Assembly: GCA_024663395.1 (NCBI GenBank)
Contig: JANFAH010000002.1
Coordinates: 6,448,001 to 6,512,000, forward strand
Origin: Pisolithus tinctorius
Taxonomy: Eukaryota > Basidiomycota > Agaricomycetes > Boletales > Pisolithaceae
Reading direction: 5' to 3'
DNA length: 64,000 nucleotides
Under the pieces are notes generated by a model. That model worked only from the letters and a program-made list of their open reading frames with translations. It was not told the DNA's origin and did no database searches. Of the stretch, positions 1 through 64,000 are shown piece after piece. Position 1 is the stretch's first letter. Each line of letters starts with the position of its first letter. The position numbers were made by a program, and so were the translations under genes.

Positions 1-2170
1 GCAGCAATGGCAAGGCAACCATGAGACTCCAGCACACTGCCATCACATGAGATCACTTACATCCTGAAGAGCAGCAATGGCAAGGCAACCATGAGACTCC
101 AGCACACTGCCATCACATGAGATCACTTACATCCTGAAGAGCAGCAATGGCAAGGCAACCATGAGACTCCAGCACACTGCCATCACATGAGATCACTTAC
201 AAGCTGAAGAGCAGCAATGGCAAGGCAACCATGAGACTCCAGCACACTGCCATCACATGAGATCACTTACAAACTGAAGAGCAGCAATGGCAAGGCAACC
301 ATGAGACTCCAGCACACTGCCATCACATGAGATCACTTACATCCTGAAGAGCAGCAATGGCAAGGCAACCATTAGACTCCAGCACACTGCCATCACATGA
401 GATCACTTACAAACTGAAGAGCAGCAATGGCAAGGCAACCATGAGACTGCAGCACACTGCCATCACATGAGATCACTTACATCCTGAAGAGCAGCAATGG
501 CAAGGCAACCATGAGACTGCAGCACACTGCCATCACATGAGATCACTTACAAACTGAAGAGCAGCAATGGCAAGGCAACCATGAGACTCCAGCACACTGC
601 CATCACATGAGATCACTTACATCCTGAAGAGCAGCAATGGCAAGGCAACCATGAGACTCCAGCACACTGCCATCACATGAGATCACTTACAAGCTGAAGA
701 GCAGCAATGGCAAGGCAACCATGAGACTCCAGCACACTGCCATCACATGAGATCACTTACAAGCTGAAGAGCAGCAATGGCAAGGCAACCATTAGACTCC
801 AGCACACTGCCATCACATGAGATCACTTACATGCTGAAGAGCAGCAATGGCAAGGCAACCATGAGACTCCAGCACACTGCCATCACATGAGATCACTTAC
901 AAGCTGAAGAGCAGCAATGGCAAGGCAACCATGAGACTCCAGCACACTGCCATCACATGAGATCACTTACATCCTGAAGAGCAGCAATGGCAAGGCAACC
1001 ATGAGACTCCAGCACACTGCCATCACATGAGATCACTTACAAGCTGAAGAGCAGCAATGGCAAGGCAACCATGAGACTCCAGCACACTGCCATCACATGA
1101 GATCACTTACAAACTGAAGAGCAGCAATGGCAAGGCAACCATGAGACTCCAGCACACTGCCATCACATGAGATCACTTACATCCTGAAGAGCAGCAATGG
1201 CAAGGCAACCATTAGACTCCAGCACACTGCCATCACATGAGATCACTTACAAACTGAAGAGCAGCAATGGCAAGGCAACCATGAGACTCCAGCACACTGC
1301 CATCACATGAGATCACTTACATCCTGAAGAGCAGCAATGGCAAGGCAACCATGAGACTGCAGCACACTGCCATCACATGAGATCACTTACAAACTGAAGA
1401 GCAGCAATGGCAAGGCAACCATGAGACTGCAGCACACTGCCATCACATGAGATCACTTACATCCTGAAGAGCAGCAATGGCAAGGCAACCATGAGACTCC
1501 AGCACACTGCCATCACATGAGATCACTTACATCCTGAAGAGCAGCAATGGCAAGGCAACCATGAGACTCCAGCACACTGCCATCACATGAGATCACTTAC
1601 AAGCTGAAGAGCAGCAATGGCAAGGCAACCATGAGACTCCAGCACACTGCCATCACATGAGATCACTTACATCCTGAAGAGCAGCAATGGCAAGGCAACC
1701 ATGAGACTCCAGCACACTGCCATCACATGAGATCACTTACATCCTGAAGAGCAGCAATGGCAAGGCAACCATTAGACTCCAGCACACTGCCATCACATGA
1801 GATCACTTACAAACTGAAGAGCAGCAATGGCAAGGCAACCATGAGACTCCAGCACACTGCCATCACATGAGATCACTTACATCCTGAAGAGCAGCAATGG
1901 CAAGGCAACCATGAGACTCCAGCACACTGCCATCACATGAGATCACTTACATGCTGAAGAGCAGCAATGGCAAGGCAACCATGAGACTCCAGCACACTGC
2001 CATCACATGAGATCACTTACATCCTGAAGAGCAGCAATGGCAAGGCAACCATGAGACCCCAGCACACTGCCATCACATGAGATCACTTACATCCTGAAGA
2101 GCAGCAATGGCAAGGCAACCATGAGTCTTCAGCACACCATCATCCTATGAGACCACTTACAAACTGAAAA
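1..2170 (-). repeat. 70-bp tandem array, 31 units, each a 67-nt intron plus 3 nt
   Basis: Thirty near-identical 70-bp units start at position 1; unit 31 (2101-2170) is more diverged. Read on the minus strand, every unit begins GTAAGTGATC, carries CTCAT (CTAAT in four units) about 28 nt before its end, and finishes TCTTCAG. These match a 5' splice site, a yUnAy branch site and a 3' splice site. Exactly three bases separate one TTCAG from the next GTAAGT. Nearly all unit-to-unit variation falls in those three bases (GAT, CTT, TTT or CAT). The other differences are the n of the branch site, one G/C two bases before the branch motif's T-C run, and one base in unit 30. No splice signal is broken. 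The array reaches the window edge, so its full length is unknown. Confidence 0.97.
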
Positions 2171-2233
2171 GCAACAGTGGCATAACAACCATGAGACTCC
2201 AGCACATTGTAATCAAACAAGATCACTTACCAC
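61..2233 (-). other. 32 putative 3-nt micro-exons of the GTPase gene
   Basis: In unit n the triplet lies at 70n-9 to 70n-7. In transcription order, starting at 2231-2233, the triplets read GTG, TTT, GAT, GAT, CAT, GAT, TTT and so on to GAT at 61-63. If every intron were removed, each exon would add one codon in phase 0 to the GTPase. Totals are 15 Asp, 8 Phe, 6 Leu, 2 His and 1 Val. If splicing stops at any unit, translation reads the retained intron as Val-Ser-Asp-Leu-Met and meets TGA. The frame and phase are directly visible. Whether exons this small are used is inference; skipping the whole array as one long intron is equally possible. Confidence 0.5.
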
Positions 2234-2300
2234 CTGTTGAGCAGCAGTAGCAGAGAAGCCATGAGACATCAGCCACACAACACAAACTTTGTGTACATAC
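2171..2300 (-). repeat. Two decayed array units; intron 7 of the GTPase
   Basis: Unit 32 (2171-2240) and the sequence 2234-2300 are diverged relatives of the 70-bp unit. The 2234-2300 segment is a 67-nt intron, the same length as in the array. It begins GTATGT, keeps CTCATGG and ends CAACAG. It directly follows the coding exon ending in Phe-Pro-His-Leu-Trp. Divergence falls from the gene outward: intron 7 is most different, units 32 and 31 are intermediate, units 30 to 1 are nearly identical. This suggests that an ordinary intron plus 3 nt of exon was the founder. Confidence 0.85.
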
Positions 2301-3439
2301 CCATAGATGTGGAAAGTACCCCATACATGATTCAACAATGCTTCTTCCATCACTCTCAAAACTTGTCCTGCAGCATGTGAGGTAATGTTCCATTTCATTA
2401 CCTGACACTTACCTCTTCATTGCCATTTCCACACTAATCATTAGATTTTCTCTTTGTACAGCCACTAGCATATGTCTTAGTACATCCTCATGCAATGCAT
2501 TTGCTGTTTCTATTATCAAGGCACTGCAGCTTGCACCAGGTTCATGCATATCTGACCCACACCAATCAACCAAATTTAATGTAAGCATGGATGAATCTTA
2601 CTTTCCAACCTGGCATATTTTGGTGAACTCCCCTTTATTACATTCCAGTACTCATCCTGAAAAATCTTCTCTGCCTCTTCATTGATATCCTCCAAGGTCG
2701 GAGTAGCATTTCCTTCAGATCTGTCTTCCAATTCCATCTGAACATCTAGTTTGAACTGGTCATACTTCGTGAAAACTGCAATCACTGGCACTGTGTATCA
2801 CACATGTATCAGACTCAACGTGTGGCCTCGCAATTCAGACATACCATTTTTATCTGAACAAACAGCATCAAAGAATTTCATGTCCAAGCCTGGACGAGCA
2901 CTTTCCATTGGAATGCAATACCTAGAAATGGCTCGTGAGCTCACCAATCCCATGAGTTAGCAATAACACTTGTAACACACCAGATAGCATGCAGCCTGTC
3001 CCGCAATCGGCGCTCAGTCACCTTTCTGTGCACAAAATCTTGCACTGCTCGTAGCTCGTCTTCATTGCCAGCCTCAAAACCACAAGAGTCATGGAAAACA
3101 TAACCCTCGTGATTCGTGAATATGAGCTCGTCCTCGATATCATGATTGCCACACTAATCGTGTCCAAGTCAAAAAATGCCTATCACCGACAAAGACTGTT
3201 GACTGACCTCAATAGTAGGGTCGAGATGAACCTAATTAAATAATAAGGTCGGGAGCGTTCAAAACTAGGCAAGACGCTACCTCTTCACGGCGACCTCCGC
3301 TAACCCTGTAAATCTTCGGGCTCTCCGTCGTTTCGCAGACTCTTTGTAAGATGGATGTCTTCCCTGCATTTGCCCTACCGATGATGAGGACTCGAAACTT
3401 GAGACGCCGGACAGCATCACGCAGTGGTTTGTCACTCAT
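2231..3439 (-). CDS. P-loop GTPase of the fungal 'G domain-containing protein' family
   Basis: Exons assemble cleanly on the minus strand: 3439-3305, 3231-3208, 3153-2981, 2921-2845, 2790-2602, 2551-2413 and 2367-2301, then the micro-exon array. All junctions are GT-AG with consistent phase. G1 is GRANAGKT in exon 1. G3 is HDSCGFEAG in exon 3, followed by LHAIWYCIP. G4 is FTKYD in exon 5. These are the hallmarks of a large agaricomycete family of predicted GTPases that bind and hydrolyse GTP; their cellular role is not known. Exon 7 ends GYFPHLW. The first in-frame ATG is at 3437-3439, just before the G1 strand, so an upstream exon is possible. No frameshift or premature stop is present. The C-terminus depends on how the adjacent 70-bp array is spliced. 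The simplest alternative is retention of the next intron, ending in Val-Val-Ser-Asp-Leu-Val-stop near 2213. Confidence 0.85.
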
Positions 3440-4119
3440 GACTTCTGATGGCAGATGGTCGACGTCAATGCAAAAGCGAGTGGGTAGAGGATAGGACTGG
3501 TGGAAGGGCGACAAGCAGCTTATCGCAGCGTCAATTTCGTTCCCCGATCTGACCGATACGGCAAAAATGGCTGCCTTCTGCCTTGTGGGCCGGGGCTAGA
3601 TCGTTCTAGAAGAATATATATATCGACTGATCTGGGTGATGTCGATGTCGAGGCTTGTGTGCGCGTGGACAGAACACCCACTGTTGAATCAGGGCAAGCC
3701 GTTTTCAGAAACATGGAGGGAAAGGAGAATCGTTACTGTGTCTGACACACGTTTCTTCGCTACTTTGGTTGTGGCTCGAGACACAGTACAGTGCGGCAAG
3801 GTAAAATCAAATCACATATATTCGTGTATGCGTCGGCCGTATAGAATACCACGACAATGAGGAAGCGGCTAGGAGAGGCGAGCGTGCGTGACAATGTAGG
3901 TTTCGAACGAAAATCAAGAGCAACAAAAAGAATGGTTATATCAAGTTGTCCTTGTCGAAAGAGCGGTAGTGTGCAAACGTACTACATAATATGCGCTGAC
4001 CCTCTGGGCAACCCAGGACTTGGAACAGCACGGGTTGATTGAAACAGATACGGCGTTACGTAAACAATTCCCAGGTTAGCAAAACAAGGGAGTCTCGTGC
4101 ACAGATAATGACAACACTG
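3440..4119. other. Intergenic, upstream of the GTPase gene
   Basis: No convincing coding exon was found on either strand. It contains a short AT run at 3615-3625 and presumably the GTPase promoter, but no clear TATA box at a fitting distance. Confidence 0.5.
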
Positions 4120-5920
4120 GAAGGACAGCTCCTGGATGATACCAGGGACACCGAATCCACCTAGATCGGACCCACCGGATGGCAGACACCCCATCCTCAC
4201 CCTTGGCACAGGTCCCAAATTCACCAGGACCCATTCCTCTGAGATACGCATTCATCCGACTTCGAAGGAACGATTGTCTTTCATCGAGTTTTTGGTTGGC
4301 TTACATAAAAGAGACTATGTTCGACTCCCCTTCTGGGCCTTACGCTTCAGCGTATCCACCACTATTTCACGACATCGAACACCGCTTGTGCTTGATTCCT
4401 TCCCGAGATCATAGCATTCTCAACTTCCCCGCTCCCGACTCACCTCGCCCATGCGCGGGATTCCCCAGTGAGGACTTCACCGCCAAGAGCGTGAATGCGA
4501 ACGACCGTATTGTACCAGTAGATCCCCTTCAGCAGCTGACTGAGTATGTTCTCGTTATATAGTAACCCAGACATCGAACAGGGTCATCACCCACCCGTCC
4601 ATCCGGTCGCGTCCAAAGAGTCTTTCTCCTGCCAAGACCCGGATGACCACGTCCGTAAACGTGCTCCCCGAGACGGGACATCTACACCTCATGCTGAAGC
4701 TCTCCTCCTTGTACTTCTCAATGATCGCGAAGCTCGTTGACAAAGTCGAGGTCAGTCAGCCAGATATCGACAGGTTGCTCCGCACATGTGAAGCCAGCAA
4801 CCGTACAAGGAATCTGCGTGCACAGATGAGTCCCATCCCGTAACCACCCGATATCATCACGACCACTGTCTGCCCTTCCCTGACGAATGGACCACTGCCA
4901 ACGTGGGTCCTGCACTGGTCAGATCCAAGGATTCCCGAGGGTCGTTCATCGATTCCCTCCTCCGATCGTGGACGATGCCGAATCTCGTCTCTGGCCTATT
5001 ATTCTTGTCAGTGATCGTTATATGTCTCACCCATTTTCTCCTGCCACAAAGTGGGCACGAGAGGACCAGAGCACCATAGCATTTTTATTTGTGGGACTTC
5101 TGGGTAATGTTGGTATGCCAAGAGTGTGGTTGACTTGGTTCTCATTCCGCATACACGCAGGTCCATGGTCTTTTTCGTCGTTTATATCCTCGCCTTGGTA
5201 CGGCGCTCCGGATCTACAGCCGATCCGTCCACTGTTTCCCCGCTCAGCCCCAACGCAGCGATCGGCCTTTCTTTTCTTGGGCCTTCTTTGCTTTGGCGTA
5301 ATCGAGACTTTGGCGTAATCGAGATCGCAGAGATGTTGCAAGGGTACAGGAGGGTGAACGAATGACAGGGGGCACGAGAATGGCGAAGGAAACGAGAGAT
5401 GCTATCAGGGAGGTGAGGGCGAGGGATGTATAGAAGGGGGAGAACACGAAAGACCGCCTGGGCGAGGCAGAGTAAATGAGCGCGAACAGACTTGAAACCC
5501 ACTCCATGTGAGGACAACGGGCACAAAAGCGAACTGGGGCCGGCTCCTCGGATTACGACCACGACCGCTATCGTGATAAACGGCGTTATCTTCGTTGGAG
5601 GTCCTGCCGGGTATTGGGTTGCGTGGGTTAGATGGAATGGCGAGTCCCTGCAGGAGCGGGGGTGTGCAGGAGATGTGGTCCATGATGTCGTGTATGAAGA
5701 ACGCCTAGAGTGTGGCGGAAGGACAGAGCATCTTGACGGCGCCGCAGGCGTGTAGCTCGCAGGGGCTATACCATACGTTATCAAACAGGTTTATTCACCA
5801 ACTCGTGAGTACTTTTATTTTACCGTCGGAGCACAGCATGTCATTGAATTGTTATCCAGGGGAATACTTCATGTATTGTTTGTCTTAAAACAGGATTTTG
5901 TTGACTCGGGAACCGGCCAT
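4120..5920 (+). pseudogene. Decayed membrane-protein gene, copy A of four
   Basis: Translated pieces in several frames match the other copies in this window. In order they are a segment with LLKLSSLYFS and SQPDIDRLL-type text (4660-4800), a 'SFIDSLL' segment (4945-4975), a hydrophobic segment with FFVVYILALV (5160-5210), a second hydrophobic stretch ending near LLQGYRRVNE (5270-5365), and a C-terminal piece containing GPAGYWVAWVRW and DVVYEERLE (5600-5720). This order fits a common agaricomycete family of predicted multi-pass membrane proteins of unknown function. Stops and frame changes break it into at least five pieces, so it cannot encode a full protein. The similarity continues past the stop into the 3' flank ('tttattcaccaactcgtgag' near 5790). 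Confidence 0.6.
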
Positions 5921-6835
5921 GTGCAGTAGCAGCGACCTTTGCGTAAGTAACAGACGCATACAGCATAATGCTTACTGCGTGTTTACAAGGGCGCTGTGCT
6001 TGGTTGAACACGAGGTTTGTGTGTCTTGTTTATGTTGTATAGGACGGGGAGCCCCTTGCCTATGGCATGCCTGTCAAGGAGGTGACTACCATCCGCGATG
6101 GCCCTGTCTTCTGTTATGTATTAACATTGCAAATTCGAGGTAGGGTAACCCTGTTCGTTTTAGATCTAGACTACCGGAAAGCACTGGCGTTGTTAACCTT
6201 GCTTGGTGACTCGATGTAGACTCAGGTAGCCAACGGCATGTGGCGTACGAATTTGAAACGTGCTGCTGACCGAAACTAATAAGGCGTGTGAAAACTACAA
6301 TACCAATCGCGGTCGTCATCGACGGGGGGAGGGGAGGAAATGGTAGATATATACTAATAAAACAGAACCAAAAAATCCTAGTCTACACCGATATGAGACA
6401 CTAAGTTGCCATGCTGAGGCTCGAAGCTACCCCTGTTGCAACATGAATCTCGGAAATGTACATTTTGTGTGACCTCTTAACCATCATCAGGCATCATGCA
6501 TCAATACGTCATATGGGTTCGCATCAATTCCGAGTGTCTGCACGAGTAGGCAGGATTACAAACTTTCCATCAACTATCCCACTCTACAACGCAATATAAT
6601 TCAGTACATACATACTCAGTTTTGGTTCCTTCGTCGCCACTTGCGTCCCGTGTGGATTTCGCGAATGTGATTTCCCACAACCTCACACCCACAGCTTTTC
6701 CATCCACGGGAGGTCTTGACGCCACTGGAACTCACCACGGAGGGGTGAGCACACTCAAACGATCATAACTGCAACAGAACGTGGACAGGCCTGTGATTGA
6801 GTGATTTAGCGTATACGCTGATACAGGGCAATCAC

Positions 6836-6871
6836 AGAGAGAAAGAGAGAGAGAGGGAGAGAAAGAAGAGA
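6836..6871. repeat. GA-rich microsatellite
   Basis: Imperfect run of GA/GAAA on the plus strand, about 36 bp. Confidence 0.85.
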
Positions 6872-6988
6872 TGACCCACACACACAGGTAGCAGCAGTAT
6901 ATATACCCTGGGGTGTACAAACAGCACAACACAGTGGGAAGGATCGAGGGATCCGCACGTCCTGATGAGGACGTGATAGGAGACGTGT

Positions 6989-7040
6989 TAGCGTGAGTAG
7001 TGCGTGAGCGTGAGTAAGTGGTGCGTGAGTACTACTCACG
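6989..7040. repeat. Imperfect GCGTGAG/GTGAGTA tandem motif
   Basis: Seven- to ten-base variants of GCGTGAGTA repeat about five times, ending in the inverted pair GTACTACTCACG. Confidence 0.65.
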
Positions 7041-8213
7041 TCAATGAGCCCGCGAGGGTATACATAATATTATTACATATAAATTCATGGAGCCCCAAGG
7101 TAACGTTTACCGTGAGAGTGCAAAAACCTTCCAGCTTGATCCGTGCAGAGATGCCATGATGGTATACAATCAGCTGGTGGCAAAGTTTAATCATCACCCC
7201 TGCGCTTCTGGCTGGAAAGCTTCCGCCGGTTCCATAATAACGACAAAGGAAACTGATTACTCACAATAAACACGGTTATTTCCACCCGAGATCTGACTCC
7301 TAGGTTTCCCAGAGATGTAGGGCTGCAGAAATTAGAGTCATTGTCGATGCTTAGTTTTACCGGTTAAGAGGGCCCGCGCGCTATCAGTCTGGCACAAAAA
7401 TTTGTAGGCAGAATGATTGAGCAAATCACGAAGCTAACGTTCCAGATTTGACATAGGCTAACATGGGAGCGAGACGAACGTTGTTGTCGAATGATCCATT
7501 TCTGGAAACTGGGAGTGGTCTGGCTACTTGACTCTTCGGTTGATACCAGACAATGGCCAGAGAAGCCTGAACAGGCCGCCGCCGTGTCGGGAGTTTGACA
7601 CCGACATAGATTATAAGTTACTTGTAAACCCATCGGGCCCCGACAGATGCCTTCACGTTATGCAATCATCAAGTTGGACAGGGTCGAGCGTCAGATTTGC
7701 TGCTTCTGGAAGTAGTGCCGGCACCCAGCCCGATGGGAAGATTCATTATCATTAGGTCCGGGGGCAGGGCGGCCAGGGCATTTGGGGTGAGTGAGAGCGG
7801 TTGTCGGGAAGCAGCTGGGACGGCGGTTGTGTGTAATATGGTCTCTTGGTGCGGGAGTCGCCCGCGTGGCCGTTCGTGCCGGGTATCCCCAGAGAGAGCC
7901 TTCAGGGACCTTCGGTTATAGTAGCTCCAACGCCTGCAGAAACAACCACAGTCAGTCCTCCAACTATTTTGGCATGGGCATGGACATGAGTGCAGGCGCC
8001 AACCTTAGTGGTCCCAAATAATCTGCACCGTGTACACGTGGGAATGAACACAGAACAGGGCGCCTAAAAGATGGCGAGCGTTAACGTCATGTCATATCCG
8101 CCCACCACATGTGAAGAATTTCCTCCAGCCCTCCTTGCTTCTCAACCTTCCCGAGATTGTTCAAGGACCCTGATGTCAGTACTTAGCCTGGCATTGACCA
8201 TTGACGTGATAGT

Positions 8214-8218
8214 CCAGG
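8214..8218. repeat. Target-site duplication CCAGG, left
   Basis: CCAGG directly before the 5' LTR is repeated directly after the 3' LTR (13669-13673). Confidence 0.95.
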
Positions 8219-8495
8219 TGTGAGGAAATTCGCCCTGTCACGGCCGATCGATCACTTGGTCTAGTCCCTGTCATACTGTACACCTTGTTTCACCTTCTTA
8301 TTCACCGTGTCTCACCTTGTTGTGTAGTATATAGTTCCCTTGCGTATCGTTTACTTCCCTAGCGTTAACCTCCTGTTATCAGGTATGCTTCCTGTCGCCG
8401 ACTCTACCCTGTACCTTATTCCTGTTATCAGCGTTAGGTTGGCTGTAATATATCTGTCTTGTCGCCAACGCACGCACCCATAGCGAATCATCACA
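8219..8495 (+). repeat. 5' LTR of the 8.2-kb gypsy element
   Basis: 277 bp, TG...CA ends. Identical to the 3' LTR except for one missing AT in an AT run near 8449. Confidence 0.95.
8328..8371 (+). promoter_or_regulatory. LTR promoter: TATA box and predicted RNA start
   Basis: TATATA lies at 8328-8333. AGCGTTAACCT begins 33 bp downstream at 8361, the expected distance for a start site. Its first 11 bases are complementary to the primer-binding site, which supports 8361 as the RNA 5' end. Confidence 0.7.
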
Positions 8496-8497
8496 TT

Positions 8498-8508
8498 AGG
8501 TTAACGCT
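8498..8508 (+). other. Primer-binding site, self-priming type
   Basis: AGGTTAACGCT, two bases after the LTR end, is the exact reverse complement of AGCGTTAACCT at 8361-8371. In the Tf1 family the RNA 5' end folds back on the PBS over 11 nt and is cleaved to prime reverse transcription. The match length and geometry here are the same. Confidence 0.75.
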
Positions 8509-8517
8509 CCAGCAGCG

Positions 8518-9614
8518 ATGGCCCCCATCTCCGACTTTGACTTGCCCATGTCGTCTCCAGCCCCGCCTTCCCAATCGGGTTCACAACCACAGCCACAACC
8601 TCACGGTCGACGTGACCCACTTCTTGAAGCTTCCATCCAGGCTCAAGAGGACTTTCGTGCTGCATTTATGCAGACGCTCCTTCAGAATCGTACTCCGAAG
8701 GTGAAGGTAGCGCAACCAGACGTATATGATGGGTCAAACGAGAAATATGATGCGTTTATCAACCAACTCGAATTGAACTTCGCAACTAATGCATCTACCT
8801 TCGCTACTGACTCTATCAAAATCAATTACGCTATGTCGTATATGAAGGCTGGCCGTGCCCAGCAGTGGGTAATTGGCCTTCGTAACAAGCAACGTGTTGG
8901 GGCAGCGTGTCCAGAGCTCGACGACTGGGAAAGCTTCGCTGATGCGCTAAAGGCAAAGTTCAGTGAGCCAAACAAGAAGATGCGGGCCCAGAACAAACTC
9001 CTTACCCTGAAGCAACGCGACGGACAATCGGTTGACGACTACATCACAGAGTTCGAGCTGTTAGCAGGAGATGCCCAGTTTGACGATGAAGCACTCCTCA
9101 ACATCTTCCGTACTGGATTATCGTATCGGATCTTTTCGCAGTGCGTGCAGAAGGGGGACCTCGAAGACAGTCTACAAGGTTGGAAGGACTATGCTAAGCG
9201 CGTCGATCATCACATTCGTGCCAACTCTACTCGCCTTTCCTTCTCTGCTGGAGGTCCTCGCCCGCCTGGTGGCCGTACCTTTCCGATCCAACCTCGTCCT
9301 ACCCCCCCACCTGCTGCTGCTGCTCCTGCTCACCAGGCAACTGCACCGGCCCCTGCTCCGACTCACCCTATTTTGGGTGCAGGCGAACCTATGGATATTG
9401 ACCGAACCAGTCGTCGTCAGGGAAACAGGGGGATCACGTGCTACCGCTGCGGACAGCTGGGCCACATTGCTCGTAACTGTCCTCGTATCGGGGTTGAGCA
9501 TATTCAGGCCTTATGGTCCACCTGGGACGATACAGTGAAACAAGATGTTATCAATGCGATCAGTGAGGTGACTACCGAAAAGAAAGAAGAAGCCCAAGCG
9601 GATGAGGAGTCGGG

Positions 9615-9621
<7 letters not shown>
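8518..9621 (+). CDS. gag: Gag polyprotein of the 8.2-kb gypsy element
   Basis: 367 codons from ATG 8518 to TAA 9619. A Ser/Pro/Gln-rich N-terminus is followed by a retrotransposon-gag capsid domain (roughly residues 60-230, including MKAGRAQQWV), a Pro/Ala-rich linker and one CCHC zinc knuckle, CYRCGQLGHIARNC (9439-9480), which would bind element RNA. The tail is rich in Lys and Glu. It is intact. It ends in a T-run that overlaps the pol frame, so pol is probably made by frameshifting rather than from its own start. Confidence 0.93.
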
Positions 9622-13377
<3,756 letters not shown>

Positions 13378-13379
<2 letters not shown>

Positions 13380-13389
13380 AGGGGGGTGA
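13378..13389 (+). other. Polypurine tract
   Basis: TGAAGGGGGGTGA directly precedes the 3' LTR and is the expected plus-strand primer site. Confidence 0.85.
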
Positions 13390-13668
13390 TGTGAGGAAAT
13401 TCGCCCTGTCACGGCCGATCGATCACTTGGTCTAGTCCCTGTCATACTGTACACCTTGTTTCACCTTCTTATTCACCGTGTCTCACCTTGTTGTGTAGTA
13501 TATAGTTCCCTTGCGTATCGTTTACTTCCCTAGCGTTAACCTCCTGTTATCAGGTATGCTTCCTGTCGCCGACTCTACCCTGTACCTTATTCCTGTTATC
13601 AGCGTTAGGTTGGCTGTAATATATCTGTCTTGTCGCCAACGCACGCACCCATAGCGAATCATCACACC
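13390..13668 (+). repeat. 3' LTR of the 8.2-kb gypsy element
   Basis: 279 bp, TGTGAGG...ATCACA, followed by target-site duplication CCAGG at 13669-13673. Confidence 0.95.
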
Positions 13669-13673
13669 AGGCA

Positions 13674-15151
13674 GGAACGAGCGAACGGATGAGACTTACT
13701 CCAGAGATGACTCATGGCGGCCTCAGTCTACTTTTCTCTGAAGAATGGATCTCTGCAAATGTGCGTCCTGCAGCGGTAAGATCAATACGTGAGAGTTGCT
13801 CATCGATTCCTCCCAGTGAATGGGTGACACTCGATTCTTCTCAGCATTGCTGCGCTGGTCCGGATTTCCTCTTAGAGGCACGTCTCATATTGTAGTTCCA
13901 TGCTACTGTCAAGAAATGTCCATGACATAGCCATAAACCGTTAACGGTATCTGAGTGCATATGCAATGCGTCTAGTGGCCCGGATGGATAAGGCAATGGC
14001 ATGGGAAATATGTGGACACGGGAGGCACGGAGACGATGTTTATGTGATGGAATGAGTCCCACTACAGAGGACCGGCGTTTTTTTAATTGTCAACAATCTA
14101 TTTCGGGTAAAGACACCGCAGGGGTGATGTGGACGGTGAAGGGATAAAGAGTTATGAGCGGGTCTGTGGGATCACACTATTGCGAATCACGAAATGTGCA
14201 TTTCACGGAATATCAATATCTCCAACACTAGGTTCAGATGAAACATACCGACAGTTGCCGATCGGGGGGCCGGATCTATAGCATCGGCTGGAGTACTTCT
14301 ATGTACTGCTCGGGAAGGTGCCATCATAGAAAGACGGTACGTATGGTTGAGAAACCAACATAGTGCTGGACAATTTCGGTCAGCATCAATATATAAGGAA
14401 CATACGAGAGCGCAGCTGCGTGGGGGGAAGACCCTGTGATTCCCATCTGACAGATGTTGTGACCCTGGTCCTCGGGACCATACCGCCATGAGCCAACTGT
14501 AAATGCACGGGTAGCCCGCTGACTAAGAGGATGGCGCACTTGCGAGAAAGTGAGCGTCGGACGACTTGCGGGCTGTACGCAACCCTTGCCCGTTCGTCGC
14601 TACTCGATTTAATGCCATTGAAAGACACTGTACGTAGGCCATGTAATTATGCACGAAATAAACGGGTATTTTGCGAAGAGACCCGCCCAAATTTGCTAGA
14701 GGTGTTCGGGCGCGGGAAGTGGTCACGTGATCACGCCTCGCGCCCTCCCGCCTGGTGGATTTTATTAGGTAACAATTTCGCAGGACATGCTGATGCTGAT
14801 GCTGACTCAACGCAAAGCAAAGGAATCCGGTGTACAGACAAGGATAACGCCAGGGAAACACTGGCAGGACGACTATGTCGCAAATTTTCGAGGCGCCTGA
14901 TAATGCCGCCAGCTGACAATGCTCGCGAGTTTCCTTATTAGGGTCATTAAAATGGTCTGGTAATGATATGTCAACGGCTTGGGGGCAGTGCCAAGGGAAG
15001 AAGTTTCATTGGACGGGAGTTACCCGAGTTACCGAGTGATAACGATCTGATAATGACTGATATTATGGCGTGACATTTGTCTTACATCAGCCGAACACAG
15101 CGTATGCAGCGTGTCTGACAACTATCAGTCAGCTACGAGACATCTTCTCTC
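13674..15151. other. Gene-free stretch
   Basis: No supportable gene. Short open frames on both strands overlap and show no family. A dispersed repeat lies at 14755-14885. Confidence 0.5.
14755..14885 (+). repeat. Dispersed repeat shared with 51778-51950
   Basis: Both segments contain 'ttattaggtaa', 'tttcgcagg', a 'gctgatgctga' run and 'agacaaggataacgccaggg'. Here the GCTGAT triplets are expanded. The second copy lies just upstream of membrane-gene copy D. Confidence 0.65.
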
Positions 15152-18100
15152 ATGGCTCCCTCCCATACCACCCGTTCGGCTTTGACCCGTCAAAATGCTG
15201 AACGGAATCATGCCGTTTTCCATCAATGCCCACACTGCAACAGGAAATTTCAGAAAACCGGTTTCAAGCAGCACGAGGCGAGTTGCAGGAAGCGCAAAGA
15301 AGATGAGAGGGAGCGTGTAGCTTTCGAACGTCAGTATGAAGAGAAACAACGAGGTACGTGAATTGGTGCGTAGCGCAGGCAGACTCAATCTAATGGTTTC
15401 TGGCTTCAATTATTAACTCAGCTGCCCACCATCGAGCTGCGAGAGCATCAGTACTCAAATCGCAGCCTCGAGTGCCCGAAGCTCACCGTACGGATACAGG
15501 ATATTTTTTCGTCGATGAACCCAGTGAGTCTGACTTTCATTTATGTTGTGGTCCTAGTCTCAGATAAGCTGCGGCTGCAGTCGAGGTGACTATGGGACAA
15601 GATTACAATGAGACGAGCGACATGCTCCACACCTCAGGTACGTATTCACTTTGGTGTGCGTTCTCGCAGTGCTCATAATTCCCTCAGACGTGTCGATGCC
15701 AACTTCCACAAGTTCTAATGTGGCAAAACTTCCTGAATTCAAGATCCAATTTCATCCGAGAAGCAATCGACCACTGATTTATCAGTCTTATGAAGAGTTC
15801 CGTGTTCACAGTGAGAAATCTGCATCCCTGGTTGACAAGACACCTTGGTCCCCATTTCGTACATTGGGTGACTTTGAGTTTGCAGAAATCGCACTCGCTT
15901 CACTGCTCAACCAGCAACAGGTCAATGCCCTGCTGGATCTCTTTGCTCGTGTCACACAGGGAGCCGTCCAAGTCACGCTCAAGAATGATGCCGAACTTCG
16001 CAAAGTGTGTGATGCAGCTGCGATGGAACTCACTCCAGTAAGATTTTCAAATGTCCATTCGTCGCCATCCGTCCTACCTCTCTAAATAGTTCTCCAGGGT
16101 CGAAGTTAAGGTACCATACAAAAAGGAAGAATGTACGTTCGAAGCGCATATTCGCCCACTGTGGGAGTGGGCACTCGATATCTTAGAAAATCCATTCCTC
16201 GGTCCGCACTTCACTTGGGACGCACAGCGACTCTACAGGCACAACAGCGTTGAGTATGAACGTTTTTATGATGAGCCCTGGACCGGAGATTATTGGTGGG
16301 ATATTCAAGTATGTGCCTGGTCAATATGTCATTCATTACCCGTACATAACATGTTGTATTTGTGCTAGTCGAGTCTACCAGATATCAAGAACGCCGTGCC
16401 GTTTGGCCTGATCCTTTATGCTGACAAGTCCAACCTATCGTCTTTCGGCACTGCCAAGAGTTACCCCGTCGTTGTGTGCTGTGCAAACTTACTGGTTGAG
16501 ATTCAGAATAGCAATGTCGTTGGCGGGGGTACCGTTGTCGGCTGGCTGCCTATTGTGAATGACATCCACTGTTTAGATATTCATATAGACTAAGAACATT
16601 TCAGGTCCCCGAAGATGCCGAAGAAGAGGGAAAGCTAGGCTACACAACCCTCAAGCGTGTCATGTGGCACGAATCTTTCAAGAAGTTACTTCTGGAGATT
16701 GAGCAGTACTCGAAGACTGGGTATGCACATACATCTTCGCATGACAACATTACCCGTTGGCTCTTTCCGAGTCTTATGGTACTGTCTGCCAATTTTGAAG
16801 AGATGTAATATACTTTCTTCTTCTTGCTTGAACTGGCAATACTAACTCAATGGCCTACTACAGATGCATGATGGCACTCACTCGTGGTCGCGGTGGCAAA
16901 CGCCCTTGCCCTGTATGTCTTGTACCGTCAGAGCTACTCCATGACCTCTCCAGGACTTTTGAACCTCGTACGCACGCCCAGGGCATCGATGCGTTATGTG
17001 TTCGTGCAACGAATCGAGTTGAAGGCGATGAATTGCTAAAGTGGTTAGGTTTACGACTGATCGAAGTAAGTTTCCACCGACAAATCACTGTCAACGAACT
17101 AATATTTAATGGGATGCAGAACGTGTTCTGGATGATTGGGTTCTCTGATCTCCACCTCGCCTGCAGCTTTGACCGACTGCATTATGGGCATGGTTTTTGG
17201 GGCAAGCACGTCTTTGGGGACCTAAAGGTGATTGTAAAGGCGCTCGGGTGACAGATCAAAGCCGACATCGAGAAGTAGTGAGTCACTGTTTGACAAACAA
17301 TTGCTGTGAACGTTGTCACTTCTCACCTTTGACAACGATAGTGTTGCAAGTTTTCCTCGCTGGCAAAACCTCGCACACTTCAACCAAGTTATTCACGTCA
17401 CTTTTTCAGATGGTAACAAGCTGGCCGATATCTCCAAGGTGCGTGTGTCCAATACTGGATGGCTGTCAATGAACTGTTTCCCTAGCAAATCTTCTACGTG
17501 GCGATCAATGTTTTGAAGAAGAGTATAACCCCTGAAGGGTACCAGCTCCTCCGAGTCATCCGAAGCTACCTACAACTTGATAGCCTCATCGGCTTAGATG
17601 TCCAGACCGAACGTACGATTAACATGATCAACGACGAGATATTGACATTTGATCAGACACTGAAGGTAGTTATACACTTTGTGCTCATTCCAATTTGTTG
17701 TAATGTGTCATTTTCAGGACTACACCAAATGCGTCATGAAGTCCAACATTGATGGTCTGCGAACTGACTGGAATTTCCCGAAAGTCCACCTTTGGAAGCA
17801 CGTCGTTCGAGATATCCGCCTAAAGGGTGCCACATGCAACTATAGCACTCAGCCCAACGAAAGTATGCATAAGCCAATCCGAGACGCATATGAACACCGT
17901 TCGAACGGTAGAGACGTTCCTGCTCAGGTATGACAACCGTGTGTGCCGAGATTCCTACTCACAGTCACTTTAAAATGCATGTTAGGTCTTGCGGGTAGAT
18001 CACCAAGTTCTTGCTACGAAGCTTCTCAGATTGCATGTTGATCACCTCAAGAAATCTGTCTCTGGGGAATCAGATCCAGAAGCTGATGCGGTCAGTGAGC

Positions 18101-18783
18101 ATACCTCACTTGATCATATTAAGCTTGGTGCACACGTCGTCGCGACCCAAACCCTGAAAGACTTAGAGGAAAATGGTCAGCCAGATATGGCGTTCCATCG
18201 GTTCCGTCAAAGGTTCTGCGAGTTCCTTAATGACGCCCTTCCGGCATATGGATATCAAGTCAAGTCATGGATCTCCCTCCCCGCTGACTTCGCGGTACGT
18301 ATCTACACTCTCATTATGTATTCATCTAGTTGAAACTGTGCTTGTGCTAAGGTTAAAGAATACCGTTATCTGCTGGTCAACTACGAGTCGACTGTCACCT
18401 GGAACCAGTGCACAGATCGTCTCCGCTGCAACCCATCATTTTTTGGTGTGCCCCGCTACGACTGTGTGCTTATTCAATACACCGAGACAGAAACCGCCTT
18501 CGTTCGTCTCATCTGCATGTTTTCCTGTGTCATTCCAGACATAGGAAGCATGGAATTTATCTTGGCGCAACCCTTCATGACAAGGATCGGACCGGCCCGC
18601 ACTATTGATCACGATCTCAGGCTCAAACGTGTCAAGTCAGTTCCGCGGGCTGCGTCCATCTTCATACCGTTGTGCTCGATCATCCGAGGGGCCATTCTAG
18701 CACCTGACACTGAACATGATGACGAATTTTTTGTTGTTGAGCAGCTTGATAGTGATATGTTCCTACGGACACAGGCGATGTAG
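15152..18783 (+). pseudogene. Plavaka-family transposase (KDZ superfamily), one nonsense codon
   Basis: Multi-exon gene from ATG 15152. Traced exons: 15152-15353, 15422-15523, 15581-15637, 15688-16037, 16090-16308, then 16371 on, with TAG ending near 18783. The N-terminus is a CCHC-like finger, CPHCNRKF...HEASC. Family-typical core segments follow: GLILYADKSNLSSFG with YPVVV, VGWLPIVPEDAEEEG, CPVCLVPSELLHDL, DRLHYGHGFWGKHVF, FPRWQNLAHFNQVIHVTFSDGNKL, and KVHLWKHVVRDIRLKG followed by NESMHKPIRDAY. In KDZ transposases these carry the RNase H-fold acidic residues that cut and join DNA. The whole family length is present. The only visible defect is TGA at 17249-17251 between Leu-Gly and Gln-Ile, at a usual Arg position. 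I could not identify terminal inverted repeats. Confidence 0.85.
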
Positions 18784-18924
18784 GTTACTTACCGTCTCTA
18801 GTGGCCTTCCAACCAGAGAATTTTGAGCGCATTGCAGATGTCTATTCTGACCCATCACCGTCTTGTCCTTTGCAAGCCGTCAACCATCCTAGCAAGGAAT
18901 CTGAAGACTTGCAACACGCTCAGT

Positions 18925-18973
18925 AGCAGATCAAAGGTACTTGGGCGACAGATTGAAGCCGACGTCGAGAAAT
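18925..18973 (+). pseudogene. Exon fragment of a second Plavaka copy
   Basis: Repeats the exon around 17235-17285 (Lys-Val-Leu-Gly-Arg-Gln-Ile-Glu-Ala-Asp-Val-Glu-Lys) and its splice donor. Here the Arg codon is CGA where the full gene has TGA. Confidence 0.75.
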
Positions 18974-19341
18974 AGTAAGTCACGATTAATACTGTTAGCA
19001 ACCACTCTGGAACAGATCACATCAGACGCATACCCAACTCTTTTCCCCCCTGCTGTGGAGCAAAGCGGTAAGTAGTAGGTGCACTGATGCAGGGACATTG
19101 GGGGATATCGTGTGGTCTGTTTCACTACTTGTTATGCCCACCACACGAAACTCAATCTACTGGATGCTGGACAGCAGGCTGCCAGAGTGGACAACGATCT
19201 CGTTCCTTTTATGTATGATGACAGAGATACGCTCTGACCAACGAAGTGTTGAAACTACAGAGCAAAGGGATGTATATAGGTCTACAAGGCTGTTGAAGCC
19301 TTGAAGGCGAAGAAACCACGATTCAGTTCCTCTTCTCTTCC

Positions 19342-19791
19342 CTAGTCCCCCCTCTTCCGTTTTCCAAGGACATTCTCGGACACAACTTGTTCAGCAAGGA
19401 AACGGTCCAGCGCGTGGACGACGGCTTGTAGGGTGTTGCGGAAAGTCAGAATCGAGTGGAGGTCGACGTCCGCGTCACGCCCAGTCGTTTCAGTGACAGG
19501 AACGTCGTCGGCTGGGATATCAGGAGGGGGATAAGCGTCGAGGGAGAGTAAAGCGGGGTCTATGGTGGAAGGCGTAGCGACTGCAGCAGGAGCGGCCCAT
19601 TCGGGGGGCGAACTGTTGGGAGAAAAATTCTAGTGGCGAGTCAATATCGACGGACTAATACACAAGCGGAACGGAAGACATACCACCAAGCTATACAAGT
19701 CGCTGAACACGTCTGTAGCCGCTTCAGCGGTCTCGGGTGCGTCAATGGGAGTCGAAGCGCTGTTGGGAATTTTGAACGCATCAGGGGACAT
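19342..19791 (-). CDS. Small acidic protein of unknown function
   Basis: Two exons on the minus strand: 19791-19684 (36 codons from ATG) and 19629-19342 (95 codons plus TAG). They join in phase 0 across GTATGT...CTAG. The 131-residue product starts MSPDAFKIPNS, is rich in Pro, Ala and Asp, has a likely helical stretch near its end (DLHSILTFRNTLQAVVHAL), and ends with the basic motif GKRKRGD, which could be a nuclear localisation signal. The frame stays open upstream of this ATG, so the true start may lie further 5'. No family recognised. Codon character and clean splicing favour a real gene. Confidence 0.6.
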
Positions 19792-20467
19792 GGGTGGGGC
19801 GGGGAAGGGGTAGACTTGAAGTCGCTGAGTGTGGAAGAGGAGATTTCGAGTTGAAGTCGCCAAGAGTGGAGGGGGAATCAAAGGTCGCGCTCACAAGAGA
19901 CCAACAGTCGACCGTCAGCGAGGGGAATTGGTGAATGAGGCACAAGGTGAATTTCATACGATGCAAGAACAGAAGCTACTAATTGAAACAGGTACTGGAC
20001 AAATGGAGACCGTGAAGATGCAAGAGCATTGAAGATACTCGAGGTGCATACGCTACTGACAAAAGTTTATAGGCATACGGTAAGGCGTCAGCAAACAGAA
20101 CGAGCATTGGCGACACTTCGCACCCGCAGATACAACAGATGCGTCGCTGGCCAGTCAAGGTCACGATGGAATGCATTCGAGTCAGACGAGTGTTGGGAAG
20201 CTGAGCATACCCTTTCACCTTGTATCCAATTCATCACACACTTACTTGCTGACTTTTTTCCTTGACGACATCAGATCTTCGTACAGAACGCAGCATCTGG
20301 TCTCGCCTTTTTTCACGTTCGCATGCACGTATACAAAACTCACAATACACGTTATGAGCAAGACGAAGTCTTTGTGTACTCGACCGGTCCCTCTTTGCAA
20401 CATTCCATCCTGCCCATGGTTCGACCCACTATACATGCTTTTTCACACACCATCTTCCCATTCCATC

Positions 20468-21032
20468 ATGTCGAGTAGCATGGCGTGGATGTCTGCGAAG
20501 GTAGCACAAGCCGTTGCCGCTGTATCTCCCGCTAAGACCATCCACATGCCAGAGTAAGTGGTACAACCTAAACCATTTCCAACACGCTAAATGTGCAAGA
20601 CCGTTCGATCTTCGTTTGCCGAGGGGAACCTGCTTAGCCCTCCACTCATGCATGAAGTCATATCCTCACAGTGAGTACCTGCTTCTTGGGAGTATGTGTG
20701 GTATTATTTCCAGTATAAAGCAGAGATGACGCAGGGTTCTGCAGCTGTTCATCATGCGGCTGCTGCTGCCCATGAAGGATTCATATTTCTCCTGGTAAGT
20801 TTGCAGTTCCCCATCGTTCCTATCCCAACCCATCTCAAACCACTTACAGTGCCGAAGCATTCTGCTCTCAATTCTGCTAGTTTTTCTCGCGTATTCTGTG
20901 GCTGGGTTCATGCGACACCGGCGTCGAATTGTCTACACTAGACTACGAAAAGTACCGCTACAACACTCCTTATCATTGTCCTTTGGTCTCTCGTATGGCG
21001 CTGCATCTGTAACATTACACAAACAAATTTAA
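20468..21032 (+). CDS. Small single-pass membrane protein, unknown
   Basis: Four exons, 20468-20553, 20600-20670, 20724-20794 and 20850-21032, join with GT-AG introns of 46-55 nt to give 136 residues. The N-terminus is Ala-rich (MSSSMAWMSAKVAQAVAAV). The middle has EPFDLRLPRGTC. A transmembrane helix, roughly ILLSILLVFLAYSVAGF, is followed by a strongly basic stretch RHRRRIVYTRLRK. This polarity suggests the short basic C-terminal tail faces the cytosol or matrix. The acceptor used for exon 3 (AAAGCAG at 20723) is the one that keeps the frame. AATAAA overlaps the stop codon at 21031-21036. No family recognised. Confidence 0.65.
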
Positions 21033-21036
21033 TAAA
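21031..21036 (+). terminator. AATAAA polyadenylation signal
   Basis: Overlaps the TAA stop of the small membrane-protein gene. Confidence 0.5.
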
Positions 21037-21580
21037 ACGGGTGTAATATTATAACCAGAAAGAAAGCAAGAAAAAAGCTCCCAAAAGGTATTCAAGTCAC
21101 GTCGATTGACACGTGACAATGCCACAATTCCTTGCATCGTCGCATATTACACTTGCGATTCATACTGCAGCAACATCGATCCCCGGAACGCATGTTCAAT
21201 TACATATCAAAAGGGACTAAGGTGAGCAAATTTCGTACCGTAGTCGCCTACTGCTGATGGCATTGTCAAATTGTGCTTTATTATGTCCTCAGACCGGCTC
21301 AATAGCTGGTTATTTGCAACCACTGACATCCAACCCGCTGACAGTCCGCCATGTGGATTCCCTGAGGCTACTACTATGTACGTATTGCTTTTTGTTGTAC
21401 TATTCAAATTTTCCATATTCATCTAAGAGCACCCAACTGACAGGTGTCGCCCTCCATCGGGATTCGCGATGTCCGTGGCCCTTAATAAGGAGAATAAAGG
21501 GAGGCTTGCAAAGGTTCGCAACCATCCGTGTGTGGCCTCACCATTTCCTCTGGTCCTTGACGTCCATTTCCTTCACTGAT

Positions 21581-23527
21581 ATGGCACCCAGCGCTGCTTA
21601 TGACGCCTTCAACTCTGATGCCGAGGATGGAGGTCCCGAAGACTTCAACCTTGATGAAGGGATGGACAATGCCGACTTGGAAGACCTGGACAGCGACGCC
21701 GAACAGCACAGGCGAATTACCCATGTTCCCGGACCTCAAGCTGACATTGCTGAGCTGCGAGCGGTACGTATACATCCTTGTTCATGATGAGTCACTAGGC
21801 ATTAGTACTGACACGATGCTAGGCCCTCAGTGTTGTGCAGCGAGCGTACACCGAATGCCGCAAGGAACTGCGCCAGACAAGGAAGGCTCTCTTCGAAGCC
21901 AATAGCCAGCATTCCAAGCGGTCCAGGAATGCTTCTAGCAAGCCAAACAGCCTCACGACTCGTATTGAGCAAGAAGCAAAGAAATACCTCCTACTGTACC
22001 ATTTTTTCATTATTCAAAGCCTTTTCCCAGCAGCTCCGAATCCCAATACTGATCGATGCGATCCAGCACGGTGGAAATCACAGGATGGGAAGCTCAAGGG
22101 CGCTCTGACTGAGCTTTACAAGATGATTCCCGCAGATTTACATGAGTCAATGGTAACCTACAAGCAATTTGGCTCCGTGGTACGTGTAATTCCAACCTTG
22201 GTGACCACTAATGTATTAATTTGTTTGAAGTTCGTACAAGCGCACGGTCAGGAGAGATCCAATGTCCTCAAAGTCATCAAGGACTGTGCTGGCGTGTTAT
22301 TCGCTCCATATAACATTTCACCGGATCTCTTTACTGGAAAGCCCACTTGTAAGAAGGACAACAAGGCATGCCTGGAGCTCTTGAAGAAGGATGGAGTCGG
22401 AGAGTACACCCGTTTTGCACCCATCCTTTTTGCAGATCCTAAGCAGATGGTTACTGGAGGCTTCTTGAAGAGTCCCATCCTAGTTAAGGTAGGCATGTGT
22501 GGTTCAATGCCACTCTTACTCGAAAATTGATTTCAGCCCATAGGTTATCTGTGTCCTGATGTTTGGAAAATCGATCCTCGCAGAAAACAAACGTGGACGG
22601 CCCCCAGCCAGGGGACAGAAGATGGGCGTGCTGAGCGTCACTGAGGGCCTGATTGCTGGTGCCTGCATCTTGGTGAGAGTGTCTGTGGTCACTGCTAGTA
22701 CACACTGACGTTGATATCATACCAAGGTTCGATTCCTATTGTCACATGATCCTGAATTAAGTGCTACCGGTGCAGAAACGCAGGTCAACTACCGATCAGA
22801 ATACGATTTCTACCTCGAGAAGCTTTTCAAAGCATCTCCTTGGGCTGTCAGCATGATGAATTTCTTCAACCAGGAAGTCTTCGGGAAGGGTTCTCAATTG
22901 GTGAATGTCGAATCCAAGGTATTTGCTAATGTGGAGCAGCTGTGTACTTGGGAAGATGAATTTTTAGACGAACTCGACAACATTGACCCCGCTGACAGTC
23001 ACACCCCGCCCGTTTCCACACTGTATGACCCCAATGCCCCTGGCAGCCGTGATTCAGGTCTACGTGACTCTGATCTGTCATTGGTCTCTCACGCTCCATC
23101 ACCTATTACCAGCTCGGTCACTCATTTCAATCCCCCTCACTCTCGTCCAGCTAGCATCACTGCTGCACAAGCCGATCTCGCTGCTCAAACTATTTCTGGT
23201 GCTTCTCGTCGATTGTCCCCTTCTATCTCAATTGGGCAGCCGATTTCGAACAGTGGTGTTGAGGTGTCAGCGGTGACCATTGCTGTTGGTCAGATGAATG
23301 TGTCTGGCGCAGCTGAGGCTGAAACATCTCGATCCCGACGAGCAATTCCAGTCATGAGTCGCCGGCGCAGCTCAGCCGCTCAAAAGGCGATTGCAGCCAT
23401 TCCCGAGGTGGTTCCCGAGGGTTTTACGACTGATATTCATGCTACTGAACCAGCTCTGGAACCTACCCGCCGTGGTCGCCATGTTGCTGCTACAAGGTCC
23501 TCGAAACCGAAGAAGACGAAGGTTTGA
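21581..23527 (+). CDS. Agaricomycete hypothetical protein with an AT-hook (possibly DUF6532-type)
   Basis: Five exons, 21581-21763, 21823-22179, 22231-22488, 22544-22672 and 22727-23527, join in phase 0 into 575 residues. The N-terminus is very acidic (repeated Asp/Glu, residues 10-45). Residues about 65-340 form a folded domain with AYTECRKELRQTRK, KKYLLLYHFFIIQSLFP, DLHESMVTYKQFGSVF and GHGQERSN-like text, which resembles a large family of agaricomycete proteins, probably DUF6532. Within it NKRGRPPARGQK is a typical AT-hook (RGRP core), suggesting DNA binding. The C-terminal third is low-complexity Ser/Pro/Ala with a basic end, KPKKTKV. All frames are intact. The family name is from memory; the DNA-binding role is inference. 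Confidence 0.75.
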
Positions 23528-24551
23528 ATCATCGCATTGCAATTGTCACTTATGTGCCGGGTTTCCAATGATCTATGGTCTTTGATTTGGCTTGCATCCC
23601 ATTACATTAGATGCAGTCCATGTTTTAAGGCTACGTAGATATACTTGTAATACATTCATTCGCTGCAAATCGTACATCGTCACCATTGTCCCCTGGAAAT
23701 GATCATCTGATTTCTTCTAAGTCATTCAAACTCCACTAGCTATATTATAAGCGACTCACCCCTCTTCTCACGCCTTGTTGTCTCCCACATGATTCATTGC
23801 GTTGTCGTACGGTGTTGTCGCTGTTATCCACCTCGTTGTGCCCGTTCGTCGTTGTCCGTCGCCTGGGGAGTGGGTTCGAGGGTCGAGGTACGTTTCGTCC
23901 ATGACACTATTACTTCTGACGTTAACTTTTTTTAAGGTTCCAGACAACTCGTGACATCGGTGTTGCCTGTCGACGCCAGCTCCATCCTATTGCTCGACAC
24001 TATGAATGCCTCTTGCGCAACACTTATTCTATCTTCCTCATCCCGTCGCCCCATCTCGCCGCCCTCATTGGTTCACTAATCTCGTAAGTGTTTCAATTAC
24101 GCTGCATAAGCTATTAGTGATCTGATGGTTGTCCACAGCGCATGCATTTACTTTCCTCCTTGTGTCATCATCACAATGACTCCCATACTTATGTTTAGCT
24201 GCTGTCCCTTCCTCCCCTTGCCATTCTTAGTCACTCATCGTCTGCTTTGCATATCCACGTGCACCACTGGCATTATTAGGTAGAACTCTCCAATTATTAC
24301 CACCACTTGTCTATACATCGATAAGTAGTGATTTCTGAAATGGAATTTTAACCATCGTCATGACAGTACCAAGGCAAAATGAAATAACAATGGATTGTCA
24401 AAATATTAATAAATAATAATGGTTAGTATACATCGTGATGGGTTCCTGGTATTGCTATGGGTTCTTTGCCATTGTCATGCCATTATAAGTACTTATTAGG
24501 CTGCAGCGATATAATACCATGATTATGTAAAATAATGAGTCATCAAAGTAA
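23528..24551. other. Gene-free, AT-rich towards the copia element
   Basis: No supportable gene. 24300-24550 is rich in AATAAT and TTATTAGT. Confidence 0.5.
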
Positions 24552-24556
24552 CAAAG

Positions 24557-24839
24557 GTATGAGTTTCTCAGTGTACGAAGTAGTCACTTTATTAGTACCT
24601 AACGAAGGTATGAGTTTCTACACTACGTCAGTACCAAGTAAACGAGTGGAATCTAGCTATACTCACCTCAGTGTACGAAGTAGTCACTGAGGTGGAAAAG
24701 AACGGTGCGGAAAATTTATAGTACCGTAATTAGTAAGCGCATTGACATCGGAATTTAATTCCAAGGGTCGGGGAACAATTCCGAGCCCTCTGGGTGAAAC
24801 TCCGAGACGCTACCGTAACTCCAGATTGCATTCTTGACA
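24557..24839 (-). repeat. 3' LTR of the copia element
   Basis: 283 bp. Contains an internal duplication of 'cagtgtacgaagtagtcact' and of 'gaaggtatgagtttct'. Confidence 0.93.
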
Positions 24840-24850
24840 CTCCCCCTCAA
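24840..24850 (-). other. Polypurine tract of the copia element
   Basis: In sense orientation GATTGAGGGGGAG directly precedes the 3' LTR TGTC. Confidence 0.8.
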
Positions 24851-27800
24851 TCGGAACGAAGTCCGAGTGCAGACGCAAAGTGTTTCGCCTTGATGCTAGG
24901 TAGAGGCTTGGTAAGGGTATCGGCGACCATGTCGTCAGTAGGACAATAAATTAAACGAAAGGAATTGTTTTCCACAGCAAAACAAATGAAATGGTATCGT
25001 ATGTCGATGTGCTTTGTGCGAGCATGATAGCTGCCATCTTTGGTAAGCGCGATGGTGGATTGACTGTCGGAATACAGCGGGATAGGGTGTTTGAGTGGTC
25101 GGAAAACTTCTCCGATGAGTCGTCGAAGCCACAGGCCCTCTTTGGCTGCGTGAGTCGCTGCGATGTACTCTGCTTCAGCAGTGGAGAGCGTTATGAGTTC
25201 CTGTTTCCGTGAAGCCCAACTGATAGCTCCACCATCTAGTAGGTAGGCATATCCGCTTATAGCGCGTCGATGCTCCTGTGAAGCTCCATCTGCATCGGTA
25301 TAGCCCTCAAGGCCTCGTTCTGAATTTCCAAACGTTAAAGCGAGCGCTTTTGTGCCTGAGATATACCTGTAGATTCGTTTCATGGCTTCCCAGTGAGTCA
25401 TGTTGGGTGCATTGTTGAACTGAGTGACTGTGGAGACAGCAAATGCGATATCTGGGCATGTTCCAACAGCAAGGTGCATGAGGGAGCCTACAGCAGCACG
25501 GTAGGGTACGTTTTTCATGCATGCAGCTTCTTCGGCTGGCTACGGAATTTCTCCACGAGAGAGTTTTATTCCGGGGTCCATCGGAATTGCGGCAGGTTTG
25601 CAGTCAGCGAGGTTGTATTTCGTCAGGATGGCCTCAATGTAGGACTGCTGCGACAGGGATATGGTGTGGGCTTCTCTGTTCCGTGTCACCTTCATCCCAA
25701 GTAGCCAACTGATGGGCCCTAGGTCAGAGATTTTAAAACGAGTGCTGATCTCCTGTTTAAACGAGTGAATTAACGATGGGGAACTGCCTGTTACAGTGCA
25801 GTCATCGACGTGGCTGGCGAGGATGAGAATTTCCGATCCTATGCAACCATAGAACACTCCCCAGTCTGCGTGTGCCCTGGTGAGCCCAAGATCTGCAAGA
25901 GTAGCGCATAGCTTCTGGTACCACCGAAGCGCGCCTTGTTTCGAGCCGTATAATGCTACGTTTAGCTTCCCAACTGGACAGGAAAAATTCCGCCCTATAG
26001 CGTAGCCCTCAGGGAGCTCCATGTAAATGTCTTCGCCATCTCCGAGTTTGCCATTGAGGAATGCCGAGTGGAAATCAAATACATCAATATCCCAGTCATT
26101 GCATGCAGCAATTGCTAGTATGGTGCGGAGAGATGCGAGTCTTGCGACGGGGGCATATGTTTCGTCGTAGTCAACACCCTGGATCTGAGAATATCCCTTA
26201 GTGACTAGGCGGGCCTTGTACTTCTCGATTTCTCCGGCAGCGTTGCGTTTGATCTTGAAGACCCATTTGCATCCTACGACATTTGCGCCCTTGGGGCACT
26301 CAACGACATCCCAGGTATGCGCTTCCTCTAGGCTGTTTAATTCCGCATTTATGGCATTTTGCCACTTTGGCCAGTCAGCTCGGGATTTCGCCTCACGGAC
26401 TGTTGATGGGTCTAGCCCTTCGGCTTCAGCCATCCCTGCCACCATAGCATACATGATGTTAGTGTCATCTTCATCAGCAGCTAGCTCTTCGTCGAATACG
26501 TAGGTAGCGTTTTCTCGGGATTTCGGGCTGTTTGGGTTGCTATCGCTCTCTCGGAGTTCTTTTACGAAGTCGAGAGGGATGCGCCCATCACGAGTGCCTT
26601 CCCCTGCACGTAGGCGCCTCATATAGTCTGATTCGAAGCGCTGGTGAGTGGAACAATGAGGTTGAGGTGGAGGTGTTTCGAAATTGTCTCCGAGTGGGTC
26701 CGGAATTAGTCTCGGAATTTCCGAAGTTGCTTCGGTGGGTCGCTCGACCATCTGCGGGGCCTCAGAATTTCCCTGTGAAGCTGCGGAGTTCCATTCTGAG
26801 GTTTCAGAATTTCGTTTTGAGGCTTCGGAATTTCTTTCTGAGGTGTCGGAATTCCCCTGCTCCCCCTTGAGCGGCACACCATGTGGTACAGACACATCCT
26901 GGCGCTCGAAAATGACACTTCTTTCGATTCTGATTGCTCGTGTGTCAGGCCAGTAGATACGGTGGCCATCGCTCTCAGGGTCAAAACCTACCCAGTGTCC
27001 GTCTCGGGCTCGCATGTCTAGTTTGGAGCCAGAGGTGTCATGGACCTTGACACGGCATCCCCAGACCGGAATTTTTGAGAGATCAGGTGGTCTTTGGTAG
27101 AGCATTTCGTAGGGAGTTTTCATGCCTAGACGACGAGTTGACGAGCGGTTTTTGAGCCAGGTTGCATGCATAATGGCCTCCCCCCAGAGGTTCTTGGGTA
27201 GGCCACTGGCATGAATCATCGCACGTACGCGCTCAACGAGTGTTCTGTTGAGTCGTTCTGCAACTCCGTTGTGTTCAGGGGTATCGTGGACAGTTATGCG
27301 TCGTTCTGTGCCTCGGGATTTCAGATATTCTGAAAATTCCGCACTAAGGTATTCTCCCCCACGATCTGAGCGAAGCCGCTTGACTTTGGTGTTGAACTGC
27401 GTGTTCAGCCATGCTTCATAGGCCTTGTACGACATGAAGGTCTCGGCTTTCGTCTTTTGGAGGTACAGCTTGGTGTAGCGGGTGTGGTCATCCGTGAATG
27501 ACATGTAGTATTGGCTGTGGCCAGGGGTTTCGACCGGAGAAGGTCCCCAGAGATCTGTGTGGATCTCGTCACCTAGGTGTTCACGGCGGGGTGGGTCGCG
27601 CTCCTTCCCAATGGGCTTCCGAGTTGCTTTGGCATATTCACATGAATTGCACGTGCCCATGGTAGGATGTGCTTCGTCCAGTTTAATTCCGGTAATCATG
27701 CCATCCTTGAGCATGCGCCGGATGGCTTCGGGAGCGATGTGGCCAAGCCTTATGTGAATCTCCTCCATGGTTAAGGATTCTGTGGCCTTGGCCAGGCCTG

Positions 27801-29256
27801 CGAAGGCACGACGAGCTCGTTTAAGGCAGTAGAGGCCTTTTTGCATCGGAATTTCAGCTACTTTCCTTTTTCGAGCATCGAAAATTTGACAACGCTTGTC
27901 TCGGAATAATGCCGCATACCCAGCAACGTCAAGTTTGCTAACGGAAACGAGTGTAATTCCCATCTTGGGGGCATAGAGCACGTCTTTGAGTCGAATATGG
28001 GTCTGGGTATTGCCGTTTGGGAGTGAGATTGCGAGATCGCCTTTCCCAATGGCATGGAAGGTGTGGTTGTCAGCAGCAGTGATAGGTTTGGGTACGATTG
28101 GCTTGTAATCAAGGAATTTGCTGCAGTAGGAGGACATATGGCGTGAAGCGCCTGAGTCGAACAGGATTGTCTCTTCTGCGGAATTTAGGCTTTTGCCTGC
28201 AAGGAGAACACAGTCGTAGTTGTTCGTATATGCATCTTCTTTGTCGTTAACGATGTCCTGGGGGTTCGGAATTTCTTCCTCCGCAATTTCTGTAAGCCAG
28301 TCGTCGTCCTGCGGGTGTGCTAGCCAAACTCCATCAGGTTCCGAGTCAGCGCTGGTCTGCACACTCGAGCTGGCTGATGCAGTGGCCACTTTTCCGGTAC
28401 CTTTCTCCTTCTTTTTCCCTTTTCCCTTGTTCTGGAACCACTTGGGCGCTTGCCCAGCTTTTCCGCCACCCTCTTCCCAGCATTGGTCTTTCGTATGACC
28501 TTTCTTTCCGCAATTTTCACAGGTGGACTTCTTTCCATCCTTCGCTGTGTAAGCCGCATCTTCGGAATTTCCGGAGTTTCCAGAGTTGCCTCTTTTCGTC
28601 CACGTTTGGCGCCTATCATATTCGTCGGAAATTACTTTGACTATAAAGTCCGGAGATAGGTCCTTTTGCATGACTAGGGCTGAAGACGTCATAGCTGCAA
28701 GGTTGGAGTCGTAAGAAGCGGGAAGTGAACTAAGGATGATGGCTGCAAAGTCGTCGTCTGTGATTGACTGTCCAAGTGCAGCAAGTTGTTCGCGCAGTGC
28801 GTGCATCTTGTCAAAGTGAGCGCGGACATTGCCTTTTTCCGAACAGCGGGATTCTTGGAGTTTTCTCCGAAGATCAATTGCAACAACACGAGAGCGGTTT
28901 TGGAAAAGGTCGGTGAGGACACCCCACACACTCTTCGCAGTCTCTTCCTTCAGGACTCGAAGGAATAGAGATTCCGGGAGCGACACAGCAATCACTTGCT
29001 TGACATATCCATCGTCCTTAGCCCATTGCCGAAGTTTTTCTGGGTATTCGCTGACAAGTTTTTGCTCTGTGGCTGTGGGCTTCCAGGAGGCGTCTTTCCC
29101 TGCTGAAGGGTCCTCTGGTTTCGCATCCAAGCTGGTCAGGTGTCTGATCAGCCCTTTCGAGCTGACGGCCCATTCAACCCGAGCCTTGTAGTATAGCCAG
29201 TTGCTTCCGTCCGCATTTAGGGTTGGGACTTGTAAGGAATGATCGTCTTTTGCCAT
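24847..29256 (-). pseudogene. Copia gag-pol polyprotein with one in-frame TAG
   Basis: One frame from ATG 29254-29256, 1,238 codons, then TAG at 25540-25542, then 231 more codons in the same frame. Order: Gag-like domain starting MAKDDHSLQVPTLN, CCHC knuckle CENCGKKGHTKDQC (28483-28524), protease with FDSGASRHM (about 28150), integrase zinc region HIRLGHIAPEAIRR with CNSCEYAKA, integrase core with DLWGPSP and ERLNRTLVERVR, a repetitive linker, reverse transcriptase starting near WVFKIKRNAAGE with catalytic HVDD (about 25806) in place of the usual YVDD, and RNase H with GYTDADGASQ and SRKQELITLSTAEAEY. The TAG falls between reverse transcriptase and RNase H after GEIP. A Gln codon is the simplest ancestor. 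The gag-to-RNase H order is the copia signature. Confidence 0.93.
26755..26868 (-). repeat. 24-bp coding repeat in the copia integrase-RT linker
   Basis: Encodes about five variants of an 8-residue unit, Asn-Ser-[Asp/Glu]-[Thr/Ala]-Ser-[Glu/Lys/Gln]-X-[Gly/Arg]. Units keep frame but vary in sequence. Confidence 0.8.
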
Positions 29257-29308
29257 AGTGGGTATTGTTGCTGCGTATTAACTCTTTTGGAATTAGAGCA
29301 CGAGAGCG

Positions 29309-29320
29309 GGGCTCATAACC
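29309..29320 (-). other. Primer-binding site matching the tRNA-iMet anticodon arm
   Basis: On the plus strand GGGCTCATAACC, five to eight bases inside the 5' LTR, equals the conserved anticodon stem-loop of initiator tRNA-Met (anticodon CAU). Copia of Drosophila and Ty5 prime from a cleaved half of this tRNA. Confidence 0.75.
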
Positions 29321-29328
29321 TAATGAAG

Positions 29329-29611
29329 GTATGAGTTTCTCAGTGTACGAAGTAGTCACTTTATTAGTACCTAACGAAGGTATGAGTTTCTACACTACGT
29401 CAGTACCAAGTAAATGAGTGGAATCTAGCTATACTCACCTCAGTGTACGAAGTAGTCACTGAGGTGGAAAAGAACGGTGCGGAAAATTTATAGTACCGTA
29501 ATTAGTAAGCACATTGACATCGGAATTTAATTCTGAGGGTCGGGGAACAATTCCGAGCCCTCTGGGTGAAACTCCGAGACGCTACCGTAACTCTGGATTG
29601 CATTCTCGACA
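29329..29611 (-). repeat. 5' LTR of the copia element
   Basis: 283 bp, differs from the other LTR at 7 positions, all transitions. Followed by CAAAG at 29612-29616. Confidence 0.93.
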
Positions 29612-29734
29612 CAAAGTCATAATCATGAGATGACACGTGATTTCAACCGCATGTTCATGGAAAGTGGGTGGCGTTACAAGTCATTAAAAGGCAGTGTGGG
29701 AAATCCGCTCCTATTAAGGTATGCTAATGACTTG

Positions 29735-31760
29735 TCATGGATCTAGGAAATTTGCGACATATAATACCTGGGAGGCCCAGTGACCTATTCATCCATCAGA
29801 CTCACTCAACGAAGGACACCCTGTCAACGCCCCCGGCACACGTCCTGATCCCAAATCCACCACCCATTCCTCTGGATCCACGTTTAACCGATCCCGTCCA
29901 TCCCCCCTCCTCAGTTCTATGCGTCAATGTATCCACTGCTATCTGATCGTGCGGAGTGATCGTCTCGTCGAGATCACAGCACTCTTAATCCCGCTCTCGA
30001 ACCACCTCGTCCATGGGCAGGATGCTCAGTGGGAACTTCACCGCCAAGCACATGATCGCGACACACCTTTTGTACCAGTAGACCTCTTAAGCAGGCGACT
30101 ACGCAGGTTCTCGATATATAATGACTCAGGCACTCAACCACTCAGACATAACAACTGTATTATCAGGTACCTTATCGGACACGCTATACGAGGTAAGTGA
30201 GCGTACGCGTCGTCAGGGGATTACTGTACTCACCTCAGCGTCGTAGACACAATGACTGAGGTATAAGTACATTGCAGCGTCAAGCACGTGACCGTTGGCT
30301 CCAATACGTCTCCTCAACTGAACACATGCGAAGAGGGCGAAGCAAGGCAGAGAGCGAAAAGAAAACACTAAAAACATGCATGATTCGAAAGAGGGTGTAT
30401 GCGTATGAGAGTTCCACAGTGCAGGAAAGAACCATGCATTAGAGAGGAAACGACAAAACGAAAAGTAAACAAAAAGCGACCGAGAAGAAAAGTGACCGTT
30501 GAAAATCGAACCTGAGAAGTTGTTCATCGATTCCCTCCGAGAATGGAAGACGCTCAACATCGCCCCCGCACTACTACTCTCGTAAGTGGTCATCGATGCG
30601 TCTCACACCCATTTCATCACATAGCTTCTTAGTCATATTATCCATACTTCCAAAAGCCAAGAAATGGCTTACGACCCTCGTATGCACGACCGCACTCCTC
30701 TCGCTCACCTGCTCACTCATGTCCCTCTTGTACGGATGTGTATATATCATCCGATTCGCCACTATGAAAAGCATCCACAAGGCCACGAATTGAGCACAGC
30801 ACATACAGAAAATCCATCGACATTCATTTTGTGGAACGTCTCGGTAATGCTGGTGTCGCCCAGGATGTGGTTGGCTTGGTGCGACTCCCATCCTCCCTCT
30901 TCCCCTGCCCCCTTTCTCATCACGCATATACGCAGGTCCATGATATTTTTATCGCCTCCATCCTCGCCTTTGTATGGCAGTCCGGATCCACATCCGATCC
31001 AATCACACCTCCCCACTCAGCCCCAAACGCAAGCGAGCGGTCCGCGGGTGCTCATCTCAGCCATTTTCTTCTTGGGCCTCGTTTATTTTGGTGCAATCGC
31101 GAAGGCGTTACAGGGGTACCGTAGGGTGAGCGGCACGACAAGAGACACAGAAACAGCGAGGGAAACGAGGGATGCCATCAGGGAAGCGAGGGATAGAGAG
31201 AAGGAGTGAGAGGGGAGGAGGACGCGAAGACGGCCCAGGGAGAGGCAGAACAAACGACCGCGAAAAAGGCTGGAAGCGCGCCCCACAAGAAGATGACGGA
31301 CACGAAAGCGAACCAGAGCTCTCTCGAACGTATAACCACGGTGATCGTAATGACGACCACGGTTCATCCGCTTTGGACGTCCTGCTGGTCCTTGGGTTGC
31401 GTGGGTTAGAGAGTCCGCGCATGCCTGGATGAGCGGGGACGCAAGCAGCAGCGTATTCGAACATGTGGCTCGTGATGTCGTGGATGAAGAATGAAAGCTT
31501 AGAGAGTGGTAAGGGAAGACATCATCGTGATCGTTCTGCGAGTGTGTAAGTTGCAGGCACCCGGTGTTGGGAGAAGAGGGGAATAATACCAAGCATGTTT
31601 ATTCCCTAATTCGTGAGTACTTTATTTTACCGGCATGGAGTTTGTATTATATATCCAGTGGACGGTTCGTCGGCATACATACATACCTCGTATAGTATTT
31701 TATTCCAAGCAACGTCTTGTTTGCTTGAGAACACTCGAGTCAGTGTGGTGTACCGTGGGT
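29735..31760 (+). pseudogene. Decayed membrane-protein gene, copy B
   Basis: Best-preserved 5' half of the family. The segment 29960-30120 reads VEITALLIP...RQAHDRDTPFVPVDLLSRRLRRFS. Next come 'FIDSLREWKTLNIAPAL' (30525-30575), a hydrophobic segment with SLLYGCVYIIRF (30740-30775), then WNVSVMLVSPRMWLAW (30830-30880), a further hydrophobic stretch ending LQGYRRVSG (31060-31135), a Glu/Arg-rich tail (31140-31210) and a C-terminal piece GPWVAWVRE...FEHVARDVVDEE (31390-31490). Pieces lie in different frames with stops between them. The family is a common agaricomycete set of predicted multi-pass membrane proteins without known function. Confidence 0.6.
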
Positions 31761-31964
31761 CCAATAACGTACAAGACCAGATCCGTGATCGAAGCGAATG
31801 AGGGCCTGGGCAGACATATATTGACTGCGACAATTCTGTTCGATCACATCGATTATCAGTTCTACATAAATGACTCCGATCACCTTGCTGGGACCTGAAA
31901 ATACATATGTCAATTCGCGGATGTCGATAAATGCATTATACCGATCCTACAGCGACAACATCGA

Positions 31965-32045
31965 AGAGATTGTTCATCGAATCACCGGCCTCTCCGCGAA
32001 TATGGAAACGCTCAGCGCTTCCCACTATTACTACGTTTGTCTGTG
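31965..32045 (+). pseudogene. Detached fragment of the membrane-gene family
   Basis: 'gttcatcgaatcaccggcct' through 'cactattactacg' repeats the family's FIDSL...ALLLS exon end seen at 30520-30585 and 37470-37535. Confidence 0.5.
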
Positions 32046-33325
32046 TTCCCCTCTCTCTCCCTCCCTTCTCTCGATCTGGCATGTCTGACATTGTAATTCC
32101 CAGCAAAATGACATAGTCGTAGGCATGACAGCCCCATCCTGCTAAAGTGTGCACCGATCGCCTAGCACGTGGGTGCGTATATGATGCGTACAGTATATTA
32201 CCTGGTACGGTCGGCACCGGGGACACAGATAGCGACGACATTCATATGACGAAATATTGAGTCAGTTCCTACCCACATCGTCGATCCATACAGGGTATTG
32301 ATTGCATCACTTTCCAGTCTGCACGAAACGCGACGAACTATTATCCAGCAACATCCATCTGACGACTCAAAAGCAACAGAATTCAGTCTCTTGTCCCTTG
32401 CTCTCTGCTCGTGTCCACATCGGTGGCAAATTCACTGCTGGCACTAACTTCCGCTTCGGGAAGTGACATTCCCTTCCACTTCATACCGGACTCTACCCTT
32501 CTCAAGGATCCTCTTTCGTTCGAGCTGTGGCGTCTGACTTAAGGGAGACAGTCAGGTGGAGCTCCTTTGTTTGTGCCTCCACCTGCCTACAATGTCTCCA
32601 ATGACTGACTTCATCAGGCTGTCTGCATATATATCATTATTCACGTTCTCCCACTGAGGGATAGCAGAGCCAAGTCCCAACAAGACGTTTATGGTGCCGA
32701 GATTCACTAGGTGCAGGGTCCTGATGCCACCTGCACCTGCTTCCGTCGAGGAGAGAGAGATACTATCGAAAGAACTGCCATTAAATTATTCTTCCGATCC
32801 AGGCACCGACGAAATAGATATCGAGGCGACACCGAGGCCGCGGTGATTGCCGCACATCTGTGGCAGTGCACTCGAAGATCATGTACACGAAGAACACTTG
32901 ATTCTTTACCACGAGGGAGTAAAGCAAGGCGAGTCCCGCAGACAGCGAAGCGGAATTAGGATGGAAATACAATTGGAATAATTTCTGAGCTGGTCTGTCA
33001 TGATCTGAGGTTGGTACAAATGTCAGGGACGTGTCGCAGCCATAGATATTACCAAACATGGACTTCGAGTAAGCAGTAAAGATATATACAGAATCGTGAA
33101 TCGTGGATCGTAACTAACACTTCAATCCAATACACAACAAGGGGAGTAGAAAAAAAAGGGGTCGTTCTCCATGACGCTATCACGAAGTCGGAAGTTAATT
33201 TGTGAGATATCTCCAGTTCGGCTCTCGGTTCCACATTCTCCATCAATTCGCTATCGGGAATGGCACCATCTGTTCCAGTACGGATCGCCACCACAAAGTA
33301 ACTAGCCTTAATTGTGGCCACCATC
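32046..33325. other. Gene-free stretch
   Basis: No supportable gene. A pyrimidine-rich run (32040-32080) and a stretch at 32340-32420 weakly similar to 49800-49860 are the only features. Confidence 0.45.
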
Positions 33326-33532
33326 TCAATTTCGCAGATGTCCCATGTGCTGTGTACGGAGGTGGCGGATGAAATTATGCCTCCCAATCACCAACTTGCA
33401 GTCCTTCCACTCGCAGACAATCTCATCTTCACGGGACATGCCCTTAATACCATGGAAGACCCTAAAATGTCGCGGCACGGAACTGCATGTGATATCTTGC
33501 CCGCATTCCACGCCGTCTTGATTGTAACGACA
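33326..33532 (-). CDS. C2H2-type zinc-finger protein exon, copy 1
   Basis: Minus-strand frame with two finger-like modules: CRYNQDGVECGQDITC followed by RHFRVFHGI, and CEWKDCKLVIGRH with RHLRTQHMGHLRN, then TGA at 33326-33328. The spacing Cys-x4-5-Cys...His-x3-4-His fits a small C2H2 family common in basidiomycetes; the sequence suggests nucleic-acid binding. No stop interrupts this exon, but upstream exons and the start codon are not evident. A paralogue lies at 49832-50053. Confidence 0.5.
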   Translation of the reverse strand, partial: CRYNQDGVECGQDITCSSVPRHFRVFHGIKGMSREDEIVCEWKDCKLVIGRHNFIRHLRTQHMGHLRN

Positions 33533-33624
33533 AACTCGAGGTGGACAATGACTATACTGATTCTGTGCATTTTAAAATAAGTTAACATTATCCCAGTATA
33601 CACGGCTCAGACGAGACGTACGGT

Positions 33625-34570
33625 TGGATTGCCTTTCGTTTGGGGTGGCTCGGTACCGCCGCCAGAGATAGGGGATATACTATGCTTCTACATCAGCCGG
33701 AGAAGCTTCCTGATCCATAGAGGGACGGCGCACCTGGACCCTTCATCCGCATAGGCTTGGGGGTCGCTCTCCATTTGAAGTGACTCGATATCATCGCCAA
33801 CAGGAAGGAATAATCTGGACTTCAGCGTCAGCCGGGGAAATCCCTGGCCCATGGAGGGATGGCACACCTGGTTCCTTCATTCGCATAGGCTTGGGGATTG
33901 CTTTCCATTTGAGGTTCGATAGCGAGGCCAACATCAGGGAGGAAACTGTACTTTAGTGTCAGCCGGAGAAGATGCCTGGCCCATGGAGGGATGGCACACC
34001 TAGCTCCTTCATCCGTATAGACTTCGAGGTTGGCTCCCATTTGAGGTGGTTGCATACCACTGCCAAAAGCACGGAAGGATCTGTACTTCAATGTCAGCCG
34101 GAGAAGCTTCCTGGCCCACAAACATAAAAGGGAGGCACACCTGGTCCATTCATCCGCACACTCTTGGTGGTTGCTCTCTATTTGAGGTTCGAAAGCACTG
34201 CCCAAATCAGGGAAGAAACTGTACTTCAGCGTCTGCCGGAGAAGTTTACTGGCCCATGGAAGGACGGCACACCTGATTCCTACATCCGTATGGTCTTCGG
34301 GATTGCTTGTCATTTGAGGTGGCTCAAATGTAGTGTCTAAGGTACTGCACTTCTACATCAGCGGGGAAGTTGCTTGACCAATAGAGGGACGACACACCTG
34401 GTTTCTGAATCTGCATAGTATTTCAGACTGTTTGGCCATAGGGTCGGCGGGGTGTTATCGGCGAGTGAACTGTTGAATCTACATCCATGTCAGCTAGAGA
34501 AGGTGTCAAGCCTGTAGAGAAATGGCTCACCCGATTGGGGGACCAGCATAGTGCCAGAGCTTCCCTCGAT
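33625..34570. repeat. Degenerate tandem repeat, about 131-bp unit, seven copies
   Basis: The phrase 'gccggagaag' or a variant recurs at 33696, 33831, 33962, 34097, 34235, 34361 and 34492, giving spacings of 126-138. Each unit also holds 'cctggcccat(gg)agggatggcacacctgg' and 'ttgaggt' variants. Copies differ by many substitutions, so the array is old. One more unit is at 50160-50300. Confidence 0.85.
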
Positions 34571-36929
34571 CCTTAGAGATCATGTCCTACGGCTTAGTGG
34601 GCACAAAGATGGAGGGTTTTGACGTGTAAGAATCAACCATGGCATTTTATCGGTCCCAGTGTGAGGCCAAAGAATGGGAGGTCGGTGGGGGAGGTCCGAG
34701 ACCAGACGATGGGAGGTCGGAATGGGAAGTGGAGCGGGAGGTCGGAGGCCAGGTAATAGAAGGTCGACGATAGGACTACCAGGATTGGTTCCGCCATCTA
34801 AGGACAGGTTGACGCGAGACTGGTACCCGTGTATCACACTAACCTGTCGTCTCCAAACAAATGGCTTCATGATAATGAAAAGGGCATACAGGCACCCGTA
34901 GGTATATTTTGCTGGTAAAGCTCCCGGGAAAGTACACCTGACTTGGTTAGAATTTGATGTTGCTGGATTGGAGGGCCGTACCGTGTAGTATATTGTCCAC
35001 CCAAAACTTGATTCTTACGCTCAAAGAGTCCGCATTTTCGGTACGAATTGCGCGGTGTTGTTTCAGATCCCCGTTTTCATCTAGCCGTTGGAATCAAAAT
35101 GCTCAGTGGTAGTGTCACTGTCAGGAGGGCTCAGGAGGGCTCATGCACGAGTACCGCAAGACAAGCGGTTATAATTAAATCCTGAGAAAAAGAAATGGGT
35201 GGCGACTGGAAAAGGACTAGCGGCCCATGAGGATTGATTAGTCCAAAAACGCTAGTTTCGAGCGGTTTGTCCCAGGAACCGGACGTATCATGTAGCTGCT
35301 TAATCCTTGACGTGGTGTACCGGAACGACTGACTGAAGAAACTCGGGGAGGTGCACTAGTGTTCAGGTAACTCGATCCTCAAACGGCGGAAAGTGTAACA
35401 AACTAACTTCCCTCGTCGGCGCCATGCCTATACGCCCGTAGTGGGCGTGAAGTGCCAGGTACGATTTTGCCCTACTATGGGAGGGCTCGAGTACGGTGGA
35501 GCACGATAAACACAGATCAGTAAGCATCGTGTGTTCCGATAGAAACGGCCAGGCATGTGCCCGAACACGTTACCATGGGAGGGCTCAAGAATCGCAGGAA
35601 CCAGAGATCTGGGATAAGCTCGCAATGACAAAAGAGAGCTCGGGATAAACTTTCCAGGTGAGGGTGGCTTTTAGGTAGGTGGGCATAGCTAATCGCCGCA
35701 ACTTTCCAATACTCGCAGGTGTGGCATTTAGTCTTCCACATCCTGCTGGTCGATGTCAGCATACAAGCGTGCAAGAGTGCAGCAAGGGCAGTGGAAGACA
35801 CTTCTTGTAAGAATGCTCGCTGGCTCTTTGGTATTTCCGCTCGAGCACGTAACATGTATTCAGGCCGATGGATGCTGCGCGCCCGATAGGCTTCTGGCAT
35901 GAAAACGCGGTGTGGCCAATCTCCTCTCCATTGAAAAAGTGCTCATGCCACATGACTTGAGTGTGTCTGACAGCCATACAAAAGAATTGCAGCTGGGGGC
36001 GTCACTTCGAACTGGCTAAATTGGCTGCTGGGGGTCCCAAGGGTAAGATGAAACCGTGTTCTCAAGGCCTGTACTAGTGGAATCTGATCCTATCTCTATC
36101 GGTGTTGCGCTTGCACTTTGCCGTCCAGCTGTGGTAAGGTATAGCACGGATGTGGATGCGATGAATCAACCAAACATTTGCATGACTTCTGTCTGCACCA
36201 AGAAATTTGGAGGTGACTCTCGGCCTGACGAAATCATCACTGCTGACAAGATCATTGCAGCCCATCAGATGGAGTACGTAGCGTTGGGGAGTGTCCACAA
36301 CTTCAGGCATCGTCATGTAATTTATTGTTTGTCCAGCAACTCCGTTGGTGCAGGATGTGTGGTCAACTCCTTTGAAAAGATGAAAGAGTACTGATACAAG
36401 TGGTGTAATGCATCGCAAGGGTTTTGTACTGCAAGAGTCAGCGCTGACCGTTTTATAGACGCAACTCGTAGGTAGTCAACAAGGCAAGCTTGAATGTTTC
36501 GAGCGTGCAGCGCGAGGGGAGCTGGTGCATAAGGCTAAGAAATCGCCAGCAGGGAAATACTCTCAAGAATGCCGAGTGACTTCCTTGTCCGGGCTTGGAC
36601 TCGTCTAACAGACAAGCCATCATGATCATAATTCACGGCTGACAGTTGCCCCCTAAGTTGCCCCACTCTCAAATCTAACATCCATGCTGTCTGGTCCCAA
36701 TATTCCATTGTGTATTCATAATTCAGATTGAGCTACATAGATAGTCTAGGGACCAGACAATATTGGCCGAGAGGGCCGAGGGGAGGCAATTGACAGAGCC
36801 ATGTATGAGTGTATGGATAGCAGGGAAGTCTGACTCTGGTGCACAGAAGTGAAACGTAATAATCTTCCCAATTCATCGATCATCCACCGAGTCTACTATC
36901 GTGTCAGCGTTATTTATGGCCTGCGCAGG
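34571..36929. other. Non-coding part of a duplicated block
   Basis: No supportable gene. Contains a G-rich 'gggaggtcgg' run at 34674-34760. Several stretches are collinear with 50280-51620, for example 35570-35690 with 50965-51085 and 36230-36360 with 51455-51600. Confidence 0.5.
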
Positions 36930-38720
36930 CCGCCCGGCGTGATTGACTCGCCCCGATCACAGCACTCCCAACCCCGTTCTCGACCCACCTCGCTTACGCT
37001 GGGGATCATACTTTAGTGGACCTTCACCGCCGGGACCGTAAACGCGAAACAACGCTCGTACCACTAACCCTTTTAGCAGGTGACTGCACAGGTTCTCTTG
37101 AACATCGAACAAGGCCAGCGACCGTTCGTTGATCCCATCGCGTGCGAATAATACCTGTTTTTGACTTCCCCCCTTGTCCAAATCCTGCAGACCACGTTCA
37201 TAAACACGCACAGTGCCCAAGGAATTCTCTCACAGATACGCTCCTGAGACAGGTATATCCACACTTCATGTTGAGCCTCCCTTCCTTGTACTTCTCGGGG
37301 GTCGCCATGTTCTTTGGAGAAGCAAAGGTCAGTCATCCATATATCGACAGTGAGGATGAGATGAGCTCGAGCCCATAGACCCCCAATGTGCACCGTCACG
37401 ATCATGATCTACCTTTTACCACGGCGAACGTGGGTGCTGCGCTCGTCAGATTCAAGGATTCCTGGGAGTCATTCTTCGATTCTCTCCTCTGAGAATAGAA
37501 GACACTCAACATCGTCTTGGCACTACTACTCTCGTAAGTGACCGTCATGTGTATCTCACACCTATTTTATTATGATTTTTCTGATTTTCAGAGCCGTTTT
37601 ATCCCTGTTCCAAAACTAAGAAATGGTCTACGACCCGCTCGTACCAACAAAAGCACTTCTCTCGCCTACCTCCACATCCACTCCCCTCTTTTATGGGTGT
37701 GTATACGTCATCCAATTCTCGCCCATGAAAAGCATGCGTAACGCCATGAGGTGGACACTGGAGACAGAAAACTATAATATTTATATTGTAGAACATCTGG
37801 GTGATGTTGGCGTTATCCGGATATGGTTGGCTCGGTGTGTCTCGCATCTCTCTCTTTCTCCCCTCTTCTTTTCTCTCATTGCGCATGAATGCGGGTCCAT
37901 GATATTCTTTATCATCTCTATCGTCTCCTTCATATGGCGTTCCGGATCCACAACCGGTCCATTCACACCCTCCCCACCAACCCCAACGCAGCAACCGGTC
38001 CTTGGGTACTCGTCCTCAACCCATTTCTTATTGGGCCTTGTTTATTTCTGTGCGATCGTGAAGACGTTATATGGATATGGAAGGGTGAATGAGATGGCAA
38101 GGGTCACAGAAACGGCGAGGAGACGAGGGGTGCCATAAGAGAAGAGAGGGAAACGGGAAAAAGAAGCGAGGGAGAGGGAGGATATGAAGAGCAGTCTAGA
38201 CGAGGGAGAGTGAACGACCGCGAAGGAAGACTGGAAATGCGCCCCACGTGAATTCGAAGACGGACACAAAAGCGAACCAGAGCCGACTTTCCGAATGTAC
38301 AACCGCAGCGATCGTGATGACGAATCATGGTTCAGTCTGCGTTGGCCGTCCTGTCGGGTCTTGAGTTGCTGTTGGTTAGAGAGTCCGCGCGCGTTGGATT
38401 GAGCGGGGACGCGAAGCAGCAGCGTACTCGCGATGTCGTATGTGAAGAAGGCAGCCTGGAGAGCGATGGGGGAATATATCATCGTGATGTCTATGCGAGC
38501 GTGTCAGTCGCAGGGGCTATATCATACGTTGCGAAGCACGTTTATTCACCAACTCAGTGCGTACCTGTTTTATGCGATCAGAGAACAGCATGGCATTGTA
38601 ATTGTATATCCAGGGGACTGGTTGTCATCATACCTCATATAGTACACTGTATTATTTTTTCTTATCCAAGCAGGATTTTATTCACTCGAAATGCTCGAGT
38701 TGCCTGTGTGGCATACAAAT
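36930..38720 (+). pseudogene. Decayed membrane-protein gene, copy C
   Basis: Collinear with copies A and B. Pieces seen: RTLTDTLLRQVYPHFML and SLYFSGVAMFFGEAKVSHPYIDS (37220-37350), the 'attcttcgattctctcctct' exon (37470-37535), PLFYGCVYVIQFSPMKSM (37680-37735), a stretch with NIYIVEHLGDVGVIRIWLAR (37770-37835), hydrophobic FIISIVSFIWRSGS (37900-37950), FLLGLVYFCAIVKTLYGYGRVNE (38020-38090) and the C-terminal 'DVVCEE' region (38430-38460). At least two frames are needed, so it is a pseudogene, though the middle (37623-38138) is open over 171 codons. Confidence 0.6.
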
Positions 38721-41028
38721 TTGAAAACATGTGCTCGATGGCGACGGGAACTATTGCTGATGCATCAGTACTACCCACGACTTAGCCGCGACGACCAAGG
38801 TTTCCATCACCGATCATCCAAGGCCGCCGTCGATCGATAGGTATATACCAATAAAAATGAATTGGGCAATCGATACAAAATATGCATGAAAGAATAGCCT
38901 ACCAGACCTGCAGTCACCGATATTGATATGCTACTGTAAATGGCATTGTTGAAACACTTAAACCGTCGTGTCGGAGCTCGAAATTAATCGATTGCGGCGG
39001 AGCTGTCAAAAAAATGTTCACACTTTTTCTGGTGTGGCTGCCGGGGTGAGGTGACCTCGAGCTGACATTTGCCTCGGTTCGAAATTGTGAATAGTTCGAT
39101 GCAGATTCGAAGTCAGACAGCTCGAACTCTTTTCGAACTGACTATTTATGGGCTCAGATAATGGATCGTCCTGTCAGCGTATTGCAATCTCTACAGAATC
39201 TTGAAGTAGAATCCTCTTCTTCTCTGTACACTACAGTGGGTTCACTGGCACGAAAAAAGTCGAGTTTGCTGTCAATCGAGCTGGCTCCGTCTTGCAGGGA
39301 CTGTGTAAACGAGCTGAGAAGTAACCCCCTTTTTTTCTTTTCTTTCTCTTACACAAGTGCTTTGACGTAGATACGTATACCTCGCCGTACTCCACTTAAT
39401 CTCCCATGGATCGAACCAGATTGGGAGTCTCTATCTCGGTCACTCCCGGCATGGTGAATGCCCAAATACCGACCTGGGTTGCAAGGCTCCCGGTTGCCCG
39501 CATTCCCACCGCAGCGTTTTAGACCCCGGACAAATGGAAGCTGAGACTCGGAAGAAGTCTCGACTGATTCATTTGTACTGACGCATACCCGACCGCTCAT
39601 AGAGCGTTGAGTATTGAATTGAAGGACGGGGGCCGGCATGAACTATTGGTGTCCAGCAGAACATGCAGGGTGATCTAGGAGGGCGGCCCATCAGTTTGGC
39701 TTGTCGAACGAAAATAGGACTGTCACCGAATTTGGCCGCGGGCAAGCATTTCGTGCCATTGATATAGTGTATCAGTGGCTAGGCTCGAGAGTAGGGTAGC
39801 CGAGTGACCCCTGTTTCAACTGCACACCAACTGTAAATCGACAAATCTGTCTATCCAAGAAAACACATATTATATCAATCGCTAACAAGGCTGCTGTCGT
39901 CTGTTTCTCTTTCTGGCCACAAAACAAAAGCGACTTGTGGGAATAACGGTCCATACCGCTGCACAGCACCCCAGTCAGAAAAAGTACTAGCGTATTTCCC
40001 CGTTACTCATACTTTGTTGTACATGCGGAAATATGTATTTTTGTCTTCCACAGAGTCCTTACCCCCATCCATCTATGTATATGGGTATTGTCATCAAGTC
40101 TGAGTCTTCCAGAAAGCTCCCCATGAGGTAAAGCATATTCAGTTTCTCCGCCCGTGCCCGGATGCACCCCCGTACGCGGTACATAAATTCGGCTACATGG
40201 GCGGCGGGGTGGTGAGTAGTGTACCCTCTTCGGTTAGGCTGGCTCAGCTGTACGCCTGATACCAGTACAGGCCTGGCTCCCAAGTTGCTAGAACTTGCAG
40301 GGCTGCATAGGCGGAGCCATGCACGACTGGTTGGGCCTCACTACGTTTAAGAGGGCTCAGGTCTCAGACACGAATGGTCCGACGCAGTGGTTTTTCGACA
40401 GAGTGACTGAGCGAACAGAACGGAAAGCTTACCTTCCAGGTGTGGGGCATCACAACTCAGGAATAAGAGCCGTGGAATGACGTGGTGGTACACGTCCAAT
40501 TGCCGATTTTGCCTCGGGGATGATTGACGGAAAAGATTTTTGGAATAACGTGCCCGCAGCAACCGAGTGCCTATAATATATACAAGCAATAAATTAAGAT
40601 TTTATCGAGTGACGCCTGGAACCAAGGCCTATCTTGGAGACCGTTCGCGAGGCATCCGAGTGTCATTCCACGTGTACAATGTCGGCAAAAGGCTGGTACC
40701 AGTGTCATGTTTGTCATGGAACATACAGTTTACAAATTTTCATATGTGGAGCTTATACTGGCAGCTGTACCATAGGGTGGATGTCAACTATATATTCAGT
40801 GTATACATAAGTATATACATCTCTCATATCCTGCCCAAACATATAGTTATGGGCGGGTCGACTGTGTCATGAGATGCTGATGGGACTGGGCATGACAAAT
40901 TCTGAGAAGTCATTCAATAGCGTATTGCATACAAGTCATACAACACAGCAGAATGTTAACAGTCGCTACTGTATATACAGATGCAGTGTAAAGGAATGAC
41001 AGAACAAGATGGCATACGTTGCAGAAGC
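38721..41028. other. Gene-free stretch
   Basis: No supportable gene on either strand. Short frames at 39349-39639 and 40295-40480 have no recognisable family. Confidence 0.45.
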
Positions 41029-41830
41029 TCAACTGACAGGAATCAAGACGAAAGGATAGAAAAGTGCAATGTGTCTACTGAAGGATTCCCAGATGTTGGA
41101 CAATAGCGGGTGCTCGGCTGTTTCATTGCTAGATATCCCATCAGCACTACCATTCGTCCCATCATCATTGAGCCATTCTTCAATGAACTGTCCCTCCATG
41201 GGGATCCTTGGATCCCACGCAGACCAACTTCCATTGGGAAACATCAGATGAGCAGCAATGTATGCAAGCCAGAAGGCATCGTGACCCCAAGCCCACTGGG
41301 GAACGGATGTCGTCCGTATGTCATTCACGAGCCACCGTTCGATGTCTTTTGACAGTGCGGCCCAGTGACAGGTATCCATGGGGTTGAACGTAGAGGCCAG
41401 AGGCAAGAATGGGATTGGGAAATCCCCAGCAGAATCTTCTTGATCGATGCTGCCTGGCATGATGTGTAAAGACTGCCATTTATTAGTCAGTAGTGAGCAG
41501 TGAAGATGGGGAAAAACTCATGGCGGTGAAACTCACAGTGACGGAATGAGTCAATCACTCAGATTGGTGAGCACTCCATGCCTTTGCACGAATGACTGGC
41601 AAGGTAATCCCCTTGTATTCCTCGGAAATAGATGCAGAGATTTCGATAGGCTAATAATATATGTTCATCAGTGCCACAGAACGAATCAAAATGGGGGAGA
41701 AACATGCACAATGTCTGTATGAATGAGATGTCGAGGTACAGGTCCAGAAAAGCAGACCGTAACAATTAGTGGCTGCAGGAATGCGGTTTCAGTGTCGGCA
41801 TATTCAACATCAGGATAAACCACTGTGTTC
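41029..41830 (-). CDS. Agaricomycete hypothetical protein next to the transposase-like gene
   Basis: The 3' exon (41460-41029, 143 codons if started at its ATG) reads GDFPIPFLPLASTFNPMD, then IERWLVNDIRTT, VPQWAWGHDAFWLAYIAAH, GSWSAWDPRIPMEG and ends in a hydrophobic HIALFYPFVLIPVS. Upstream pieces on the same strand look like earlier exons: VVYPDVEYADTETAFLQP with FSGPVPRHLIHTD (41820-41690) and IEISASISEEYKGITLP with VIRAKAWSAHQ (41650-41560), separated by probable introns. I could not join the middle junction without a stop, so start and exact structure are uncertain. It is divergently arranged with the pseudogene starting at 42061, about 230 bp away. Function unknown. Confidence 0.55.
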
Positions 41831-42060
41831 ACAGTGAGCAGCATAGTCATTTTGGTGTGAGCAGTGAGTGGTGAAGCTTCGAAGACTTGTCAAGAATCAG
41901 AAGTTTGCCAGTCACATGATACTGATTGCGCGTGTGAACAATACACTGGCAAGTCACCGCACCAAGCCAAAGTCCTGCACTGGGCTGCACATCCTGCACA
42001 GTGCGCACTGGTGCTGTCGCCCACCCAAAAGTATGTTCGTCTCTGTTATATATGTGAAGG

Positions 42061-45000
42061 ATGCCCAGGAACTCCAACATAGCACACCTTGTTGACGGCA
42101 AAAGTAAGTGCATTGAAATGAGCCATACTCCTTATCTTCTGTTGCTAACTTACAGGCAGTCTTTTGGTACAGTGCCAGAAAGAGGTACCTCAAGTGTATA
42201 CTGCTTGGTCTGCCCAGCTGCAAATGGCCTTTATCGTACCATCGACTCGAAACACATCAACAGTCACACCAGCTCCCTCCTCCACCAATGCCATGTCAAG
42301 TACAAAACAAGCGGTTGCACGTCGCTTTTCGGGTTTCCATGCCCCTCATCACACTCCTCGATTTGATTTCCCTAGCACCTCGTGCACAAGCCCTGAACCG
42401 CGTGACATGGATGCTGATAGTTTTGACAGATCACAATACATGGGAGGCTTTGATGCTGAAGAAGATCCCACATCCGGACCGTCTAAATTTCCCCCTTCGA
42501 CCCCCGAGCCAGGGCCAGATGACATTCCGCTTGTCCCGTTGAATGAGCTATGGAACGCAATATCCAACAGCCGCTATCAAAACATAGACGGGACCTGCAA
42601 TTTATTTCAAGAGCTGCAAGATGTGCTTGCCTCTGGTGAACCACTGTTTTCCGACCCAGCCACTGCACTCAATCAATTCCCATGTGACGACATTCTTCTC
42701 AATGAAGACATGGAGTCTAACTTTGGTATCGAGCTTCCGGGTAAGTAGTCTATTTGCTCGTAGCTGAAACTTTCTTATGCCTGTTTAATCTCACATTCTA
42801 GATGATGAAGGCGACAAACCCACCCACTCTAACTCTGTGAAAACCAAGGTATCCACTGACAGCCTGACTTATCCTTGGCCAACGAAAGCTGTACGTTCAA
42901 CTTTATTACGGTTGATAGCTCAACGCTGAACATAATTTCTATGTACAGCATTTTCTCACCGTGATACTATTCAATTCTCCAAGGCTTCCCTTTTCTGATC
43001 CACAAAAGAAAGCCATCCTCGACTGGGCAAAGGAACTTGGTGCCCACTGATGTGCCGTCTTTGTATGTGCTGAAACAGCGCCATGAGCAAGTCAAGAAAA
43101 TTGTGGGTGACCCGACCAAGAAGGTTGTTTCACCATTTGGTAATGTCTTCTATATCAACGATGTTGCAAAGGCCATTGCGAAGGTGAGTGACCGATGGCT
43201 GACTTGGTCCATGTATAAAAGTGACACAAATGTACGTTCGGGCTTAGGACTATGCAAACCCCCTCACACGATTTGTGATGCAAGACTTCCCGGAGGACAG
43301 TGGCAGCGGAATGTCACAAGTTTTCCATGGGGAGAAGATACTACATGAACAACCATCTCCCCCCTCAGTCTGTGTCAACTGGGAATGTTTATTATGTCAA
43401 CGAGCTACTACAAGATTCGTCTGGAGTGTATTTTATACCCGAGCGCTTCTTCCTCGCATCGCCAAGTGTTGCCTCAGGTTCTGGTGGAAGGCCGGCAGAC
43501 ACGAAAGAGCTCTTCGCTCTTGGACACGCTGCTGAACGAACTGAAGTAAGTTTTATGATGCATTGAGGTGTGCTGTGGTCATTGATAAAAATGCTGGCAT
43601 GTTCGATCATAGGTTGGTTTTATTGTCGGCGATGAAAAGGAGATCATACCAACCTCAGTGTTCAGAAGATCATATGAGGATATCGCCTTCCGTCGTTCTG
43701 AACTCACATGTGGGTTGACCGAGTCGTCGAAGAAGTACGTATTGCTGGAACCCAACCCGTGGCGTAAGAAATCAGGTGGTCGGATGGTCTACGCTGTCCC
43801 ATTGGTTATCTTTATGGATGATGTGTCTGGCAATATCTCCAAACAGTGGAACAAGCATTATGTGATATACATGTCGAATGCGAACCTTCCACGCGAAATG
43901 TTGGATCAAGAGTTCTGTGTATGGTTTGTCACATCATCTCCACATGCTTCTCCTATGGAATTGATGCATGGAATGAAGCAATCAATACTGTAAGTCCCAT
44001 TCACAGCTCTACAAACTCTCGCTGTCTCATTACATCTCTGCTTCAGGAGTGCCACTGAGTCGGGTATAATTGCTTGGGACTGTCAAGACAATGAAGAAGT
44101 GATGTTGATTCATGTACAGATTATTTCACGCAGGGGACAATCCTATGCAGGCAGAGGAGTGTAGCCAGGGTGGTTTGAATTGTAACCGCTTTTGTTGAAC
44201 TTGTGATGTTGGAGGAACGAAGGAGCACAAGGAGTCCGAGCAGGGATACTGTAGCTTGTTCAAGGTCAGGCAAATATTCCCTCTTGATTCGAGTTCGAAA
44301 CTAATATCTCATGCCAGTCAGGAAACCTTTGCACACCAGAGGGAATGGTGAATGAAATCAACAATCAGTTCGTGAATGCGAAGCTGTCTGGTGCAACAGA
44401 AAAGGTCAAAACATCGCTTTCAACGACTGGAGTTCATGACTCGCTGTCGCTTGGGATTGTAACTACGCTTGTTGAGATGGGCAAGAAGCTTCGCAAGCGA
44501 GGTGCCAGTGTTCCCGCAATGAAAGAGAGCGAGGTCAAGGCCGCTTTGGAGAAGGAACTCGAGGATCTTCTCAACAGAAAGAACCTGGACGACGTGATAA
44601 ACCCACTCTTAGGCATGAACGGTGAGGCAGCATTTTACCTCTTCTCGTGCAATTACTAATAGTCCTTCAGGTATGAATATACACTTGGACACGCCAACAG
44701 AGATTCTTCATACGATTCTGCTCGGTGTCGTAAAGTACTTCTGGGGACAGACCGTGTATCTTATCGAGAAGGCAAAATTGCTTGACATCTTTCAAAGTTG
44801 CCTGGATTCAATCAACCACGACACACTCAATGCACCAAGTTTGAATCCGGAATATATTTGTCGTTACAAAGGTGGACTGATTGGGAAGCATTTCAAGAGC
44901 TTAGCGCAAGTAATGCCATTTGTTATCCATGACTTGATACTGCAGACTGTGATAGATGGATGGACGACTCTTGGAGAATTAGTCGTGCTCCTTTGGCACA

Positions 45001-46873
45001 CAAAGATTGATCACATTGAAGTTTACCTGGTTAGTATTCCTCACGCACTGAACAACATACTCATTGATTTGTTGAAATCAATAGGCGCAGCTCACTTGGA
45101 CGATAGAAGACTTCCTCAATGTCACAGCAATCTGCGCTCCCAGTATCCTCATAACAAAGCCGAAGTTTCATTTCCTCATTCACCTCCCAGTGTACATCCG
45201 CTGTTTTGGACCAGCAATCATTTTCTCCACCGAGTGTTATGAATCGTTCAACTGTGTCTTCAGGCTCTCATGTATATACAGCAGCCGGCAGGGCCCAAGT
45301 CAAGATACATGTCGTAGATTTGCGCAGCTCGACCTTGTCAAGCATATCATCACCGGTGGATACTGGTATGAGCAAGAACTACAGAAATGGGTTTGTGCTG
45401 GCCCTTTCGTTTTGAGCTTTCTCTGCGAGCACCCAGCACAAGGAAAATTACTTGGGATCAAGTCCAACGAGGACCCTTGTGAGACAAATGGTAAGTACGA
45501 GCGTAAATTCAGTCTGAGCATTTCTGATAGCCTTTGTCTCCAGCAACTGGACAAATTCTTCATGTTCCAGCTACTAGCGGGAAATCGAAGACTCAGCTCT
45601 CAAATGCAGTGGATTGGGAGACAACAGCATGTGCGAAAATCCCAGCCTGCTCAGTTGACACAGGCACACAAACCGGCATATTATCAAGGGGATGCTTTCA
45701 TTTCCAAGCACGGTGACAAAGTCAAACTCGACGGAAATGTCATTTTTAAGTATCCCCCTTCAACCACCGGTTTCGCCATTGGGTGGGTAGTCGAGATCCT
45801 AATCGACAACGCTTACTGTCGAGTTGTCTCATATATTGCTCTCCAGCTATTCGCTTTTAGTCCCTGCTCTGCACCTGTCCCTCCACCTTCCATGCTTGGA
45901 TTTGAGCAGTGAAAAAGTTGTTGTCGCCTCTGAGGTGAGTCCAAGTGTCCATTCAGATTCCCTTCTTAACCACTGATTCGAGTAATAAGGCCATCATTTG
46001 TGGTGTCAATTTACAGCACAACTGCGCTGATTCCAAGTGCATACAAATAATTCATCATACCACTCGACAGGAAAGAGTCCTTACGACGCGAACAAAGCCC
46101 GTGATCAGACATGAATTGACTGGAAAGTATCTTCTCAATACGTATTCCATTCATAACTATGCTTTTATTCGCACCGCACTCCCTTCGTCTTTACTGGAAC
46201 CGCCGCTTTGAGTCCCAACAGCGAGTGTCCAAAAGGTCCGCAGTCGTGCAGTGCAGCAAGTTCGAGAGAAAAAGGCACAGCACCAGTCAAATCAAACCCC
46301 ACAAGAAGTGACCGCGAGCCCAAGCATACCGACCATGCCCCCACCTGCCTTTGATCAGTCAATACCCAAGCCAAAGCAAAACAAGCGACGGAAGGGACCT
46401 TCGCAACCCACATCATCGGCCATGCCAGCTCCATCAGCACCAGAAGCCCCATCTCAGTCGAATCAATCCTCACAACAAGCGACACACCCCACCTCATCAG
46501 CCACGCCAGCTCCATCTCTGTTGCAAGCTCCGCCTCCATTTTCGCCTATCCATACCATGCCCACTCCCTGGTACTACCATTCCCGATCCTTGGCCGCCCC
46601 CCCCAGAGGAACTGCAGGTCCCGGTTTCACATCAAACGGTGTAGCTGCGATGCCACCTACTCATGCACCCTGGAATCAGGGTTCCGAATCCCATTCCCAT
46701 CAAGTCATGCAATGGCATGAACATATCCACCAGCCGTGGAATTATTACTTGCTGACCACGAGTATAGTTGATTCACAGTTATCACATGGTATGCACTCGG
46801 CTCACCACCATACTTTGAATCCTCCACCTCCCCCCCTTGACGTATTTTACGAGCACCACATCCAATCATCTTA
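42061..46873 (+). pseudogene. Broken transposase-like gene (divergent Plavaka/KDZ-like core)
   Basis: Many exons with GT-AG introns. The N-terminus is a cysteine/histidine finger (VYCLVCPAANG...HINSH). Later segments are DVPSLYVLKQRHEQVKK, YYVNELLQDSSGVYFIPERFF, YAVPLVIFMDDVSGNISKQWN, YMSNANLPREM, SSPHASPMELMHGMKQSI, LDTPTEILHTILLGVVKYFW, KPKFHFLIHLPVYIRCFGP with STECYESFNCVFR, and CGVNLQHNCADSKC. A Pro/Ser-rich tail ends near 46873. Breaks: probable frameshifts near 43050, 43342, 44118 and 45660, and in-frame TGA codons between Phe-Cys and Thr-Cys (44195-44197) and after LEPPL (46209-46211), both at usual Arg positions. The KxHxxxHxxxxIR...ST...ES pattern aligns with the Plavaka gene in this window. 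Function as a transposase is inference. Confidence 0.65.
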
Positions 46874-47107
46874 GCTGTACTTATCCACCCCAAGGAATTA
46901 TTACGCCCAGTCAGGATAGTCCCTATTTTACTCGAAATTGTGAAGTGCAGCAGTTGTACCTTCAGCACCCTATCCCCTCACAATTACCATACAACCAACC
47001 ACCTTATTACTCTACATGAACGTATTTCCCCATGCTTGCAGCTGTGCTTCGTGATTTTATTGATTTTGTGTGAACCATGTGCTAACAAATAGCGACATAC
47101 AAGTCCA

Positions 47108-49041
47108 TTGAAAACACCACTTGCTCACCATTCCGCTTCTCCAGCCTCGGATCCAGAGTCGCCGCTCGTTCGAACGTTCAGCAATGTTTTGACACTATCA
47201 GCTGCAAACAACAACCTGGCTCTTCTTATGGTGGATCTCGTACTGCTGCTGGGCGCCCTTTCGTCTGCCAGCCAACGGACTGTTTCTAATTCGTCTGTTG
47301 GAAGTTCTCGAGGTTCAATGCCGTTTCCTGGAGGAGTACTAACTTCAAACCTATCTGGTCCTGGCAGGACTGGTTCGGACTACAGTAACCCGCCACCGGC
47401 CACTCAACCTTCCTTGAGATCTACTCGCTATTCTCTACGACAGTGCTGCTTCAGATACATCATCCGTCGATGGGTCAGTCAGCGCCGGTGTGCATCGACC
47501 AAGGGACACGAACTCTGACGACGGGAATGATCTGACTTCCTTATCTCCACAGCGCATTAAACAGGCTCAAAGTTCATGCTAAGAAACTCGCTGATGACCT
47601 TCAAATCCCTGACAAGAGCCTCCTCGAGTTCATCGAGGTGAGTCTTTCTTGCTCTGACAAATACTCTTGAACCTCACCAACTTGGATAGACCTGGAGATC
47701 TTTTCCTTATGCTCGTAGATATGAAAGCTTCCCTTGTCAAATACGAACTCAGCAACCAGACCCACCAGCTTCAAGCCCTACAGGACACCCTATCCTCAAA
47801 GGACTTCGAGGTAAGTCCATGATCGTCGTGACGGATGTCTAAATTATACGCCGCTCTTCTAGCTTGGTCTGCACAACCAGTCTCCTGGCTTGTCTACTAT
47901 CTCCCAACCTTACTGCCTATGTTACGGATACTCAACGCCACATAATGGTAGGTGGATTCTGAAACCTGGATGTAACTCTATCGCTGATTCCCGTGCAGGA
48001 TTTCATTTTCGAACATTTGGATGTATTCAAGATTCCTGCTGGGGTATTTGATGATGTGGAGCTTCGGGGCTCCCTGGGTAGGATCGTAACCAAATTGCTC
48101 GCAACGATCCACAGCCAGCTCAAGTCACAGGTGAGTTAACTTCATTCAGCCTGACTTCATACAACGTCTGACCAGATAAACCAGCTGACAATTTCAATTG
48201 CGAAGAAAACATGCATCATCAATGTCTCTAAGGTATTGGCACTGCTCTAGTTCAGGGATGGAGGTGGATGCTGCCCACTGGAACAGAATGGCGTTCCTGG
48301 TGAGTACCCCAAGTTCATCCCCGAGCCTGAAGTATTTACAATGGGATGGTGGCAGCACTTAGCGTCAGTTGCCTCTGTCTCTTCCTCATAGGAACTAGTG
48401 ACCACAAAGTGGCAACACTAGACATCTGCTTCACACCCTGTCTCATTCCCAACCTCAAATCAGACATGTGCAAAAAACTCGAGCAGGAGCTTCACATCAA
48501 TATCAGTGACATGGAGCAGGACACTCTTCAAAGACAATGCAAATGAAGACGACACCTCCGAAGGCAATGATAACTGGGAGCCCCTTACCGAACCAAGCAT
48601 CGATCCAGGATCTCAGAGACCCTAGCCTGGGACTGGACAACTCAGTGGCTGTTGACGCTGACACCGACGACACTCCCGACTCAGAGAATCCCAGGTAGCG
48701 ATGCCAATGAACTTGATGAGATGGATTCGGGCTTTGGGCTTGTAAGTGGAAAGGCAGCCCGCTTCAACAGCAACAAATTCTGGAACTACGTGGATTATAT
48801 GCTCAACCTCCTGCATGAGAGTGTGCGCAAGGATGCTGCTTCCAAGGAGGATTTTGAGAAAACCATTAGCAGGTAAATACTTTTTTTTTCGAGCGGGCAG
48901 CATTACTCACTATCTACTCAGCATTTTTGTTCAAATCTTTCAGGATGACCTTGTGGACTGCCCTGGCAATAGGAGGGGGGCGAAGATTTTGGCTGTGAAT
49001 CCTCAGTGGCAGATGACCATCCAGCAGGGCCTCGTGTGGTA
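47108..49041 (+). pseudogene. Broken agaricomycete hypothetical gene, partner of the 42-47 kb gene
   Basis: Small exons in order: HAKKLADDLQIPDKSLLEFIE (47575-47639), DLEIFSLMLVDMKASLVKYE (47693-47810), SLLACLLSPNLTAYV with DTQRHIM (47880-47940), DFIFEHLDVFKIPAGVFDD (48000-48130), SIAKKTCIINVSK (48190-48231), DAAHWNRMAFL (48270-48300), FLIGTSDHKVATL with SDMCKKLEQELHINISDME (48375-48530), NKFWNYVDYMLNLLHESVRKD (48773-48870) and VQIFQDDLVDCPG with NPQWQMTIQQGLVW (48930-49040), TAG. Frames change near 47880 and 48530, so this copy is broken. The text matches a multi-copy agaricomycete family of helical proteins with unknown role. Same strand as and 230 bp after the transposase-like gene. Confidence 0.55.
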
Positions 49042-49136
49042 GATTTAGTCCCTTCGTTGCACGCTCATTACCATTCTGCATTATCCTACACAATGGGAAT
49101 ATATCGTTTTGACGCTATCACTATTTCTGTGGCCGC

Positions 49137-49332
49137 CTGCAACCAGACCTCAGTGAGCCACACAGTATGCTTTGTAAATCATTTAGCCTATATAGTGAAA
49201 ATCATACCCCAAGTATGGGTCACCTGGCTCGACTGAAGGAGCACCCACCTGCAAACCAGACATCAGTGAGTCATACACAGTATACTTCGTAAAACATCCA
49301 GCCTACATAGCAAAAATCATACCCTAAGTAAC
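49137..49332. repeat. Imperfect 113-bp tandem duplication
   Basis: 'cctgcaa(a)ccagac.tcagtgag' recurs at 49137 and 49250, each followed by 'cacagta' and 'aaaatcatacc' at the same spacing. Confidence 0.75.
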
Positions 49333-49831
49333 TTGAGAATGATAGGACATATTACGGGGTATCTATAAACTGGATACATTACAGTAAGTATACAACGTAT
49401 GTCCTAGCCCCAATATACAACAGAGACCGGGCGACAATATACAGGCAACACTCGGCCAAAGCCTATGTGCTATACCCGATACTCGATACCCAATTGAGAT
49501 GGCGGGAGCATCTATTCATTATTTAAACTAGGTCTGCAGGGATATGCTGCCTCTTGGATACTTAGTACAAATTTTAATAATATATTGCTGATCATTGACA
49601 GAAAAGATTTTCCACGCACAATTTGAACACCGAATCATATGGTTCCAAAAAAAAACATAGATTATATGATTTCGGCAAACGGACGTGTACAATAGTATAT
49701 ACGTAATGCCCGACGAGGCCTACGACTATCGACAGTTAGACATTTAGGGTCAGCAAGTGGTGGAAGTTTGACAGGGCTTCCTCCAGCCTGCACGAGCCTT
49801 TCCACTCCTCATGACTCAAAAGCACCAAAGT
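49333..49831. other. Gene-free stretch
   Basis: AT-rich, no supportable gene. Confidence 0.45.
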
Positions 49832-50053
49832 TCAGTCTTGGTGATTCGTTCTCTCCCCATGCGCCAAGTGGACGTTGCGGACGTGTCGCATGAAGCTGTG
49901 CCTCTGAGCCTTGGCGCCACACTTCGGCCACTTGCAGCTAATCTCTACTTTTCGGGACATGCCCCTGATTCCGTGTATTGTCCTGAAGTGTCCTGGTGCA
50001 GTACCGCAGGTGATAGGCTGCCCGCATTCCTTGCCATCTCGATTGTAACGACA
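49832..50053 (-). CDS. C2H2-type zinc-finger protein exon, copy 2
   Basis: Paralogue of 33326-33532: CRYNRDGKECGQPITC, HFRTIHGIRGMSRK, then CKWPKCGAKAQRH with RHVRNVHLAHGER, ending TGA at 49832-49834. All Cys and His positions are kept. The tail is longer than in copy 1 by several residues. Upstream exons were not identified. Confidence 0.5.
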   Translation of the reverse strand, partial: CRYNRDGKECGQPITCGTAPGHFRTIHGIRGMSRKVEISCKWPKCGAKAQRHSFMRHVRNVHLAHGERTNHQD

Positions 50054-50159
50054 AACTCGACGTGGACAATTACTAAACTGGTTCTGTAAGGTTCAAAGAA
50101 GTTAATATCCCCCCAACATACACGACTCAGAACACACATACAGTGGGGCTGTTTGAGGT

Positions 50160-50300
50160 TGGGGGCGGGTCAATAGCACCGGCTAGAGTGTAGGATACAC
50201 TACCTCCATCTCTGTCAGAGAAGGAGCCTGACCCATAGAGTCGACGCACCTAGTTGCTGGACCAGCGTAGTGCTGGGGTGTCTCATTATCCTCGGGTGAC
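50160..50300. repeat. Single unit of the ~131-bp degenerate repeat
   Basis: 'caccggctagagtg...gagaaggagcctgacccatagag' matches units of the 33625-34570 array, and the sequence after it matches the sequence after that array. Confidence 0.7.
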
Positions 50301-51777
50301 ATGTCCCAGGAGTTGACAGGCACGCAAACAGATTGGCTTTGATATGCAGGTGCCAGCCGTGCTGCTTTCTCTTATAGCTTCTTCTCATGTGCTACAGAAT
50401 GAATCTAGATGTGATCGGAGGTCAGAGGCCAGAAGATCGGCACAGCATTGCAGCGGGCATGAATTGCGCACAGTATTATTCCGGCTTCATTTAGCCGTGG
50501 CTTGGCTCAACGCGGAGTGATGATGATCAGGAGAACTCGCTTACATACACTCCAAGGCATCAGCTCATAAATAGCTAAAAGAGCATAAAGAAGCTACTTC
50601 CTAAATTGGACTTGCAAAAACAAGGGAAAACGGAAAAGAACAGCTGTTATTTGGCGAAGGGCTTTCGTTCCATGAGGGCATTGATTGTCTCAAGAAAACA
50701 TTAGTATCGAAGAATCTGGTCAGGGAATTGGAAGTGTGACCTAACTGATGTGAACTATGTCGCCTCCCAAATGGCAAGGATCAGTAAGTACCCTTGGTTC
50801 GCCCGACATGCGCCATTTGGAATAGCATTAGAGACGCACAGGGTCAGGCACATGTTTGGCACTTTGGAAGCGATCGAGAATTGTAAAACACAATGACTCC
50901 GCAGATTAATAAGCGGAATTAGAGGAAATGCGCCACTTGGAGAGGCCTATCCGACCTGTGTATGTGCCGGTTACCACGGGATGGCTCGAGAGTTAAATTA
51001 AAAGGGGGGAACCACGGACCCGGACATCCTTGCTGTCATACCATATTGGAAAACTTTTCTGAGAGAAGGTGAGTTTTTAGGTAGACTGATCGCGGGAACC
51101 TCAAACCTATTACATGATTGAACAGTGTTACAAGCCCTTTCAGTCTTTGCATCCTCTTGGCCAACGTCAATATAAGAGCGTCCGAGAGCAAAGCTGCACC
51201 ACACGGCTGGGGTTTTCGCAGAGAGACACTCACTGGGAGGGTTGTTACTGATCGTGCATTCTCGCTCAGGTTCTCTAGCTGCTCATGGCCGCCCGGAGGT
51301 TCCAATGGTACGATGGAGCGTCCTCGAGGCCAATAGGGTGTGAGACCTATCGGATCAGTGCCGTACTTCCACCTGCACGGACGCGACAACTTGAACTAAC
51401 TGATTATGACCTCCTCTCCAGGACCTCCAGAATTTGGCAGGTAGCTCTCCCGGGCTATCACTGTTGACAAGATTGTTGACGATCAGCATCGGATGAAGTA
51501 CGCATACCATTTTGGAGCTGAGCGAAAATTGAAATGCAGAAGTCGTCGCGTAAATCGTTGTTTGGCCAGCCACTCCATTCAATGATGTGGGATGTGTTTT
51601 CCGAGGTCAAGCCCCTCGAGCAGAGGCACACCCACAAACCACCGACATAGTCTGGATGCCAGCCTATCTATGGAGTTGCTTTCACTCATTAGATGGATCT
51701 GGTATCCAGACTACCGAGGCATTGGTTTATAGGTGTAGGTGTAGACAGCAGTTGTAAACTACCGTTGTACCGTCACA
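50301..51777. other. Non-coding second copy of the duplicated block
   Basis: No supportable gene; collinear with 34571-36400. Confidence 0.5.
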
Positions 51778-51950
51778 GAGGTGGTGCATTTTATTAGGTA
51801 AAAGTTTCGCAGGGGTCGGCGACTCGGCGCGCCATTTCGGACGCAGATGCTGACTCGACGAGCTAAACGCGAATAATTCGACCATGCAAAGCCAGGGAGC
51901 CGGGTGTATAGACAAGGATAACGCCAGGGAAGTGCAAGTAGGACAACTAT
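51778..51950 (+). repeat. Dispersed repeat, second copy
   Basis: Matches 14755-14885, see that entry. Confidence 0.65.
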
Positions 51951-51954
51951 GATT

Positions 51955-53905
51955 CCTGGGAGACCCGGTGACCTATTCATCCACAAGGTCAGACACACCC
52001 ATTAACACCCCCAGCACACGTCCTAATCCCATATCCACCACCCACTGTCCTTTGAGAGACGCATTCACTTGATCCTGTTCATTCCACCTCCTCATCTCTT
52101 TGCGTCAATGCATCCACTACTATCCCACCGCGCGGCATGATTGTCTCGTCGACGAGATCACAGCACTCTCAACCCCGCTCTTGACCCATCTCGCCCATGC
52201 GCGAGATCCTCCAGTGGGGACCCCACCACCAAGAATGTGAACGCGACACACCGTTCGTACCGGTAGACCCCTTGAGAGGGCGACTGCGCAGGTTCTTGAT
52301 ATATAATGGCCCAGGCGTTGAACGCGGCCTCCCACTCATCGAACTGATCGTCTGCTTGTTTTTCGGCTTGTTTACCACGCATATAATAGAGATGAGGCGG
52401 AGGAGATGGTATGGTACGTCACTAAAGGAAACAGGGACCAATGCGGATGCCGTTCACCCCATATCTCCGGATACAATGTTCATGCCCCACGGGGAGGCCA
52501 CCAATACGTCAAGAAGACGCTGTTGGCAACTCATTCAACCAAGGAAATTGCGCCAAGGTAGAAGTATGATAGCGACTGCGGTCAAACAGAAGCGTCTGCG
52601 CCATCGACGATGACCTGTCCAGCAGGAAAGAGAAGAATATGTTTTAGGTAATCAAGGAGTGTACTCCGCACTGGCTGCCGTAGGGCCATCTTCGCCAGCT
52701 TATTTCTACGTAGTCTTTGTTTTCTCTGTCTGGGGGCTAACATGGTAGGTACAACGGGAACAATGCAAGTGGATTGTTAGTTGATTCGCCGGCAGAACTA
52801 TGTAAGAGTAAAATCATAATTCATATACTAACACGTGGCGAGCAGGCAAGGACTTCGAATAAACCACGTCACACGTAGGGGCGTCTGGGAGCGTCTACGG
52901 AGGGCAAGCTGGCCATTTTGACGTGAGCATCCTTTCATATTTGCCCATCCATTCACACGATTCCACAGTTTTTCGGTCCGCATCTTCTCACAGTCACAAA
53001 TCAAGAATGTCTTCCCTACGGCTGCCGTTCTTCGTTTTCGAAGTTCTTATCCGGATCTCACCCCAAAGACGCACAAGGTTTTCACACCACTCAGTACCAT
53101 CGTCACCTCCAATCACCAAGGAAATGATGATCTCCCAATTTCTATCAATTTTGTTCTCAACCGAGGTATGCCAAGCACGAGAGCCGGGTCTTAAGATGTG
53201 AGTACGTACTATAGAACGGAAAGGGTGACTTTTAGGTGGCTCACGGAATGTGAGTGGGGCATAGTGTAAGCCCAGAGCTGGCATAATTGTATCTGATGCC
53301 GAAGTCAGTGGGCTGGCGTCGCCAGTGATGTAGCTGGCTTGGTACGTGTCATGCTCTCGCCCTCCCCTCCCTCTTTGCCTCGTCTGGGGCCCCAGATCCA
53401 TCAGTGATCTCTGACCCATCCAGGCCTCATTCAGACCAACCCGGTGATCGGACTCATGGCGTTGACGTCAGAGTCTAGTGAAAGAACAAGAAATTAGGAT
53501 GGACACGTGAGGACGGACACGCAGGTGAGCCGGTTCTTCATTATACATACAGCGACGATCACGAAAATCGCCGTCCTTCGTTGCATGTCGTAACGGATCT
53601 TCCTTTGCGCGGGTTAGATGGAGTTCACGTCGAATGAAAGGGGCGTGCTGCTGTATATGAAGAACTTCACGAGAGAGAAAGTAATTGTGATGGTGTCGGG
53701 AGCGTATAATCGTCCATGGTGGTGGAGGGCGGAGTATACAACTCATTTATTTATATTATTCCATAGCGCTGAGCACGGCGTTGTACCGTGTATCCGGACA
53801 GGTTATTAGGATGCCTGGCTTAGTACATTATGTATTGTCTCTTATCAAGCAGATTTCATTCGATCGAGATGTTCGAGGCTTACCATGAAGTTCATATAGC
53901 CTGGG
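51955..53905 (+). pseudogene. Decayed membrane-protein gene, copy D
   Basis: 5' part 51955-52330 is closely similar to 29755-30130 of copy B ('cctgggag.cccggtgacctattcatcca', 'gagatcacagcactc', 'cgacacaccgttcgtaccggtagaccc'). After 52340 the similarity is lost. It resumes at 53330-53430 (the 'tagctggcttggtacgtgtc' region) and 53530-53905, which contains the C-terminal VYEELHERE-type piece and the 3' flank ('caggttattaggatgcctgg'). The middle is deleted or replaced. Not coding. Confidence 0.55.
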
Positions 53906-53966
53906 CTACGCAGTGAACGGAGCATAACTTGGTTATCCAGCATGACTTACATTACGTGACGCGTGC

Positions 53967-53971
53967 GTATC
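53967..53971. repeat. Target-site duplication GTATC, left
   Basis: GTATC is repeated at 63725-63729 directly after the 3' LTR. Confidence 0.95.
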
Positions 53972-54258
53972 TGTAAGGGTTCGGTCCGACGCTGTCGACC
54001 ATATGGTTAGATGTTGGTTTCTTTGTGACAGATCAGTGACTTTTCTCATTTATTCTCTGATCCTACTTAGCCCGTACAGATACTCTGACATACCTCGTGC
54101 CTTAAGTCTCTACCCTATAAAATAGGCCATGTATTGTACTGTACAGGGACTTCTTTTCTACCTCGAAATAAGACACTATTGTCTGGAAACCCGAGTAGAT
54201 GAAGAATCCTTCTTGTTGTGCTGCCGTTAAAAGTTCTACACTTCTTATTGGTGTTACA
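53972..54258 (+). repeat. 5' LTR of the 9.75-kb gypsy element
   Basis: 287 bp; TATAAAATA at 54116-54124 is the likely TATA box. Confidence 0.95.
54116..54124 (+). promoter_or_regulatory. TATA box of the 9.75-kb gypsy element
   Basis: TATAAAATA, about 140 bp before the LTR end. No complement of the expected RNA start is found after the LTR, so self-priming as in the 8.2-kb element is not seen. Confidence 0.6.
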
Positions 54259-54392
54259 TATTTTTTTCCTGCAAGAATCAAGGTCTTACCTCAAACACAA
54301 TAACAAAAAAAAACTCCAGATACCTTCTCAATCATTCGCAGAACTGATCCGCTGTGAAGACAAGAGTAAGTATCATACACTCAATAAACAAA

Positions 54393-57300
54393 ATGGTTGA
54401 TACCCGTGCCTCTACCCGCCGAGCTATGAGAGCTCGAGCATCATCATTACCTCCCAGTCCACTGATGGCTCAGCCTGGTGCTGACATCATCGACAACTCC
54501 CCACTCCCAAAATTGACTCCACTAGGAAGTCAATACTCCACCCCTATCGAAAGGCCCGTTGCGGATAACGTCTGGAGTTATAGTGACATGGTAAGAACAG
54601 GCTCGAGGGATCCAAGCCCGAACCCCAAAGAAGTGGCCATTAACACCCCTGGCTTGAGAATCAGCTCGCCAGTGGACCCAGGCTTGAGAGCTGGCTCACC
54701 AACGTACCTTGGCTTGAGAAACACCTTGCCCATTCAGCCAGGCTTGAGAATTACCTCGCCGAAGTGCCCCGAACTGAGACCCCCTTCACCAAGGTCTCCT
54801 GGCTCGAGAATCAACTCACCAGTAAATCCCGGTAATACTAAAACCCTGGAAACTGGAAAGGTTCGCACCATTAGAGTATGGGTACCGACTCATGAAGTAA
54901 GCGAGAACCTACCAGTTGACGTCTGATGTGACTCCATCTTCCCTGCAAGCGAAGTAAATGTTGAGCAAGATGATTGGACAGAAGTAGTGCGAAGACGATC
55001 GCACAAATGATGCGCTCACAGTATGCTGAGATCTGATCAGAGAGACATCGTCCGAAAGGCCAAAAGACGACTGACCCCAGAAGAACGGGACAGGATCTGA
55101 AGAAGATCGCTGTCCCTGACGAGGAATGACCTCGACAGCCCCATGACGGAGGGCAAAGAGCCACCAATTACTGGAAATCACAAAGGGAAGGGACCCGACC
55201 CAAGGAACTGGGGGGACCTGGACCTTAGTGATGGTGAGATGGACCCAGAGGCACAACGCGCTGCTCTCGCATCCTGGAACGTTGTGAATAAGCTGGTATA
55301 TGAGGGGAATGACGACCTGCCTGAGCCTTCGCAAAAAGCTGTTAAGGAAGGAGCCGCGTCAAACGATGAAGACGCCGCTCAGAGTCTGGCTAACGATCAC
55401 CCCGAATGACCCTTAGAAAAGAAAAGGTCAAGGCATAAGTTTAAAGATAAGAAAACCGCACCAAAGCTGTCCAGGATTCCTCCCAATCCCGTGAAGGATA
55501 TGGTGGATAGAGTTGTACGTCAAGACCATAAATGACGTGAATGGCAAAGGACTCCAAAGGCGATGGAGCCTGTGAAGCAGATTAATCCTAAAAGCTATAT
55601 TGGACTAGCATTTAAACATCTCGAAAAGGACGAGAAATGAACCAGCAAGGCAAAGAAGAAATATAAGCACTCTCGTCGATGCAAATCCCCCGATGACAGC
55701 CACTCCGACCATAGCTCGAGCAATGAGTCTGGAACTAGTTCCTCGAGTGATGATACGAGCTCGGACCCTAGCACCTCGAGTGATGACAAATTGCTTTCAA
55801 GCTCGGATGAAACTTCGAGCACGTCTAGCAGCTCTTCTAGTGCCAGCAAATCCTCAACTGGTTCGAGTAGGTCGCGAGGGCACCGACACCGAGGAAGGTC
55901 CAAGCGGCGAAAGAGCCGAGGTCACCGATCGCATAAATCCAAGAAAAGGTCCAGATCGCAGCATAAGACGATGCTGAAGCCGATCCCACCCACGAAGTAC
56001 GATGGGTCGGACAACCCTCACGCGTTCCATCGCTTCGTGACCGAAGGAACTGCGTATGTGGAGGATGGCCATGTAGAAACGAAGAAACGCGCATTTATCC
56101 TGTCGCACTACCTAACAGGAAAAGCGCATGAGTTTTATGTGCACAAGGTGTCTGGAGACCCTTACAAGTGGAGATTATCGGACTTCTTTATGGAGTTATT
56201 TAATTACTGTTTCCCCATTGATTTCCGAATGCGTCAGCGGGAGAAACTACAATCTTGCTATCAAAACTCTAAAACAGTGAGAAACTATCTGTATGAGCTC
56301 AATGAGATCTGGAACATGATTGGAGAGACCAATGAACACACCAAAGTACATAAGTTCTGGTCAGGGCTACGAAAGGAGCTCCAGTGCGACCTGTGGAAGG
56401 AAAAGCTGAACCCTGAGGTCTCGAATCTGAAGAAAGTAGTGGCTTCAGTGGAAATCCTCGAAATAGTGCAATCAATAACTGGAGACTACGCCCATAGATT
56501 GCGAAGATGGCGAAGTAAGAAATGCACCGTCGAGAGTGTGGCCATCTCGACAGGGGACCCAGAGAGCTCAAGGCATAGGCGACACCGCACTCGCAAAAGG
56601 AGATACAAGGGTGAAGAAAATTCCAAAGATCCTGTACCTGCCGAACCCTCCAAGAATAGGGGACGATGCACGAGACACCAAGACAAACAAAAACGCGATA
56701 ATCCTAAGCTAAGCAAAGACGAGCAGGAGTGCCATAAGGCGGAGGGACTTTGTTTCATCTGTCATAAGTCTGGACACTTCTCGAGGAACTGCCCTGATAG
56801 ACGTACTGTGTCCTCGTCCGGCAAACCTCCAGGTATTACTAGCTTTGGGGTGGACATGGATTTCGGGGATGTCGAATCCCAGCGACATCTTGCTAGGTCC
56901 ACCGAAAACGACAACGAAGTATCTGTGAATTTCATTCAGACCAGAGGGCCTAGCGTCCAAGAAGATAATGATGAACCTGATGATGATTTCCCTGATCTGG
57001 AGAGCGTCTCGGATGATGACGAGTATGGTACCAACGACGGGGTCACTACCGGCAGCGAGACTCCCGATGATGGGACAATAATATACGCTTACTCCAATAG
57101 TCAGATACGAGAACATCAACGGCTGGAAACCAGAATTGGCGATCCACTCGCAGATTGTGCTAGGGAGCTATTATCAGGGATATGCTACCCAGGGGATGAT
57201 CCGGATTCTCTACGTACCTATATGGACACTCGTTTCCTCATTTACGATTTGAAGGACGGCCGACACATGATCGTGGAAAGCAAACGGGACATGTTGAGCC

Positions 57301-60300
57301 CAGAGGATAGAGTTATGATCGAAAACCACCTACTGACGGACCCGACGTTTCGAATTGACCGCTGGTATTGGATCCAGAAGGGCAAAGGCCTAGGCCTCAC
57401 CATGGTGGAAATACAAGGTCTGGAGGGGGATAGGAAGTGGATCCTGGCTTTGATGGGATATCTGATCGAGGAACGAATCGTTGCCAGACTTCGAGATCAC
57501 GCACTCCAGATCCTGGAAGGGGGGAACGTAGATCGATTCATGTGTAATAGGAAAGATGACGCGACTTTCCTTGTATCCGATTGCCACCTAGGCATTCAAC
57601 TTGAACTTCCCTCGAACAGGACCATGATTCCTGATTTCGACGTTGTCCACTGGCACGCTAAGGAAGTGTTTCGAGTGTGCATGACTTTAGTTAGTCACAA
57701 CCCTTTTGAGGACGACGAAATAGGTATCAGTTCGTTGTATGACGGACATATGCCCAGGTCAGGAGAGGTACACTGCGATACCGAAAGGGACATACCGTGT
57801 AATGCGATCCGTGTAAAGGGAAGTAGTGCCCGCACTGAGGACAGAACGACCCTGCAAAGAAATGCATCAATAACCAAAGATTTCATGCGAAAGATACCGA
57901 AACCACTAGTGGTGGTGGTGCACATTAATGGCCACCCCACGCGTGCTTTGATTGACACTGGATCACTAGCAGACTTTATGTCAATAACACTTGCTGAACA
58001 ATTGAGAGTAAAAAGGGTCCCACTTGAAAAGCCACTTACCATACAGCTGGCTGTCCAAGGCTCGCGGTCGAAGGTAAACTTTGGCACGAAGGTGAGGTTC
58101 CAATACCAAGGTATCGACTGTGAGCGTCATTTTGATGTGATGAACCTCCAAAACTATGACCTGATCCTCGGGACACCGTTCCTGTACCAACACAAGGTGA
58201 TGGTCGGTTTGCATTCTCCAAGGGTAGTGATTGGAAGTGTAAGGCCGACAGAGATGAGGGGCAAACAAGTTTCGACCCTGGAATCACGTGCTACCGAAAT
58301 ATATTACGAAAGTATAGAACGAGCAAAAAAGTACCTACAGGAGCTAGCAAAACCCCTATGCTCCCAGGTGGGAGCGACGGCCCTTCCCCCGTTCCGAGTC
58401 ATAAATCACGAAATCCCATTGATTGATGAAAAGAAAATATATCCCTGGCGGCCATCTAGATGTCCAGAAGCATTGCGACCTCTCTGGGCGGAGAAGAAAA
58501 ATGCCTACCTGAAGACCGGTCGCTGGGAATTAACAGCAGCCAGAAACACTTGTCCTATGTTGCTGATACCTAAGGCAGGGAACCCCCCACGACTTCGTGT
58601 GGTGGTCGACCTGCGCGAGCGAAACAAGAATACACGTAAGCTATCGTCCCCGATGCCTGACATGGATGGCATCCTACGGCGTGTAGCCAAGAAGCCATAC
58701 AGGTCGATTATTGATGGGGCCGATGCGTACGAACAAATCCGAGTGGTCCCTGAGCACATCGAACGGACAGCGGTGACCACCCCTGATGGGAACATGGTTA
58801 GCCTTGTAGTGCAGCAGGGTGACTGTAACGCGCCTGCGACTTACCAGGCTTTAATGAACCATATATTTGGGGAATATATTGGAACGTTCATGGATGTGTA
58901 CCTGGATGACATCATTATCTATTCAGAAACACTGGAAGATCACATACGGCATGTTAAGATCGTGCTTGAAATCCTCACTAGAGAGAAACTTTACCTCAGT
59001 GAAAAGAAACTCTGGTTCTTGTGCGACGAAGTAAAGATTCTGGGCCAGATTGTCACCGATGATGGAATACAAATGGACCCAGAGAAGGTCGACCAGATCC
59101 TCAACTGGAAGGTCCCCACCAATCGAACGCTGTGCAAAGGGTTCGTTGGACCAGTCAGATACCTCGCTGACGACATTTACAAAGTCCACGTACCTTTGGG
59201 AGTATTAGCAGAGGCCAGCGCCGAGATGCGACCATTTCAATGGACCTTCACTGAACAGCAAGCATTCGAAACTGTGAAACAATATGTCGCTGCATGTGTG
59301 GGCCACAGTTGCATCCCATTGGAATACGGACCCGATCGTGAACCCATCTGGGTAATGACAGATGCCTGTGGGAATGGCATAGGTGGTGTGATCGTGCAGG
59401 GTGAGGACTGGAAGTCAGCAAAAGTTGCTGCTTTCTATTCTGCAAAAATGTCCTCAGCACAGCGGAATTACCCAGTACATGAGCAGGAACTCCTCGCAGG
59501 AGTTGAGACGATGTTGAGACATCACGACATCCTGCAAGGAGCATGTTTCACATGGGTGACAGATCACAAGAGTCTGACGTACCTGTTAGAACAAAAGGAC
59601 CTGTCCGGAAGACAGGCGCACTGGTTAGAAAAGTTGGCAGAATTTGATTTCAATATCAAATATGTACCAGGTGTGGAGAATGTCCTCCCCGATGCTCTCT
59701 CCAGGATGTACGAGTTTGATATGCCTGGAACGATCCGCACGCCAAGTGAATACCTGCATTATGACCTAGATGTCGAGGAATCAGCGGAAGTGTACAAGGA
59801 TAAGCAAATCATCAGTGCACCAGTATACATTGGTATTGAAGCGATGGCTATCTCCACTAGATCCCGCACCCAGAGTGAGCGAGGGCGTGAGTGACAGCCT
59901 GTTGCTCCCGACGAACGTACGGCAGGACCTCCAGTGCGTCGAGTGAAGTTAATCGTGAGGCCTCCAACAGCGACATCTGCACCAACGGCAGATGTGGGAG
60001 AACCTGCGATGGAAATCCCAGGGCCGCCTGTGATCAGTAGTGAGAAAGATAAGGGCAGTGCCATGGTGGGCGCACCTGGTCAAGCTGCCCCAAGGAGAGC
60101 GGTTACTCGACGTCGTCGATCTCCTACACCCCCAGCGGAAATGGGTCAACCGGAAACGGGCATCGAGTTCGCTCGATGGGTCAAAGATCGCTTTGTTCTT
60201 CTGGGCCCAGGTGAACGAAGGAAGGGGGGGAAGGACAGTGAACATCCCCCTATTGCGAGTGCACGTGACACACACATTGCCGACATGTTGCAGAAGACAC

Positions 60301-61964
60301 GTGCATTGCCAAGTACGGAACAACACGGGTCGCACACAGGAGACACTGCCGCTACAGTAACTAAAGTCCCACTAGTCATATACCCAGGAAACGAAGGTGT
60401 CCTTAAGGCTGCCCAACATAAGTATGACAACGACCCGTTCTTCAAGCGGATAATCAACGACCCACAGGCTTTCAAGAATTTCGTGATCACGTCTGATGGT
60501 TTCATTAGCTTAAAACTCCCAGATTGCACTGTAATCTGCGTACCAGATATCGAAGTAGAGGGGAAACGGCTTAGGGAAACAGTCATTGACCATGCCCACT
60601 CCTTGCTAGCCCACCTGGGCGCCAAAAAGACAGTATCGTATATACATGAATTCCTGTGGTGGGAATCCATGGTGAAGGATATCACCGCATTCTGCATGTC
60701 ATGCCGGACATGTCAGTGAAGCAAACCTCCTACTCACAAACCGTTTGGACTACTAAACCCATTGTCCGTGCCCTCAAAACCATGGGAAGCGATTGGGGTT
60801 GACTTTGTTGGACCACTCCTGGAATCCAAGGATCGCGATGGGGAATACGACTCTATCACCGTGATCATAGACCTGCTAACGTCCATGGTACATATCGTAC
60901 CAAGTAGAACGACCTACACTGCTTGTGAGATCGCTGAACTAATGTTCGCTGAGGTGTATAAACACCATGGACTACCTCGGGCGATCATCAGCGATTGCAA
61001 CGTCCTGTTCACAAGTACATTCTGGAAACATCTTAACGATCTAATCAGAATACGACAAAAGATGTCAAGTGCTTACCATCCAGAAACGGACGGCGCTATG
61101 GAGCATGCCAACCGAACGATTGGCCAAATGCTAAGATGTTGCATTGGCCCAAACCAAAGGGACTGGATGTCAAGGATTCCTGCAATCGAATTCGCCATAA
61201 ATAACGCAACGTCGGAGTCGATGGGATACGCACCTTTCTTCCTGAATACAGGACAGATGCCACGCAGGATGATATGGGATGCCCCTAAGGAGGATGAGTA
61301 CCCGAGTGTGCGAGTGTTCGCAAATAAGATGAAACTCACCTTGATGGATGCTCATGACGCCATCCTCAAAGCACACATAAAGCAGACAGTGGGCGCTAAT
61401 AAAAAGCGCCAGGCATGTCCATTCACCATAGGAGACCTTGTATACATCTCTACGAAAAATATCAGCCTGTCAAAGGGAACGTCACGAAAATTAGTACTGA
61501 AGTTTATTGGCCCTTACCGCATCTCAGATGACTTCGGTAATAATTCTTATCGCATTGTGTTGCCCGATAATCTAAAGCAAAGGGGTATTCATGATGTGTT
61601 CCATGCATCACTACTGAGAGTGCACATACCTAACGATGACCGAAAATTCCCGGGCCGAATGGACGACCAGGTCCCAGAGTTTGGAGGAACGAGCTGTGAA
61701 TGGTCTGTCGATCGAATAATAAGACACCGTGGCACCCATTCCGAGGCATCATTCGAGGTCCAGTGGACAGCTGGCAACCAAACGTGGTTACCATATGATG
61801 AGATCGCGCACCTGAAAGCGCTTACCGATTATTTTGAGGCCATTGGGGTTGATGGGATTGAGAAATTGAAGGACGCAGGCGACGGGGGTTTGTCGGATGA
61901 CAACCCCCAGGTGTTTTTAGGACACTTGGCACCACATACCTGTGGGGCCCATTTAAGCTGCTGA
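54393..61964 (+). pseudogene. Gag-pol frame broken only by TGA codons
   Basis: From ATG 54393 one frame runs for 7.57 kb. It is interrupted at 54924, 55008, 55098, 55407, 55533, 55638, 59892 and 60717, always by TGA, and ends with TGA at 61962. Contents: N-terminus MVDTRASTRRAMRARASS, a 30-bp coding repeat, RNWGDLDLSDGEMD, a Ser-rich then Arg/Lys/His-rich stretch (55790-55970), Gag capsid (about 55975-56490), CCHC knuckle CFICHKSGHFSRNC (56751-56792), protease LIDTGS (about 57948), reverse transcriptase with YLDD (about 58899), RNase H with VMTDACGNG (about 59352), integrase zinc finger (CRTCQ, about 60702), DDE core from GVDFVGP (about 60795), and a C-terminal chromodomain-like segment (FEVQWTAGNQTWLPY). 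Integrase has Cys in ISDCN where Arg is usual. Confidence 0.9.
54651..54830 (+). repeat. Six exact-period 30-bp coding repeats in gag
   Basis: GGCTTGAGA or a variant recurs every 30 bp at 54651, 54681, 54711, 54741, 54771 and 54801, encoding Pro-Gly-Leu-Arg-x-x-Ser-Pro-x-x units. Confidence 0.93.
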
Positions 61965-63387
61965 TGTCCCAATTGTAGAACTCAACCCGCGTACCAGAAT
62001 CCCCCTCTGGCCAAATCATCACAACCTCGAAACCACCACGCCAACACCAGCACTCAACCTCGTCCACGCTGCCACACTTGTCTTCCCGATCATCGCGCTC
62101 GTCCTCGTCAACCCTCATACTCGCCCCAAGTTCATCCTCGTTGCGCGGGTCCTCGTGCTAATCATCGTACTGGCCCGCACAGGACCTATACCCGCCACAA
62201 CTACTGTCATACACCAAGTTGCTATCACCAGAGATTCAGCAATAGACGCCCAAACTCAAATAACCATTGGTGTCACACCCAATCTCGCTACAGGAGCTAC
62301 AACCCTTCTCACCATTGGAAAAAGCAAGCTCATCGGTCGTATACTCCCCCCTTGATATCCCGACTCTCGAGACCGTGGGACTTAAGCCCTGACTCTGCAG
62401 AGAGACTCCACCGCACACTCCTCGACATCGTTAGCGACCTCCAGAGTCTAGCTATCAACCCCTTACCTGACGTGAGACAACACTGTGCGGATAACATGTC
62501 AGACAGTTGATGGAGATAATTCAATTGAGCAGGCTAACCCTGATTTCTTCATCATCTGGGGCGACCCTAGATCAGGGAACCCAGAGGATCGCGTCCTGGC
62601 CCATCGTGAGCAAGTTTGCTCCTACTTCCAATACGATAAAGCCTTGTGTCGTAAAACAGGAGACCCCCTCAACGTACCGGCTGGATACCTCCAGTTTAGA
62701 GAGGCCTACAACCGCAATGCTACCACGTGGTCACACTTTGCATACTACGAGCCGGGAGATAACGCTCATATAGTCATCACGGGCCCAGCTCCAACTAAGA
62801 AGGAGGTTTTGGGAACGGACGCGGACCTGCGTAGTAAGGAAGAGAGGGAGGGAGGACAAGTACTTAACGGTGCCGAGATGGAGACGCTCAATAGTATGCT
62901 CTGGGATGCGGCAGAGCGGCTCAAGCGACAACGCGAGCGATTCCAACGAGGGTACCAGGATTGCCGTGGTCGCAGAGAGGACGATCGTCACACTAGGGGG
63001 CCCCTGGGCAACCGCCCTAGTTCCTCAACGTTCGAGGATCGTCGTGCTGAGAAGTCCAACTCGAGTAAGCGACAGGAGACCACTAGGGCAAATAGATTCC
63101 GAGGAGGCCACCAGACATGCACCCGCTCGCGCTTGCCTACTCCCATCGCTAGTTCCTCTACCACCACCTTGGATGCGATCCCACCCTTCGGCGAACTCAC
63201 TGATCCCACTGGGTATCTGGCTCATGACCCCTCTAATGTCACGGTCGACTTGGTAGGCGTTGACGTTGCCATTGATGGTCTTGAGGAGGGATATGAGGAA
63301 GGGTACGATGGCGTGGCTGATGCCGAAGGCGAGGATGACACGATGGAGCAGGGCGACGATGCGGAAAACGCCGGTGGTGCTGCTTAG
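61965..63387 (+). pseudogene. Third ORF of the gypsy element, one frameshift
   Basis: After pol the same frame stays open from 61965 to 62511. It is rich in His, Arg and Pro and ends with a helical-looking piece, RLHRTLLDIVSDLQSL. A second frame open to 63387 takes over near 62485 and encodes FFIIWGDPRSGNPEDRVLAH, a YLQFREAYNRNATTWSHFAYYE segment, then LNGAEMETLNSMLWDAAERL with a predicted coiled coil, an Arg-rich stretch, and a very acidic end (repeated Asp/Glu/Gly). One base change near 62490 would make it a single protein of roughly 470 residues. No transmembrane segment is apparent, so it does not look like an envelope. Function unknown. Confidence 0.6.
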
Positions 63388-63426
63388 TAAGCACGCACTT
63401 CACGAAGGAAGGGTACTTTGTACCCT

Positions 63427-63437
63427 GGAGGGGGGAA
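63427..63437 (+). other. Polypurine tract of the 9.75-kb element
   Basis: GGAGGGGGGAA lies directly before the 3' LTR. Confidence 0.85.
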
Positions 63438-63724
63438 TGTAAGGGTTTGGTCCAACGCTGTCGACTGTATGGTTAGATGTTGGTTTCTTTGTGACAGATC
63501 AGTGACTTTTCTCATTTATTCTCTGATCCTACTTAGCCCATACAGATACTCTGACATACCTCGTGCCTTAAGTCTCTACCCTATAAAATAGGCCATGTAT
63601 TGTACTGTACAGGGACTTCTTTTCTACCTCGAAATAAGACACTATTGTCTGGAAACCCGAGTAGATGAAGAATCCTTCTTGTTGTGCCACCGTTAAAAGT
63701 TCTACACTTCTTATCGGCATTACA
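63438..63724 (+). repeat. 3' LTR of the 9.75-kb gypsy element
   Basis: 287 bp, followed by GTATC at 63725-63729. Confidence 0.95.
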
Positions 63725-63729
63725 GTATC

Positions 63730-64000
63730 ACAATATGAGGTTGTGGGGGACTGACTCTGCTTGAAACTTGGTCATGTTCGTTTTGAGTGTGTCAACTTCG
63801 CTTGGTCAATGCGTTTGAGCACGATTTTCTCAGCCAATTAGAGGAGGTACTTAGGCCTGAGCCCGACAGGGACTGGCTCCTCACAACTATTCTGGAGTGG
63901 AAATCCCGTACTGAGAGTTAGGGTTATCACCTGGAGACATCTCATCGTTCCCAACTACCTCGTGTTCACCTACCCACCAATCGCGCTTGCACACTTCGAA
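63730..64000. other. Right window edge, unassigned
   Basis: A short plus-strand frame near 63825-63920 (LEEVLRPEPDRDWLLTTILEW) looks protein-like, but it is too short and too near the edge to call. Confidence 0.3.

Follow-up and report, generated by a model that had tools for sequence, protein, structure and literature searches.

Arrays of similar introns separated by predicted one-codon exons in GTPase genes of Pisolithus tinctorius

A long tandem repeat that adjoins a GTPase coding region raises the question of whether it is a noncoding repeat or a series of introns, each of which would deliver a single codon to the mRNA. The window, which is the whole stretch of 64,000 nucleotides that was analysed (G000:C2:6448001-6512000, from the 92.5 Mb genome of Pisolithus tinctorius), contains this repeat at positions 1-2267, with a period of 70, 32.4 copies, 95% matches, 0% indels and a score of 4051 in Tandem Repeats Finder. 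On the minus strand, 31 full units and one unit cut at the window edge were found, each composed of a 67-nt intron (GTAAGTG..TTCAG) and then exactly 3 nt, in agreement with the at least 32 consecutive units counted earlier from the letters of the DNA by a model (the sequence-only reading). The junction proposed by that reading was also found: GTPase exon 7 terminates in CCACATCTATGG (..PHLW, phase 0) and is followed by a 67-nt intron that contains CTCATGG as its core, and then by the codon GTG. The array ends outside the window, at C2:6447014, with a total of 47 one-codon exons, 32 of them within the window; 45 of the 46 introns between these exons have 67 nt and one has 64 nt. The statement that variation spares every splice signal did not hold, since the branch-like CTCAT, a putative splice signal, is CTAAT in four window units. 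A further tandem repeat was observed at window positions 33693-34325 (period 132/273, 73-76% matches).

Table 1. Position of the modelled GTPase exons and of the intron array in the window.
Feature	Position	Strand	Basis
GTPase exon 1, P-loop GRANAGKT	3281..3439	-	gene model
GTPase exon 2	3208..3231	-	gene model
GTPase exon 3	2981..3153	-	gene model
GTPase exon 4	2845..2921	-	gene model
GTPase exon 5, FTKYD motif	2602..2790	-	gene model
GTPase exon 6	2413..2551	-	gene model
GTPase exon 7, end ..FPHLW, phase 0	2301..2367	-	gene model
Intron 7, 67 nt, CTCATGG core common to array introns	2234..2300	-	gene model
One-codon exon no. 1, GTG = Val	2231..2233	-	gene model
Array, window part: 67-nt introns and one-codon exons TTT GAT GAT CAT GAT ...	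1..2230	-	repeat and gene model
Final one-codon exon within the window, GAT	61..63	-	gene model

The full gene model has 58 exons, ordered as seven GTPase exons, 47 one-codon exons and four ordinary exons; 57/57 introns are GT-AG, and the reading frame stays open for 425 aa. The predicted protein starts with MSDKPLR.., and its translation contains the P-loop GRANAGKT (GxxxxGKT) and TKYD (TKxD), as in P-loop GTPases of the TRAFAC type. The four C-terminal exons read LPILNILRPFFVQ / IGLDLHDPHKLHHVLI.. / ..STLIFESAS..FVLEHRL / GQVQRPYTGC-stop, and all of them lie beyond the window edge. The array had been placed at the end of the gene, as the source of a tail, but it is actually interior, with a C-terminal domain downstream outside the window. 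Two annotated P. tinctorius proteins, P0001 and P0002, match L010 and L009, respectively, and both models seem to be mis-spliced at the array. P0001 contains AALQA and has exon 7 joined almost directly to the C-terminal exons, while P0002 has intron pieces read as exon and is devoid of the LPILNILRPFFVQ exon.

The 3-nt exon is held with great constancy. When 3' splice sites were located independently, the exon length was exactly 3 in 747/766 resolved units from 24 loci (16 unresolved and 3 of other length). AG stands 3 nt ahead of the next 5' splice site in 895/902 units of 32 loci, a set in which one of each near-identical pair was dropped and units in stretches >120 nt were left out. Among these 902 units, 202 depart from the modal length of their locus; in 161 of them the departure is not a multiple of 3, and the exon still has 3 nt in 196 of the 202. 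Stop codons account for 2/1043 codons, both being the same TGA in the L015/L016 pair. After removal of pairs, 1 stop was counted in 323 distinct locus-codons, against a mean of 19.5 and a minimum of 9 when positions were shuffled 1000 times inside each locus. The shuffle is the relevant stop test because the raw stop-triplet frequency is low in the introns too (0 to 0.18 at 18 intron offsets, mostly below 0.04), and the introns hardly vary. The TGA exon lies near coding-strand position 3106 in L015 and 3208 in L016, and a stretch with one unresolved unit precedes it.

These data bear on an alternative explanation, a neutral minisatellite with chance splice-like motifs, whose transcripts stop before the array or retain it. 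Minisatellites are common in fungi, the tandem repeat is near-perfect, and the annotated models do not treat the units as one-codon exons. However, such a repeat is at odds with the stop depletion relative to position shuffles and with the 3-nt length held in length-changed units, as well as with the 46-51 stops that each frame contains when the L009 array is read unspliced. A C-domain ORF past the array, the relative's protein P0003 described below, and the occurrence of arrays with several differing intron sequences at nearly all the GTPase loci examined also count against it. The stop depletion, the constancy of exon length and the C domain past the array led to the rejection of a noncoding minisatellite, and the neutral repeat with chance motifs is regarded as very improbable.

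The codons themselves are restricted in kind. GAT, CTT, TTT, GCT and CAT make up 43/46 codons counted in L009. Over 35 arrays, C is the last base of the one-codon exon in 1/1043 codons, and T is the third base in 161/178 codons of the four GTAAGT-type arrays; this third-base bias is possibly a -1 rule of the 5' splice site. In most GTGAGT-type arrays, position 3 is variable too. The idea that introns entered a pre-existing, unique coding sequence was considered and rejected, given the few codon kinds per array and the biased third positions. No common linker chemistry was seen, the net charge ranging from -14 to +5 and the hydrophobic share from 0.09 to 0.58, and there was no excess of adjacent identical codons (143 vs 125.0 ± 9.5 in shuffles, inside the shuffle range).

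A sequence from a close relative shows what a spliced product may look like. P0003 is a protein of 418 aa on a contig of 1,811 bp, consisting of a G domain, 40 residues and a C domain. The four loci like the window locus share with it 254-261 residues out of 276 in the G domain and 53-61 out of 62 in the C domain, the best being L011 with 61. All 40 residues of its interdomain segment, VPLRGWWGRLLGLGRAARLLGLRAARLLAGALDLGDTRAI, are within the repertoire of the four related arrays, and 0/6562 overlapping homologue control windows are; 38 of the 40 are NNT-encodable, a value reached by 13/6562 control windows. Since a genomic version would need >4 kb at the intron sizes seen here, the P0003 template was without the introns, being either a cDNA or a copy of a cDNA. 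Removal of the introns with retention of the codons, as judged from this one sequence of a relative, is supported. A second P0003-like sequence was not retrieved, as the search with the P0003 region returned itself, P0001 and P0002, and the search with a 156-aa fragment returned none. The proposal that splicing yields one codon per intron thus gains support from P0003, from stop avoidance, from the 3-nt constancy and from the downstream C-terminal domain. Transcripts ending before position 2300, which the sequence-only reading had named as evidence to the contrary, are contradicted by P0003 as far as the relative is concerned.

P0003 is also informative about whether the array is mostly excised as a single long intron that starts at its first 5' splice site and ends at its last 3' splice site, with the one-codon exons rarely used. 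All skips are in frame, and P0001 joins exon 7 almost straight to the C-terminal exons. Nevertheless, P0003 keeps 40 codons, and both stop avoidance and exon diversity suggest translation. Moreover, P0001 looks like a prediction artefact because its AALQA can be read as the end of an array intron followed by one codon. Excision as one block is improbable as the main fate of the array.

The earlier view of a single locus gave way to that of a family, as 34 further loci of the genome have such arrays, which makes 35 of the 36 GTPase loci examined in P. tinctorius. Three are near copies of the window locus (C2:6237945, C2:6312639 and C43:67035), each with an array. The final part of the G domain as a query gave 96 matches, from which 20 loci were sampled, with arrays in 20/20. 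The P-loop query gave 137 matches at E<=0.001, both-haplotype copies counted, and of 12 further loci taken from them, 11 have arrays and only L044 does not. The stretch examined of L044 (C4:3012838-3015038) contains 44/88-bp repeats instead of a one-codon array, and this locus may be another state of the gene. Three near-identical pairs among the 20 sampled loci, L013/L014, L015/L016 and L021/L024, have flanks 99.5-100% identical and are probably two haplotypes. Contig C43 looks like the other haplotype of a dikaryon because it carries near-identical copies of C2 loci (L021/L024, L015/L016).

Three main intron types were distinguished: GTAAGTGATCTCATG with a 70-nt unit, GTGAGTGGAGYCATGG with one of 78-81 nt, and GTGAGTGATTTGATGG with one of 82 nt. 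Most introns of the latter two types have CTGAC at 37-39 nt from the 3' end. The parsed arrays contain from 5 to 69 codons, those of L033-L043 having been parsed from partial stretches, and the mean interior intron heterozygosity per array is between 0.015 and 0.36. One exact unit pattern of the GTGAGTGGAGYCATGG type occurs 709 times in the genome and 0 times as a reversed control. Units of the GTGAGTGGAG type were also seen at C2:4832023-4832274, where no P-loop match is among those listed.

Variation within the arrays is concentrated in the exons. Of the 28 arrays with at least eight modal-length units each, exon position 1 surpasses all interior intron sites in 25, position 2 in 26 and position 3 in 13, and the mean exon heterozygosity is 0.64/0.65/0.41 vs 0.10 for the intron. 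In L009, exon bases 1/2 have values of 0.64/0.62, while interior intron sites average 0.024 and reach 0.20 at most. The branch-like motif varies less than the interior mean in 23/28 arrays; the 5 in which it varies more include L009. Exon and intron appear to vary with little reference to each other: unit pairs with identical introns share the codon in 213/1050 cases (0.20), a value near the base rates of the individual loci (0.00-0.24). They are not fully decoupled, since codon sharing drops slightly with rising intron distance (0.20, 0.18, 0.18 and 0.14), and the coupling is at most weak.

Between the members of 411 nearest-intron pairs, the difference per site is 0.59, 0.62 and 0.32 at exon positions 1, 2 and 3 and 0.0081 in the intron, which makes the exon value 73, 77 and 39 times higher. 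Codon diversity of this kind could be due to a mutator acting locally or to errors made at the exon junction when units are duplicated, and not to selection. The 73- and 77-fold excess is large for selection alone, and the variable position 3 of most GTGAGT-type arrays also fits a mutator. Against it, the predominance of T and near absence of C at position 3 make the variation uneven over the 3 nt, and the codon series is the same in L013/L014 and L021/L024 and nearly the same in L015/L016. A mutator origin is considered rather unlikely. Among the 25 listed pairs with flanks >90%, the codon alignment is far above shuffles for these three near-identical pairs, and marginally above 100 shuffles for L011/L012 and L031/L032. 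For L009/L010, whose flanks are 97.1% identical, the codon-series score is 8.0 vs 2.4 ± 3.9 in shuffles (maximum 14.0).

A C-domain ORF was found downstream of the array in 24/24 long loci, with a strong score in 4 and a weak one in 20. The match has E of about 1e-20 to 1e-21 in the four loci like the window locus, and 0.004 to 1.7 in the other 20; the post-array translations of the weakly matching loci have a common ILVFEYLYFLLQ-like motif. When the C-terminal exon was used as the query, only the four loci like the window locus matched, and their C-terminal ORF has a pN/pS of 0.50. For the GTGAGT-type loci, eight were tried and the pattern matched six (L017, L019, L020, L022, L026 and L029). 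The pooled C-terminal ORF of these six gave a pN/pS of 5.05 (pN 0.034, pS 0.007), although constraint had been expected, and this nonsynonymous excess is perhaps due to selection or conversion. In an alignment of 31 homologues, 18 of them, including three from Pisolithus, keep most of the C-terminal domain, and the interdomain segment varies in length and sequence exactly where the array sits. The predicted Lactarius homologues have another length and sequence at that place.

Regarding protein class, Pfam MMR_HSR1 scored 18.0 bits on P0003, under the cut-off of 21.9, and for P0003, P0001 and P0018 the Pfam matches with E of 1 or less included no WD family. The AlphaFold model of P0003 has a pLDDT of 81.6, with the lowest confidence at the linker and both chain ends. 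Its best PDB matches were BDLP (E 1.1e-5) and GM4951 and Irga6 (E 2e-4 to 1e-3), with TM-scores of about 0.2-0.4, so that the predicted fold weakly resembles dynamin-like and immunity-related (IRG) GTPases.

Taken together, the reading preferred here, to which a probability of roughly 0.8 is assigned, is that the homogenised introns carry, through recombination and splicing, a diversified series of codons that encodes an interdomain linker. In this large family of P-loop GTPases, some 5-69 one-codon exons, all in phase 0, make up the array that separates the G domain from a C-terminal helical domain, and the spliceosomal introns, of about 50-100 nt, range from similar to near-identical within one array. 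Every intron would be spliced out on its own by its GT..AG ends, most introns having CTGAC or CTCAT as the branch-like motif, and the mRNA would gain one amino acid per intron, in frame through to the C domain. Because a 3-nt exon is too small for two spliceosomes at once, the introns would be removed sequentially, most simply by intron definition. Growth and shrinkage of the array by unequal recombination or conversion inside the introns would homogenise them, while diversifying selection, more likely than a local mutator, would keep the codons different. The product would be a fast-changing linker between the domains, which may serve an immune-like GTPase as a recognition surface.

A more ambitious version sees a diversity-generating system, in which the introns are the handles and the single codons the cargo, and in which variable splicing and germline reshuffling produce a linker repertoire. 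Any subset of codons could be joined in frame, since the cargo exons are one codon in phase 0 and the array splice sites are nearly equal. If true, a very large linker repertoire could be obtained from one gene, e.g., for self/non-self or partner recognition, but this extension is considered doubtful.

The introns could conversely be the product and the codons mere spacers, like the SNORD115/116 tandem introns of SNHG14. Tandem intron arrays with intron function do exist, as the available part of the SNHG14 source describes 48 tandem introns encoding SNORD115 (PMC11608373). Both systems have dozens of consecutive introns of one kind, those of SNHG14 carrying snoRNA-like RNAs; exons that code for protein do not figure in the available part of that source. 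However, an Rfam scan of the window gave no match at the gathering threshold, and spacers are not expected to be stop-depleted or sited between two protein domains. This explanation is given almost no credence.

The nearest mechanistic precedent is CNN00420 of Cryptococcus neoformans, a single-copy gene with six introns, of which 3, 4 and 5 are identical, supported by ESTs, whose intron gain is ascribed in the accessible portion of the paper to tandem expansion of about 107-nt repeats including exon ends (PMC2395259). The likeness is that of a basidiomycete gene with consecutive introns of one sequence, and in the Pisolithus arrays, too, consecutive introns are near-identical and the unit spans exon and intron, with a copy number that varies among arrays; unlike the Pisolithus arrays, CNN00420 is without one-codon exons or hypervariable codons as described in that portion (PMC2395259). 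Tiny exons are shared with the Schistosoma MEGs, which encode secreted proteins and have exons of 3-81 bp and introns up to 5 kbp (PMC10526429), but MEG exon lengths are mixed and homogenised intron arrays are not described in the part of that source available. The aphid bicycle genes are a divergent family of putative effectors with small internal exons and, in a megacycle gene, >100 microexons (PMC9168663). Many tiny exons of one phase are present in both families, nearly all phase 2 in bicycle genes and phase 0 in Pisolithus, whereas one-codon exons and tandem copies of one intron are not described in the sections available for the former (PMC9168663). In Podospora, het-d/het-e undergo concerted evolution within and between loci, with four residues per WD repeat under diversifying selection, according to the corresponding excerpt (PMC1805685). 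The likeness is one of pattern, with homogeneous repeats whose few codon bases are the most variable, for which selection or a local mutator may be responsible in Pisolithus; the difference is that the het-d/het-e repeat is a coding WD40 and the Pisolithus repeat is an intron with one coding codon each, and the proteins differ.

Introners are near-identical introns dispersed across unrelated genes; the Pisolithus observation that bears on such dispersal is the single unit pattern with 709 genomic occurrences, against 0 for its reversed control. No description of single-codon-exon arrays with tandem introns was found among the open-licence papers listed, and none of the systems above, as far as described in the parts available, is known to unite one-codon exons with dozens of homogenised introns across a gene family.

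If the preferred reading is true, spliceosomes would be able to process dozens of consecutive 3-nt exons per transcript, and introns would serve as a homogenised carrier of hypervariable coding sequence, one codon each. The arrays offer a natural setting in which to study intron definition, sequential splicing and the gain of introns through repeat expansion, and they may belong to a recognition or immune-like gene family of ectomycorrhizal mushrooms that has been misread in P0001 and P0002.
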